DNA of 64,000 nucleotides from Antedon mediterranea. Taxonomy: Eukaryota; Echinodermata; Crinoidea; Comatulida; Antedonidae. Of this stretch, positions 1 to 64,000 are shown one piece after another. Both the position numbers and the translations under genes were made by a program. Under the pieces are notes generated by a model. The model searched no databases. It saw only the letters and a program-made list of their open reading frames with translations, and was not told the origin of the DNA. Numbering within the stretch: position 1 is the first letter of the stretch; each line of letters starts with the position of its first letter. Location: positions 4,469,001-4,533,000 of the forward strand of contig NC_092674.1 of the NCBI RefSeq assembly GCF_964355755.1, in the 5' to 3' direction.

Positions 1-1
1 T

Positions 2-170
2 GTTTTAGCTGCTCGGCCACTCACTGATGCAATATATATACAGAATAAATTTGAGCTTGTTTTTGTTTTCAGTGACTATGATGCAATTAAAGAAGATCTA
101 CGGCAACTTGTGAAAGATTTAATAACTAACTTTCTGAAACCAGATGAGTATAAGCTACAATCAAAGTCAT
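2..170 (+). CDS. Last coding exon of an unidentified upstream gene (partial)
   Basis: A frame is open from base 2 to a TAG at 168-170. Its protein-like end includes DYDAIKEDLRQLVKDLITNF and finishes KLQSKS. A pyrimidine-rich stretch ending in AG at 71-72 is a good splice acceptor, so the exon may really begin at 73, in which case only about 32 codons are coding. Alternatively the whole open stretch from the window edge is exon. I do not recognise the family; the charged, amphipathic C-terminus shows no membrane segment or catalytic motif. The gene is on the same strand as the formin 14 kb downstream, with no sign that they are linked. Confidence 0.5.
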
Positions 171-202
171 AGAGAGGTGAGAGATTTTTATCTCTACTAC
201 AG

Positions 203-320
203 TTGTGTCTACACTATCAAACTTGATGTAACAAAAAGATGTGATGTGCCCATATATGGACACGAGATGTCATATCACTAGTCAAACATTAAACTAGTTT
301 GATATTGTATACAGAGCTAA
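203..320. repeat. MITE-A copy 1
   Basis: Begins gtgtctacactatcaaactt and ends with its inverted counterpart agtttgatattgtatacaga. The interior has the family hallmark atgtgatgtgcccatatatg. It is shorter than other copies. Confidence 0.8.
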
Positions 321-1010
321 TTATTTAGAATATAGATAACAAGTTCTTAACAAAACAAAGAAGGCACACAATTTCTATGTAATGTTTACCTGTGTCTCTT
401 TTATTTACTAGGAGACAACATTCCTTGTGCCAGAACTTAGGCAGACATTTTAATGTTTATCAAGCCGTCCATCCATCCAATGTACAGATTGAGTATAACT
501 ATCATCAACACAAATTATTTAAACAAAAATTTACCACCTTTAATATCAAATCATTGAATTCTCCAATGCAAATTTACTAAATATGATTTAGCAAGTTGAT
601 ATTTTTTTAAAGGAAAATACAATAGAACTCCAAATAGGACACATTATAAGGACACCTCTTAAACCTAACATACTGTTCCTTTGAATAGGGGCTGACCATG
701 TGTTAAAGGTTATATTTCCCCTTGTTGATTTAAAAAATGTTCCCTTATAGGAATGGGAAAGGAAGGTCTATTGTAATTTAAAATTGTTAATTACATTGAA
801 ATATTATCACTATTTACTACTTTAAGAAATTGGTTTAGTAAATTGTGGAGTGAGCCTATACCATTATGGTGTATTTTTTTACCAACATTTTTCACAGCTT
901 GAAGTGATATTGTGATTGTTCAGCACATTTAACCAAAGAGACTACTCTTTAAAAAATACATTAATTTTAGGAAAAAAAAGGTTTGCTGATGAAATAAAAG
1001 AAAAAATATT

Positions 1011-1090
1011 ATGGCATGGTTACTTGGTAGTAACATTGCTGCTTAGCAGGGTAGTGGGTTCAAGACCTAGATTAAGTCATTGTCTGCTAC
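1011..1090 (+). repeat. tRNA-derived SINE remnant
   Basis: A tRNA-like block with A-box-like tggttacttggtag and B-box gggttcaagacc, followed by unrelated sequence. It does not fold into a complete tRNA by eye, so a SINE head is the better reading. Confidence 0.4.
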
Positions 1091-1942
1091 CTTAAAGTAG
1101 ACATGTTTTAACTGAAATAAAATAATAATAAATTAATATATTATCATTTATTTTGAACTTACTGTGTACTTTGTTAAGACCGTTTAATAGTGCATTCACA
1201 CACAAAACAATTAAATATTAAAAGAATAAAAGGAGCCCCGTCCAGAACTATAATATAAGGAGAATACTATTTAAATGTATAAAATCTGAAAGTAAAAAGG
1301 TTTAATGTTTTACAGAACTTTTAATATTGGGTGATTTGTGTAAATATTAAAAGATCGAATATTGAAATCATTTTGTGACAAGAAAGATGACATTTAATAT
1401 TCTTTTATTTATTTTTGAAATAGTAAATCTGAAATAAGATGAATTTTATTAAGTTTTAGAAATAAATTAATAATATTTGTTTAATTAATATTGCTGATTA
1501 TATATTCAATGCTATGTCTATCTGTAGTTTTCTATATATAGCCTGTGTTTTCCTTAGTGTCAAACAATTTCTCGTTTCATTTTAAGAATATCTTTTTCTG
1601 TACATACAGAAACCAGTTTGAATTTTTGTTTCAAGTAAATGTTAATTATATACAGTAAGTGTAAACTGACAGGAAATATAACTATTTTATTTAAAGACCC
1701 TTCCCTACGTTTTTTAGATCTAATTTAAGATCACAAACTATATTTAATGTAAAAATAATACTATATGATCCTATTGCGATAACTTTTTTTGTCTTTAAAT
1801 GTTTAAAAATGTGAAAAATAAGTTGATTCTAATAATTATAGCTGCCCGCTATAAATCCTAAGATGCATTGCGCGTGGATTGATATTTTGGTTTTTCTTCT
1901 GTAATTCTTGATTGCTAATTTGTAAGCTTTGACTATTTGTAT

Positions 1943-2310
1943 TGTCCGCCCACAACCCCCCCCCCCCCCCCCTAAAAAAAAACATGAACAATTAAGATTA
2001 ATAAATTCAGACTTTAAATAGGCCAATTTGCAGTTTTAATCAAGTTACTCACTTCTGTACAAAAAACCAAAACAATTAATGATTTCACTTATAAAAAGAC
2101 AAAAGAAATGTTTAATTTTAACCGAAAACCATTCTGACAGACAATTTAAGTATTTTGTGCTTTAAATTATATTTTTTAGGTAAATAATTTTTTTTATCAT
2201 CCAGTTTTTGGTCAAAGTGAATAATGACTATTATGTGACTTTAAAATGGCATATAAAAAAAATTTTAAAAAAAAATTTGTAGGGGGACAATATATCTTTT
2301 AATTGTACTA
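1943..2310. repeat. MITE-C copy
   Basis: Shares with other copies, in order: aaaacatgaacaattaagat, taggccaatttgcagttt, cacttataaaaagac, gtgaataatgactattatgt and the terminal ggggacaatatatcttt. The left end is degraded by a poly(C) run. Confidence 0.7.
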
Positions 2311-2639
2311 GTATACTATACAGTTATAGAGTAATATAACAGTAAATAATTAGTAAATATTTTACAATACTACATACATTAATCGCCACGTTCTAAATGT
2401 ATCAAGAATGCAATGAATGAATGAAATGCTTTGTTGCATTGACTTTATATATTTACATATCTTTGTTTTTGTTCTATGAGCTGTTAGATTAAGATTTTTT
2501 TTTTCTCTCTCTTTTGCTATGGATATAATATTATGTCACCATGATATTCCGAAATAAAAAGATCAATGAAATGAAATACCAGGGGTTATTTTTAAGACAG
2601 AGACTGAAAGACTTGTACACGGATATTTAGGGTTTTTTT

Positions 2640-2880
2640 TAGAGATGTATTGTTCCCTCAAAAACATGAACAATTTTGTAATTTAAAAAAGTTATTAATC
2701 ACATTCGTAGAAAAAAAAAACATTATTTTTCACTTATAAAAATGACAATATAAATTAAACCAAAAACCCTCATTAATTTACAATTTTTTCAGGTAATTAA
2801 TTTTAGGTCAAAGTGAATAACTATGATGTGACATTGTAATGGCATATTCAACACAACATTTTTTAAGAATTATTTTATTT
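2640..2880. repeat. MITE-C copy, internally deleted
   Basis: Starts agagatgtattgttccctca, with the family interior (aaaaacatgaacaatt, cacttataaaaatgac, gtcaaagtgaataactat, gtgacattgtaatggcat). The right terminus has been lost. Confidence 0.65.
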
Positions 2881-3314
2881 TTAAGTCTAGGCCGAGGTAA
2901 AAAATTTGATTTAATTGTGCATACCAAATGGTATTCACACTTCTTCTTTATCTTGAATTCTGGATGAACAAAATCCATGTTATATCCGCTACATAAATTT
3001 ACATATTATAATTATACTATACATCGGTTGATGATTATTGACTGAGAGTAATTTAATAATAAAATAGATTTATTCTATGTAATAAATAGTTAATGAGCAT
3101 TTCATTATTTACTTTTATTTTCTTTTCACAATTGATTAATTTTGTTCTAGCATTTTGTTATTGATTTTATCATTTTATATACGCTATAAATAATTGTATT
3201 ATCTTGCTTGACGTCAACTTACAATATTGAATGCAATATAAATTGAATAAAACTAAAGTAATGGTAATTATTGATATTCATTTTGTTGTCTTTTTGTATA
3301 TACTGTTATTAACC

Positions 3315-3525
3315 AGAGGTGATCTTCAGCAGCGTTCTGCAACTTTTATTAACCGCGACCCCATGATCCTATTTTGGAAATTCTCGCGACCCACCATTGG
3401 ATATTTGATCAGTGTATAATTGATAAAAAGTTTCAGTATCGGAAACAATTTCGTGATAAAAAATTTTTTCGCAACCCAAACATTGTGTCACACCCCTTAG
3501 GTTGCGGAACAGTGATCTAAAGGGG
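3315..3525. repeat. Possible hAT-like non-autonomous remnant
   Basis: The left side gaggtgatcttcagcagcg and the inverse of the right side gttgcggaacagtgatctaa are similar, and the interior has paired cgcgaccc/gcaaccc motifs reminiscent of hAT-derived short elements. The ends are too decayed to define a target duplication. Confidence 0.3.
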
Positions 3526-4849
3526 ATTGCTAGGGTGCACTCTACTACTTTTGACAGGTAAAATTAAATTATGGTTTTCGATGAATATTAATATTATATA
3601 TTGGATCCGCCACTGTTAACTAATATAGCTAGAACCCATATTAAGGGGACACCTTCAGGACCTTGAAAAGTGTCCCCTCAATAGAGGTGTTTTACAAACG
3701 AGTTTTACTGTATATAAAATAGCCAGAAACATTGATTGAATTGCAATATTTTAAAATATTGCAAAACCGTTCTACATTTGTTTAATTAAACTAATTTAAA
3801 TATACAATTATAGGTTTATGAATATTCATGAAGGTGACATGGTCAAGGTTGGCTACTTTGTCAAGGTATTTACCTTGTATTTTGCCCCATTTAACTAATC
3901 CACCTATTATTCCAGCTCATTGATAATTACTATACCACACATCATTTAATTTCGAGGAAAGGTGATATTATTGAATTGGATTACCAAAAAATATGTATAA
4001 TAAAAACAGAATACTAAATTAACTTATTAATTGTTAATCAACTGCAAGGTCAAAAACTGCTACTGTACTCCGACTACAATCGTAAGCAAGAAAACAAATT
4101 GTCAGCTTGCTTGAAAATAACTTTGTGTACTACTATGCAGATAGCGATTTTAAAGGAAAATGTTAATATTGTCCAAAACTGTACACAGTATAAAAAAACA
4201 CAGAAGTGTTTAGTCTTTGCCAATTAACCTGTCAACATTAAATTAAAAATGATTTGAAAAGAAATGGAAAATGATGTTCAGTAAACAGTCTACTACTGGT
4301 GACGGTGACCCCACTTACATACACATACACCCACGTAAAATGAATGATATGTCATTGAACCTAGCGCCATTATATTGTATTGTGTTATTTCCAATGCACT
4401 TCTCAAATATAATAGGTGAATATTTGACATCATACAGTATATCATGTTTTGTCACCTTCTGTGACATCACAAGGTGGAACAGTGGTATTTCAGAGAACCA
4501 GGAAATGATTCTCAAATTTGTTTTTTTAACCGGGACAACATTGAAAACAATAATGAAATAAAGGCAAATATGTTGTGATATGTTGTTGATGGTGTAGATC
4601 TATGTTAATAAATTTATTTCATCATCGCGGCAAACAAATTTGAAATGCATTAGTTAGTTGAAATGTATTGGATTAGTGGCTGTTTTGATTTGTGGTGGTG
4701 TTCAAATGAACTATTTTTAGGTTTGATACAAAATGTTACATACAGCCTGAAGTACATATCTCTAGTAACTTTAAAACATTATTGATTAAATTATTAAATT
4801 GCACAAAAGTATAATTCTGTATATTAAGGTGATACTTTGGCTTCAATTG

Positions 4850-5060
4850 TGGTTGACATGATATGGCTTACCAATCTCAGGGTGCTTGGTTCAAATCTTT
4901 TCACACTCACATTTTCTGACGACAATATACTCTCATTTTAAGACCGTCCGTTTAGAAAGAGAGGGTTTGATTTGTTTGATTTGATTTATTCAATATCGGC
5001 TCATTACAATTACAACAGAGTACATAAAAATATATAATGAAACAAAAAGCCAGGATTGTC
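4850..5060 (+). repeat. SINE-like block next to a LINE-type 3' tail
   Basis: A tRNA-like stretch with B-box ggttcaaatc lies at about 4855-4905. Near 4970-5000 there is a (tttga)n run followed by sequence similar to the tail at 27690. Both are old fragments; the boundary between them is unclear. Confidence 0.35.
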
Positions 5061-5294
5061 AAAAGCGAACCCAATCACTGTTTAAAGACTTTCATATTAG
5101 TAATTCATCAAGTCACATATTCTGTTTTAGTATATTAAATTCACATGAATAAAAATCATAAATGAAATTTTGAAGACCAGTATAAATCAAAAGGGTTTGG
5201 TTTTTTGGCAATCATATCAAAAACTTTAACAACAGTCTCTGCAGCTATCTTGTCTTCCTTGACCCACCCATCAGCCTATCATCAAAACTGCCTA

Positions 5295-5443
5295 AAGCCC
5301 TGTCTACACTATCAAACTAGTTTTACAAAAAAAGTGTGATGTGCCCAAATATGATAGTGATATGGCCAAATATAATAGTGATATCATCATCATGTCCATA
5401 TATGGGTACATCACATTTTTTGATAGATGTATAGACAGAGCTT
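5295..5443. repeat. MITE-A copy 2
   Basis: Complete copy: left end agccctgtctacactatcaa, right end tagatgtatagacagagctt, interior gtgtgatgtgcccaaatatg and atgtccatatatgggtacat. Confidence 0.88.
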
Positions 5444-5800
5444 TATGCTCAGCAACTTTCTACAGTGCAGAAAATAATTTCTTCATTTACTTAGAATAGC
5501 GTTACCACTGTTGTCGCAAATGAATTCATAATTTGATCTAGTCAGTGTACATATTTGGCATATCAATGTGTAACTGTTCATTGCTTTGGTATTCTATTAC
5601 ATGATGATGATATATTTCATTAAAGCTACGCATTTTGAATATGTAAACATCCAAACAACATGTGATGTGTAGTTATCAGACTATGTTTAATATAAAAAAC
5701 ACTAATTGGTAAGTTTTATATGCAATTGCCTAAGAATTATCAATTTGATTGTACACTTTGTACTGTATCAGACATTCTCATTGTGTATTGTTTGTTTGAA

Positions 5801-5960
5801 GCTCTGTCTACACTATCAAACTTTATGTGACAAAAAAATGTGATGTGCCCATATATGGACATGATGATGTCATAACACTACCATATTTGAGCATATCACT
5901 ACCATATTTGGACACATCACACTTTTTTTTTCAAACTAGTTTGATAGTGTATACAGATTC
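5801..5960. repeat. MITE-A copy 3
   Basis: Complete copy: left end gctctgtctacactatcaaa, right end ctagtttgatagtgtataca. The interior carries a tandem doubling of the accatatttgggcatatcact unit. Confidence 0.88.
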
Positions 5961-5964
5961 TTTA

Positions 5965-6302
5965 AAATATTGTTGTCCTCCAAGGCAAACAAAATAAAGA
6001 TGAATCAAAATTAAACTTTGCATAGGCCATTGTAGTTTATTAGAATTTACTTATAGATAACCTATAGAAAACGGAAAACATATAATGATTTCACTTATAA
6101 AAAGACAAAATAAATGCTTCAATTTAACCAAAAATCTGGTTAACTATATTTTTAAAATTACGGTTTTATCAGGTAAATATTTTTTTAGATCAAATTGTTG
6201 GTGTAAATGTGAATAATTATTATATGACATTAAGATGGCCTATTTAATAAGAAAACATTTTAAAATATTTTTTTCCAGGGGACAATATATATCTATATTT
6301 AC
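5965..6302. repeat. MITE-C copy
   Basis: Family landmarks are in order: attgttgtcctccaagg, cataggccattgtag, cacttataaaaagac, gtgaataattattatatgac and the right end aggggacaatatatatct. It follows MITE-A copy 3 almost directly. Confidence 0.7.
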
Positions 6303-7480
6303 AGGAAATTGCCTTGCCACCTTTTAGAAGGATAGTGAATGAATTTGCTTATGGTTATTCGTAGCAATTTGCCTAAATAAATTTTTTTTAAATAAAAAAT
6401 TACAAAAAAACTGTAATTGCACACTGAGGTAAAGCCATCCTAATTGAACAATTATTGACCTGTATCAGCATTCTCAGAATGTTGTCATTTTAAGTGGTTT
6501 TTATCCTGAAAAATGAATTAATAGAATTGGGATGCATCAGTTAGACAACTTTCAACCATGGTTAAACATTAATTTTGTTAACCCTAAAGAACTTTTTAAA
6601 AAACTGAATGTACAAAGGTACGTTATGCTAATATAAACATATCTATTTGGTTAAGGGTTTACACTAGGTCAATATTTACAGTGTAATAACCTGATAAACA
6701 TAGGTGACAGACTTTGGCCATTCTACCATAATTAGCCGGTGGTATCACATATATTATATATATTACTGCCGATTTTTTTATGAAACATTTTCTGCTGATT
6801 GGCTTCTGATAGATGATCAACGTACTGGCATTTAAATATTGCAAAGATTTATGGCTGTAAGGTAAGAAAACATTTACCTGAACTGTATTTATGTTATGCT
6901 AACAATTTTATCATGTACCAGTAGTACTATATAAAGAAAACCTAGATTTCTGTGGTAACTGATTAGATGAAATTACAAATACTGTATATGTATCCTTCTA
7001 AAAATAAATCTAGTTAAATAAACCTGTAAATAAAACAACAAATGAATAAGTATGAATATAGACTCTTTTATAGTTTAGTAAGTTATTTATAAGCATTTTT
7101 TTTATTTTCATAATAATATGAAATAAGAATATACAAGAAAATATATATATAAGAAAATACATAATATTTTTTTAAAATAATTATGTAACATTAATTAAAT
7201 TAAATTGAGCTTGAATTCAAGATATTTTTAAAAATATTAAATGTTAATGTTCTTCTGTTTTTTTGTTCATAAATTTACATACGAAAGATTATTTTATTTT
7301 AGCTAATCAGGTTCATTTAGCATATTTGTATTAAACCTGATCAATAATTGATTTTTATTTATTTTTTTCATTGCATTTTTTACAAGTTTGCTTTAATTTG
7401 AATGGCTGTACGGTATCTTATGAATATTCATAAGCCTATTTAAAGTTGTTGACATTTAACCTATTTCTTTGGTAGTCAGT

Positions 7481-8660
7481 CAGCAGTGAGCAGTTGATCA
7501 CAAGTCAGTCAAGCAAAGGTACTTAACTTCGCACAGAAACCGATTTAAAACTAATGTTTAATAGAACTTCCCCTTTTGTAAACGCTGTTTTTAAAGGTAA
7601 GAGTTTGAAATATATTTGAATTACAAAAACTGTAGTCAATTTGTGTATAAAGAAATAAGGTAGGTGAAAAGTAAGTAGCAAGGAAGTCCACCACCACAGG
7701 ATCCAGGTATTGTGTAGGTAACTGGCAGGTGAGACTGAGTGAGAGGCACACAGTAGCCTAGAATTCTTTCTATTCACTTTAATTAGAAGTATTGGGCGAG
7801 AATTTCATTTATTGTCAGTGGATTAGAGCTTAGAACAGTGCACAATATTCAATAGTTTTTTGTTTAGACAAGCCAGTTAATTCAAGTACACAATCCATAT
7901 AAACAGTTTCAACTATAACATTGAAGGCAATTTTATAATAATTTCGTAAATTGGCCTATAGTAATACTTGTATACTTGTTTTTTTCTGCAATAATACTTG
8001 AAAAATGTTTTCCAATCCTTTGTATTATTATGCAGACAAATTCTTATGAATTAATAAAGTTTAATTCTAATTTAGTGTATGCAAAATATGAGATAAATAA
8101 AGTACTGATCCAATTTCCTCCCCGCCCCACCATTTTTTAAAAAGAGGGCTTGGGGGGAGCAAAAGGTTATAACATAAGCTTCAACGCCACTGTATGAACT
8201 TACTGTAAATTTAGTTGCCATTTTTTTGGGACGTGAAATTTAAGATACCCTAAAGCAAAACACCTGTTCAATGCATATTGTTTCTGGTCAAAGTTTTGAC
8301 CACTTTTTATACAATTACATTCAAGCTACAGTAGTAGGTCAACTACCATGGACATGTTATTCAGTTAAGTTAACTTATTGAACACATGAGGAGGCCCAGA
8401 TCAACTAAACTTCTTTGGGGCCATTATGCACATATAAACATTCAATAAAATGTTACCTTAAATCCTAAGTTCACAACTGTAAATGAAGTAAACACAGCTT
8501 TATTATATTGTTTACTTATTATACTATACATAACATTTTAATTACTATGAATTAGTAACAATTATAATTCCTCTGCATTATGTCTTCTGATAATAATAAA
8601 TTCCATCTATTTCATGCCTACTTGCCAGGATATTACCAGGGAATGCCTGTCGTTCCCCTG
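7481..8660. other. Gene-free stretch with one possible non-coding exon
   Basis: Bases about 7470-7518 end in a fair splice donor (gcaaag|gtactt) and could be a 5' untranslated exon of the formin gene, but there is no matching promoter or transcript evidence. The rest shows no gene or clear repeat. Confidence 0.25.
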
Positions 8661-9474
8661 TAAGGGCCTGTTTCTGCTGCAACTGCTCAAAATACGGTAT
8701 AGAAATACGGTATAAAATACGGTATTTTTTAGTACCCCGTTTCTGCTAACAATACTTCTTGGGTGGTCGTGTTAAATTTCATCTTTTTTACCCAAATTGC
8801 CATTCATTTATTTGGTCGATAATTAAAAGTCGCAATAAAGGAAGTTTTACGTCTCACTTTCAACAGCCTAGCCCTAGTGATAGAGATGTTGTGAGAGCAC
8901 AGAAAACATCGTAATGGGGACAATTAATTCGTTTCCTCCCCGAGTTATTGTATTTTGCAATGTTATACTGCTTTCGCAGGCTCTTCAGCTTTGAGTTTAC
9001 TTGCTTTGGAGACAAGTCTATTCCATACTCCTGCTTTTTTATTTTAGAAATGTCTTTATAAATGTGGTTGTCCCTTTTATTACATTTTAGTTGGCCAGAA
9101 ATTTTAGCTTCCCCACACAAATTTATTTAGTAAAACTGTGACGTCTTCGCTCCACATTTTCGCCGAATATATCTATACACGTGTGTAAAGCAGCTGACAG
9201 CGACAGAAAATAAAAACACGAATGTTGACCTTTTGTCATGTAAAAAAAAAATACGGTATTTTTTTTGGCAGCAGAAACGGGTACAAAAAATACGGTATAA
9301 ATTTGTAAATACCGTATTTTATCCACAAATTTTGTGGGGAAAATACGGTATACAAAATACGGTATATTTTTTATGAGCGCAGTTTCTGCTGCCAAAAATA
9401 TACCGTATATATACGGTATTCAACAAATACCGTATAATATACAGTATTTAGTTGGCAGCAGAAACAGGGCCTAA
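8661..9474. mobile_element. PIF/Harbinger-like non-autonomous element
   Basis: The element (8664-9471, 808 bp) has inverted ends: left gggcctgtttctgctgcaac, right gttggcagcagaaacagggc followed by c. It is flanked by direct TAA at 8661-8663 and 9472-9474; a three-base TWA/TTA-type duplication is characteristic of PIF/Harbinger. The interior is built of many copies of 'aaatacggtatt', and a second inner pair of related ends (about 8733 and 9284, motif cccgtttctgct) suggests nested or compound structure. A degraded Myb-like reading frame inside on the minus strand supports the superfamily call. Confidence 0.75.
8860..9120 (-). pseudogene. Myb/SANT-like DNA-binding domain relic of the Harbinger-like element
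   Basis: The minus-strand frame reads like a trihelix Myb/SANT-like domain: a first helix around SGQLKCNKRDNHIYKDISKI, then LSPKQVNSKLKSLRKQYNIA and a closing RKRINCPHYDVF. Harbinger elements encode a Myb-like partner protein beside the DDE transposase, which fits the TAA-flanked element around it. No transposase remains and no good ATG precedes the domain, so this is a non-functional remnant. A host MSANTD-type gene fragment is the alternative, but its position inside terminal repeats argues against that. Confidence 0.65.
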
Positions 9475-9635
9475 GAGAGATTCTGTATATAATAAAAAAA
9501 GAATATTTATTGAACAATCCATAAATAATGTACAGTTTTTTGCATTTGTTATTCTACCACACACATGCACAGCCAAAAACAAGTCAAAGTACTCACTTGT
9601 TTTTAAGAAAAGGTGTGCAATATTAACAAAACTGT

Positions 9636-9905
9636 ATTGTCCTCCCAAAACATGAAAAAAATAAAGATTAATTTAAAAAAGACTTTGAATAGGCCATTTT
9701 GCAGTTTTAATCAAGTTAATCACTTCCGTAGGAAAAAAAAAATATTTTCTCTTATAAAAAGACAAAATAAACGGTTAAATCATTGAGTTCCAGTCAATTT
9801 GAATTTTGTTGGCTTTATTTTTCAGGTAAATTTTTTTTTCTATTATGTGACATTAAAATAGCATATTCCATAACAAATATAAATGAAAAGAATAATTTTG
9901 TTGAT
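9636..9905. repeat. MITE-C copy
   Basis: Starts attgtcctcccaaaacatga and continues with taggccattttgcagtttta, cttataaaaagacaaaataa and tattatgtgacattaaaata. The right terminus is missing. Confidence 0.65.
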
Positions 9906-10384
9906 TAAAATTACATTGAATCTAAATGAAAATCGAATTTGTTATATCAAATAGTTAATTTATTATTTTACTTTTTATTATGTTACCACATTCTGAGTAC
10001 ATCATCATCGTATAGGATGTCACTACTATAGGATAGATTTTATCTTGTACTAATGGATTTTAGGTAGTGTACTGTTATAACACAATAAATAAAGCAATTA
10101 TAAACAACATTTGAAATCTGTAATGTTACATGTACTGATGGAAGAGGGTGGGGTGAGTGTTGTACTGTAGCTGGTGCTTTAAAAAACACAGTAAAAAAAC
10201 TGGGTGTCATGAAACAAATAAATAATATCCTGAATTTGAGTAAATATTCTTACAAAAAACCAATAAATATGTCAATATGAAATTGCTGGTAGGCCCGACA
10301 TTTCAGCAATGAGTACAATTATTGTTTTTAATACTGAAAAATTCAGTAATGAAGCATAACTACTGCTTAACTTTTAAAATGCTT

Positions 10385-10480
10385 TTTTAAAATGATTTGC
10401 TTGATCTATGGGTCATGCGTTCAAATCCTACTTTTTATCACATGTTCAATTCTAATCGCCAAAACATGTTAAAGATATTT
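10385..10480 (+). repeat. Possible SINE remnant
   Basis: Contains a B-box-like cgttcaaatcc with tRNA-like spacing to an upstream tgcttgatctatggg; too decayed for a firm call. A poly(A) run follows at 10568-10586. Confidence 0.25.
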
Positions 10481-11644
10481 GTTGAGCATCTTTGTTCTTT
10501 GAAACGGATTTCCACCTTTTTGGAGGACAGTGACTTTCACTCATTGGCAAAGTGCCTAAAACATTATTTAAAAAAAAAAAAAAAAAATTGTGTTTGTTCT
10601 AATAATTAAGTTATAATATTAGGAACAGGGATGAATTTCAATTTTAAAGGGGACCAATACAATTTTTTGAATCATGAAATCAATAAATCCATACTAAAGT
10701 ACAGTGAGTTTTGGAGTTCCCCAGTGTACTGTCAACGACACTTGTATGATATCCCAAATAAGGAAGTTGTGATGTCATCAACACTTCATCTTAAGAGACT
10801 GGAGATGATGATGTCATTTCACCAGAAAACAAATATACTTTTATGTATTAATGGGGTCATATTTCTCACCCCTACATCCTGAATTAAGGTATAAAATAGG
10901 TGTACACTCTTAGTGTTAGTTAGTCTGGAGTAGGGATACCTTCCCATTACAATCTTGTTTTTACAAGTCTGTTATTTAATTACATTTGTGGATGGCATAT
11001 TTGTAGTAGTACGGTAAGTCATGTTTTGTTCACCTTCTTGTTTTTAGTTTGTTTTAAATTTAAATTTTTATTTTATATTAACTTGTTTGTATTTTGCATA
11101 ATGATTAATATATCATTATTATATTATAATAATTATTATTATATTATAATGTACAGATATAAATTTGTGCATTATTTTACAGTTATTCCTTTATTGTTTA
11201 CTTTTTGATGTTTATATACTTTGTACCGTATAGTTACTGCACTATTTTAAATTTGTCGATAGAACTGTAGTAAAAACGAAATATATAATATCCCCTCCAT
11301 TATATATAATGTATAGGCTTACTGTTTAATTCTTGCCAAAAGTTTTCAGTTGTGTGCAAACAGCTCACTATGTCAGTCGGTTGGTCAGTCGGTCGGTAAA
11401 AACTAACTCAAATTTAGCGACTGCAGCCATGTACATAGCCTTGTTTTTCTTATAATTTAAGCTAAGTTATCCAACAATCCAATAGTATTTGGAATCTTTT
11501 GAAAAAGACTTGAATAAACAAATCAGGTGGATTTATAGGTGCAGTTTATTAAGATATTTCAGCATTATTTATTGGATTGAATGAACTTTACATATGCTAT
11601 AGAACTATAGAATACTAGTGTTTATATATATATAGAATATCTTT

Positions 11645-11878
11645 CTTCCTGTCCACCCAGGCAGCACTTGCCAACTCATATGCTATGACTTTATCCAAAT
11701 TCCGTCACTTGCACTGATGAAGGGCTAGTGTTGCCCGAAAGCTCTGCTAACTTTTCTGGCTGTTTACTTTATCGTTTTGATTTAGCTTTTCGCTTTTTTT
11801 TTTTTGTATCTCGCCATTGAGACCCAGCCACTGATACCCACAGCATTGTCATTTTTTTCAGTAATTTGCCTTTGGATT
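11645..11878 (+). mobile_element. Short Penelope-like (PLE) insertion with target duplication
   Basis: The insertion is flanked by direct 16-mers tatatagaatatcttt at 11629-11644 and 11879-11894. It contains a hammerhead-type motif followed by ttttctggctgtttacttta, a t-rich run and gacccagccactgatac up to tttggattta. Hammerhead motifs in such terminal segments are known from Penelope-like retroelements, which is the basis of the call. No reverse transcriptase is present, so this is only an end fragment or a non-autonomous derivative. A shorter relative lies at 21506-21631 on the other strand. Confidence 0.6.
11714..11749 (+). ncRNA. Hammerhead-ribozyme-like core
   Basis: Core CTGATGA at 11714-11720; stem II GGGC (11722-11725) pairs with GCCC (11733-11736) around a seven-base loop; GAAA at 11737-11740; stem III AGC (11740-11742) pairs with GCT (11746-11748) around TCT; the U-A cleavage dinucleotide would be 11748-11749. 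One adenine (11721) is unpaired at the base of stem II, and I see no good stem I, so activity is doubtful. Confidence 0.55.
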
Positions 11879-12344
11879 TATATAGAATATCTTTGTGAGT
11901 TTAAAAAGGATAGAGAGGCTTGCTACAGGTGGAATTATCTCTGTATCCACCTTTATAGGTGCAGTTTATTGAGAATATTTGAGCTTTATTTATTTGGTTG
12001 AACTTTACATAATGCTTTAAAGAACTTTACAATACTTGCTTTAGAACTAGAATAATAGTGTTTGTATATATATAATGTCTTTGTGAGTTTAAAAAGTATA
12101 GAGAGGAGGTTTGTTAAAGGTGAAATGATCCTTGTATCCATGAACATCAGGGTATGTTTACTTTTATAGGTTTGTTTGTTTCTCAGCAAGGTGTAAAGAC
12201 CAAGGCTTTTGTACAAGGATAAAGCAAAAGCTTTTAAGTTTTATAAATTGATTCAGTATGGACAGATCTTGTTTAATATCCAAATTAAATGTTTGGTATG
12301 TAACAAAATATGTTACTTGATCATTTAGAATAATAAGGCATTGT

Positions 12345-12720
12345 TAAGGGGATACTTTCAGTATCAAGCAAATGTTTCCTTATTAGGATTATCATCTGAA
12401 TAGGGGTTGAAACATTCATTCAATTTTAATTTTTTTAATTCACATATATGATATACATACAGTACAATATGCGAAAAAGAGCCAAAAAATAGCTTTCATT
12501 AATCAAAGTTTGACTCCTGTAATCATATTGTAGTGTATGTAGTGTATGCCCAGGAAATGTTCCCTTTAATAGGGGTGACCCCTGATTTAAGGTGTCATCT
12601 GCATACAAATGTCACCTACCGTACCTATAGTAAATAGGGATGCCACCGTACCTAAAGGATGTCGCCTGAATTGGTGTCATCTCCATAATAGTGTCCCAAA
12701 TAAGTGGTTATTTTAATTTA
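12345..12720. repeat. Degenerate dispersed repeat of 'gtgtcccctgaataggggtg' type
   Basis: Short related phrases such as aataggggttgaaac, tttaataggggtgacccctg and gtcgcctgaattggtgtcat recur here. Similar phrases lie near 620-760, 3625-3715, 16865-16905 and 24062-24382. Confidence 0.45.
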
Positions 12721-14510
12721 CTGTAGTAATAAGCATGCTTGTATACTATACTATTTTTAGGACAACCAATAAATATTATTAAAAGAAATTTAATATCACA
12801 TGATATCTTCATATGATGTTTACAATGAAAACCTTATTTTGCAATCTTTTCACATGATATTATTGCATTTTGTTCCTCTTTATTGTCAATGAACTATTTA
12901 TTTTTAATATGTTCATTATCGGTTGCATATTTATTATGCTACTCTGTAATTTTGCTCTATTTGTGGAAATAAATGTTGTTATTACTATAACAGTATATTA
13001 TTGTATGAAGTTAAATATAAGTTTAAGTTTAGCACAGGCATCCTTGTTCAACTACGAACCCTAACCTGGCCTGTGGATATTGTTGCCATTACATTTTTAC
13101 TGCAGTTTGTTATTGTTTACAGGTGACAGTCAAATCTGTTCCAACAGGTTTTACCTTGATCACCTTCTCTGATAACATTCTTCCCCACTGAGCACCAAAT
13201 TATATACAATGTTGAGAAACTGAGTGCTATAGTAGTAGGTTATCACCAAAAGAAGGAATTTATTGAGGAAACAAATTACTTTAATATCCAACTACAGAAG
13301 GTACATACATGTACTAACTATATTATATCAAAAATAAAAATAAAACTTGGTTACTTCATAGTACTTCCCATACATGTTATGTAACCCTGTAGATCTGTGC
13401 CTGATTACTTTTCATCCGATGAGTGTGTTTAGCCCTGTTAGTATACGAAAGAAATTTGTCGTGTAATAAAGTACAGTACCTACTATGAAGTAACCAAGTT
13501 TTATTTTTGATATATATCTAGCTCTACCAATGGTATCGAGCACTGTAACCAGACAATATTTAGTTATCACTTACTTGCACATGTACAACTATGTATTCAA
13601 GTAGGATTTGGGACCTATTTGTGCATTTGTTGACATTCATTTGTGGTCAATAGGATAGGCTAATAAACAAGAAATCTAGAAAGGTTTTCAACCTTGACTA
13701 GAGTAAAGTATTTCCAAGTACTGTTTGCAGTACTGTGATAGGCTACAGTGTGTGATACTTAATTTAAATCCTATGGACAATACATTGATACACTGGAGGA
13801 AGCCGTCAGAGTTCATAGAATACTTCGGGTGATTCAGTTGTTCTTCTCTCTGTTTGAGGTATGAAAGTTAAATCCAGGAAACAATACTGAACTGTGTAGG
13901 TAGTTTTTAGGAAGTATTTATGCATATATTACCTTTCTATAAGAGTTTAAACTACTGTAAGTCTTCTTGTTTACATTATTTAATATTTCTAAAACCAGCT
14001 GAGAGAATCTGCACTTCACTTCAGTTGAACATCATTGCCATTTCATTGCTAAAGTGTCTTAAGTATTGTACAGTTTTTTATTCCTTGTATTCTTTGTATT
14101 GATGATTGCGTTGCAGTTATGGGCTATAGTTTAATACAATACTTTTTTAAGCATGGTATTTTACTTTAAAATAAAACATAGTTAGGCGATAGACCGTGTG
14201 ACAGCATCATAATGCGATAATTTTATAGTGAAATATTACTGTTATGTCTGGTAAAATAATGGTGGCATTCCAATGTAACTTTTGGTATATACCGCAGATG
14301 TCATCGTTTAGGCTTTAGTTGTTGATTCTAATATTGTATTGTCATTTTTGTTTTTCTACGCTAATGGCTTATATATGGTTTCTCTAAAACAAACCAAATA
14401 TGAATTTTTATTCTAGAGAATGATATCAAAGAGCTAATTGGTCAGATGTTTTGTCATACTTTGGCATACATTCTGATAGAGGTTCTTTTTTGGACAATAT
14501 GTTTCTTTAA

Positions 14511-14556
14511 AGATGTATTATCCCCCAAAAACATGAAAAATGAAGATTAATGTAAA
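14511..14556. repeat. MITE-C left-end fragment beside the formin start exon
   Basis: The sequence aagatgtattatcccccaaa followed by aacatgaaaaatgaagatta matches the left part of MITE-C copies. It stops about 17 bp before the splice acceptor at 14573-14574. Confidence 0.6.
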
Positions 14557-14589
14557 TACATTTCTTTCTGCAGTATGATTGCTTAAAGT

Positions 14590-17500
14590 ATGGCATTGAT
14601 GTGGAAGAAAGCAAAAGATATTCTTTTTAACAGTCCCGACCTTGATGCCACAGATGGGAGTGGTTCAAATCTTGAGAGCAGTGATCCTGAATTATGTATC
14701 CAGTTATTGCGAATTCCTTCAGTGAACAATTACAGTGGTTTAAGGAAACGAATTGCCACAGCTGATTCAGAATGGATGCAGAACTTCCTCGAAATGGACG
14801 GGTTGGGCGTGTTGCTAAACACGTTGGAACGGCTCTCGGAACACAAATACTCCGGAATTACTAATGCGTATCTACAGCTTGGAATTGTGGGAGTCATCAA
14901 GGCTATCTTAAACTCTAAAACTGGAATGGAATTTGTTATAAATAATTCTAAAATGACTCGAATGCTGGGACGTGGTAAGTGTGTTTGATTTATATATGGA
15001 TTATGGAATTCAATTTTTTGCATAAATTTACATTTTTCAATTTCTTTAGAAAAATTAATATTTTAATTTATCATGTGAAACCCTGGTGTAAGATATAGTT
15101 GATAAAAATAGTAAAAATTGAATTTAAAAACAAAGTGTCATTGTGTCAACAAAGTGTCACCGTGTCCCAACAAAGTGTCACCGTGTCCCAACAAAGTGTC
15201 ACCGTGTCCCAACAAAGTGTCACCGTGTCCCAAACAAAGTGTCACCATGTCCCAACAAAGTGTCACCATGACCCAACAAAGTGTCACCATGACCCAACAA
15301 AGTGTCACCGTGACCCAACAAAGTGTCACCGTGTCCCAACAAAGTGTCACAGTGTCCCAACAAAGTGTCACCGTGTCCCAACAAAGTGTCACCGTGACCT
15401 AACAAAGTGTCACCGTGTCCCAACAAAGTGTCACCATGACCCAACAAAGTGTCACCATGTCCCAAACAAAGTGTCACCATGTCCCAACAAAGTTTCAACG
15501 TGTCCCAAACAAAGTGTCACCGTGTCCCAAACAAAGTGTCATCATGTCCCAACAAAGTGTCACCGTGTCCCAAACAAAATGTCACCATGACCCAACAAAG
15601 TGTCACCGTGACCCAACAAAGTGTCACCATGTCCCAACAAAGTGTCACCGTGTCCCAACAAAGTGTCACCGTGTCCCAACAAAGTGTCACCATGTCCCAA
15701 CAAAGTGTCACCGTGTCCCATGTCCCCTTGTCCCAAACAAAGTGTCACCATGTCCCAACAAAGTGTCACCGTGTCCCAACAAAGTGTCACCGTGTCCCAA
15801 ACAAAGTGTCATCATGTCCCAACAAAGTGTCATCATGTCCAAACAAAGTGTCACATGTCCCAACAAAGTGTCACCATGTCCCAACAAAATGCCACTGTGT
15901 CCCAACAAAGTGTCACCATGTCCCAACAAAGTGTCATCATGTCCCAACAAAGTGTCACCGTGTCCCAACAAAGTGTCATCATGTCCCAACAAAGTGTCAC
16001 CATGTCCCAACAAAGTATCACTGACGTAAAATTCATGATAAATTGCACCTCTAGTTTGCCGGAAATGTCACTCACTCTATAGTGTGCGCTAGCAAACAGA
16101 GGATTGTAGCCTATAGTATTCCGCCGGTAATAAAACATACGGGATTTTCAGTAAATTACCAATGGTTTATTGAAAGTCAACACTGTAACTAATCCCTTAC
16201 TATTCAATCAAAATGTTATTATACTAATATATTGTTGAAAAATGGATTGCGCATGATATGAAAATGGATTGATGGTGAAACATAACAAAGATACGATCTT
16301 GTCTGGTTATTAGGTATTCATGCAGTGATGAAGCGAAGGATTATTTTTGTAGCGTTCCATTTAAAATAAATTTTGTTACAAAGAAATATTTAGGTTGTGA
16401 AGCTCGTTAAATTCGTTGGCGTCAGCATCACTTCTTTTACCAATTTTAACGATTAAGCTAACATCAAAACAACAACAACAATGATAAAATGCCCTGCAAC
16501 TCTGTAACTATACTTTATGACTAAGCCTATCAAGTTCCGGGTCCGAATGGATATTGTATACGATGAAATGGGACTCAATTTTAATTTAGTGGCAGAAACA
16601 ACATTTTAATAAAATTAAGGGTGTTGCCCGGGCCACTAGGGCAACACCCCTGGGTCCGCCCCTGGTGTCCTAAACAAAATGTCACCGTGTCCTGAACAAA
16701 ATGTCACTGTGTCCCAAACAAAGTGTCACTCTGTCCCAAACAAAATGTCACTGTGTCCCAAACAAAGTGTCACTCTGTCCCAAACAAAGTGTCACTGTCC
16801 CAAACAAAATGTCACCATGTCCCAAATGTGTTTTTACTGTAGTATTCCACATTCGTTTCATGTGAAAGTGTCCCCTGAATAGAAGTGTTCTCGAAATAAG
16901 GACCCAAAAGACTATATATATAAAAGTAAGAAAATATAAAAACTGTACTCAAAATTTTGTTGCGGTTGCCTGATTTGTGTTTATGTTTACTCCTTAATTT
17001 GTAATTATTATTTTGAATTAGGGAACATTTGATTTAGATTTGCCTTATGAAGTATGGTTTTTACATTTTCAGGGTGAATGGTTACTGTTAGGTAACATAC
17101 ATTATATATATCATACCTAATTACAGATGGAAGTAGACTTTATATAATATTATCATAATTACTGTGTACTATCATACAAGTATATATAATTATTAGCTTT
17201 AGCAGGAAACATCAACATTTGACATAAAATTAATGAAAAAAACAAAATATGCTTTTTGTTTTTATATGTAATTTTAAGTTTTGAAATTATTCCAACAGTT
17301 ACTGCAGTAAAAACTTAACTGCAATATAACATATGATTTTAGTTGGTTTCAATGTTGTATAATTTAATTTATTAAGAAAAAATAAACAGTGTGTATGATT
17401 ATCTAAAAAATGCCTGCTAACTAATTTGGTAAACTGTTTCTGAATTCAATGTGCAATAGCTGGCAGTAGAATAATTTTGACATGGTAACTTAAACTTTTC

Positions 17501-20500
17501 TAATGTTGTTTTTTTTCTAAGCCTTGGATACCAAAAATGAAATGGTGAAAATTCAATTAATTGAGCTGCTTTCAGCCCTGTGTGTCCACTCAAAGAAAGG
17601 ATATAACCTGGCTATAGACTCACTTGAACACTATAAGGTAATTATTACTAATTCTAAGAGATTGTGATGTGATGTCTTGAAGCTCTTTAAGCCTTGTCTA
17701 CACTATCAAACTTTATGTGACCAAAAAAATGTGATGTGCCCATATACCGTAAAACCTCGAAAAGAAGCCCATGGGCTTCTTCTTTTTTTAGTGCTCTTGG
17801 ATGGGCTTCTTTTCGAGATGGGCTTCTTTTCGAGATGGGCTTCTTTTCGAGAGTACTTTTGCAAACTGTAGAGGAGGGCTTCTTTTCGAAATGAATGCTG
17901 TAAATTTTGTGAATTTCTACTACAATAATGTGACTTTTGAGACAATTTTTCAACCATGAAATTATGTTTAATATACCAATTAAAAAACAATATAAAAAGC
18001 AAAAAAACAGTCCTATGATTCACCGTCAAATACAATAATTTTGTCATCATCTCAATACAGTATGAGTAGTCTGTCTCGAAATGAAGCCCATACTATCTTG
18101 AAAAGAAGCCCAGGGGGCTTCATTTCGAGATGGGCTTCTTTTCGAGAGTACTTTCGCAAACTGTAGAGGGGGCTTCTTTTCGAGATGGGCGTCTTTTCGA
18201 GGTTTAAGCCCATGGGCTTCTTTTCGAGGTTTTACGGTATATGGACATGATGATGTCATATCACTACCATATGTGGGCATATATCACTACCATATTTTGG
18301 CATATCACACTTTTTTGTCAAACTAGTTTGATAGTGTAGACAGAGCTTAAGAGATGATTGCAAAATATACTATAAATAAAATACTGTAAATATTATAAAT
18401 AGTAATATGTTGATATCATATAATTTGTTGAATTTTGAATTAAGATCCATTCTGGCACTAGAATTTATACTGTAGAATCCTATTAAAGGGATGCTTTGGG
18501 GCCCAACAAGGTGCCACATAGGGATGGCTGTACAGTATAATAGTGTTCAATACTTCATTTCCCCTTATTTGTGTCATGGGAATGGGGATGTCCCAAATGT
18601 TACTATTGTATTGGATAAATGCATTTTAAATTTTCTTGTAAAATACATATTATATTCAATTTATAAATGCAATGACTATGAGTTGTGGCTTGGTGGTTAT
18701 GATGCTTGGCTACCACTCCCAAGGGTCCTGGGTTCAAGTCCCGTCACATGTCAGGATTTTTTCTAAGGACCAAATTACTCCACTCCCAAAGACTTGTAAG
18801 ACTCTGAGGGTCCCATATTATGATATACAGAATAAGAGATGTTTTAAACAAACAAAAGTTAGTAGACCGGAACTTTAGCTTCTAGAATAAAAAAGGATTT
18901 ATAATAATGTACTGTGTACTCTGTAAAATATCATTTTTATCTATTGTTATCATGACATCAAAAATATGTACACCTTATTTTCACACTTTGTGTTTATTTT
19001 TAAAGGTTAATATACTGTATGGTCATATTTACTTTCTACAAAATTATATTTGTTCATGTTTTACCTTTAGTCTAGTTTAAAGTTGATATTAATGGTGGGA
19101 CTGTTTGTTTACTAGAGTATGTCCAGTGTTTAGAGGTGTAACGGTATAATAAATGTTATACACAATTCTGGTGTAGAGCGAAAATAATTTTTGATGTTAA
19201 GCTTTTATGCTTTTTTTAAAACTTTTAAGTTTTTAAAAGTTTAGTACCTATTACTGTCAAGCTCACATTTAGCCCAGGCTTTCAGGATTTTGAGAAATTC
19301 ACCATTAATCTCTGTATTTTTATTTTTCGCATATGAGCCCCAACTGTCTATGGAGAAGACCGGCGAGAATCATATTTGTTTCCCGTGGCCTATATAAGAT
19401 CTATTATCCGCATTAATCAATAATAATATAATTCATACTGTAGTTTACATTTAAAGTCAAGATTATAAATCAATTATTGTACAGTATTAGTAGATCATTT
19501 CCTTGTGATTGGATATAAAGACACTATGATAATTGTTTTTGTTTTATTGCATCTGTTTCGTATTCTGTAACAATCAATGCAGTATTGTTCAAATTCTATT
19601 TATAATATATTCATTATTCTCTTGAGATGAAAATCTCAGATTCAGTAAATTTCCGATATGAAATCATATTCCTATTTTCTTTTGTTAAGAAGTGTGCTGT
19701 TTCACATTAAACATTAGTATGATAGTAATTAAATTTAAAGCGATATTATTTTACCATTTATAGTAATAGTATACTCCACACCCTCACTTAATGGTAGAGT
19801 CCATATGGAACGTTATTGTACATTTGGGAACATTGTCTGAGTTGAAAAAAAGACTCGGCACCAGAATTTGCCTTTTTTAATGGTCTCTTATCAACAATTT
19901 AGAAATAAAGTATTCTAGAATTTCTGAGAAAACGTTTTGAAATTAGCATATTTCAAAGGTATTAATAATTTAGTATTATCTGGGTACTTTTTTGCTGTAT
20001 TTTTGTACTATACCATTTTAATGAAATTAATAGCTATCTTCCATAGTCATAAACAATTACCATGGCTGGTTGTATATTTATTGCACTGTAATGGAATATA
20101 AAATTCAAGATTGAATGTTATTATTAAGCAATTGTACAGAATGCTATTATCCAATGTATTGACCATGAATATTGAATAGATAGTTAGTCCCTCTATTGTA
20201 TGTCTCAGAGTTTATTTCACTTCTCTATTGTTAAATTAATCTATTGATCTATGAGTCAAAGTTTAAGTACTGTATGTCTGGTATTAGAGTTTCTGCACAT
20301 ACTAAGAAAAAGAATAAAAGACAAATGTATTATGAGATTTTCCTGGTTATGTTTGCCTCAAGAGAGATATAGTGAACAATACAGTATCTCTATGCTCAAA
20401 CCAAATTGCATTGCAGCTATTATAGTGGGAGATCCAGGATGAATAATGTAAAGGGGAGATGAACAGAGTCTATCTAAAGATTGTATTTAAATAAATTTCT

Positions 20501-23500
20501 GAACTTTTAATCAATGTCATAATTCATTACTAGCTTATTACCATAGGATAAACAAATATTACTCTGTTAGGGATTTTCTCCTCCAAGAGGAGAACATACT
20601 ATTTGAGAAAATGTACCAACTTTGAACGCCCCTCCATGTTTAGGGCTTTTCTCCTGCAAGAGGAGAACAGAATTTGAAAAAAACGTACCATGCAATGTTA
20701 TAAATTTACTTAATTTTGTCATTGTCATGCTTGAAATAAAATAAAATAAATATCATGATATCAATACCTCACCATTTAGAAACAATATTGCGTTACATGA
20801 ATGATATTCAGTTTTTTAATAAGCATCCCATTAGTGATTTAATAACAACATAGCAATCAAAATGTCTATTTAAAGTCTATTGTCAAAATAAGATAATAAA
20901 AAACTTAAAATAATACAAGGGTACAGGCTTGTAATAATAATTTTTCATTGCATGCATGATATCCAGTTTTTTAAATAATAATTTGATTATATCATATCCA
21001 TAAAACATATGTAATACAATAGATATACATCCTGTATTGAATTTGTTTAGTATTTACTTTTTAACTACATAATATATGTAAACAAACAAACAAGTAAACA
21101 GGTTTATGTATATTTAATATTCAGAAGATCCAATGAATAATTTCAAATAAAATAAAAACAAGGGTACAGTACTACTCCAAATAAAGAGACAGAACACATT
21201 TAGGAAAATTGAAAAGTTTCAATCCAGTATATTTGATCATATGAGAGTCTTGAAAATGATCATATAGATCGAAATATTAAATATTCTCAATACATAATTT
21301 TTATGAGTACCCTTGTTTTATTTCAAGTATTTTATTAACTTATTTTGGCAAAGACTTTAAATAAACTTTAACTAACTGTCATGCTTGTACAATAACCTAC
21401 AGTATGTACTATTTCAGACACTGAACTCAATCAATCAAATAAACATTTATTTCTTTCATATTCATATTTGAGTAAAACATTATAATTTCTAATATTTTAT
21501 ATATAAATCCAAAGGCAAATTACTGAAAAAAACGACAATGCTGTGGGTATCAGTGGCTGGATCTCAATGGAGATACAAAAAAAAAAGCGAAAAGCTAAAT
21601 CAAAACGATAAAGTAAACAGCCAGAAAAATATAATATTTTATATATATATATTTTTCTTTTTAGAGTTATAATAAGTAAATCATAATGTATGAAAAAAGG
21701 GTGATTCAGTTAATATAAACTGAACTATAACTAAAATAATCAATAATATATTTTATTTCTCAAATAAAAACAAAATACAGAAAACATTTTCTAAAATAAT
21801 AAATAATAGGGATACCCCACTGGAAGTATAAGCTTTAAGATGTGGGGTCCAGGCAACATATTTAAGTATGGTAAGGTAAGAAACATGTAAAAAAACAATA
21901 TAATGATGAGCAAAAAAGACATTTAACTTAACAAATGCAGTTATAATTTAATTTAAAACAGATACATTATTAACTTAAACAATAATAGTAGAAACAAGGT
22001 ATTCATGTAATTTGATATAAAATTAATAATTTTGAGTTCTTCTGGTAGAGAATTTTGGGTTATGGGAAAGTTATATCATGCTTGCCAACCTCCGTATTTA
22101 AGCAATCAAAGCAATACTATTCTTTTCTTTATATTTACAGATTACCAAACAACAACGATATAGATTTAGTTTCATAATTAATGAGCTAAAACAGGATGTC
22201 ATTATTCCGTATAAAGCTTCGTTAATTGGATTTATCAACGCAATACTTATATCGACAGAAAATTTCGACGAACGCAATCGTTTAAGAAATGAATTCATTG
22301 GTTTAAAGATTTTGGATATCCTCACCCAGTTACGGTATATATAATTTGTTGATATGATAGTGAGGAACCTAATGTGATCATCCCTGATATGCTATTCCAA
22401 ATTAATTGCATTTCTTGGTAAATTACAATGTGTAATGAATGAACAAGGCCGTAGCCACCAGTAGTGTTGGTAAGGTTTCAATCTGACCACTTTTTCACAG
22501 AGGTCTTTATAACCCAAAGATTGTTCCATTTTCTTGCGAAAACTGCACCACTTTATTGCTTGTGGCTACATAACTGATGAAATTGTACATACAGTATTCA
22601 TATTGAAGTCTACTAGCATTTTGCGTATGTCAGCCTTTCATAAAAAATATGAATAAAATAATTACAAAATAACTAATTAGGGAAAGCATATCTAAGAAAT
22701 TTACGCTAGGCTCCTCACTAAATTAATTAAAATTGATTATATTTTTTTTGGGCTCTTATTATTCTTATGGTAATATTGGAATTTAAGTCAAATAACTAAA
22801 ATAAATAGATTCTTTCTTCTAATTGAATAATTGTCTTTGTTTAATATTATTTACATATTGCTTGCTTAAAAGTTTAATTTGTGTTAATGAAATGAAATTC
22901 TATTTGAATAATATTAAATTTATATTTAATATTTTAAACTTAACTTTGCTTATTATCAATGTTTAGATTTTATTAATATTTTGATATTAATAATAACTAT
23001 AATTGGCTTAGTATGTCTACATACAATGTTGCAATGCTTTACTTTTTGTTGTGTATATGATGTGGGTTTGATTCCTAATTTGCATGTGATTTACATATAT
23101 ATTACATTAGAATAATGAATGTGTTAACTTCCAAGAATTGTGTTCTTTCAAAAATGGATAGAGGGTGCTATAATGATTTTAAGTCATGTCATTATAACCC
23201 TGAGCATTTTGCTTAGTTGTGTTGGGCATTTTGAAGCATGCTCATCGAAAGTAACCTCCTCACCCTCCTCCAAGTTTTCCTATTACCCACCATGAAAACT
23301 ATTTGGAACCCACTAGTATTGCACTATAGTAACCCATTACTGTAGACCTACTGGCTATTTAAAGCCCAGTAATACGTTTGTTCTTGGCAGTCAACACATT
23401 AATTCTACCATGGAATTATCTTATATATATTTTTTTTATATGTTTTATATTGCTTAAGTCTACTGTTTCATTTGTTAACTCTTTCATGTTCATATTTTTT

Positions 23501-26500
23501 GTCAAATAATATCTAACTTGAAGACTGGACTTGCTGGCAAGGTGAGGAACGCTAAATAGTTGTTGTTTGTTTGAGTTCTTTTATTTATCAATGTTTTGAT
23601 ACCATTGCTTTGTGTTGCACAGTGTACTGTACAGTGTTCTCCCCATGACTGACATGGAGGAAAGCAAGGCAATCTAACAACAAAACACTGAGCTCACCTT
23701 GCCAAGATAGGGACTCATGACAGTCTTTTGATCTTATGTCTGGCTACGACAAATACCAACACTACTATGCGCATATTTCCTGCGACGTGCAGTGCCTGTT
23801 AAGGGGCGTGGAGCTGATTGTGTCTTAGCCACAGATAAACCCTTTGATATCCAGAGCTCAGCGTCCTGTTGTAAGATTCCCTTGGGGAAAGTATGTACCA
23901 CGCCACCTGGGCCCTATACTTTTATGTATAAATATTTTCCTTGTTTTGAGGAGAATGCTGTTGCTATTTAATGCATGATGCACTACATATTATTGTTAAT
24001 GTTTGCATCACCATCACATTAGGATAATATATCAGCTTTGTATATAGTTTTCCTTATACAGTAGAACCACCCAACAAGGTGTTCACTGCATAGAAATATC
24101 CCTAAACAATAGGGGCTAGTCATAGTGTTAAAAAATATATTGCCACGTTCATTTTACAAGTGTCCCCTTAATAGAGGTGTTCCCTGAATAGGAACATACA
24201 AATATACAAAATCACATTGTTCATCATTTTGTAATTAAATTTATCCTGTACAGTAAAAACCTCTATTAAAGGGACACCTTTAGGACCCAAACATGTGTCA
24301 TATATTGCCACATTATTTAAGAAAGTGTCCCCTTAATAGAGGTGTCCCCTGAATAGGGGTGTCCCAAAAGAGGGCTTCTACTATTTCTCTTTCATCTTTA
24401 TCATTTATTAATCCTTACCTCTCCATCCCTGACATTGTTTAACATGTGTTCATTTGATTAAATATAGAAACTCTTAAGTCTTGTCCACACTATCAAACTT
24501 TATATGACAAAAAAATGTGATGTGTGGACATATATAGACATGATGATGTTATATTACTACCATATTTGGGCATATCACTACCATATTTGGGCATATCACT
24601 ACCATATTTGGGCATATCACTACCATATTTGGGCATATCGCTACTATATTTGGTGTTTTTTTTACAACTTTTCTGTGCATGTGCACTCATTTGTATGTTT
24701 CATTATCAGACTGTCTAAATTTGTATATGTCCATCATAACATTCTAATCAGTATATCTGTAGACTAATAGTATCATCCTTATGTATAAAAATATAAAAAA
24801 TTTCAAACAATATAATACAGTACTAACAAATACAGTGTCAAAAATACTTACAAATACAGTGTCAAACATACTTACAAATACAGTGTCAAACAATAGCACT
24901 CAAAAGAAATCATCATTGTCCAAAAACTATAAACTATTTATCATAACTTATGTTCTTTAACAGTGATGTTGATAAAGATGACCCAGACTTGATAATTCAA
25001 CTTGATGTATTTGATGACCAAAAGCAACAAGATGATAATGAACTACAACATCCAGATGGAATTGATCTGAACAGCCCAGTTCATGTTTTCGATGCGGTGT
25101 TCAAAAAGGTAAATTTCTATTTCAACACAACACACACATTTTAATAGAGCTCTGTCTACACTATCAAACTTTATGTGACAAACACATGTGATGTGCCCAT
25201 AAATGGACCTGATGATGTCATATCACTACCATATTTGGGCATATCACTACCATATTTGGGCACATCACACTTTGTTTGATAGTGTTGACAGAGCTTTACA
25301 CAGGATAACTATGGCTAGAAGCTCCAATCTTGGTGTTCCGCTACCAGTGTAAGACAACGTAATTAGTTTAGTTTAATCCATTTAACTTTTACATGTCTAT
25401 AATTGTATCAATATGTTTTCTAGGTTTGTGAAACTCCACAGGCAGCCAGTCTTTTAGCAATTCTGCAGGATTTATTGCTGCTAGAGAGTGATAGTAAAGA
25501 TGCAGATGCCATTTGGAACCTTATAGAAGTACTGGTTACAAAAGCTGTACAAATGAACCAAGAAGAAATATTGAAAGTTTTCACAGAGAATAAAAACCAT
25601 GTGGTTGCCATGCTACCACCAAAGAAGGTTGTAAAGAAGCAAAAGATGGAAGATGGTAAATCAGCTGGAAGAAGACGATGTAAAGACGGGAGTACACAAA
25701 CTGATATGAAAGGGATCGAGTGTGAATTGGGACAAGTTCAAGGGTCAGATACTCACAGCCCTGCTGCTGCAGCTCCACCTCCACCCCCACCGCCGCCACC
25801 ACCACCTCCTGGTATGATACCACCGCTTCCAGGTCCAGGGATTCCACCACCACCCCCACCGCCTTTGCCAGGTGGGGGTATACCACCTCCACCGCCATTC
25901 CCTGGTGGTGGTATTCCACCACCACCACCTTTACCTGGTGCTGGTGTTCCCCCACCACCACCTTTCCCTGGTGGTGTTCCTCCTCCACCTCCGTTTCCTG
26001 GTGGAGGTGTCCCTCCACCACCTCCATTTCCAGGTGGCGGTGTACCACCCCCACCACCATTTCCTGGTGCTGGCCCTCCCCCACCTCCACCACCAGGTGG
26101 TTGGATAACACCAACAGCAGCCGCAACTACTCAAGCAGCTCCTCCTCAACCAAAGCCGAGTAAAAAGCTGAAAGTTGTCAATTGGGTGAAAATCAAGCCA
26201 ACTGAACTACAAAGACAAGCCACAGTATCTGAAAGTAAGTATGCAAATTATGTATAGAAACAGTGATTAAGCATAATTTAATCCTTGACATACTGTGCAG
26301 TTGAAATCACAGAACACAGATCATCTAATTGTAGCATTGTAACAGTGAGCCAATCAGGATTGTTATCATTGCCAAAGCAGTACCAATGCTAAGCCTCATA
26401 CAAGACTTAGTTTAGACAGGATGAATATATTATAGTGTTTTCTTTGCTAGATAGCAAACACAATACTTTTGTAGTACACACATCCACTGATCATCTGGGA

Positions 26501-29500
26501 GACCAGTCTTTGACTGAAGAGGTATGCACAGTTTAAATAAATAACAAATTCAAATTTTGTGACTTCTTTCAGAGAGCAATGTATGGATCAAAGTAAAAGA
26601 ACTAGAATCACCAATGACACCAGATTATGACATTCTGGAAGAACTATTTTGTCAGGCACCAAAAGTGGACAAGAAAAAGTCTGATGAAAAGAAAAAGAAA
26701 GAACCAACCGAGGTAGACCACCCACTACTTAACTTCTAAATCTCTGTCTACTATCAAACTAGTTTGACAAAAAAAAAAGTGTGATGTGCTCAAATATGGT
26801 AGTGGTATGACATCATCATGTCCATATATGGACACATCACATTTTGCTGTCACGCAAAGTTTGATAGTGTAGACAGAGCTTAAGGAATTGGTCTTTCGTT
26901 AAAGTTTTATTCCACTCCTTGATGTTGGGAGTTTAAATTTCTGTTGTGAACTCAATTGTTATTGAGTTTAGATGAGATTCTGAAGTATTATCTGTGGCTT
27001 CTAATGCTTTGTCATTATGTAATAAGATAATCCAAATACTTACAAGAAGAACTAGAAATCTAGATAATTAATTTTTTAATGTTTAAAGTTGAAAAAGTAT
27101 AACATGTTGAAGGAAAGGGGAATTTTTGTTGAATTTGTAGACATATATTTAAAGAAAAATTTTTTTTCTCTAGATTAATTTACTTGATGGTAAGCGCAGT
27201 TTGAATGTGAACATTTTCCTGAAGCAGTTCCGTAAGCCGAATGAAGTTATAGTCGGTATGATCAAGACGGGTGACAGTGGAAACATTGGTGCGGATAGAC
27301 TGAAAGCGCTTCATAAACTGCTTCCTGAAAAAGATGAGGTATGTAACATAGAAAGAACAAGAAAAAGCCACTTTGAGACTTTCTCAATACTGTTTATTTT
27401 CAACAATTTTACTGGCCAGTTTCTCTGCTTTTAAAATATATATTGATTGTGTATTAAATATCTAACTAATATCTATCTAAATGTCTAGCTGACTTTAATT
27501 TTCTTTCTTATAGTTGAATATGCTTAAGTCATTTGATGGTGATCGTAACAAGCTTGGTGCGGCAGAGAAATTCTTAATTCTTTTAGGAGAACTAAACAGG
27601 TACAAACTTGTTTCCCTTATTATGCTAGAAACCTCAGTGACAGGGTATATGACTTGTTATTGTTATATATATGTGTGTGTATACATTGTTGAAATAAATG
27701 ATTTGATTTGATTTGATTTGATTTATTTCGGCATCAGTACATAAAATATCACAGACATACAATTAAAATTGGCAAAATACTGTATTATATATATACAGTA
27801 TAAAAATACCAAAATAAAACAAGGATGCCAAGGATAACTCATAAAAGTCCTCTACGGACTTGTTTCCAATGAGGTCCTTTGAAAGAACAGCAAAAAAGAC
27901 AAACAATGCAACATATAAAAATTACAAAAAACAGCAAAAAAGGACAATCGAAAAAAGAAGAAGCGCTTATTAAATAGTTTCAAGAGCTAGTGAACTAATG
28001 AACAATATATTTTTATATGTAATTAAGCAAAATCCAAGTTACGGCTCAAACATATCTGGTTTTTTTTTTACATATTACAGTATTTATTTATGTTAATATT
28101 AATGGTATTAATTTTATTTTTCTAGTTATAAATTAAGAATTGAAGGAATGTTGTTGAAAGAGGAGTTTACTGAGAAGATGGACTACTTGAGGCCGTCTCT
28201 ACAGACCATTCAAAATGCATGTGATGGTGAGTCTTATACTTTTCAAAAGATCAGTAATGTAGTAAAGTTAATAAATTAATTATTTTTAATATCTTTTTTT
28301 ATTCTTTTCAGATATTCTCTGTAGTAAAACTCTTGAAGAATTTTTATTACTTATTCTGAACATTGGAAATTTCATGAATTGTGTAAGAGTCTTTTTAAAA
28401 AAAATTATATTGAAATATTTTGAAATTCTACTAGTACTAAAAAAACCAATGAGGTAAAGCCGAAGGCTAGAGGGCGTACTCAAGACTGAAAAGTGATTCC
28501 AACAGGAGGGGAACCAACAAGATGGCGGCCATAAATGTGTTCAAAAACATTATTTAATATAAAAAATAATAATCTAATATAATACATTAAGACCACATAA
28601 ATTACAACATATTCTTGTCAAAGCACAGTAAAGTTTTTATAAAATTAAATGTAATTATTGTTAATCGCAATAGAATGAATAATTTCTTGGTAATCTAGCA
28701 TTTTTTGTATACGAGGATCATATAGAATGCGTTCGTGTTTATATGCTTAACGCGCTGCGTTGCGTATCGTTCTCACGCAGATAGGCTCAACACAGGCGTA
28801 TCAGTGTGTACTGTGTAGGGCGTATCTGATTGGTCGATTGCAGCCGCCATCTTGTTGGTTCCCTCTCCATGGAGAATCACTTTTGAACTGCTATAACATA
28901 TATTCTTTGCTATCTAGCTATATAAAATCTTTGGAAAAAACATAACTTTGATATTATGGTATTTCTAACCTTTTAAACGTATTCCTTATTAATAGGGTGG
29001 TTATGCAGGTAACGCTGTTGGTTTTAAGGTCACCTCTTTGCTGAAACTAATCGATACAAAAGCAAATAAACCTAGAATGAATCTGATGCACTATATTGTA
29101 GAAAGAGCTGAACAACAGGATAAAACCATGCTGGATTTTCCAAATGAAATGGAAAGTTTACAAGAAGCTTGCAGGTAAAATGAGTTTGATGGGAGCAAAA
29201 TCTGATTTATAAGCTCTGTCTACACTATCAAACTTGTGTGACGTGCCCAAATATGGTAGTAATATGACATCATCGTGTCCATATATGGGCACATCACATT
29301 TTGTTGTAACATAAAATTTGATAGTGTAGACAGAGCCTAAGAAGAGCCAAATTGTAACAAATATTTCTCTGATTTGTGTAACTGAATCACCTCTTCAATT
29401 CTGTTATTGTAGATTATCTATTGATACACTGAAGGCTGATGTAACTCAGTTAGGTAGAAGTCTTGAGAAATTAGAAGAACAGATTTCAAAAGAAGAAGAT

Positions 29501-32500
29501 GAAATAAGAGAGCAGCTAAGTGCTTTTATTGAGGTAAGTACTAACATCTTTATTTCATTCTCATCTACGGGAGAATTATTACATTGTTTGATCTATTATA
29601 TTTGTAATTGAAAAATTCAATACAAAATCAGAAATTATTTATAGCATTCAGTATACAGTATTTATTCATTCAGTAAAATAATGTGGAGCTGTAGCTTTGT
29701 GGTTAATGTGCTTACCTTCCAATCCTAAGGTTCAGGGTTCAATCCTGATCCAGTGCCAGGGTTCAATTATGAGCTAGTGCAAGGGTTGTAACTTACGACT
29801 CGAACTACACTGCCTAATAATAATAATAATACCAGATTTATATAGCGCCCTTTTCATGAGTAATCATGCTCAAAGGCGCTTTACAAGCATTATTACCCCA
29901 GTATTTTTTGGGATCAAACACGTATGGAAACATACTCCCATAATGCAGCCGGTAACCAGCGCAGTTGTGTCTAGATCTAACTGGGTACCCATTTATACAC
30001 CTGGGTGGAGAGAGGCAACGTAAGTAAAGCATCTTGCCTACGGATACAAGCAATGCGGCGAGAGTTGGATTCGAACCTAGGTCTGACGATCGGTAGTCCA
30101 ACGTCCAACACACTGCGCCACACGCCCTCAAATGAGACTTGTACTGTATAAAATTATAAAATAGTTTATCCATCATGTAATTGTCAAGTTTAAGTTTTAT
30201 TAATATTTTTCTAGAAATCATTACAAGAGGTTAATGCATTAAAACAAGACATAGTCTGTATTGAAAAGCAGAGTGTGGAGTTATGTGATTTCTTTATGGA
30301 AGATCCAGGAAAGTTCAAATTGCAGGACTTTTTAGGAATCGTCAAGACCTTTGCAGAACGAATCAAACAATGTCAACAGGTAGGAAATCTGTCCTAGTAC
30401 TCCTCAACAGAAATTCTAAAATTCATCAATGCTTGTATTTCTTTTCTGTATTTAAATTAACTTTGTTAACAATTTTATTTTTATTGTTTTCCAAGGAAAA
30501 TGAAAAAAGACGTAAACTTGAAGAAAAACAAAAGAAAAGAGAAGAAGAAAAACAGAGAAGACTTCTAAGTGGTGAAGGAAAGAAAAAAGGAAAAATACCA
30601 ATTGTACCAGAAGAGGATGGGTGCATTGTTGACAATTTGTTAGCAGATATTAGAAAGGTATCATTTGTTTTTATCTTTCTTTATCCTCAGGGGAAAATTA
30701 TATAGCTTGGCTAATGAAGTATTCATAATTACAAAACATAACTTTACTAATTTTTACTTTATCCTAATGGAAAACAACGTTTCTTTTTATTTTTAGGGTT
30801 TCAAATTAAAACGACTTAGTCTCCAGGATGGTCAGGAATCTGTAAATACAAACAAGAGGTTGTCACTGAAAGATACTTTGTCACCCACCATCATCAAAAG
30901 AGGAATATTTAGTGAAGACTCACCAGATGCAAAAGAAAAAACCAAAGACGAACCAAAAGTAAATGGGTTAGATGTAGATCATCTTAGCAAGTTGAATGGA
31001 AAAGTAAAAGAGGATTCCTTAACAAGTAAAGATAAACCAAATCAAGAAGCGGTTGAGAAGTCAGATTTAGGTAGAATTCAAGAAAATCTTGAATTAAATA
31101 ACAAAGATACAAGAGCATCTGGAGAAGAAAGCAGCAAGTTGAAAGAGAACAAAGATTTGATAACCAAGAAAGACACAACTGAAGAATCAACAGTGCAACA
31201 AAATGGAGAAAGTCCCAATAAAGATGCAAGCAATAAATCAATTACAATAGCTGAACCAAATCAAAATGGAGTTGAAACCAATTCTTTAAAATCAAAAGAT
31301 GAAAAAGTTGAAGCACATGTAAAGCATGTAAAACCAGAACAATTAAAGACAGATTTGAATTCCACTGCAGAATCTGATGATTTATGTAATTATGATGTTA
31401 TTGATGTTGAGGAAATAAAGTTGTCAATACCATCTAACAAACAAACTCCTGATGAGGGAAATACACCTATACACACTAATGAGTACCATCATTCTAATGG
31501 TGTGGATGATGTCAGTGAAGTTATAGAAAGTCCTACTAAAGAAATAATTGAGGAAAAGTGGCCATTGCCAAATGGTGTTAAAATAGAAAACTCACAAAAA
31601 GACTCAAATACTGACACTGTATCAAATAATTGTGAGGAAAACAAACAAATACCAAAACCAGTTGAAACCAGTCTTGCTAAAACTGCTGTTGCTTCTGAAA
31701 CGCCACAGAAAGTTCAAGATTCGCAAATTAACCGGACAAGCATTCCAACTGAACTAGCCGTCAAAGATCAGAGGCCAGAATCTTCTGCATCGTCAACCTC
31801 AACAAATACAGTCATAGAAGTTTTACCAAAAAGTCCTCCTGTCAAAGAAGTCCCATCAACAGAATCTGCCAATAATAAAACTGTTGTCAATGTTGGACTT
31901 GGATATCGTAATACTAAAAGAAATCAAAGTAATGTGCAAAAGACCGAGGATGGTGGTGCGACTGAAAATGGTAGTGGAGAAGCTGAACAGTTTGATCCAT
32001 GGGTACAGAAAACTGAAAATGTCAATATCAAAAACAACCCTTCAAATATATCAACATTCAGAGGTGAGTGTTGGAACAAAATTAAAGGTGTTCTGTCATT
32101 CGATAACTGATACAAACACTTAGTCAAATATCTGCATTTCTTACACTTTCATGGTGTGTGGTTTTTGTTTTTGTTGTTTTTTTTTTGCATATGTATGCTT
32201 GCCACTTATAGCCATTGTGAAAATGTATAAATTTGCTGTATATATATTATCACATTTTCATTAAGTATAATGCAAGTCTCCTCCAATTCAAAACTTAAGA
32301 CCTCTAATTAGAATCTGTACTTACAGGATTGTAATATTGTACTGTGCTTCGATTATTAAACAACACTATTTGGTGACCAAACACAAATAAATTTAATGAG
32401 AGAGCAAGAAAATTAATATACTTTACATGACTTCTTCAACGCCAATGAGTATTGCATAAATATTCGCTCCTAAACATTGAATATATGTTGAAATGTATTT

Positions 32501-35500
32501 GGATTGAGGCTTGTAATTATACTTAAAAAGCTGGCATTTACTTTATCAACTTTTTATTTCAAATCAAGTTAACTTAAGCTCCGTCTACACTATCAAACTT
32601 TGGGATGTGCCCATATATGGACATAATGATGTCATAATCAATGCCATATTTAAGCACATCACTACCATATTTGGGCACATCACACTAGTTTGATAGTGTA
32701 GACAGAGCTTAATATTGCTTTCTGCATGCTTTATTCACTTGGTTATATATCACTATTATACACTCTGCTATAAATATAAAAAAACACTGCTTTTAAATTC
32801 AAGTTTGACAATGTAATATTTGTATATTCTTTTTGGTTTTCTTTTTCCTTTATCATTTGAAAATGTGAATGTGCATTTACTGATGTATGAATGACAAATA
32901 TAAAGCCTCATTCGCACTGAATTAAACTAATCGGTTCGTTTGTTGACTTAATATTGTTATTTAACATGTTTATCGGGAGAGTCACTTTCCAACTACAGTG
33001 CAAGCTCTCTGTTCTGAGTAGTAAAGTCACAAAAACAATTGACGAAAAATTCCAATACGAATGAGACTTTATACTAGTATAGTATTTCATTTATCATTCA
33101 ATAAAGTTTTCTTTTTATATATATCATACAAAATATATCTGTCATTATATATTCAATTTACTAAATGCTCATGCTGCAATTGCTTCAGTAATAAGACCTC
33201 TGATCTGTTACTAATACTACAATTACTGCAGTAATTTAGTGAAACCTTATTTATTTTGGATTCTCTTGTTTCGTCTATCACTGTATTAGCAAATTCATTG
33301 TTAATCATGATTTTATATACTTCTTATTTATTAAATATTATTACGCTATTGTGTTTTCCTCCGAAATTTCGTAAACATTTAATATAAACCATTTAAAATG
33401 AATGAATTTACTTAAATAATTTGAAGCAACCGTTTTAATGACGTCACAAATTTTTGATATTCCACCCAACATTTAGTTTCCATGTAAATTTGTCTCCATG
33501 CTTTTCAATTTAAAATCTTCATAATCGGTTGGTTTATTTTTAATGTTGTACTTTGTTCTTCTGTACAGATTCTTTATTCAATTAAATACTAAAATCAGAA
33601 GAAAAAAAATTAAGTTCCAATTATAGTATTAATTGTACAAAGATGTGTATTGTGTATTTTTAGATGCACTGTGTTGCTATTAGAAAATGTATATACTTTT
33701 GCATGGTTTTATTTTATATTCTTTTTCGTATTCAATAGTGTTAATATTTACTGTGCATTTAATTCACTGTACTGTATCTCGTGATTGGCATATGGCATGA
33801 TTGAGTGATCCAGTATCACAGGAAAATTCTATAATACAGTGTTACATATGTATCACATGTGATGTCTGTATCATAGGCACATTCTATAATACAGTGTCAA
33901 TATCTATCACATTACACCTGTAATATTCTTAGGTTAGGTGTATGGCCTATGATACAGGCGTGACACGTGCTACCTATGTGACACTGTATAATAGAATTTA
34001 TCTTTGATACTGAAAATACAATACAATACAGCGAATCAGCTATTTGAATTTCTGTTTCCTAATTTGGTTCCTTTTAGTTGTAATTTTAGTCTTTTATATA
34101 TAGATATTTTTTATATAGTTTAGGTGAATTGTATTTTTAAAACTTAATTAGAGAAATGTTTAAAGATACGTTGAACGTTTCTTTAACACATTGTATTTTT
34201 CATATTATTCGTGGTTCCCACTATAGCGACGCAACAATTATCGGAAGAGCATTTCTTACGTTGCGTAGGTTACGTTGCGTCGCTAGTGGGAACCACGCTT
34301 TAGGACGCAATGTATCATTATTACTATTTTTTATTTTGCTCTTAATACAGTTTTAATAATAAACGATTCCTTCCCTTACTTTTTAATTTCCATTGTTCTT
34401 ATTTTAACTGCAATTTACTAATTAAATCTAAATAGGAAATTCTAATCAATATAATTTTCGAGTATTCACTGACCCGATTCCCAGTGTTACGGTATATCTC
34501 CATCTTCACAGGAAGACTTGATAATACAGCATGTGCGTCATGCTGTATTATCAGGCTCCTTTTTAGTGCTTGTAAAGGTTACATGCAATCTGGCCATTGG
34601 CCGCAAGTTGTTACATATTGCTACATTGATTTTTTTTGTTTAATATAAGTGTTTAGGTTATGGTGGTACTAGGCGATATATGTAAAATACACGTGATTCT
34701 GCATTACCGAATGTTCCTATGATACTTGAGAAATCTAGATAATTGAGTGCACTGTCGGTCCCACTAAACACCACACGCTACCACACTCGCACCGGTACCA
34801 CCAGGGAGGTATACCTCCTTGGTACCACACAGCAATAATAGTGATGTAGTACCACACATGTCCCTACTGTATGTTAGTACGCTAATGCCAATGAACTCTT
34901 TAAAAGAGAATATTTTTAGGGTTAGGTGCAGCAGGGATCACTCTTCCCTGGGTTCAGTTATATCTAAAGCTTGGTTCCCACTAGAACGTAACGCAAGGAC
35001 GTAAACGCAACGCAAGCGTTTTAACCAATGACAAGCGAAGTTATAGCCAGTTAGCAATCACAAGCGAATAAGCCATCGCTTGTGATTGGTCAATTCATTT
35101 GCGTTGCGTTACGTCCTTGCGTTGCGTCGCTAGTGGGAACCACGCTTAAGTGTTGGTTATTTAGGGTTGAATACACGTATAAGTGCATTACGGTAACGTC
35201 TAGAGTTGGTAGTGTTATAGTGTGACGTGTGGTGTTTAGGATCCTTCACAGATTGTGAAATGGTTTTGTGTTTATAACTTGCTGGTTCAGGTTTTCCATT
35301 TTCGTGTATTGTTTGTTTGTTTATTGTTTGTTAATAAGCATCTATGGGCTGTATTCACAAATCACACTTAAGTGCGTTATTTCCCCTAATAAATCATCAC
35401 AATCAATAGATAATTCAGTATTCACCCAGAGTGGGGATGATGAGTATACGATGCCACAGTCAATTAAAAGTATAATGTTATTAGGATAGGGTTGTAATTA

Positions 35501-37092
35501 GAAGTTGTTTATTAGACCTAAGTTCATTATTCATTAGTGTAGGATATTAACAATTAGTGATCCTGACAAACTTGATTGTTAGACCGGGTATAGATGATAA
35601 CGTTTCACTAAAGCGTGGTTCCCACTAGAACGCAACGCAGCGACGTATCGACGACGCAAAGTGATGCATTGCGTAATCACAAGTGGGAACCGACGACGCA
35701 ACAATGCTGCAAAAATCGCAGGTTTGATTTCACGCAGGCGGGGGAAAACACGATTATTGGAAGGGTATTTTCTTACGTTGCGTATGTTGCGTTACGTTGC
35801 GTCACTAGTGGAAACCAATAAGTCTAATGTTCGTAGATGTTATAATAGTCTACCTTCACAAGTAATACTAAAGTCAAATGTAATAAGTAATAATACATTT
35901 AAACAGTAAAATAAGGAGTCATTATTAATAAATATGCATTTTAACGAACTTATCTCCTTATTGACAAAATAATTTATTTACATAATAATTTATTTACATA
36001 TTAAATTGTATAAATTAGGTTTTGACAAAAGGCCAAATTTGGATTGTCTAGATGTGTATACTCAGCTGGCAGATGCAATTAGGCCTAAATAATAAAGCAT
36101 AAATGCAAAAAAGAAATGTATAAATTAATATAATAGAAACGTATTAAATAAATGTCACAATAGAATTAATGAATAATAATATAACGCAAAAAAAGTAAAA
36201 TATTGTTAAAAAGCTGAATTTCACAATTAGGCCTACTATTAGGCCAATGTAAGTAGGCCTGTAAGTGTAATCTTTTTAGAAAATATCTTTTAAAACAAAA
36301 ATATGTTTTTTCAACATGTTTTAACTCTGGTACTGTTGTTTCATTTGGTATTTATTATTTATTGCAGGTAATAACACGGATGATGTATCATTGAATTCAC
36401 AAACGCAGGTCAATCCTACTCCAAGCGAGGTTAGTTACAACGATTCAGAAGAATCTAATAAAAAGCCGTCTAAAAAATCACGATGGGGATCGATGAAAAA
36501 GAAATCCTTAAAATCTGAACCAGTGCAAGAGGAGGGCGATCCAGTCAAGAGACGTCCTAGCTTGATTGCCCGTTCGCTAAGCTATTTGCGGAAAAAACGA
36601 AGAAGTTCGAAAGATATCGGCGACCTAGATAACAAACGCGCTAAAAGATCCAACAGTGGGAAACGTAATAGAGAAGACTGCGACCCATCTACCAGCGATA
36701 TCGAACCAAACAATCCAGGGAAGAAAGGAGGAGGAAAAGCTAACAAGAAAGATAATGTCAATTTGAAGGATGATAATACATTAAAAGAAGATGTTCAACC
36801 GCCCAGCAAAACTAAAAAGGCTAACAAGAAAGATAAGACACGTGAAAAAGAGGATAACAAATTAAAAGAAGATGCTCCACCTTCCGGTAAAACATCAAAA
36901 GGTTTAGAAAAAATAAAAGGAAACAAAGAAAAAAATAAAAATAAAGTACGTGCGAAGGAGGATAATAAATTAAAAGAAGACTTTCCACCATCCAGCAACA
37001 CTTCGTCAAAAGGTTCAGAAAAAATAAAGGGGAAAAAGGCAAAGAAGAAAGTACAGGATGAAGATAAAACAAAAAGAAAGTTTAAGTTTTAA
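14590..37092 (+). CDS. INF2: Formin of the inverted formin-2 type, 16 exons, complete coding sequence
   Basis: Exons: 14590-14974, 17522-17637, 22141-22334, 24964-25108, 25424-26234, 26573-26712, 27174-27338, 27514-27599, 28126-28226, 28312-28382, 28996-29174, 29413-29533, 30215-30379, 30496-30657, 30797-32063, 36368-37092. All junctions are GT-AG and keep frame, giving 4833 nt or 1610 aa. Order: armadillo-like GBD/FH3 region (about 1-340; [22 protein letters not shown]), proline-rich FH1 (about 396-508), FH2 (about 527-893; [28 protein letters not shown]), then a WH2-like DAD ([15 protein letters not shown], about 935-955). INF2 nucleates actin, and in vertebrates also severs filaments through its DAD region; the same role is inferred here. 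The C-terminal tail (about 650 aa) is longer than in vertebrates and ends in KFKF without a CaaX box, so a prenylated, ER-anchored form is not encoded by this path. The start ATG is the first in frame after the acceptor at 14573-14574, so at least one upstream non-coding exon is expected. Confidence 0.93.
15130..16021 (+). repeat. 21-bp minisatellite in formin intron 1
   Basis: About 40 copies of the unit caacaaagtgtcaccgtgtc+c with variants (accatgtcc, accatgaccc, atcatgtcc) and occasional extra A. Because 21 is a multiple of three, long frames open on both strands; these are artefacts. Intron location follows from the donor at 14975 and the acceptor at 17520-17521. Confidence 0.95.
16022..16668. 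other. Intron 1 spacer
   Basis: Ordinary AT-rich intron DNA between the two minisatellite blocks. An aacaacaacaacaa run lies at about 16467. No gene seen. Confidence 0.5.
16669..16825 (+). repeat. Second block of the same minisatellite
   Basis: Seven or so diverged units (tgtcccaaacaaaatgtcac) related to the array at 15130-16021 but with AAAC instead of AAC as the usual form. It is separated from the main block by 650 bp. Confidence 0.85.
17691..18347. repeat. MITE-A copy 4, split by MITE-D
   Basis: The left part (17691-17746) runs gccttgtctacactatcaaa to gtgatgtgcccata. The right part (18238-18347) runs tatatggacatgatgatgtc to agtgtagacagagcttaag. Removing 17747-18237 and one TATA restores an ordinary family member. 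Confidence 0.88.
17747..18237. mobile_element. MITE-D, nested inside MITE-A copy 4
   Basis: The element begins ccgtaaaacctcgaaaagaa and ends ttcttttcgaggttttacgg, an exact inverted pair that extends further inward to gcccatgggc. TATA lies on both sides (17743-17746, 18238-18241). The interior repeats gggcttcttttcgaga several times near both ends. It carries no coding sequence. Confidence 0.85.
18670..18870 (+). repeat. tRNA-derived SINE
   Basis: The head has A-box-like gtggcttggtggttatgatg and B-box gggttcaagtccc with tRNA-like spacing, then a non-tRNA body. It lies in intron 2 of the formin gene. Confidence 0.55.
18871..21489. other. Formin intron 2, no gene seen
   Basis: AT-rich intron. 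Two related small hairpin phrases, tctcctccaagaggagaaca (about 20577) and tctcctgcaagaggagaaca (about 20650), are the only structured elements noted besides the short insertion at 21506. Confidence 0.5.
21506..21631 (-). mobile_element. Shorter relative of the Penelope-like insertion
   Basis: In reverse complement it matches the 3' part of the element at 11645-11878: ttctggctgtttactttatc, tttgatttagcttttcgct, ccagccactgatacccacag, taatttgcctttggattt. It is flanked by direct 16-mers taatattttatatata at 21490-21505 and 21632-21647. The hammerhead-like part is absent, consistent with 5' truncation. Confidence 0.65.
22335..24061. other. Formin intron 3, no gene seen
   Basis: AT-rich intron sequence between exon 3 and the degenerate repeat at 24062. 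A less AT-rich stretch at about 23520-23930 showed no recognisable coding or repeat pattern. Confidence 0.5.
24062..24382. repeat. Degenerate 'gtgtccccttaatagaggtg' repeat
   Basis: Two adjacent copies of a phrase of the form tgtccccttaatagaggtgt followed by cctgaatagg (about 24168 and 24327), preceded by acctctattaaagggacacc, its partial inverse. Same family as the block at 12345-12720. Confidence 0.55.
24476..24660. repeat. MITE-A copy 5 with internal 21-bp expansion
   Basis: The left end gtcttgtccacactatcaaa is intact. The centre has about five tandem units of catatttgggcatatcacta+c. The right end is lost after tatttggtgtttt. Confidence 0.85.
25147..25296. repeat. MITE-A copy 6
   Basis: Complete copy in formin intron 4: left gctctgtctacactatcaaa, right tttgatagtgttgacagagc. 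Confidence 0.9.
25424..26234 (+). CDS. INF2: Formin exon 5: end of FH3 and the whole FH1 domain
   Basis: Starts after the acceptor at 25422-25423 with [14 protein letters not shown], the last helices of the armadillo-like region, then a basic linker ([12 protein letters not shown]). From about 25770 it encodes roughly ten PPPPP blocks separated by short glycine-rich spacers such as FPGGG. FH1 recruits profilin-actin in formins. The blocks are near-repeats at DNA level (ccaccaccaccatttcctgg), so copy number is probably polymorphic. It ends [10 protein letters not shown], the beginning of FH2. Confidence 0.9.
26740..26882. repeat. MITE-A copy 7
   Basis: Complete copy in intron 6, starting 28 bp after the exon 6 donor: left tctctgtctactatcaaact, right tttgatagtgtagacagagc followed by ttaa. 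Confidence 0.9.
27690..27990 (-). repeat. 3'-end remnant of a LINE-like element
   Basis: A (tttga)5-type run at 27697-27725 followed by atttatttcggcatcagtac looks like the simple-repeat tail and 3' UTR of a non-LTR element in reverse orientation. A similar start is seen at 4975. No reverse transcriptase is present. Confidence 0.4.
28479..28888. mobile_element. Inverted-repeat element in formin intron 10
   Basis: Left aaaagtgattccaacaggag then gggaaccaacaagatggcgg; right ccgccatcttgttggttccc then ggagaatcactttt. The arms are imperfect, about 45 bp; the centre is non-coding. No clear target duplication was found. Confidence 0.65.
29211..29340. repeat. MITE-A copy 8
   Basis: Complete but short copy in intron 11: left agctctgtctacactatcaa, right tttgatagtgtagacagagc. 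Confidence 0.9.
29685..29795 (+). repeat. tRNA-derived SINE remnant
   Basis: The head gtagctttgtggttaatgtg with B-box gggttcaatcctg resembles the SINE at 18670; the phrase agggttcaat is repeated in its body. It lies in intron 12. Confidence 0.45.
29815..30129 (-). mobile_element. tRNA-derived SINE, full-length type, minus strand
   Basis: Read on the minus strand, it starts gtgtggcgcagtgtgttgga, has a perfect B-box aggttcgaatcc, a body with tgggtacccagttagatcta, and ends with agcgccctt...ataaat and a (tta)n tail, here taataataataat at 29815. A near-identical copy lies at 50047-50352 on the plus strand. It sits in intron 12 of the formin, 80 bp before exon 13. Confidence 0.85.
30797..32063 (+). 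CDS. INF2: Formin exon 15: DAD end and long acidic, low-complexity tail
   Basis: Begins GFKLKR, completing the WH2-like DAD whose first half ends exon 14. The following ~410 residues are rich in E, K, S, N, T and D with no predicted fold, and have no counterpart I can name. The donor is gag|gtgagt at 32063/32064. If the intron is not removed, translation runs on for 15 codons (ending LSFDN) to a TGA at 32108-32110, giving an alternative C-terminus. Confidence 0.85.
32576..32711. repeat. MITE-A copy 9
   Basis: Complete copy with ttaagctccgtctacactat on the left and gatagtgtagacagagctta on the right; TTAA lies at both edges. Confidence 0.9.
33812..34012. repeat. Palindromic dispersed repeat
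   Basis: Left agtatcacaggaaaattcta then taatacagtgttacat; right gtgacactgtataatagaat then ttgatactg: imperfect inverted arms. A related block (tcacatgttacgtctgtatc repeated) lies at about 37720-37864. Confidence 0.55.
34209..34302. repeat. MITE-B copy 1 (short)
   Basis: Left cgtggttcccactatagcga and right tcgctagtgggaaccacgct form inverted ends around a 50-bp centre. Confidence 0.85.
34519..34553. other. Perfect 15-bp hairpin
   Basis: tgataatacagcatg, loop tgcgt, then catgctgtattatca: an exact inverted repeat in the formin intron. Confidence 0.7.
34793..34828. other. Compound palindrome
   Basis: ggtacca and tggtacc flank the perfect palindrome ggaggtatacctcc, so the whole block can form a cruciform or hairpin. 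Confidence 0.6.
34967..35149. repeat. MITE-B copy 2
   Basis: Left taaagcttggttcccactag, right ctagtgggaaccacgcttaa, with cgcaacgcaagcgttttaac inside. The interior is almost the same as copy 5 at 60601. Confidence 0.9.
35609..35820. repeat. MITE-B copy 3
   Basis: Left aaagcgtggttcccactaga, right cgtcactagtggaaaccaat. The interior cacgcaggcgggggaaaaca matches copy 4 at 59485 in inverse orientation. Confidence 0.88.
36368..37092 (+). CDS. INF2: Formin exon 16: lysine-rich C-terminal tail
   Basis: The acceptor at 36366-36367 restores codon GGT with the G left by exon 15. The 241-residue segment is strongly basic, with [17 protein letters not shown] near its start and a repeated module [12 protein letters not shown] around 36840-37000. 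It ends KRKFKF-stop. No CaaX motif. The exon joins in frame, but assignment of this exon to the same transcript rests on splice signals and codon phase only. Confidence 0.75.
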
Positions 37093-37322
37093 TTTTCCCC
37101 CATTTTTAATTTAATCTGATGTTTGGGGTATTATTGTGGTAAAAGAACATCTGCATAAGTTACAAAATAGAGCTGTCTGTGTCATCCTTGCTAAATTCCG
37201 ACAACGTTTACCTGACACGTTCTAATGGTATTCTTCCTCTGACTGAGATTTGAGACTGCAAAGGGAGGTTATTAACGAATTAAAATAGCAAAAGGAACAA
37301 CTAAACGCAATATGCTTTTTGG

Positions 37323-37328
37323 AATAAA
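37323..37328 (+). terminator. Candidate formin polyadenylation signal
   Basis: First AATAAA after the exon 16 stop codon, about 230 bases downstream. Confidence 0.45.
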
Positions 37329-37329
37329 T

Positions 37330-38929
37330 AATGCTTAAAGGGGGACTCCGGTTACTGTAATTGTTTAAAGAGATTCAACAGTAATAACATGTGTAAAGTA
37401 ATATAAGTAAAGGAACATTCCATTTAACATTTTCAGAGAGCTAGTTGCAATATTGTAAGAATTTGATATGATTATTTTATTTTGTATGATTTTATATTGT
37501 TATTGTACAGTTAATGATGAAATGTATAGTTTTATTGTAATTTATTCATAAATCAATATCAATACATATATTTTAGTTAAGTGCAAAACAACATAAAAAT
37601 CACTTTAGTAATCGTGCCGGCGTTGAGCCCTGTTTTAGCCGACAACCCGCAGGTGATCGGGATAGCATATATATGACAAATCTAGCAGATTCTCTGTACA
37701 ATATCTATGATTTTTCCGGTATCATAGGTGGATTGTGTAACATACGTATCACATGTTACGTCTGTATCATACAAGCGCAACATATACATCACATGTTAGC
37801 CTGTATCATACAAGCGCAACATATACACGTGACATTGTACTATTACAAAATGTACCTATTATGATAATGGCGAACGAAATGCTAAAATCACCGCTTAGTC
37901 GAATAATGCTCTTGAATAGAGAAACAGTAAATTTATGACGTTATCGTAGATAGTACCTACCAGTAAATGTATGCATCTAGTTGTCTATTGAATAACAATT
38001 TGCTCTTTAACATACGTTTTTTAATATTTTGTATAAATGAGGTCGACTAATAAAAATGCCTGCAATTTTAAGCAATAAATAATATTATGAATACAAAATC
38101 AACGTAAAATCTATTTTGTAAGCCTATCGTATTCATTTCATTCACATTTATTTGAAACAGTCCAAGAAAAAAGAATACATTTACAATAAGTTAAATGGTA
38201 TTAATAAAAGGAGTTAATTGTGAAGCTGTTTGGGTGAGTACAGTAGGCCTAGTACTAATTTTATGTTTGTTGATTTTTGTTTGTTATAGCCTACATGACA
38301 TTTCCTTTTTTATATTAGTCCACCAGTCGACGTTTCGATTTTTGTCTGAAAATACAGTTTAGTTTACAAGCTCAAGATTAAAGGTAGTATACGTATGAAA
38401 CGCTATATGTGCTAAAATGTTTATCTTTTTACTAATATTAAGTCAAAATTCGTCTGGAACCCAGATTCAGAATATACATGGCATAAAACGAAGCCATACA
38501 AGAAACAATGTCGCAGTGCTGTAGTTATATCCCAATTGGTATTTCAATAGATGAAATACGTACTGGTAAGCTACTGTATTATTGTTATTGCGATATCAAC
38601 ACCATTCATGCATCACCATCCTGTATATTCTTTATACTTAGTTCATTGAATACAGTACATAGTTCGTTACGCATTGTAGATCCCAAGGATCTGATAATAA
38701 TGGATATTTTTGTTATTTAAATATACTTTTTAGTTCACCAGCATCTTAAAATCGGCAGATTTCACAAACCGTATTGTAATTTTGATTTCACTGCATGTAT
38801 TATTGCGACTTGTAAGCCTATATGGTAGGCCAACGCCATGGGTTGTATGTTTCGGCAAAAATAACAACTTATGTGCCGTGTATAATCAGTGTTCGTGGTA
38901 AGTTTAGTTTGAAATAGGTTTTAACTTAA
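37330..38929. other. Intergenic stretch
   Basis: No gene seen. It holds the repeat related to 33812 (about 37720-37864) and a fragment near 38130-38200 (catttcattcacatttattt) resembling a LINE 3' tail. Confidence 0.5.
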
Positions 38930-39350
38930 CGTTCGTGGCACTGCGTCTGCTGTTGTTATACTGCGTTTAGGTTTGTGGTACTGTGTCGTTTGTGGCAATA
39001 TGTCGTTCGTGGAACTATTTGTGGCACCGTGTTTGTCGTTTGTGGGACTATGTCCTTCGTGGAACTATTTGTGGCACCGTGTTTGTCGTTTGTGGCACTA
39101 TTTGTGGCACCGTGTTTGTCGTTTGTGGCACTATTTGTGGCAATATGTCGTTCGTGAAACTATTTGTGGCACCGTGTTTGTCGTTTGTGGCACTATTTGT
39201 GGCACTATGTCGTTTGTGGCAATATGTCGTTCGTGGCACTATTTGTGGCACCGTGTTTGTCGTTTGTGGCACTGTGTTTTCCATTTGTGGCACTGCGTTT
39301 ACAATTTGTGGCACTGCGTTTACCATTTGTGGCACTGATTTTACCATTTG
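38930..39350 (+). repeat. G/T-rich minisatellite
   Basis: Alternating units cgtttgtggcactatttgtg and gcaccgtgtttgt, about 16-18 bp each, more than 20 in all, decaying towards the right into ttaccatttgtggcactg. Open frames on both strands are by-products. Confidence 0.9.
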
Positions 39351-40091
39351 AGTGCTGTTTTTACCGTTTGAGGCACTCTTCTTGCCGTTTGAAACCCGTT
39401 TTTGCCGTTTTGGCTTGAGTAACTGTGAATATATTCTATAAATAACTCCTTCCCCCCACCCACACACAAATAAACGTCCCGTTTCCATAATATGAGATTC
39501 ACTCTATATGGTCACGAATTTAAAACGAGAGAAATTAATTCTATCTTCGATTTTTTTAAGTTGTTTATTGAGCACTGGGTAGGCCTAATTTCTTAACAAA
39601 TTAATCGTATCGCCTCTAGTGTGCAGCGTGTCCGGTGATTCAGTCTGATTACCAAAACAATTAAGCTTCTTGTGAATAATTATACCCTTCCGCGAGGGTA
39701 CGAGCGAGACCTTGTTGAGCTTACAATGTAATGTCTTTTATGGCTGTTTCCTGCTTACGTGTACAATAGCTTAATGTAATAACAATATTTTTAACTGTCA
39801 ATTATTGACTGACTTGACCTGTATTTTATTGAATATCTGAATTTTATGAAAACATTTTCGAAAGTAATCGCGCTCTTCGACGATCGAACACATCAATCGC
39901 GCAAAGAAAGTGCGCATAGTGTGAAATAGAAGAAAACACACGTTGGGTACGTTGGATTTTTATTATGCACATGCTACCGTATTTCTTATACAAACACTGC
40001 TGTTGAGCATATAACAATGAATTATGAATAATCATATTGTTGTTTTTTAAGCTGGCAGAGTAATAGGACCAGAAACAAGATTGCTGTCGGT

Positions 40092-43000
40092 ATGGTGGTG
40101 CTGAGTACGTCCCTACAGCGTCGGTGGTGGTGGGCAGTTACGGTTGTGTGCATGTTGAATGGTTATTTTGTATACGGCATTGTATACAGTTATGGGGTCT
40201 TATTTGGTGATCTTCAAACCGAATTCGATTCATCGACAATAGTTACAGGTATTGGCTTTAATTATTTTTACTTAATAGGGCCTAGGCCTAGGCCTAATCT
40301 AATCATTAATGTATTATTAGGCCTAAGCTTAAGCAAACGTACTTAATTGTACCATGGATTAATGATTAATCCATGATTGTACTAAGTCTACAGTAGACTT
40401 GGCCTATCTATGCCCGCTTTGAGTACGGTTATTTGCTATCATTGAGTAGGCCTAATCCAGTTTTAAAAAGAAGCACTTACAGACGATGGGCTCCAGAAGT
40501 TGCCGTGCCTATGCCTAATTGCGTAGTCGTCAGGGCCTGGCCAGAAACTTTTTTTTATAAAAAAAAGTCGAATTTATTTCTAAAATGCTTCCTAGCATTT
40601 ATAATCTCTATTCTCATTCTTTGGTTAATGTCAGCCCTCTTTTTTATTTTCAGCGTATTATATTTATTAACGTATTTGCTTTACGCCTATTTTAGTTTAA
40701 ATATAGGCCTATATTATTGAATTATTGACCCGTTGTAAATGTTAGGCACTAGCATATTTATACTGTACTATGTATATACTATTGCATACAATTCCAACTC
40801 AAAAGAGTGTTGATTTTAGTAACGTAATGCCTAAATCAATCGTTTTTTAGTTAACTGCGCTTTTTATAAGTATACAATGATCATTACTATCATGTGACCT
40901 TTTTTTACCTTTAACAGGATGGGTGCAGTCACTTTGCTTAGCATGTGGTCAACTGTTCTCAGTCCCTGGTCAGATGTTGGTAATTCGGTTTGGTTATTTC
41001 AACGTCATCATATCCGCCGTCTTCATTTATTCGTTGTGTTTACTTCTGAGTTCATTCGTTCCGTCAATAATCTACATGTATATAACGTACGGCCTTGGTG
41101 TTGGTATAACGACTGGAGTTTCTACGAAGTCTTTTATACAACATTCTTTCGAATGGGCGCCAGTTCAGTACCGAGTAAGGGCATCAACACTAGCTACTCT
41201 TGGTGGTACTATCGGTAATATTTTCTAAAATGTAACAACCTAACTCTCTTTCAAATTAAAAAAAACACTGTCAATGTGTTTATAAATTTGGCTTATACCA
41301 TTCAGCCAAATAAAGAAGAAGGCGGCTCTGGGTATTCTCTAAAATAGTGCAACTCTTGGATGTTTTAGATAACATTTTTGGCAACAATTAAGTGCAGAGT
41401 TTTTTAATTGGAGTTCAAAGATAAAAATTATATACCTGCTTAATCTCTGTAATATGTTGGTAGTGAGTGAATGACTCAATATCACTTACCATACCCACCT
41501 TAAAGCTCTGTCTACACTATCAAACTTATGTGAGGAAAAAGTGTGATATGCCCAACTATGGTAGTGATATAACATCTTCATGTCCATGGGCACATCACAT
41601 TTGTTTGTCACGTAAAGTTTGATAGTGTAGACAGAGCTAAAGTTTAGACTCCGCTGACTGATTAAGACACTCACTAAATTAGTATTTGCAATATTTGTGA
41701 ATGTTCAAAAGTGTATTTTTCTTTTTATATAAAACAGGATTATTAACAATAAGCCCAGTCCTAGGAACTTTATTGACACGTTTAGGATGGCGGTGGACGT
41801 TGAGAATTTGCTCTGGTCTGGTGTTTGTAATGGGTTTGATCATTGCACCTGTGATCTACATAACACCAAAGAAGAAAAACCAAAGTTTGGAAAACACTGA
41901 TGTTGGCGCATACTCGAAAGTTTCTCAACGAGATGGTGACGTTGAGAAAGAAACGGAGTCATACTCAGAAGTTTCTCAAGGAGATGGTGACTTTGAGAAA
42001 GAAACGAAGTCATACTCAGAAGTTTCTCAAGGAGATGTTGACGTTGAGAAGGAAACTAAGTCATACTCAGAAGTTTCTCAAGGAGATGGTGACGTTGAGA
42101 AGGAAACGAAGTCATACTCAGAAGTTTCTCTAGGAGATGGTAATGTTGAGAAAGAAACGGAGTCATACACAGAAGTTTCTCAGAGACGTGTTAACGTTGA
42201 AAAAGAAATGAAGTTATACTCGGAAGTTTCTCATGGAAGTGTCGAGGTTGAGAAACAAATGAAGGATTCATGCCCTGAAGTTTCTCAACTAGAATTAACA
42301 ATTGATGAAAAAGAGATGGAATCGGAGGTCTCTCAGCGAGATATACTCAGAATTCCAGAAACATGGCTTTTTGGATTAATGTGCGCTATCGTAAGCTGTG
42401 CTACCGGCTTCACTATGATTAATCTTGTAAGTCATATTAAGGCCAACTCAAGACGACTCGTCTTGTCGGGATTCAACTCCCGACAGCATCGACGAGTCAA
42501 GACGTTTCGTCGGGCCTCGTCGTATTATGCTGTCTGAGTTGGCTTTTACACTTTGATTCGAATTTAAATGGCCTACAATCTCTTCTAAATTGTGAACCTG
42601 TAACGTATCGTAAACAAAATGAATGTTTATGTGTTGTATGTATGGAATATTTCATGAGATTGACTTTTAAACACTGATTATCTGGTCACCAATTTGTAGG
42701 CCTACTATATAGACTTTTTATAGATTATTGATAATTATTATTGACTGATAAGACATTTAACTATACCAATTCTGACATACTTTATTTTGTTTTTCTTTGA
42801 AAGGTAGATTTTTCAACAAAAGCCGGGTTTACACTTAAGCAAGGCACATTGATTTTAAGCATAAATGGTGGAGCAGAAGTGATCGGCAAAGTGTGTATTG
42901 CATCGTTCATAGACAAGTTACATTTTCACAAAATATTGATTTGGCCGCACGCTTGTATTGTGGGAGCCGTTTCGTGTATTTTTCTACTCTACGTTACATC

Positions 43001-46000
43001 GTTTGAAGGAATGCTCATTGTGTCTTTCGGTATGTTTAAAAATACTTCCACTGTATTTGTTATAGTCCATGGGATTTAGACTTTTAACTCACACAAATTG
43101 CAAGAAAAGGTTTTTTTGATGAAATGTGTTCTTTAGACCCTACTGAAGACATTTATCAACGTTAGGACATTTTTCGACAACGGGAAGTAGCCTAATTTGC
43201 ATAATTAAAAATGGCGGCCATTTTTAATAACGTACTATGTATCTTGGAAACCGCTAGTCACAGATACTTAATTATGGTGTTAAAATCGTTAGAATATATG
43301 TATTTATATTCACTTTAATGAAAAAGTTTGTCCAAAAAAGAATGGAAGTGCTTTTTCTAACATTATTGACCTTTGACCTTGATTTATCATATCTCAGCAA
43401 CCACTAATCGGAGATATACAAATTAGGGCTTAAATTGTTCCGAAACTACACATTTATATCCAGTCTAATGGCATGTTTTTGCAAAAAATGGCGGATTCTA
43501 ACATTATTGACCTTTGACCTTGATTTATCATATCTCAGCAACCACTAATCGGAGATATACAAATTAGGGCTTAAATTGTTCAGAAACTACACATTTATAT
43601 CCAGTCTAATGGCATGTTTTTGCAAAAAATGGCCGATTCTAACATTATTGACCTTTGAACTTTACACTACATAAAATCGCATAACTTTGAAAATATTGTA
43701 CATATGAAATTATTTTTAGTGTCAAATTGTTCAGAACATACATGTTTCTATAGAGTCCAATAACACATTATGTACAATAATGGCCTATTGTATGGTTATT
43801 AACATTTGAACGATATTTGAAAAGGATTTAAACCCGGAATCTTCTTTATATGGACATCCATTAGAACATGTGATTTGGCACTCTAAAATGTAAGAGTTGC
43901 AACGTTGACTTATTATGTTTAGTTTAAAGTAGGCCATTGGTACATTAAATTTATAAGCATAAACTATTGCATTCATCCATAAACTGCCTACAAGTTTACA
44001 CTGTTTGTTTATTTTATTTCTTATCGTCTTCGCAGCTGAAGCTGAATTACAAGATATTTATATTAAAAGCATTAAAATTGATGGTTAAAAATGGTAAAAA
44101 TTAAACCACATAGAAACATGGTACATACACAATACATTCACGTAAAAAAAGTACAAAAACAAATTATAAAAGGTTAAAAACTATACACCACTAGTAGTCA
44201 TACTGTATATGGTTTATATTGAAATAATAAATAAATTCCATAAGAAACTGAGGTTTTTACTGTATACGGCGAAAATATTGCAAGTGGTGGTCAGCCTAAT
44301 TATGAGTCTCGATAGCCAATTTAAACTAAACTAAATATGTTGCATTAATATCGATCTTTTAAAATTCCAGTTGTCAACAATGCGTCTAGTAGTAGAAAAG
44401 GCCTTCTTAATAAGACTATGTTTCAACCTAAAAGAATGCCCTCAAGAGTGATGCTATCCTTAACAAAATATAAACTAGGGAGTTGTTAAATAATCTTTAG
44501 AAATTTGTTTGTTGAATATGCCATTTAATGCCAATTTAATTTGATCGAAAAATAAATTACTAATTTGAAAAAAACTTTAATAAACCTGCAAAATGACATG
44601 GCCTATTTAAAGTATGTACAATATATCATAAAAAAACCGACATCTTTGTTGGCTCTGTTAATAGTGTGAACACCAACTTTCTCCTGAGTAAGATGTAAGA
44701 CCTAATTTAAAATTGATTAATAATCCAAACCTATAATGTATGTATACATAGTCTAATATTTTTTTTAAAAGTGAATATTTTCAGTAACTAAATTAAATCA
44801 ACTGGTTACATGCACTTTAAATTACCACCATATTCTAAACAACAAGTACGGTAGTGCCAAATCACATGTTCTAATGAATGCCTACATGAAGAAGATTCCG
44901 GGTTTAAATCCTTTTCAAATATAGTTAAAATGTTAATAACCATACAATAGGCCATTATTGGACAAAATGTGTCATTGGACTCTATAGAAACATGTATGTT
45001 CTGAACAATTTGACACTAAAAATAATTTCATATGTACAATATTTTCAAAGTTATGCGATTTTATGTAGTGTAAAGTTCAAAGGTCAATAATGTTAGAATC
45101 GGCCATTTTTTGCAAAAACATGCCATTAGACTAAATATAAATGTGTAGTTTCTGAACATTTTGAGCCATATTTTGTGTCTCTCCTATTAGTGGTTGCTAA
45201 GATATGATAACTCAAGGTCAAAGGTCAATAATGTTAGAATCCGCCATTTTTTTGCAAAAACATGCCATTAGACTGGATATAAATGTGTAGTTTTTGAACA
45301 ATTTAAGCCCTAATTTGTATATCTCCGATTAGTGGTTGCTGAGATATGAGAATTCAAGGTCAAAGGTCAATAATGTCAGAAATAGCACTTCCATTAATTT
45401 TTGGACAAACTTTTTCAATAAAGTGAATATAAAAACATATATTTTAACAATTTTGACACCATAATTAAGTATCTGTGACTAGCGGTTTCCAAGATACAGA
45501 GTACGTTATTAAAAATGGCGGCCATTTTTAATTATGCAAATTAGGCTACTTCCCGTTGTCGAAAAATGTCCTAACGTTGATAAATGTGTTCAGTAGGGTC
45601 TAAAGAACACATTTCATCAAAAAAACCTTTTCTTGCAATTTGTGTGAGAAAAGGGTCATTTTTTAGCTAAATCCCATGGACTATTAGTGACAATGTGAGG
45701 ATGTAGTATGGATGACGTAATGTTGCATTATTAATTTCTGTCATGAGATTTTAGCATAAAGAACAGAAATTACTCCATGGTATTATACTATACAAACCAT
45801 TTGTATATAATAATAGAGAACTTTAAAATAATAATTTTTTTCCTATAGCCTTTGGTATAGTTAAAGCAGTATTTAATGCCACTCCATACGTTGTGGCATC
45901 AGAAGTATTCCCGCCAAAATATATCCCAAGTGCAGCAAGTCTTGGTTCGGTACCATCTGGAATCGGATTTCTCCTCGCAGCTTTACTAGGAGGTAAGTAA

Positions 46001-46392
46001 GCCCGCCAGTGATATTTCTTTTCGTACATAAGTTAGGGACCCCTCATGAAACGTCACAAAATAAACATAAATATCCCGTCAGTGGGTGTACTTATCATCA
46101 TCATCATCATTATATAATGCACACCAAAATGTGCCGTAAAAGACTTTTAACCACGTACTTGTTGTATACTTCAGGTTTTAGCTACGACTACACTGGTTCT
46201 TATGATTCAGCCCTTTACGCCTGCTCGGGATTATACCTGATTGGTTGTGCATTGGCGCTATGCACGCTGTTATGGCAGAAAATGTGCGCAGTTGAAAGAT
46301 TTCGACCTACGCATGGAATCAAACAAAATGTAACAGACCAACCTTCTAGATTGAATACAGACGATAGCCCTACAAAAGACTCTTTACTTTAA
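40092..46392 (+). CDS. SLC16/monocarboxylate-transporter-like MFS protein, copy 1 (six exons, complete)
   Basis: Exons: 40092-40248, 40918-41214, 41738-42426, 42804-43029, 45849-45992, 46175-46392; all GT-AG and in frame, 1731 nt, 576 aa. The N-terminus RRWWWAVTVVCMLNGYFVYG followed by YSYGVLFGDL is the SLC16-type first membrane segment; hydrophobic segments continue through exon 2 (PGQMLVIRFG, VPSIIYMYITYGLGVG) and the C-terminal half (exons 4-6). The family moves small organic anions across membranes with protons or sodium; the substrate here is unknown. Exon 3 holds the cytoplasmic loop between the two halves, expanded to about 150 residues by a 17-residue repeat. Exons 2, 4 and 5 have exactly the lengths of those in copy 3 (297, 226, 144), confirming tandem paralogy. 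A 2.6-kb foldback element lies in intron 4. The ATG at 40092 is preceded by a possible acceptor (tttttaag) near 40050, so there may be a 5' non-coding exon. Confidence 0.9.
41511..41641. repeat. MITE-A copy 10
   Basis: Complete copy in intron 2 of transporter copy 1: left aagctctgtctacactatca, right tttgatagtgtagacagagc. Confidence 0.9.
41905..42300 (+). repeat. 51-bp coding tandem repeat in transporter copy 1
   Basis: About seven units encoding variants of SYSEVSQGDGDVEKETK. The reading frame is kept because 51 is a multiple of three. Units become more diverged towards the 3' side (SHGSVEVEKQ, SQLELTIDEKE). Copy 3 has only a single comparable phrase (KQVSQRDVLRFPE). Confidence 0.95.
42438..42551. 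repeat. Short inverted-repeat element at the exon 3 donor
   Basis: Left taaggccaactcaagacgac, right gtctgagttggctttta, with further self-complementary cgactcgtcttgtcggg / cgacgagtcaagacg inside. It begins 11 bp after the donor of exon 3. Confidence 0.6.
43063..45683. mobile_element. Long foldback element (2.6 kb) in transporter copy 1 intron 4
   Basis: The arms 43063-43883 and 44853-45683 are inverted copies of about 820 bp with small indels, ends tagtccatgggattta and taaatcccatggacta. TTA is duplicated at 43060-43062 and 45684-45686. Each arm contains internal direct repeats of about 125 bp (cattattgacctttgacctt, atctcagcaaccactaatcg). The 970-bp centre has no recognisable gene. A TTA duplication is compatible with a PIF/Harbinger-mobilised non-autonomous element. 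Confidence 0.85.
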
Positions 46393-46422
46393 CCGAGCTA
46401 AAAAAATTTTAATTTTCATACT

Positions 46423-46428
46423 AATAAA
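46423..46428 (+). terminator. Polyadenylation signal of transporter copy 1
   Basis: AATAAA 30 bases after the stop codon. Confidence 0.5.
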
Positions 46429-46481
46429 TATATAAAGTAGAAATCATTGTGCGTGTTTTCATTTTAAACAATTATAATTCA

Positions 46482-48345
46482 TTCATTCTTTCTTGGAGAT
46501 CCAAGAAACATTTATTATATATGGCCTTTGGCCCAAATAATATACAATGTAGTACAATATTAAATAAATATCAGTTGAGTGCGTTTAAAAATTCTGTTCT
46601 ACGTTTAAATGAAAAAAATAAATATTTTCCAAGTTTAACAATAAGATCAGTATTTGTGGCAGACATAAGATAAATATATTTTAATTTAGTTGGGTTGTTT
46701 GTATAAAAGGAAAACATATATTTAGTTCTAATATCTGAATAAAATGGACAAACTAAAGTGAAATGATATTCATCTTCAATTGATTGTAAAGCACATAATT
46801 TGCATAATCTTTCATTTCTATTTATACAATTCCATCTTCCTTTTTCAATTTCTAATTCTAAAATTCCTAGTCGTATCTTAGTCATAATTTGTCTATGTTT
46901 GTAATTTGTTACTTTTGTTAGATATTCTTCAATCCCAAACTTATATTTAACGTGCTTGTAATATTGGAGCTTAGAGTGTAGCCTAGTATCTTCGTAGAAT
47001 TTCTGTCGTTCAATGTCTGTAAGCCTTTGTTTAAAATTTGAAATAAAAGTATATATATTATTAACCTGTTGTGAGTACCATATGTTACCAAATCCATTTA
47101 TGCATAGTATTTGTTTTACGTCATTGGCCCAACATTGCTCATTTCTTTGAGCTTTTCTATATTGAAAATCATAACATTGTTTAATAAATTTGTCATTATC
47201 CATTTGGATTACTCTAAGCCAATAACGAATTATATTAATGATAATTTGAATTTGGATAGTGAATCTTCCACATTCTCCTCTCACTGCAACACTTGGTGCA
47301 GAATTACCTATTCCTAGAATGTATTTACAGAATCTTAGATGAACTTTCTCTAATACTGATATATCATTTAAACCCCATATTTCGCTACCATAAAGTAAGA
47401 TTGGCATAATCTTAACATCAAATATATGGTTCCATATATTAACTTGGAGGTTACCAAAACGTCTATGGGTCAATCCTTTTAATGTGAACAAAGCCTTATT
47501 AGCTTGTTGACAATTGTATTCTTTGGCTTTATTCCAATTACCATTTGAGTTGAAAACAACTCCTAAATATTTAAAGGATTTGACAATGTCAACTGTATTT
47601 CCATTGTAATTCCATTTTTCAAATTTGTTAAGATTACCACCATTCTTAAACACCATAATATTACTCTTGTTAACATTGACAGTTACTTCCCATCTTGTAC
47701 AATAGGTAGATAACTTAAATAATAATAATAATAATAATATTGTAGACCATAAACGGTATCACCAAATAACATAAGGTCATCTGCATAGAGTAAATGATTA
47801 ATTTTTAGATTTCCTATTTGGATTCTATGCTCGTCGCCTTCCTCATTTAATGTTTCACTCAAATCATTAATAAAAACATTAAATAAAAAGGACGAGAGTG
47901 GCGAACCCTGTTGTATACCTATTAGACATTTGAAAGAATTACTAATATTGCCGTCGACCTTAACATGTGCTGATAACTTATTGTACATTGAATTAATAAC
48001 GTTTAACATTTTTCCTTTTACTCCTGAATTTTTTAGTTTTATGTGAAGATATTGATGTCCTACGGAGTCGATCAAAGGCTCGTTTAAAATCAATGAAAGC
48101 AACATATACTTTCCCACGTTTTTTTCCTAGGTATTTATTAATGATTGTGTTAAGAATAAATACATTATCCGATGTTCTGAACCCCTTTCTAAAACCGGCT
48201 TGTTCCTGATGTAGAATGTTATTATCTTCTGCCCAAAATTGTAATCTTTTATTGATAATATGTAAGAAAATTTTAGCAAAAACCCCGCATCCATTGGTAG
48301 CACGTTTGGCCAATTTTTTAGCAATATTTCTTGGCCTTGTATTAT
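46482..48345 (-). pseudogene. Degraded non-LTR retrotransposon (LINE), 5'-truncated
   Basis: Minus-strand reverse transcriptase fragments: QEQAGFRKGF and VYVAFIDFKRAFD (48313-48065), GIQQGSPLSSFLFNVFINDL and LLYADDLMLFGDT (about 47970-47740), then a C-terminal part at 47656-46571 with KSFKYLGVVF and a zinc-knuckle-like CKLC...HFTLVCPFY. There are frameshifts near 48065 and at an (aat)n run at 47717-47742, so it cannot encode an active protein. The catalytic YADD is intact. Clade is uncertain (jockey/I/Nimb-like by general layout). Confidence 0.85.
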
Positions 48346-48423
48346 AGTCTAATTTGTATGTTTATCCAGTTTTTATGCAGCATAATATGTAAAGCAAAAT
48401 GTTGTTGTTTTGATTTTGTTGGC

Positions 48424-49195
48424 ATGTCCTTTCCTTGTTTTCGTTCGGTCTCACTCAATTGAGGGCGCCAACCTTATCTGATTTGAATGAGATAATTATT
48501 TTTCACGAGCGGAATCGGTTCAACCCCTGTTTGCTTTATCGGTTAATTATTATCGGTTAATTTGTGGCTGCGGAAACACGGCCATAATGATCGAATCGCT
48601 GGATCTGCACATGACTGTCGAGGAGGAAAAAGGGGCGGAAGCACGTCGAACTTCTCCGCATGCGCACATCACTTGGAATTTTCGTCGTCACTCGATCGTC
48701 GCAAATTCAAATAGCTGCCTACATCTCTAGAGTATCAGAAGATTTTTTAGAGTATTTTCCTTCATTCTTTTATTGATCCATCGTCATGAAACACCAATCA
48801 ATTTTCTACTTTTTTTTACTTTACCAGAGCAATTTCTTGGTCTGACAATAATACTAGAAGGTGGTCCAGAATTGAGACCCTGGTCCGGATTTCCTCCAAA
48901 ATATATATATCTACATTTTCATTTTGGTTAAGGTCTTGCAATAACTTTTTGAGTAATCCTGCTAACAAACAGATAAACAGACACACGCGATCGATTACAA
49001 TTATACCTTCTCGGCGGAGTAAATAACAGCTCAACTGACTCGCAAGGACAATAATCCTTATAGGCGTAATGTATTTGAACACATGTTTGTGAAATGACCT
49101 TTAATCATGACGAAACAGCTGATCAGAGTGGAGAGACTGCTCTGGAGCTGTCAGTGCTTTATTAATGTTTATTGTCGGTCAGACCATGACAGAAC
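48424..49195 (+). repeat. Upstream segment of transporter copy 2, duplicated upstream of copy 3
   Basis: Shares with 50437-50955: gcatgtcctttccttg, tccgttcggtctcact-like sequence, ggaagcacg and, about 90 bp before each ATG, tcatgacgaaacag. The shared order indicates that the duplicated unit included the promoter side of the gene. Confidence 0.65.
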
Positions 49196-50390
49196 ATGGG
49201 TGCCTCTGAAGCGATCAGGCAAAGATGGTGGTGGGTGGTGACGGCCACGACTGTCTTAATAATGTATGGTGTATTCGGATCATTATACTCTTATGGATTG
49301 TTTTTTGGAGAACTTCAAACGGAATTCAACTCAACTACACTAGTCACTGGTAATGTATTTAATGTAGGTCATGGAGTACAGTAGTAGGTCATGGAGTAAC
49401 CAAAGATTAAGAAGGGGTCCCTTATCCGCTTCTTGTTTTTGCAGCTCATCACTCCTTGATCATATTTAATATGGATCAAATTAATTTTTTTTTTTAATTT
49501 GAATTACTTTGGGTCATATTCATTGACCGAGCGGTGAAGGCAGGGATACTAAACTAAGTTTATGTTTATCACACTCACCTACCTCAATGTACGTAAATAT
49601 ATGTCTATACAGTATACATGTTTACTCAGGAAAGAGTGTACAGTACTTTTATTCTTCCCTGGTTTACTATTGGTTGATACCCAGAGACGTGGTGGATCAA
49701 TATAACTATAGGCTGCCTGTATATTACGTCTCGCTCTATCCACGCTACTAGAGAGGGTTTTAGTATAAATAAATGAAAAGCGTGTGTTCAGACACACTAA
49801 AGTTCTGAGCGCCAAACAAAATGTGCCCTATTACGGGGCGCCGTTTGGAACATTTTAAAACATATTAGGCTTACATATCCCGTATGATATAAACCGCCTT
49901 TATCCGTATGGAACGCCTTCACCGTCACAAGTAAAAGTACAATAACTCTCTTTTTACTTGTGGTTGATGATTTTTGTTTTGCTGTGTTTAGGTTGGGCGC
50001 AGTCAATCGCTATGTGTTGTTAAGTTTTTCGATCCCAGCACAAATGGTGTGTGGCGCAGTGTGTTGGACGTTGGACTACCGATCGTCAGACCTAGGTTCG
50101 AATCCAACTCTCGCCGCATTGCTTGTATCCGTAGGCAAGATACTTTACTTACATTGCCTCTCTCCACCCAGGTGTATAAATGGGTACCCAGTTAGATCTA
50201 GACACAACTCTGCGCTGGTTACCGGCTGCATTATGGGAGTATGTTTCCATACGTGTTTGATCCCAAAAAATACTGGGGTAATAATGCTTGTAAAGCGCCT
50301 TTGAGCATTACTCATGAAAAGGGCGCTATATAAATGTGGTATTATTATTATTAAATGATTGTGCCTCGATTCGGAATTGTTAACGCATTG
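49196..50390 (+). pseudogene. Transporter copy 2: broken remnant (exon 1 and part of exon 2)
   Basis: Exon 1 (49196-49349) is intact, 154 nt as in copy 3, with RQRWWWVVT and GSLYSYGLFFGELQ. The exon 2 acceptor is at 49990-49991, and WAQSIAMCC follows, but five bases are missing relative to copy 3, giving a TAA at once. A SINE interrupts the exon at 50047-50352; about 40 bases of exon 2 follow (atgattgtgcctcgattcgg) and similarity ends near 50390. Exons 3-6 are absent. The exon 1 frame is still open, so a short membrane peptide could be made, but transport function is excluded. Confidence 0.85.
50047..50352 (+). mobile_element. tRNA-derived SINE inserted in transporter copy 2 exon 2
   Basis: 306 bp: gtgtggcgcagtgtgttgga at the head, B-box aggttcgaatcc, tail of (att)n. 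It is flanked by AAATG at 50042-50046 and 50353-50357, and removal of the insert and one AAATG rejoins the exon sequence as in copy 3. Nearly the same sequence as the minus-strand copy at 29815-30129. Confidence 0.92.
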
Positions 50391-50955
50391 CTTGTTTGTG
50401 TACAGAATATTTAAGTATATTGTTAAAATTAGTTTGCATGTCCTTTCCTTGCTTCCGTTCGGTCTCACTTTATTGGAGGTGTGCCAACGGAAGAATCGAT
50501 TCAAATATTGGAAATACAAATATTATTAATAGGAAGCTTAATAGGAAGACGACCAAAGACCTACGCATGCGTTGTCGGTCGTAGTCTTAAAATAACAAAC
50601 AAACAAAAATGTGAAGAAAAAAAAAAGGCGAGGAAGCACGACATCCAAACTTGTCCACATGAAAATGTAATTGTTTTTTCCTAATGATTCCATAACACGT
50701 TTTCTAGACAGGCCTGTGATTGTTTCACTTTATTAAACTTTCGATATCTATGTAATATGAATAGTTACCTATGGGTCATCATTCGTGAAACAAAGGACAA
50801 TACATCGTTATAGTAAACACAATTTTTCAGAAAACGTTGTTTGTCTACGATTGCACAATGACCTTCACTCATGACGAAACAGTACCTTATCTCAGACAAG
50901 CTACTTCAACAGCTTGCATGAATGTACTTTATGTTGCAAGAACTTTAGAGCTACA

Positions 50956-53900
50956 ATGGGTGTTTACGAGGCGGTCAGGCGGAGATGGTGGTGGGTGATG
51001 ACATCCATGAGTGTCTTCATATCTTATGCTATCTTCGGATCATTATTCTCGTATGGATTGGTTTTTGGAGAGCTTCAAAAGGAATTCAACTCAACTACAC
51101 TGGTCACTGGTAATGTATGATAGTATAAGAAAGAGCATCAAGGGTACTTTGTTTTGTTTTTCTCTCTTAATTCCATCGCTTTGGTTCAAAACAGATAGTA
51201 AACCTAAATACAGTAGGCCTATACTAGGTTTTAGTAGAAGTATTTAATAATATAATGTTAAACTCTGGTAAACTAATTTAATTTATTTCATAACAGTGTG
51301 TATATAATTAGTTTCCGATATGGAAAGGGATAGTAGGCCTAGTAGTAGTAGTTCTAGTGAGTTTTCACTCTTGAAAATAAGCACAACCAACTTAAAACAG
51401 TCCCGTTAGCTTTTAAATATGCCTATTATCACCGTTATTCTGCAGGCTAGGAATTGTTGAAGGCCAATGTTGTATTGATTGAAGTAAGCTTATATTAATA
51501 ATGCATATAGGTAATCACTACTGAAATCACACAAGAAGATAAAGACACAGTAACTAGTAGTATTATCACCCAAAGTTATCTGCGGTGAAAACAATACGCC
51601 CAGTAGTGGTGGATCAATAATAATCAGTTTGTATAAAGTCTAATTACCTCGACGCTGAAGAGATTGAGGTGCTGGTTAAAGGTTTTTAACGAATATTTAG
51701 AAATACAGTGTGGTAACTTTATGTATAAAATGTCATTGAGTCAAGTTTATTTCGTCATTGCTTCCGATGTATGATACGGCATTGCCTGTATGTAGGCTAA
51801 TTGATCGAATTTGTTAGAATCCTCAATCAAGGTCTAGTTTAAATGTAATGTCAACTTTAGCCAATTTTAGTCATAGTTCAACATATATTATTTGTCCCTT
51901 CCCTTTTTGTCCCTCCCTATACATGCCTATTATAGCCTATACGGTTATTGTAGGCCCTATTGTTTTACAGCGATTAAGCCTAGATAGATAATAAAATAAC
52001 TTAAATGTGTTATAAATTATTTAGTTTTAAATTGCTAGTATAAATATAAGCATACTAACTACATTTGACAAACTCGGAATTTGAAAACAAAAGTTTTCCA
52101 GTGTAGACTAAAAAACCAAATCAATCGTTTAATTATCAATCCATAAATCAGTTTAATCTATGAAGTAAGAGGTACCGTATAATAATGATTTTTGTTTACT
52201 GTTTTTAGGTTGGGCGCAGTCAATCGCCATGTGTTGTTCGCAAGTTTTTTCGATCCCAGCACAAATGATTGTACCTCGATTCGGAATTTTTAACGTCATT
52301 GCATCTGCTACATTTTTATGCTCTTTGGCTTTATTGCTCACTTCGTTTGTGCCATCAATAGCTTTCCTCTACGTCACGTATGGTTTTTGTTTTGGTATTG
52401 CCTCAGCTATTGCGACAAAACCTATGGTGAAACTAATTTTAGAGTGGGTACCTGTTCAGTATCGGATGAGAGCTACGACCATTGCGACTACTGGTGGAAC
52501 AATAGGTGACTTACAAACATGTGCGATGTGAATTGTCGCATTGAATTTAGGGATAGTATCCTAGGCCTACACATAGAGTCATAATTAGTACATTGCCTAC
52601 CACAGTGGGCATACTGTATATCCCCTCCACCCTTTCCCCACCCTCAATTTATAGACCTGTCTAATAATTTATCATCTTCACGGGAAATGTTACGATTGCG
52701 AGTACTAGTGTTCCTTACGTTCATGCCTAGACTTTTTATTTCTTCAGCTATTGTATTTACGGTAGTAGGCATAGTACGCTAGGCCTACTATTCTACCTAA
52801 AAAGAACCTCCACCCGTTCCCCACCTTTAAAATATAGACCTTTCATATAAGTTATCATCTTCACGGGAAATGTTACGATTGCGAGTACCATTGTGTGTTC
52901 CTAACACACGTTCATGCCTTTCTATTTCTTCAGCTATTGTATTTACAGTAGTAGGCATAGTACGCTAGGCCTACTACTCTACCTAAAAAGAACCTCCACC
53001 CGTTCCCCACCTTTAAAATATAGACCTTTCATATAAGTTATCATCTTCACGGGAAATGTTACGATTGCGAGTACCATTGTGTGTTCCTAGCACACGTTCA
53101 TGCCTTTCTATTTCTTCAGCTATTGTATTTACAGTAGTAGGCATAGTACGCTAGGCCTACTACTCTACCTAAAAAGAACCTCCACCCGTTCCCCACCTTT
53201 AAAATATAAACCTTTCATATAAGTTATCATCTTCACGGGAAATGTTACGATTGCGAGTACCATTGTGTGTTCCTAACACACGTTCATGCCTTTCTATTTC
53301 TTCAGCTATTATATTTGCAGTAGTATGCCTACTACTCTACTTACTATACAGAACCTCCACCCTTTCCCACCTTTAAAATATTCATTCATTTATCATCTTC
53401 ACGGGAAATGTTACGATCTTGAGTACTACAATTATGTGTTTCTAACATACGTTTTGCCGTCCTCTTTCTTCAGGTGTTTTAACATTAAGTCCTGTCTTAG
53501 GATTAATCATCGTACAAGTAGGATGGCGGTGGACTTACAGAATATGTTCAGCTTTAATATTCGTATTCTGGCTGATAGCTATACCTTTAATAAAACTAAC
53601 ACCAGAAACAAACCCTATAAACACCCAAACTCAACAGCAAATGAGTATGTCTCAAAAGGAAGAACAGGAAACTAAGCAAGTTTCTCAACGTGATGTGCTT
53701 CGCTTTCCAGAGATGTGGATGTTAGCAGTGACCGTTGCTATCATAAGCTGTGCTTTTGGATTTACAGCGATAAACTTGGTATGATTATGATTTTATAGCT
53801 ACCGTAAATCTCTGTTTTTGTTGTCAGAATAGTGTAATCAAATAACTTGCCCAAAAGGGTGTATCACATTAACAGCAGTAGTCCACTTTTTTAGTGTAGA

Positions 53901-55648
53901 CAGTAGCTGTCTACACTATCAAACTAGTTTGACAAAAAAAAGTGTTATTTGCCGAAATATGGTGGTGATATGCCCAAATACGGTAGTGATTTGACCTTAT
54001 CATGTCCATATATGGGCACATCACGTTTTTTTGTCACATAAAGTTTGTGTAGACGTAACGGAGCATTACACATTTTCCGAAACTAAAATATGAAAACTAA
54101 ATATCAAAACCAAAACCTCTATGCAATATCTTATTCACTTGTTAACAAATAAACTTGTTTTCTGTAAAGGTTGACTTCGTAACCAAAACCGGATTTAGTC
54201 TAGAACAAGGAGCATTAGCATTGAGTCTAAATGGAGGAGCAGAATTGTTTTCCAAACTTTTATTATCAATTTTTATGGATAAAATACGTTTTCCAAAGAT
54301 GTTGTTATGGCCATTCGGCGCCATCGCAGGCGCATTAACATGTTTTTTCATGACAGTCGCTACAACATTTGACACAATCCTGATATTATCAATAGGTTTG
54401 TTTGTTTTATTTTATGTCATCAGTATCCAAGCGAATTTCACAACTTTTGTACGCGCTCGTCAAGGATAAATGCTATATGCATTAGGATAGTGTGTACACG
54501 CCAGGAGATAATTAAATCATGACATAAAAGACCATTAAACGAAGTAGGCCTTGCTAGAATTACTCAATATCTACAATTGGAGGTTAAGTTCACGATGTGT
54601 TAAATTGTACTCGGGCATAATTATTTCTAGAGAAAATAAACTGCGGCGGAGAATCTGTAGTTGTTTTCACATTAACCTATAACCGTTAACCTATAACCTT
54701 TCTTAAACTATACGCTATACTGCATGCCTGCAGATCATGAATTTATAATGATATATATTTAACTTTTTTTTTATTACTCAAGCTCTTGGTTTAGTAAGAG
54801 GTATTTTTAATGGTAGCTCATACGGAGTTGCAGCAGAGTTGTTTGGACATCAGTACTCCGCCAGTACTGCTAGCATAGTAGCCCCACCGGCTGGCATCGG
54901 GTATTTGATGGTTGCATTAGTTAGTGGTAAGAAAACCATTTATTTTTATGGATCAAACCTTTTCGACCACTTTGTATAGGAAAATGGAAAAATTTCGACC
55001 TTTTTATTTTTCGACAAAACGGGTTATTATGGCATGTAAAACATGATACAAAGCAACATATGCACATATATAGTCATATTATCGCATAATAATTGAATTT
55101 TAAAAAGTCGATATTTTGGGCAATTTAGGGATTTTTTTTCTCCAAAAAATGGCACAATATCGACTTATTTTCGTCAAAACTGGTTATTATGGCTCTATAC
55201 GTCGATACAGAGCAATATATAGCCATATTATCGCATAATAATTGAATTTTTGAAAGTCGAAAAGATTGCCAAAAATTGTGATGTGCCCAATATGATAGTG
55301 ATATGCTCAAATATGGAAGTGATATGACATCATAATGTCCATATGTCCACATACAGTTTGATAGTGCAGACAGACTAGCTGTAGACCTACAGTATAGGCT
55401 GACGAATTGTATCTTTAATTTCAGGGTTTAGTTATGACTTGACTGGTTCGTATAACAACTCGTTGTACGCTTGTTCCGCAATGTGTTTGATCGTGGCTGC
55501 ACTCGCTCTATGCACCCTAGTATACCAGAAAACACACGCAGTAGAAAGATACCAAAGTATGAGGCGCACTTCACTGGCCGTCACTAAGATTCAACGTGGA
55601 GGAAGTTACACATACACTGCTGTACAAAAGAATTCTTCTGTAGTTTGA
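50956..55648 (+). CDS. SLC16/monocarboxylate-transporter-like MFS protein, copy 3 (six exons, complete)
   Basis: Exons: 50956-51109, 52209-52505, 53474-53778, 54170-54395, 54783-54926, 55425-55648; GT-AG, in frame, 1350 nt, 449 aa, a usual length for the SLC16 family. Start chosen at 50956 because it aligns with the ATG of copy 2 and leads into RRRWWWVMTS. Membrane segments match copy 1 throughout: SIPAQMIVPRFGIFN and WVPVQYRMRATTIATTGGTI in exon 2, GFSYDLTGSYNNSLYACSAM in exon 6. The loop between the halves is short (about 30 residues) and Q/E-rich. Function: presumably proton- or sodium-linked transport of small carboxylates at a membrane; substrate unknown. Intron 2 contains a 186-bp tandem array ending at the exon 3 acceptor. 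The first AATAAA after the stop lies inside a LINE remnant. Confidence 0.92.
52620..53473 (+). repeat. 186-bp tandem array ending at the exon 3 splice acceptor
   Basis: Nearly five units. The phrase cacgggaaatgttacgat recurs at 52679, 52862, 53048, 53234 and 53400, and ctatttcttcag-like acceptors end at 52747, 52933, 53119 and 53305, with the true acceptor at 53473. Middle units are almost identical; the first and last are diverged. Confidence 0.93.
53905..54066. repeat. MITE-A copy 11
   Basis: Left agctgtctacactatcaaac, right cacataaagtttgtgtagac; in intron 3 of transporter copy 3. Confidence 0.85.
54945..55270. repeat. Two tandem units of a dispersed intron repeat
   Basis: Units of about 165 bp share gttattatggc, tcatattatcgcataataat and ttgaattttaaaaagtcgat. 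A third relative lies at about 61030-61210 in the minus-strand gene. Confidence 0.6.
55276..55381. repeat. MITE-A copy 12, left end missing
   Basis: Interior and right end only: ttgtgatgtgcccaatatga to agtttgatagtgcagacaga. Confidence 0.8.
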
Positions 55649-55671
55649 AAGAATCTGCTGTTCACTGAACT

Positions 55672-56125
55672 TTTAAATATCACAGAATGGTGGCCATAGT
55701 TTTTGTATACAATTCCCAAAACAGAGGCAAACAATAGATTGTCTACTCTTTGTAAAGGTGGCGATATTGAAGATGAGAACCATTTCATGCTATATTGAAC
55801 CATTTATGATGAAATTAGAACGGCATTATTCTCGGATCTAGATTTTAATCTAAACTTTAAAAATATGTCACAAAATGATAAGTTTATATTTATTATGGGT
55901 GCAAATGATCCAGATATCATCAAGCCCATTATGAAGCATGTATGTTCGGCATTTGAAAGGCGCTCGACCATTTAAGCTTCCACCTGATACTGAGCGACCT
56001 TTATGCAACATACATGCTCATTGAATGCTTTTATTATTGCTTTTTCTTTTATATCTTTGTTTATTTTTGTAAATGTTGTTGTTAACCATACCTTGATGTT
56101 AAGGTGAATGTTAATAAATTTTGAA
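55672..56125 (+). pseudogene. 3' end of a LINE directly after transporter copy 3
   Basis: A plus-strand frame reads LSTLCKGGDIEDENHFMLY-stop-TIYDEIRTALF and on to FERRSTI-stop: the C-terminal zinc-knuckle region of a non-LTR element (C..C, then H, with the final Cys codon mutated to TGA). A T-rich 3' region ending gttaataaattttgaattta follows. It begins about 25 bases after the transporter stop codon. Confidence 0.7.
56113..56118 (+). terminator. Candidate polyadenylation signal for transporter copy 3, inside the LINE remnant
   Basis: First AATAAA found downstream of the 55648 stop codon; none is seen in the 460 bases before it. Confidence 0.4.
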
Positions 56126-56973
56126 TTTATACAGCGTTACTGTACAAAACTGTTTTGGGAATTTCCTATTGGTAGATAAACTTTTTGGCACACATGGCAT
56201 GTCATACATACTTGAGGAATACTCAACAACCCTAGCTGGAGTTTCAGGCAAGTCTAGTACAAGTAATTGTATACAATTGTGAAGTTTATATAGCTTACAC
56301 GACGTCTAAAATAGGTTCATATTGTCACTCCACATCGTTTTTTGGAACGCAATACATTTCGCACAAGTTCGGAGAAACTGTTTTATAAAATCCTTCATTC
56401 CGTACACTAAACTTGTGCGTTATGTTGTATGATTATTTAAGTCATAAGCAATACAGTGTATTTAATCCGATATTTATTAGCAAATGTATCAAAATTAAAA
56501 ATATTACAGCAGTAACAATGTAAACGGTTTCAACAAGTTACCTATTGTTTAAAAAAAAATTCAAACTAAAGCATTTTGTAAATACCACACCACACATAAT
56601 TGTACACTGTATTTCGCTTTGAAACCAGACAACTGCGGGAGCTGTGGTTTCTATGCAGATTACAGTCAGTTGATAAACTAATATAATACGTACACAACAT
56701 ATTACCTATCTTTACTTAGTACTCGTACATAATTCATTCAATATTTTTGAACACGAAAAAGAGTGTACCTTATAGTACGACAGGAAAATGCATTATTATA
56801 TATACAAACTTGACACATTAGGCGGCATATTTAAAATCACAGTTATGCTAAACGATTACACAAAATGACACCATAGGCCTACAGAATAAACAATTGCGGC
56901 AGCACGTTAGCTGAACGTACAATTATTTAAATAATAACACCAAAAAACACCACAACAGTTAAATCGACCAGAT
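56126..56973. other. Convergent intergenic space
   Basis: Between the + strand transporter and the - strand gene. No coding or repeat structure recognised; it may include the 3' UTR of the minus-strand gene. Confidence 0.5.
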
Positions 56974-59570
56974 TTAAGGGAAGAATTCGCCAAATTCGCT
57001 TTGCCCGCTCGATTCATAGTCTGTAGGAAAGCAGTGAGGCTGACTTCCGCTCCAGTCGCCGCATGAATGGCACACACGTACAGGGCTTCCAGACCCTGCG
57101 TTATAATTACTATTACAGAAGAAAGTGACATTGCTTCCGTAAGAGAAATCAGTACCAATTCTAACTCCGTCTCCTATAAGACCTGGATCAGAACAATCTT
57201 GTGAGAAACCTGAAGAAAAAGACATATTAATATAATTATATTACTGCAGCTAAAACTGATGTTATTAATTCTTTGACCATAAAGGCAAAATCACCTTCCT
57301 AAATAATTGTATAAAGATCCATTTTACACACTTCCGATGTAAACTCTTCCTTACTTAACTTCCTCTCGTTCACCATAAAAAATGGAAGTGATGACTCTAA
57401 GCTTACCTTGGAGAACAAACTTTATGTCTTGGCAGGCAGAACTATCCAGTACCTCTCTGATGTTATTTTCGGAGAAAATGCTTCTGCCGGCTAAAGTAGC
57501 TGAACACCTTGAGTACTCCCCAGTGCCAACGACAAATTCTTGGCTCCCAGAGCAAGGTGCAGTCAGAACGATGTTACCGCCCTGTTTAAAATTGAAACAC
57601 GTCTGACCATTCTCGTCCGTTTGTTTAGATTGTGTATACGCAAAATCCGTTCCCGAAAGACTGTAAATAAATGTTAAAATAAAAATATTATAATCGAATT
57701 CGACAGCTTCAATAGTATTAATGATTCATTCATTCATTCATTCATTTATTTATACAAAGCAAATTTCAAAATATGTTGACAAAGTATGAATCAAGTTAAT
57801 ATAAATGCATTGTATCTGGAGACAACACAAATAAGCTCAAAGAGCTTTACAACAGGTTCCACCAGGAAAAAAGTTGTATAAAAAAATGTTGATCAAATGT
57901 TCATAGACAGAGACAAACAGGGGTTACAGACGGTACATACACTACGCAAGAGACCAAGTATAGACAAAGACAAGACAAACAAACAAATAAATAAATAAGG
58001 GTAAAAGAGGTGTTTGAAATAGGTCAAAATTTGGGTGAAATATTAAGTTGGTTTGTATTTTGATATTAGGTATTTTTTGTATTTTGATTTAAATATGATG
58101 AAACTATAATCAAATAAAGACTTGTTAAGGGAGTTCCATAGTAAGGGGCCTGTGTGGATAATTGAATTTCTGGAAGAGTGTCGATTTAGGTTAGATTGGA
58201 CGTATTTGTTTGAATTTCGGGTATTATATTTGTGAAGCTCGTTATTTTTTTGAAAAAATCTTTTTAAGGTATTAGGAAGTGTGTTATTGGAAAGTCGATA
58301 CATGAAAAGGGCTGTCTGTAATTTGTTTATGTCAAAGATATTTAGGGTGTTTAGATCATGGAAAAGCAGTTTAGTATGTGAGAGATAATTTGATTGGGTA
58401 CATATACGGACTGCTGCCTTCTTTTGGAGTTTGAATAGTCTGTCAAGTTTAGTTGTTTCAGTACTAAGCCATGGACAAAGAGTTTGATGCGTTGAATCTG
58501 TTGCTGCCCAGACAGTGTTACAATAGAAGAGGTGAGGCAAGATGAGTGTATTGTACAAAGAAGTGATGATTTTAGGAGGTAATGTAGATTTTAGTTTATT
58601 TAGTACACCAATGGTTTTGGAGATATTATTGGAGATTTTAGCTATATGAAGCTTCCAGTTTAATTTGTTGTCTATTTGAACACCAAGAAATGATGTGCTT
58701 TCAACTTGTTTGATAGGGGTGTGATCGATGTATATATTTGCATTCGGATTGTTATTAGTTTTTTTGTTAGTGGAGAAGTGAATGTAGTTTGTTTTACTGA
58801 TGTTAAGGGATAACTTATTTAGTTTGAACCAGTTTGAAACATTGCTGATTTCATTGTTGAAGGTTCTTGTTAGAGTGTTGAAATCAGGATGGGAAAGGAA
58901 GATATTGGTATCATCAGCAAATTGAACATATGAAAAAGAGTTTGAAGCATGGATTAAGTCATTAACATAGATTAAGAAGAGAAGGGGGCCCAGAATGGAT
59001 CTTTGAGGAACGCCGCATGTAACAGGAAGAAGTTCAGAAAAGTGGGAGTTATAGGAAGTAAATTGCGTTCTATTATTCAGGTAGTTCGTAAGAAGAGAAA
59101 GTGGTATGCCTCGGATGCCATAAAATGATCACTATTCACTGCCTCAATTGAACCAAATAAACACATAAATTGTGTAGGCCTACAAATAACTAACATATTG
59201 ACACTCTCACAAAATTCATAAAAGCCTACGTGATCATGGTATTGCCGGCTGGGCTGATACAATCGGGATCGTTGCAGGCTCTGACGGTAACGCAATTGGA
59301 ATCGGAAAAAACGCGATCAGCGTTCCACCATGTGAAATGCGTCGCATTGTAAACCCACACCGTGTCACCATGTACGTTGGTAGTAACTAAACCTTCACCG
59401 TCCTCGATCCAAAGGCCTAAAAAGAAATGGTAACGATTGATAATATATTGTCACTAACAAAACGTAGGTTAGGCACTAACTAAGCTCACTAGAGACGCAA
59501 AGTAACGCAATCTACGGAACGTAAGAAAATGCCTTCCAATCATTCTGTTTGCCCCCGCCAGCGTGAAATC

Positions 59571-59629
<59 letters not shown>

Positions 59630-62600
59630 TCTCTTTTTCGTATCTATTTACAGCACTGTTGCGTCGTCGGTTCCCACTTGCGATTACGCAATACATCACT
59701 TTGCGTCGATACGTCGCTGCGTTACGTTGCGTTCTAGTTGGAACCACGCTTAAACAGACAATGATATTTATTATCTATTATTATTATCATTGAAAAATAA
59801 TAATAATGTGATTTGTTAATCACTGAAAAAATGTATTCATTCAAGTTTCTTACCTTTTTGTTTATCATAAAAATAAGCGCCAATTTTTTCACCGACGTCT
59901 GGCGCATTTTCAACAGAATTCAGAGGAAACTCTAATGTAACCTGGCCAAGTAAAGCTACTTCCTGGCGTCCAGATTTGGCAATTACTGTAATTTCAGCCA
60001 TTCCAAAACTTTCCAACGGCTGACGTTCATAACCTGTAAAAGTACAATAGTTATTTATATGACTTAACATTTTACTTGCGTAATAGAGGGAATCATGTAA
60101 CGATGACGCCACTATCTTGTTGGGTACAAATTGGTTTTGTATTTGGTAGATTTTAAAAAGGAATAAGCATAAGGCCAAAATCATATATTATCTTGCACAC
60201 AGTAAGCTAAGACTACACCAATTTATTGAACTCTAATGTACCGTATAGTAAGTTAAGTCAATTTAGAAAATTTAACCTCTCTCAAACTCTAATCAACCGC
60301 ATAGTAAGTTAAGTAAATTTGAAAATGTAACTTCTCTCAAACTCTAATCAACCGCATAGTAAGTTAAGTAAATTTTAGAAAATTTAACTTCTCTCAAGTA
60401 CAATCTACCGTATAGTAAGTTAAGTAAATTTTTAAAGTTTAACTTCTATCAAACTTTAATCAACCACATGGTAAGTTAAGTAAATTTTGAAAAAAACTTG
60501 TGTTTGAAATTATAAATACGTCAGAAACTAATAGCTTTTGCAATATAAATTAATTGCAGATGCTTGTTCGCGCCATTTCTGTCTATTTATAGTAGATACT
60601 AAAGCTTGGTTCCCACTAGAACGTAATGCAAGGACGTAAACGCAACGCAAGCGTTTTAACCAATGACAAGCGAAGTTATAGACGGTTAGCAATCACAAGC
60701 GAATAAGCCATCGCTTATGATTGGTCGCTAGTGGGAACCACGCTCAATACAATACTAGAATGTTCCACATACCTCTACCACTAACAATAGAAGCGCCAAC
60801 AAGCTCAGGAGCTCGTGCCAGTATCAAAGGATCACTGATGTCTATGTGTCTCAAAGCCACCTCTATTACCTGTCCATCAAGATCGTCAGAAAGTGAGCCT
60901 GTAAAAGCAATTGGAAGATTATAATACGTTGAATACAGTAAACTATCCATAGGTTGATCGACATTTTCAAAATACCACTAGTTATGCGAAATTGATGATT
61001 TTTCGAAAAAAAATCCCCGTAGGCTACTATAAATGTTTCGAAAAATTACCAATTTTCTAGAAAAAAAATCACTGTAGGCTACAATAACAATGTTGGAAAA
61101 TATCGATCTTGTTATTGTTTGACATAACTGGTTACCATGGCTCTATAAAAGGATGATAATATGCGTATGATCAAACTATTGAATTTTGAAAAGTCGATAT
61201 TTTCCCAATTAAATCTATGAAAACGTATATTGACTTACCTGCAGGGAATGTCACAGCGTAACCGCCATCTTGACCAACAAAGCCCTCATCACCTCTTCCT
61301 GTTGAAGAGGGATTGAAATAGAACTCCATACGCTCCGATTCATCCTTGTTGTAAGTGAAATCCTTAGTCAGTGAAACAGATGTTCTATCCAATTCAAATT
61401 GAATGACATTTTCTGAGTAAAAATGACAAAATATTAATTAATTTAAGTGTAGAAAGAATTATTTTCTCAAATGTTTTCATTTTCATGCTGCTACTTTAGC
61501 CAGCTACGTCCCCAGAGGACTACTCATTCATAAGCAGCAGTTGTAGTACTAGAGGCCGACGTTTTTGTTTTTTTGTAAACGTCATGCTAAAATTACAAAT
61601 CCCAAAGCAAAGCTGTCAGATAATCATTAAATTATTATTAAAACAGTCTATTAAAGTTTGTTTGTAATGGGATACGTCACACTTGAAGTATCTAGGCTTG
61701 ATGAAGACTTGACTTTAGCAATAGAATAAACTATAGTGACAGAAATCGAGTATGTTCCATTTCAAAGTAGGAATTCTTGTTGTATTTTACTTCAAATACA
61801 AGTTATTAACTTCGCTAAAAAATAATATTTATTTACGTATAAAAAGAGAAAAGAAACGTTTAATTATAACCCAAAAACAAAAAGTTTTTTTTTTTTCAGG
61901 TAAATAATTGTTTAGTTAACGTGAATAACTATTATGTGACACTAAAATGACACTTTCAAAAACAAATTTGAAATAAAAAATATTTTTCAGAGGGACAATA
62001 TATATCTTTAAACTGTTACGTCAATAAGCGATCAGCGTTTTTTGTAAGAAATATTTCTGGCTTTTCACTTCTCCCTAGTGCAAGCAACCGCAGCCCGTTA
62101 TAACAGTACATGCGCAGTTAAGAAGACGTTTATTTTGTAACATTGTGGACGGTACACGCGCTGTCGGCAAGAGACAATGGATAATTGATCTCAGATTGAT
62201 TGTACTGTGATTGGCTGTACTATACTGCGTTTAGAAACGAGGTGAATATTATTAGGACCAGATTTGTCTTCTTGTTGTGCTATAAACTATACATCATAAA
62301 TACATCTCGTTAACCACTTACTTCCTGGAACAACGCTATATGTTTTTGAGGTGTCTAAGTATCCCTTCTTGGACACTGCAACAATGAACGCTTCACCAGT
62401 GGGAACGTTGAGTTCTGCAAATCCTTCATCATTTGTTGGTCTTTTGTCGAATTCTTCAGTGACGATTGATGCGTTATCACTCATTGTAAAGATATTAACG
62501 GTTGCCGCCTCTACTGGAACCCCAGGTTGCTTCTCATCTTCTACTACAACTATTAACTTCTTCTCTACCTCTGGAAAAGTAAAGGGAATTTAGCGTTACG

Positions 62601-62947
62601 CAAGACATTCACGATGTTAATAAAATCTAACATATATCATTCAATAGCTCTTACGAGATACTCTGCGCCCCGTACTCAGATTGTTGATATTAAATAATAT
62701 GGTTTTCTTTTTCCCTTATCAAATTCTTTAAATGATGAGAATTATGGGTGGAGTTGCATATTCTTTTAACGTAAAAATTGTTTATGCCTTGACAATTGCT
62801 TACTTATACAAGTGATACCATCTCCAACATAACCAACTGGACAGGTTCTGCATACGAATAATTTTGCCAAAGGATCTTCTGGGTTTGGACCAATATCTAT
62901 GCATTCAACTCCGATAAAGCAAGGATTGTTATCACAAGTTCTTTCAT
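56974..62947 (-). CDS. EGF - FAM171/CILP-like - sushi extracellular protein, 5' partial
   Basis: Exons in order of reading: 62947-62804, 62570-62322, 61412-61239, 60898-60773, 60033-59854, 59416-59230, 57660-57407, 57209-56974; all junctions GT-AG on the minus strand and in frame, about 516 residues to TAA. The first visible exon is one EGF domain with six cysteines ([24 protein letters not shown]). Next comes a carboxypeptidase-regulatory-like fold ([20 protein letters not shown]), then a region like the FAM171/CILP ectodomain ([51 protein letters not shown]). The last exon is a sushi/CCP-like domain ([19 protein letters not shown]). No membrane segment follows, so a secreted or matrix protein is inferred. 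Upstream exons, including any signal peptide, lie beyond 63131 or outside the window. A LINE sits in the intron between exons 57660 and 59230. Confidence 0.85.
57723..59119 (-). pseudogene. 5'-truncated CR1/L2-like LINE in an intron of the minus-strand gene
   Basis: The minus strand encodes [64 protein letters not shown] and [17 protein letters not shown], then the C-terminal segment at 58558-58043 with [13 protein letters not shown] and [14 protein letters not shown]. It starts inside the reverse transcriptase and ends with an (aatg)n-type tail (attcattcattcattc at about 57725 on +), typical of this group. Long stretches are still open, so the insertion looks fairly recent. Same orientation as the host gene. 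Confidence 0.88.
59485..59752. repeat. MITE-B copy 4 with a GATA microsatellite
   Basis: The right end tctagttggaaccacgctta and left gctcactagagacgcaaag are degraded inverted ends. About 15 units of (atag) lie at 59570-59630. It begins 69 bp upstream in intron from the exon ending at 59416. Confidence 0.8.
60226..60495. repeat. 57-60 bp intron minisatellite
   Basis: Five units of the form ctctaatcaaccgcatagta then agttaagtaaattttgaaaa. Non-coding. Confidence 0.88.
60601..60745. repeat. MITE-B copy 5
   Basis: Left aaagcttggttcccactaga, right tcgctagtgggaaccacgct. The right edge is only 28 bp from the exon 60773-60898, covering the intron start of the minus-strand gene. Confidence 0.9.
61800..62015. 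repeat. MITE-C copy
   Basis: acgtataaaaagagaaaaga, ttcaggtaaataattgttta, gtgaataactattatgtgac and the right end gagggacaatatatatcttt match the family. It lies in the intron between exons 61412 and 62322. Confidence 0.7.
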
Positions 62948-63017
62948 CTAAAGTATAATCATAAATACACAGATAAATACACATTTTCACCGCCAATACT
63001 GCAACCACCATATCAAC

Positions 63018-63130
63018 ATTATAATCATTAACAACATTAACGTCATCATTAACCACATTAACGTCATCATTAACCACATTAACGTCATCATTAACGTCAT
63101 CATTAACCACATTAACGTCATCATTAATCA
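63018..63130. repeat. 12-21 bp minisatellite
   Basis: Repeated cattaacgtcatcattaacc with a shorter variant aacgtcatcatt; about six units. It separates the EGF exon from the LINE at 63131. Confidence 0.88.
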
Positions 63131-64000
63131 CAATATTCAGAAATCTGAAATCTGGTGCTAGCAGCGGTTTCGATGACATTAAACCAGATATTATCAAATC
63201 TGTTGGGGAATTAATAGCATCTCCACTTGTTCATATTTTCAATTTATCACTAGCTACCGGTATTGTCCCGGAGAAGCTGAAAATTGCCAAGATAATTCCC
63301 GTCTTTAAACATGGTGAGACTGATAAATTTAGCAATTATAGGCCCATCTCGGTACTGCCCGTTTTCTCCAAAGTTTTAGAACGTATAATTCATAAAAGAC
63401 TCTATAATTATTTTTCTCGATTTAACTTATTGCAAGAGAACCAATTTGGTTTCCGCCCAAATATGTCTACTGAAATGGCTGTTCTACAAGCATATGATAA
63501 CATAATCTCTGAATTAGATAAGAAAAAGCATGTTCTTGGGATATTTCTGGACCTTTCAAAGGCCTTTGACACCGTCAATCACGACATTCTCCTGTCGAAA
63601 CTACAGCATTATGGTATACGTGGTGTTGCCTTTGATTGGTTCAGAAGTTACCTGACGGATAGAAAGCAATATATCTCTTTTAATTATCATAGTTCTTCTT
63701 CTTTAAACATTTGTTGTGGTGTTCCACAGGGCTCAATTTTAGGCCCGCTACTCTTTATTATTTACATTAATGATTTAGCAAACATCTGTAAACATTCCAA
63801 TCTTATTTTATATGCAGATGACACTAACCTTTTAATTTCAGATAATGTTTTAATGTTTGGTTTAATGTTAATTCCGATCTCTCGACTATCTCGAGTTGGT
63901 TTAAAGCAAATAAGTTATCGCTTAATGCTAATAAAACTAATTATATGATTTTTAAGAACAGATATAGTAACCGTGTTTACAATGACCTTAACATTTTCAT
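63131..64000 (+). pseudogene. CR1/L2-like LINE reverse transcriptase, frameshifted, runs off the window
   Basis: The frame begins near 63135 with [19 protein letters not shown], then [76 protein letters not shown] and LILYADDTNLLIS. Close to 63850 the frame changes: the original frame ends at a TGA (63946-63948), while an alternative frame continues WFKANKLSLNANKTNYMIF. So a small indel has broken the copy. The 5' endonuclease part is missing at the minisatellite junction. Confidence 0.9.

What the first reader, a model, noticed from the sequence alone, without database searches (positions are those of the whole stretch)
11629..11894. Hammerhead-type core inside a short insertion with a 16-bp target duplication and an empty paralogous site
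The insert 11645-11878 lies between direct 16-mers tatatagaatatcttt. The neighbouring duplicate at about 12063-12090 has the same flanks joined without an insert, a natural pre-insertion site. The insert has CTGATGA, a four-pair stem II, GAAA and a three-pair stem III with a UA cleavage site. Hammerhead motifs in terminal repeats of Penelope-like elements are established; here the piece is only 234 bp with no polymerase, so it may be a non-autonomous, ribozyme-bearing family. The missing stem I is the weak point.
Basis: partly seen in the sequence, partly recalled or inferred. Interest (0 to 1): 0.7.

Follow-up and report, generated by a model that had tools for sequence, protein, structure and literature searches.

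The report
Truncated Penelope element carrying minimal hammerhead
The 234-base insert is one of many broken-off tails of an ordinary self-copying mobile element (a Penelope-like retroelement) that carries the small hammerhead-type RNA motif such elements are known to have; it is a clean but unsurprising example.

Summary
An exact 16-bp direct repeat flanks 11645-11878, and a neighbouring duplicate shows the empty site.

The insert is not a family of its own. It is the 5'-truncated 3' end of a Penelope-like element (PLE1). Relatives in the same genome continue upstream into a GIY-YIG endonuclease and a reverse transcriptase, and two fetched loci carry the terminal repeat on both sides. The core pattern occurs 1,083 times genome-wide (reversed control 1).

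With cleavage at 11744|11745 a minimal type-I hammerhead can be drawn: stem I GCA/UGC, an extra A after A9, stem II GGGC/GCCC, and a palindromic, loopless stem III AGCU. A second PLE family (35% protein identity) has the same layout at the same distance after its stop codon, with different stem I and stem III letters that still pair. This fits the minimal hammerheads reported in PLEs. Cleavage is untested, and PLE1's stem I is weak. Rfam's models report neither motif, so their silence is uninformative.

The genome also holds a canonical-hammerhead retrozyme family and a tRNA-Asp SINE. Their 3' ends resemble PLE ends, which hints (unproven) that PLEs mobilise them.

The parts
11629..11644 (.). 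left copy of the target-site duplication TATATAGAATATCTTT
   Evidence: exact match to 11879-11894
11645..11878 (+). 5'-truncated 3' end of PLE1 (last part of its terminal repeat / 3' UTR)
   Evidence: 44 matches in the genome, of 2,054 first-look candidates only 40 scored; 40 copies aligned, all with the same 3' end region; continues upstream into GIY-YIG and RT in other loci
11711..11713 (+). stem I, 5' strand (GCA)
   Evidence: descriptor scan; in the minimum-free-energy fold of the 51-nt motif
11714..11720 (+). hammerhead core C3-A9 (CUGAUGA)
   Evidence: sequence; pattern count 531 + 552 genome-wide, reversed control 1 + 0
11721..11721 (+). extra A between A9 and stem II (the place of A10 in the CChMVd plus hammerhead)
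   Evidence: sequence; CChMVd parallel read in passages of PMC3705267
11722..11736 (+). stem II GGGC/GCCC with loop UAGUGUU
   Evidence: lineage L082-L084 has GGAC/GUCC instead
11737..11739 (+). G12-A13-A14 of the core
   Evidence: sequence
11740..11743 (+). palindromic, loopless stem III AGCU (A15.1 to U16.1)
   Evidence: palindrome ACAUGU at the same place in PLE2
11744..11744 (+). C17; proposed cleavage 11744|11745 (inferred, not tested)
   Evidence: descriptor scan
11745..11750 (+). stem I, 3' strand UGC, then UAA (UU/AA could extend it across a one-base bulge)
   Evidence: the bulged extension computes as less stable (-8.3 against -10.1 kcal/mol)
11879..11894 (.). right copy of the target-site duplication; its TATATA overlaps the element's (TA)n tail
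12037..12106 (.). neighbouring duplicate with flanks joined and no insert: natural empty site

Best explanation
The insert is a copy of a Penelope-like retroelement (PLE1) that was truncated at its 5' side during insertion. The PLE protein (RT plus GIY-YIG endonuclease) cut an AT-rich site and copied the element's RNA from its 3' end, TTTGGATT next to (TA)n; copying stopped early, leaving 234 bp with a 10-16 bp target duplication. The piece retains the element's minimal type-I hammerhead: UUGCA-CUGAUGA-A-GGGC/GCCC-GAA-AGCU-C|UGC. Because stem III is a loopless palindrome, cleavage would most likely need two tandem copies of the terminal repeat pairing as a dimer, or help from the PLE protein; a lone, silent copy such as this one is most likely a fossil. 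Shown here: membership in PLE1, truncation, duplication, empty site, core and pairings. Inferred: the insertion chemistry, dimer action and any cleavage.
For: 40 copies align with one 3' end and varied 5' edges; by the script, 23 of 40 have a direct repeat of 10 nt or more at the edges (6 pure TA runs, 7 a TA run plus one T, 10 with other letters by my reading), 12 could not be judged because the fetched piece began inside the element, 5 had none. L053 has two direct terminal repeats (612 bp, 98.7%) around RT and GIY-YIG frames; Pfam RVT_1 E 1.1e-9 and GIY-YIG E 1.1e-4 in L054, GIY-YIG E 3.2e-5 in L053. Core pattern 1,083, reversed control 1. The minimum-free-energy fold of the 51-nt PLE1 motif contains stems I and II (-11.1 kcal/mol). 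Second family PLE2 (35% identity over 501 aa of RT-EN): core, stem II and stem III letters present in 14 of 14 fetched loci (12 exact over 43 nt, L139 with 1 and L145 with 3 differences in the stem I strands), core 229 nt after its stop against 242 in PLE1, stem I pairs in 6 of its first 7 positions. Core kept and flanks shuffled: PLE1 293 of 20,000, PLE2 419 of 20,000.
Against: PLE1's stem I is only 3 contiguous pairs. No Rfam hammerhead match at E<=10. PLE2's own minimum-free-energy fold (-8.9) is a competing hairpin that uses the core letters, and the PLE1 dimer's minimum fold (-24.2) is another duplex, while the drawn double hammerhead evaluates at -19.2. Conservation is modest: motif 93.0% against 86.1% in flanks, 41st of 344 windows, in 14 copies of which 12 reach the motif and three belong to one passively copied insertion. 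C3 is lost in that passive repeat and in L063. Only 6 genome copies have a perfect UUGCA/UGCAA stem I, no more than random mutation would give. No single fetched PLE1 copy was shown with one unbroken full-length frame, so 'autonomous' rests on domain content.
Confidence: 0.85

Rival explanations
1. A non-autonomous, ribozyme-bearing 234-bp family in its own right.
For: Many short copies exist. Lineage L082-L084 joins the last ~207 nt of PLE1 to a long unrelated repeat without an RT frame in the stretches seen, and L082 and L083 differ beyond the TA run.
Against: The 5' edge of the window copy is not a family boundary: most aligned copies run past it, some into the endonuclease frame. L082-L084 share more than 3 kb upstream, so they are a different unit.
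Confidence: 0.05
2. The motif descends from a PLE hammerhead or resembles one but acts as a plain RNA hairpin, for instance a signal for the PLE protein, and does not cleave.
For: Stem II is its best-kept part (96% block) with a GGAC/GUCC lineage. In the Anolis PLE, hammerhead mutants did not affect insertion in vitro (PMC11167929, section read). PLE1's stem I is weak.
Against: Core letters, UH site, palindromic stem III and stem I pairing are all kept in PLE2 with different stem letters, more than a plain hairpin needs.
Confidence: 0.3
3. The hammerhead resemblance is chance in AT-rich repeats.
For: A 3-bp stem I at some geometry appears in 5,322 of 20,000 flank shuffles when the core is kept.
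Against: 0 of 20,000 full shuffles; 0 in 60 x 128 kb Markov sequence against one window hit; same layout in PLE2.
Confidence: 0.05
4. The insert is a metazoan retrozyme monomer.
For: Size near 234 bp; a hammerhead-type core; a genuine retrozyme-like family exists in this genome.
Against: No sequence shared with that family beyond short motifs: the retrozyme query gives no window match. PLE1 runs into RT-EN. The motif is minimal, not canonical.
Confidence: 0.02

Closest known systems
Penelope-like elements of the GIY-YIG kind (Penelope/Poseidon/Neptune type; clade not determined here)
   Same: RT and GIY-YIG domains, direct pseudo-LTRs, 5'-truncated copies, AT-rich targets, hammerhead core in the terminal repeat.
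   Different: Core lies about 240 nt after the stop codon; in the Anolis element PAc the hammerhead straddles the start codon (PMC11167929, section 3 part 2 read). Clade untested: no tree was built.
Minimal type-I hammerheads of PLEs and Terminons (Cervera and de la Pena 2014; Lunse et al. 2017; neither paper was held, known here from reviews and reference lists)
   Same: CUGAUGA/GAAA core, helix III without loop or absent, no evident loop-loop partner; described as minimal variants lacking helix III (passages of PMC7761336, PMC6155905).
   Different: Stem III letters AGCU and ACAUGU, and an extra base after A9. Whether published PLE hammerheads have that base could not be checked.
CChMVd plus-strand hammerhead
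   Same: Extra A between A9 and stem II (passages of PMC3705267).
   Different: A viroid ribozyme with full helices.
Metazoan non-LTR retrozymes (PMC7229834, passages read)
   Same: Short hammerhead-bearing repeats in the same genome.
   Different: The window insert is not in tandem, its hammerhead is minimal, and it belongs to a coding PLE.

Membership tests
Penelope-like element | reverse transcriptase plus GIY-YIG endonuclease in contiguous relatives | tested here: met
   Pfam RVT_1 and GIY-YIG in L054, GIY-YIG in L053; the window copy itself has neither, being truncated
Penelope-like element | terminal repeats in direct orientation (pLTR) | tested here: met
   L053 359-970 and 3829-4440, 98.7%; the insert's sequence occurs twice in L053 and twice in L054
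Penelope-like element | 5' truncation and variable target duplications in AT-rich DNA | tested here: met
Penelope-like element | one unbroken reading frame in an active copy | tested here: inconclusive
   L053 and L054 each read in more than one frame; an open frame of 650 aa is reported at C4:64515 but was not read
Minimal PLE hammerhead | core CUGANGA, GAAA and UH site | tested here: met
Minimal PLE hammerhead | helix III collapsed or loopless | tested here: met
   AGCU in PLE1, ACAUGU in PLE2
Minimal PLE hammerhead | stem I next to the core | tested here: inconclusive
   PLE1 3 contiguous pairs; PLE2 6 of the first 7 positions
Minimal PLE hammerhead | match to Rfam hammerhead models | tested here: not met
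   no hammerhead among matches at gathering or E<=10; PLE2 is missed too, so the models are not a fair test of minimal forms. The whole-genome search with RF00163 found nothing, in its control genomes neither
Minimal PLE hammerhead | self-cleavage (as dimer) | not testable with these tools
   bench assay needed
Metazoan retrozyme | canonical type-I hammerhead in tandem repeats of 150-450 bp, no coding partner | tested here: not met
   the insert is part of a coding PLE

The most novel reading that the evidence does not exclude
In this genome the PLE machinery mobilises not only its own RNA but also a canonical-hammerhead retrozyme and a tRNA-Asp SINE, recognising a common 3' terminus (roughly UUUGCCU/UGCAG, then UUKG-AU, then UAUAUA) at AT-rich targets. 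Retrozyme insertions end not at the ribozyme cleavage site but 12 nt beyond it, at GATTGGAT joined to (AT)n, the place where a PLE-like terminus lies.
Probability: 0.3. Interest if true: 0.7.

Novelty: new member of a known kind. Interest (0 to 1): 0.35.

Why it matters
The finding itself adds two PLE families from one genome with the minimal hammerhead layout and shows that Rfam's models do not report such forms, so counts based on them are too low. The two families keep the pairing with different letters, which argues that the ribozyme form, not just a hairpin, was kept. If the shared 3' ends with the retrozyme and the SINE are real, they make directly testable the open proposal that PLEs mobilise metazoan retrozymes, which the passages read (PMC7229834, PMC7761336) rest on shared hammerheads, tandem occurrence and co-existence.

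Tried and rejected
Rfam scans as the deciding test: rejected, because PLE2's better motif is missed as well. Whole-genome search with RF00163: no match, 73 of 33,051 candidates scored, controls silent too, so uninformative.

C3-to-A 'subfamily' (L056-L062, L064, L068) as evidence against ribozyme need: rejected, because L056 and the other eight copies stay at least 95% identical beyond the PLE tail, so this is one insertion copied inside a larger repeat.

Perfect stem I as ancestral state: not supported; 6 copies genome-wide.

Pattern CTGAYGA...CGAAACGTC for further PLE hammerheads: 9 places against 3 in the reversed control. I saw no PLE protein in the frames of 100 aa or more and no Rfam hammerhead; two small repeat groups remain unexplained. 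Pattern TTTGCCT..TTTG..ATTTATATA: badly written, misses PLE1's own end; 21 matches, not used.

Tail comparison: PLE1-retrozyme 15 of 5,000 shuffles reach the score (22 of 4,000), PLE1-SINE 163 of 5,000 (127 of 4,000), PLE1-PLE2 28 of 4,000, SINE-retrozyme 58 of 5,000 (45 of 4,000); PLE2-retrozyme 437 of 4,000 and PLE2-SINE 361 of 4,000, not significant. The genomic null (2 or 3 of 375 TA-flanking 22-mers for PLE1) was made after removing 74 look-alike tails, which favours the result. No correction for multiple pairs.

The first retrozyme set was chosen with a query that included the TA tail and is biased; counts given here use the set.

Full report
What was checked. The insert 11645-11878 lies between two exact copies of TATATAGAATATCTTT. 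The flanks, joined in a script, align to the neighbouring duplicate without the insert (77%; repeat blocks).

What it is. A whole-genome search with 11629-11894 gave 44 matches; the tool scored 40 of 2,054 candidates. Forty copies aligned share the 3' end TTTGCCTTTGGATT followed by a TA run or AT-rich DNA, and differ at the 5' side. Two fetched copies (L002, L004) share a further ~400 bp upstream, and in L042-L045 the same stretch is the end of a long frame with RT and GIY-YIG letters. L053 holds two direct repeats of 612 bp (98.7%) around these frames; in L054 the insert's sequence also occurs on both sides. Pfam confirms RVT_1 (E 1.1e-9) and GIY-YIG (E 1.1e-4) in L054 and GIY-YIG (E 3.2e-5) in L053. 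The insert is therefore a 5'-truncated end of a Penelope-like element, PLE1. By script, 23 of 40 copies have a direct repeat of 10 nt or more at their edges; in 12 the 5' edge lay outside the fetched piece; 5 had none. Ten of the 23 are not simple TA runs, by my reading. A second PLE1 fragment lies in the window at 21498-21628, minus strand.

The hammerhead. A descriptor scan found another register: stem III is the loopless palindrome AGCU (11740-11743), cleavage is at 11744|11745, and stem I is GCA/UGC. Stem II is GGGC/GCCC. The extra A sits where the CChMVd plus hammerhead has its A10, which lowers trans cleavage only moderately (passages of PMC3705267). The minimum-free-energy fold of the 51-nt motif contains stems I and II (-11.1). 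The dimer's minimum fold is a different duplex (-24.2; drawn double hammerhead -19.2). Chance tests are; the descriptor was written after the motif was seen.

Rfam. No hammerhead reached gathering in the window or E<=10 near the insert. The same holds at E<=1 for three loci of PLE2, so these models do not report minimal forms. The genome search with RF00163 gave nothing, also in its controls.

Comparative test. A second PLE family surfaced beside a retrozyme copy (L100). A protein search gave 86 matches, 33 of them at 100% over 63-64 aa, so it is young. Its RT-EN is 35% identical to PLE1 over 501 aa (E 1.5e-96). All 14 fetched loci hold UUUUCAC-CUGAUGA-U-GGGC-UAU-GCCC-GAA-ACAUGU-C-GUUAAAA or a close form: 12 exact over 43 nt, L139 with one and L145 with three differences; L148 and L149 overlap, so the loci are not all independent. 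The core starts 229 nt after the stop codon, against 242 in PLE1. Stem I differs in letters but pairs in 6 of the first 7 positions; stem III is another palindrome. With the core kept and the flanks shuffled, PLE2's pairing is reached in 419 of 20,000 trials and PLE1's in 293 of 20,000. PLE2's own minimum fold is a competing hairpin that uses core letters, which is a point against simple folding.

Conservation. Among 14 copies chosen by the endonuclease only, of which 12 reach the motif, identity is 93.0% in the motif and 86.1% in the flanks, 41st of 344 windows; three of them are one passively copied insertion. This is weak support. A GGAC/GUCC lineage (L082-L084) pairs again in stem II but is one lineage: its three copies share more than 3 kb upstream.

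Literature. Reviews state that available PLE sequences carry hammerhead motifs, usually minimal ones lacking helix III, of unknown role (passages of PMC6155905 and PMC7761336). In the Anolis PLE the hammerhead cleaved only with the protein present, and dead mutants did not change insertion in vitro (PMC11167929, section 3 part 2). The two primary papers (doi 10.1093/molbev/msu232; PMC5785218) are not held; I know them from reference lists. So PLE1's motif is a further case of a known kind.

Mechanism. Shown: truncation, duplication, terminal repeats, coding domains, core and pairings. Inferred: target cutting by the GIY-YIG domain at AT-rich DNA, copying from the 3' end, early stop, and cleavage, if any, in tandem transcripts where two AGCU palindromes form one helix III.

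The other families. L041:1199-1272 matches Rfam Hammerhead_HH9 (33.0 bits, gathering 52, E 8.9e-7 on 301 b) and belongs to a short repeat family, in places tandem (three units in L089, 25.9-28.8 bits), like metazoan retrozymes. A search with an interior 86-nt piece gave 43 rows (40 of 211 candidates scored); 42 rows were covered by fetched loci (C7:12183 was not). These held 46 units: 6 run into the next tandem unit, 2 were cut by the locus end, and of the 38 single ends 37 run through to GATTG or further, 23 of them straight into at least three AT units (its script's tandem counter failed and the tandem cases were recounted by eye). The end is 12 nt past the cleavage site GTC|TGCAGATTGGAT. 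L130 has a 16-bp duplication. In L103 an inverted PLE1 end and a retrozyme are joined head to head without TA between them, as if both RNAs had been copied in one event; no duplication proves it. The tRNA-Asp SINE (ARAGORN: 11 genes in 4 of 5 loci) ends TTTGCCT-N6-TTTATATA in many copies. Tail scores are suggestive for PLE1-retrozyme and marginal for PLE1-SINE; PLE2 with either is not significant. Two LINE-like elements of the window (by my reading of their frames) end in GAATGAATGA repeats instead. Neither of two searches listed a paper whose title or abstract shows a PLE-mobilised SINE; only listings were seen.

Noticed in passing
L041:1199-1272; L076-L081, L089, L096-L132: High-copy short family with a canonical hammerhead (Rfam HH9, 33.0 bits, below gathering), partly tandem, 3' ends fixed at GATTGGAT next to (AT)n, 12 nt past the cleavage site.
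   Followed up: partly
L041:1-740, L008, L051, L052: tRNA-Asp(ATC)-headed SINE in tandem and dispersed copies, 3' end TTTGCCT..TTTATATA like PLE1's end.
   Followed up: partly
L103:164-490 (retrozyme orientation): Inverted PLE1 3' end joined head to head to a retrozyme with a few letters of microhomology and no TA run between; looks like one insertion event from two RNAs.
   Followed up: partly
L136-L149: Second PLE family, 33 of 86 matches identical over 63-64 aa, with a well-paired minimal hammerhead.
   Followed up: yes
L082-L084 with L150-L152: Long repeat (more than 3 kb shared, no RT-like frame seen in L150-L152 at 70 aa or more) that ends with the last ~207 nt of PLE1; L082 and L083 differ beyond the TA run.
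   Followed up: partly
window 21498-21628, minus strand: Second PLE1 3' fragment in the window, 98.5% to L053.
   Followed up: no
L090-L095: Two small repeat groups with CTGAYGA, one extra base, stem, GAAACGTC; 9 genome places against 3 in the reversed control; no Rfam hammerhead.
   Followed up: partly
L051, L052, L078: PLE1 ends in inverted, tail-to-tail pairs, with or without a TA run between.
   Followed up: no
window 15099-16082 and 38925-39503: Repetitive stretches open in several frames (QSVTVSQ-like and CGTICGT-like repeats), probably tandem repeats rather than genes.
   Followed up: no
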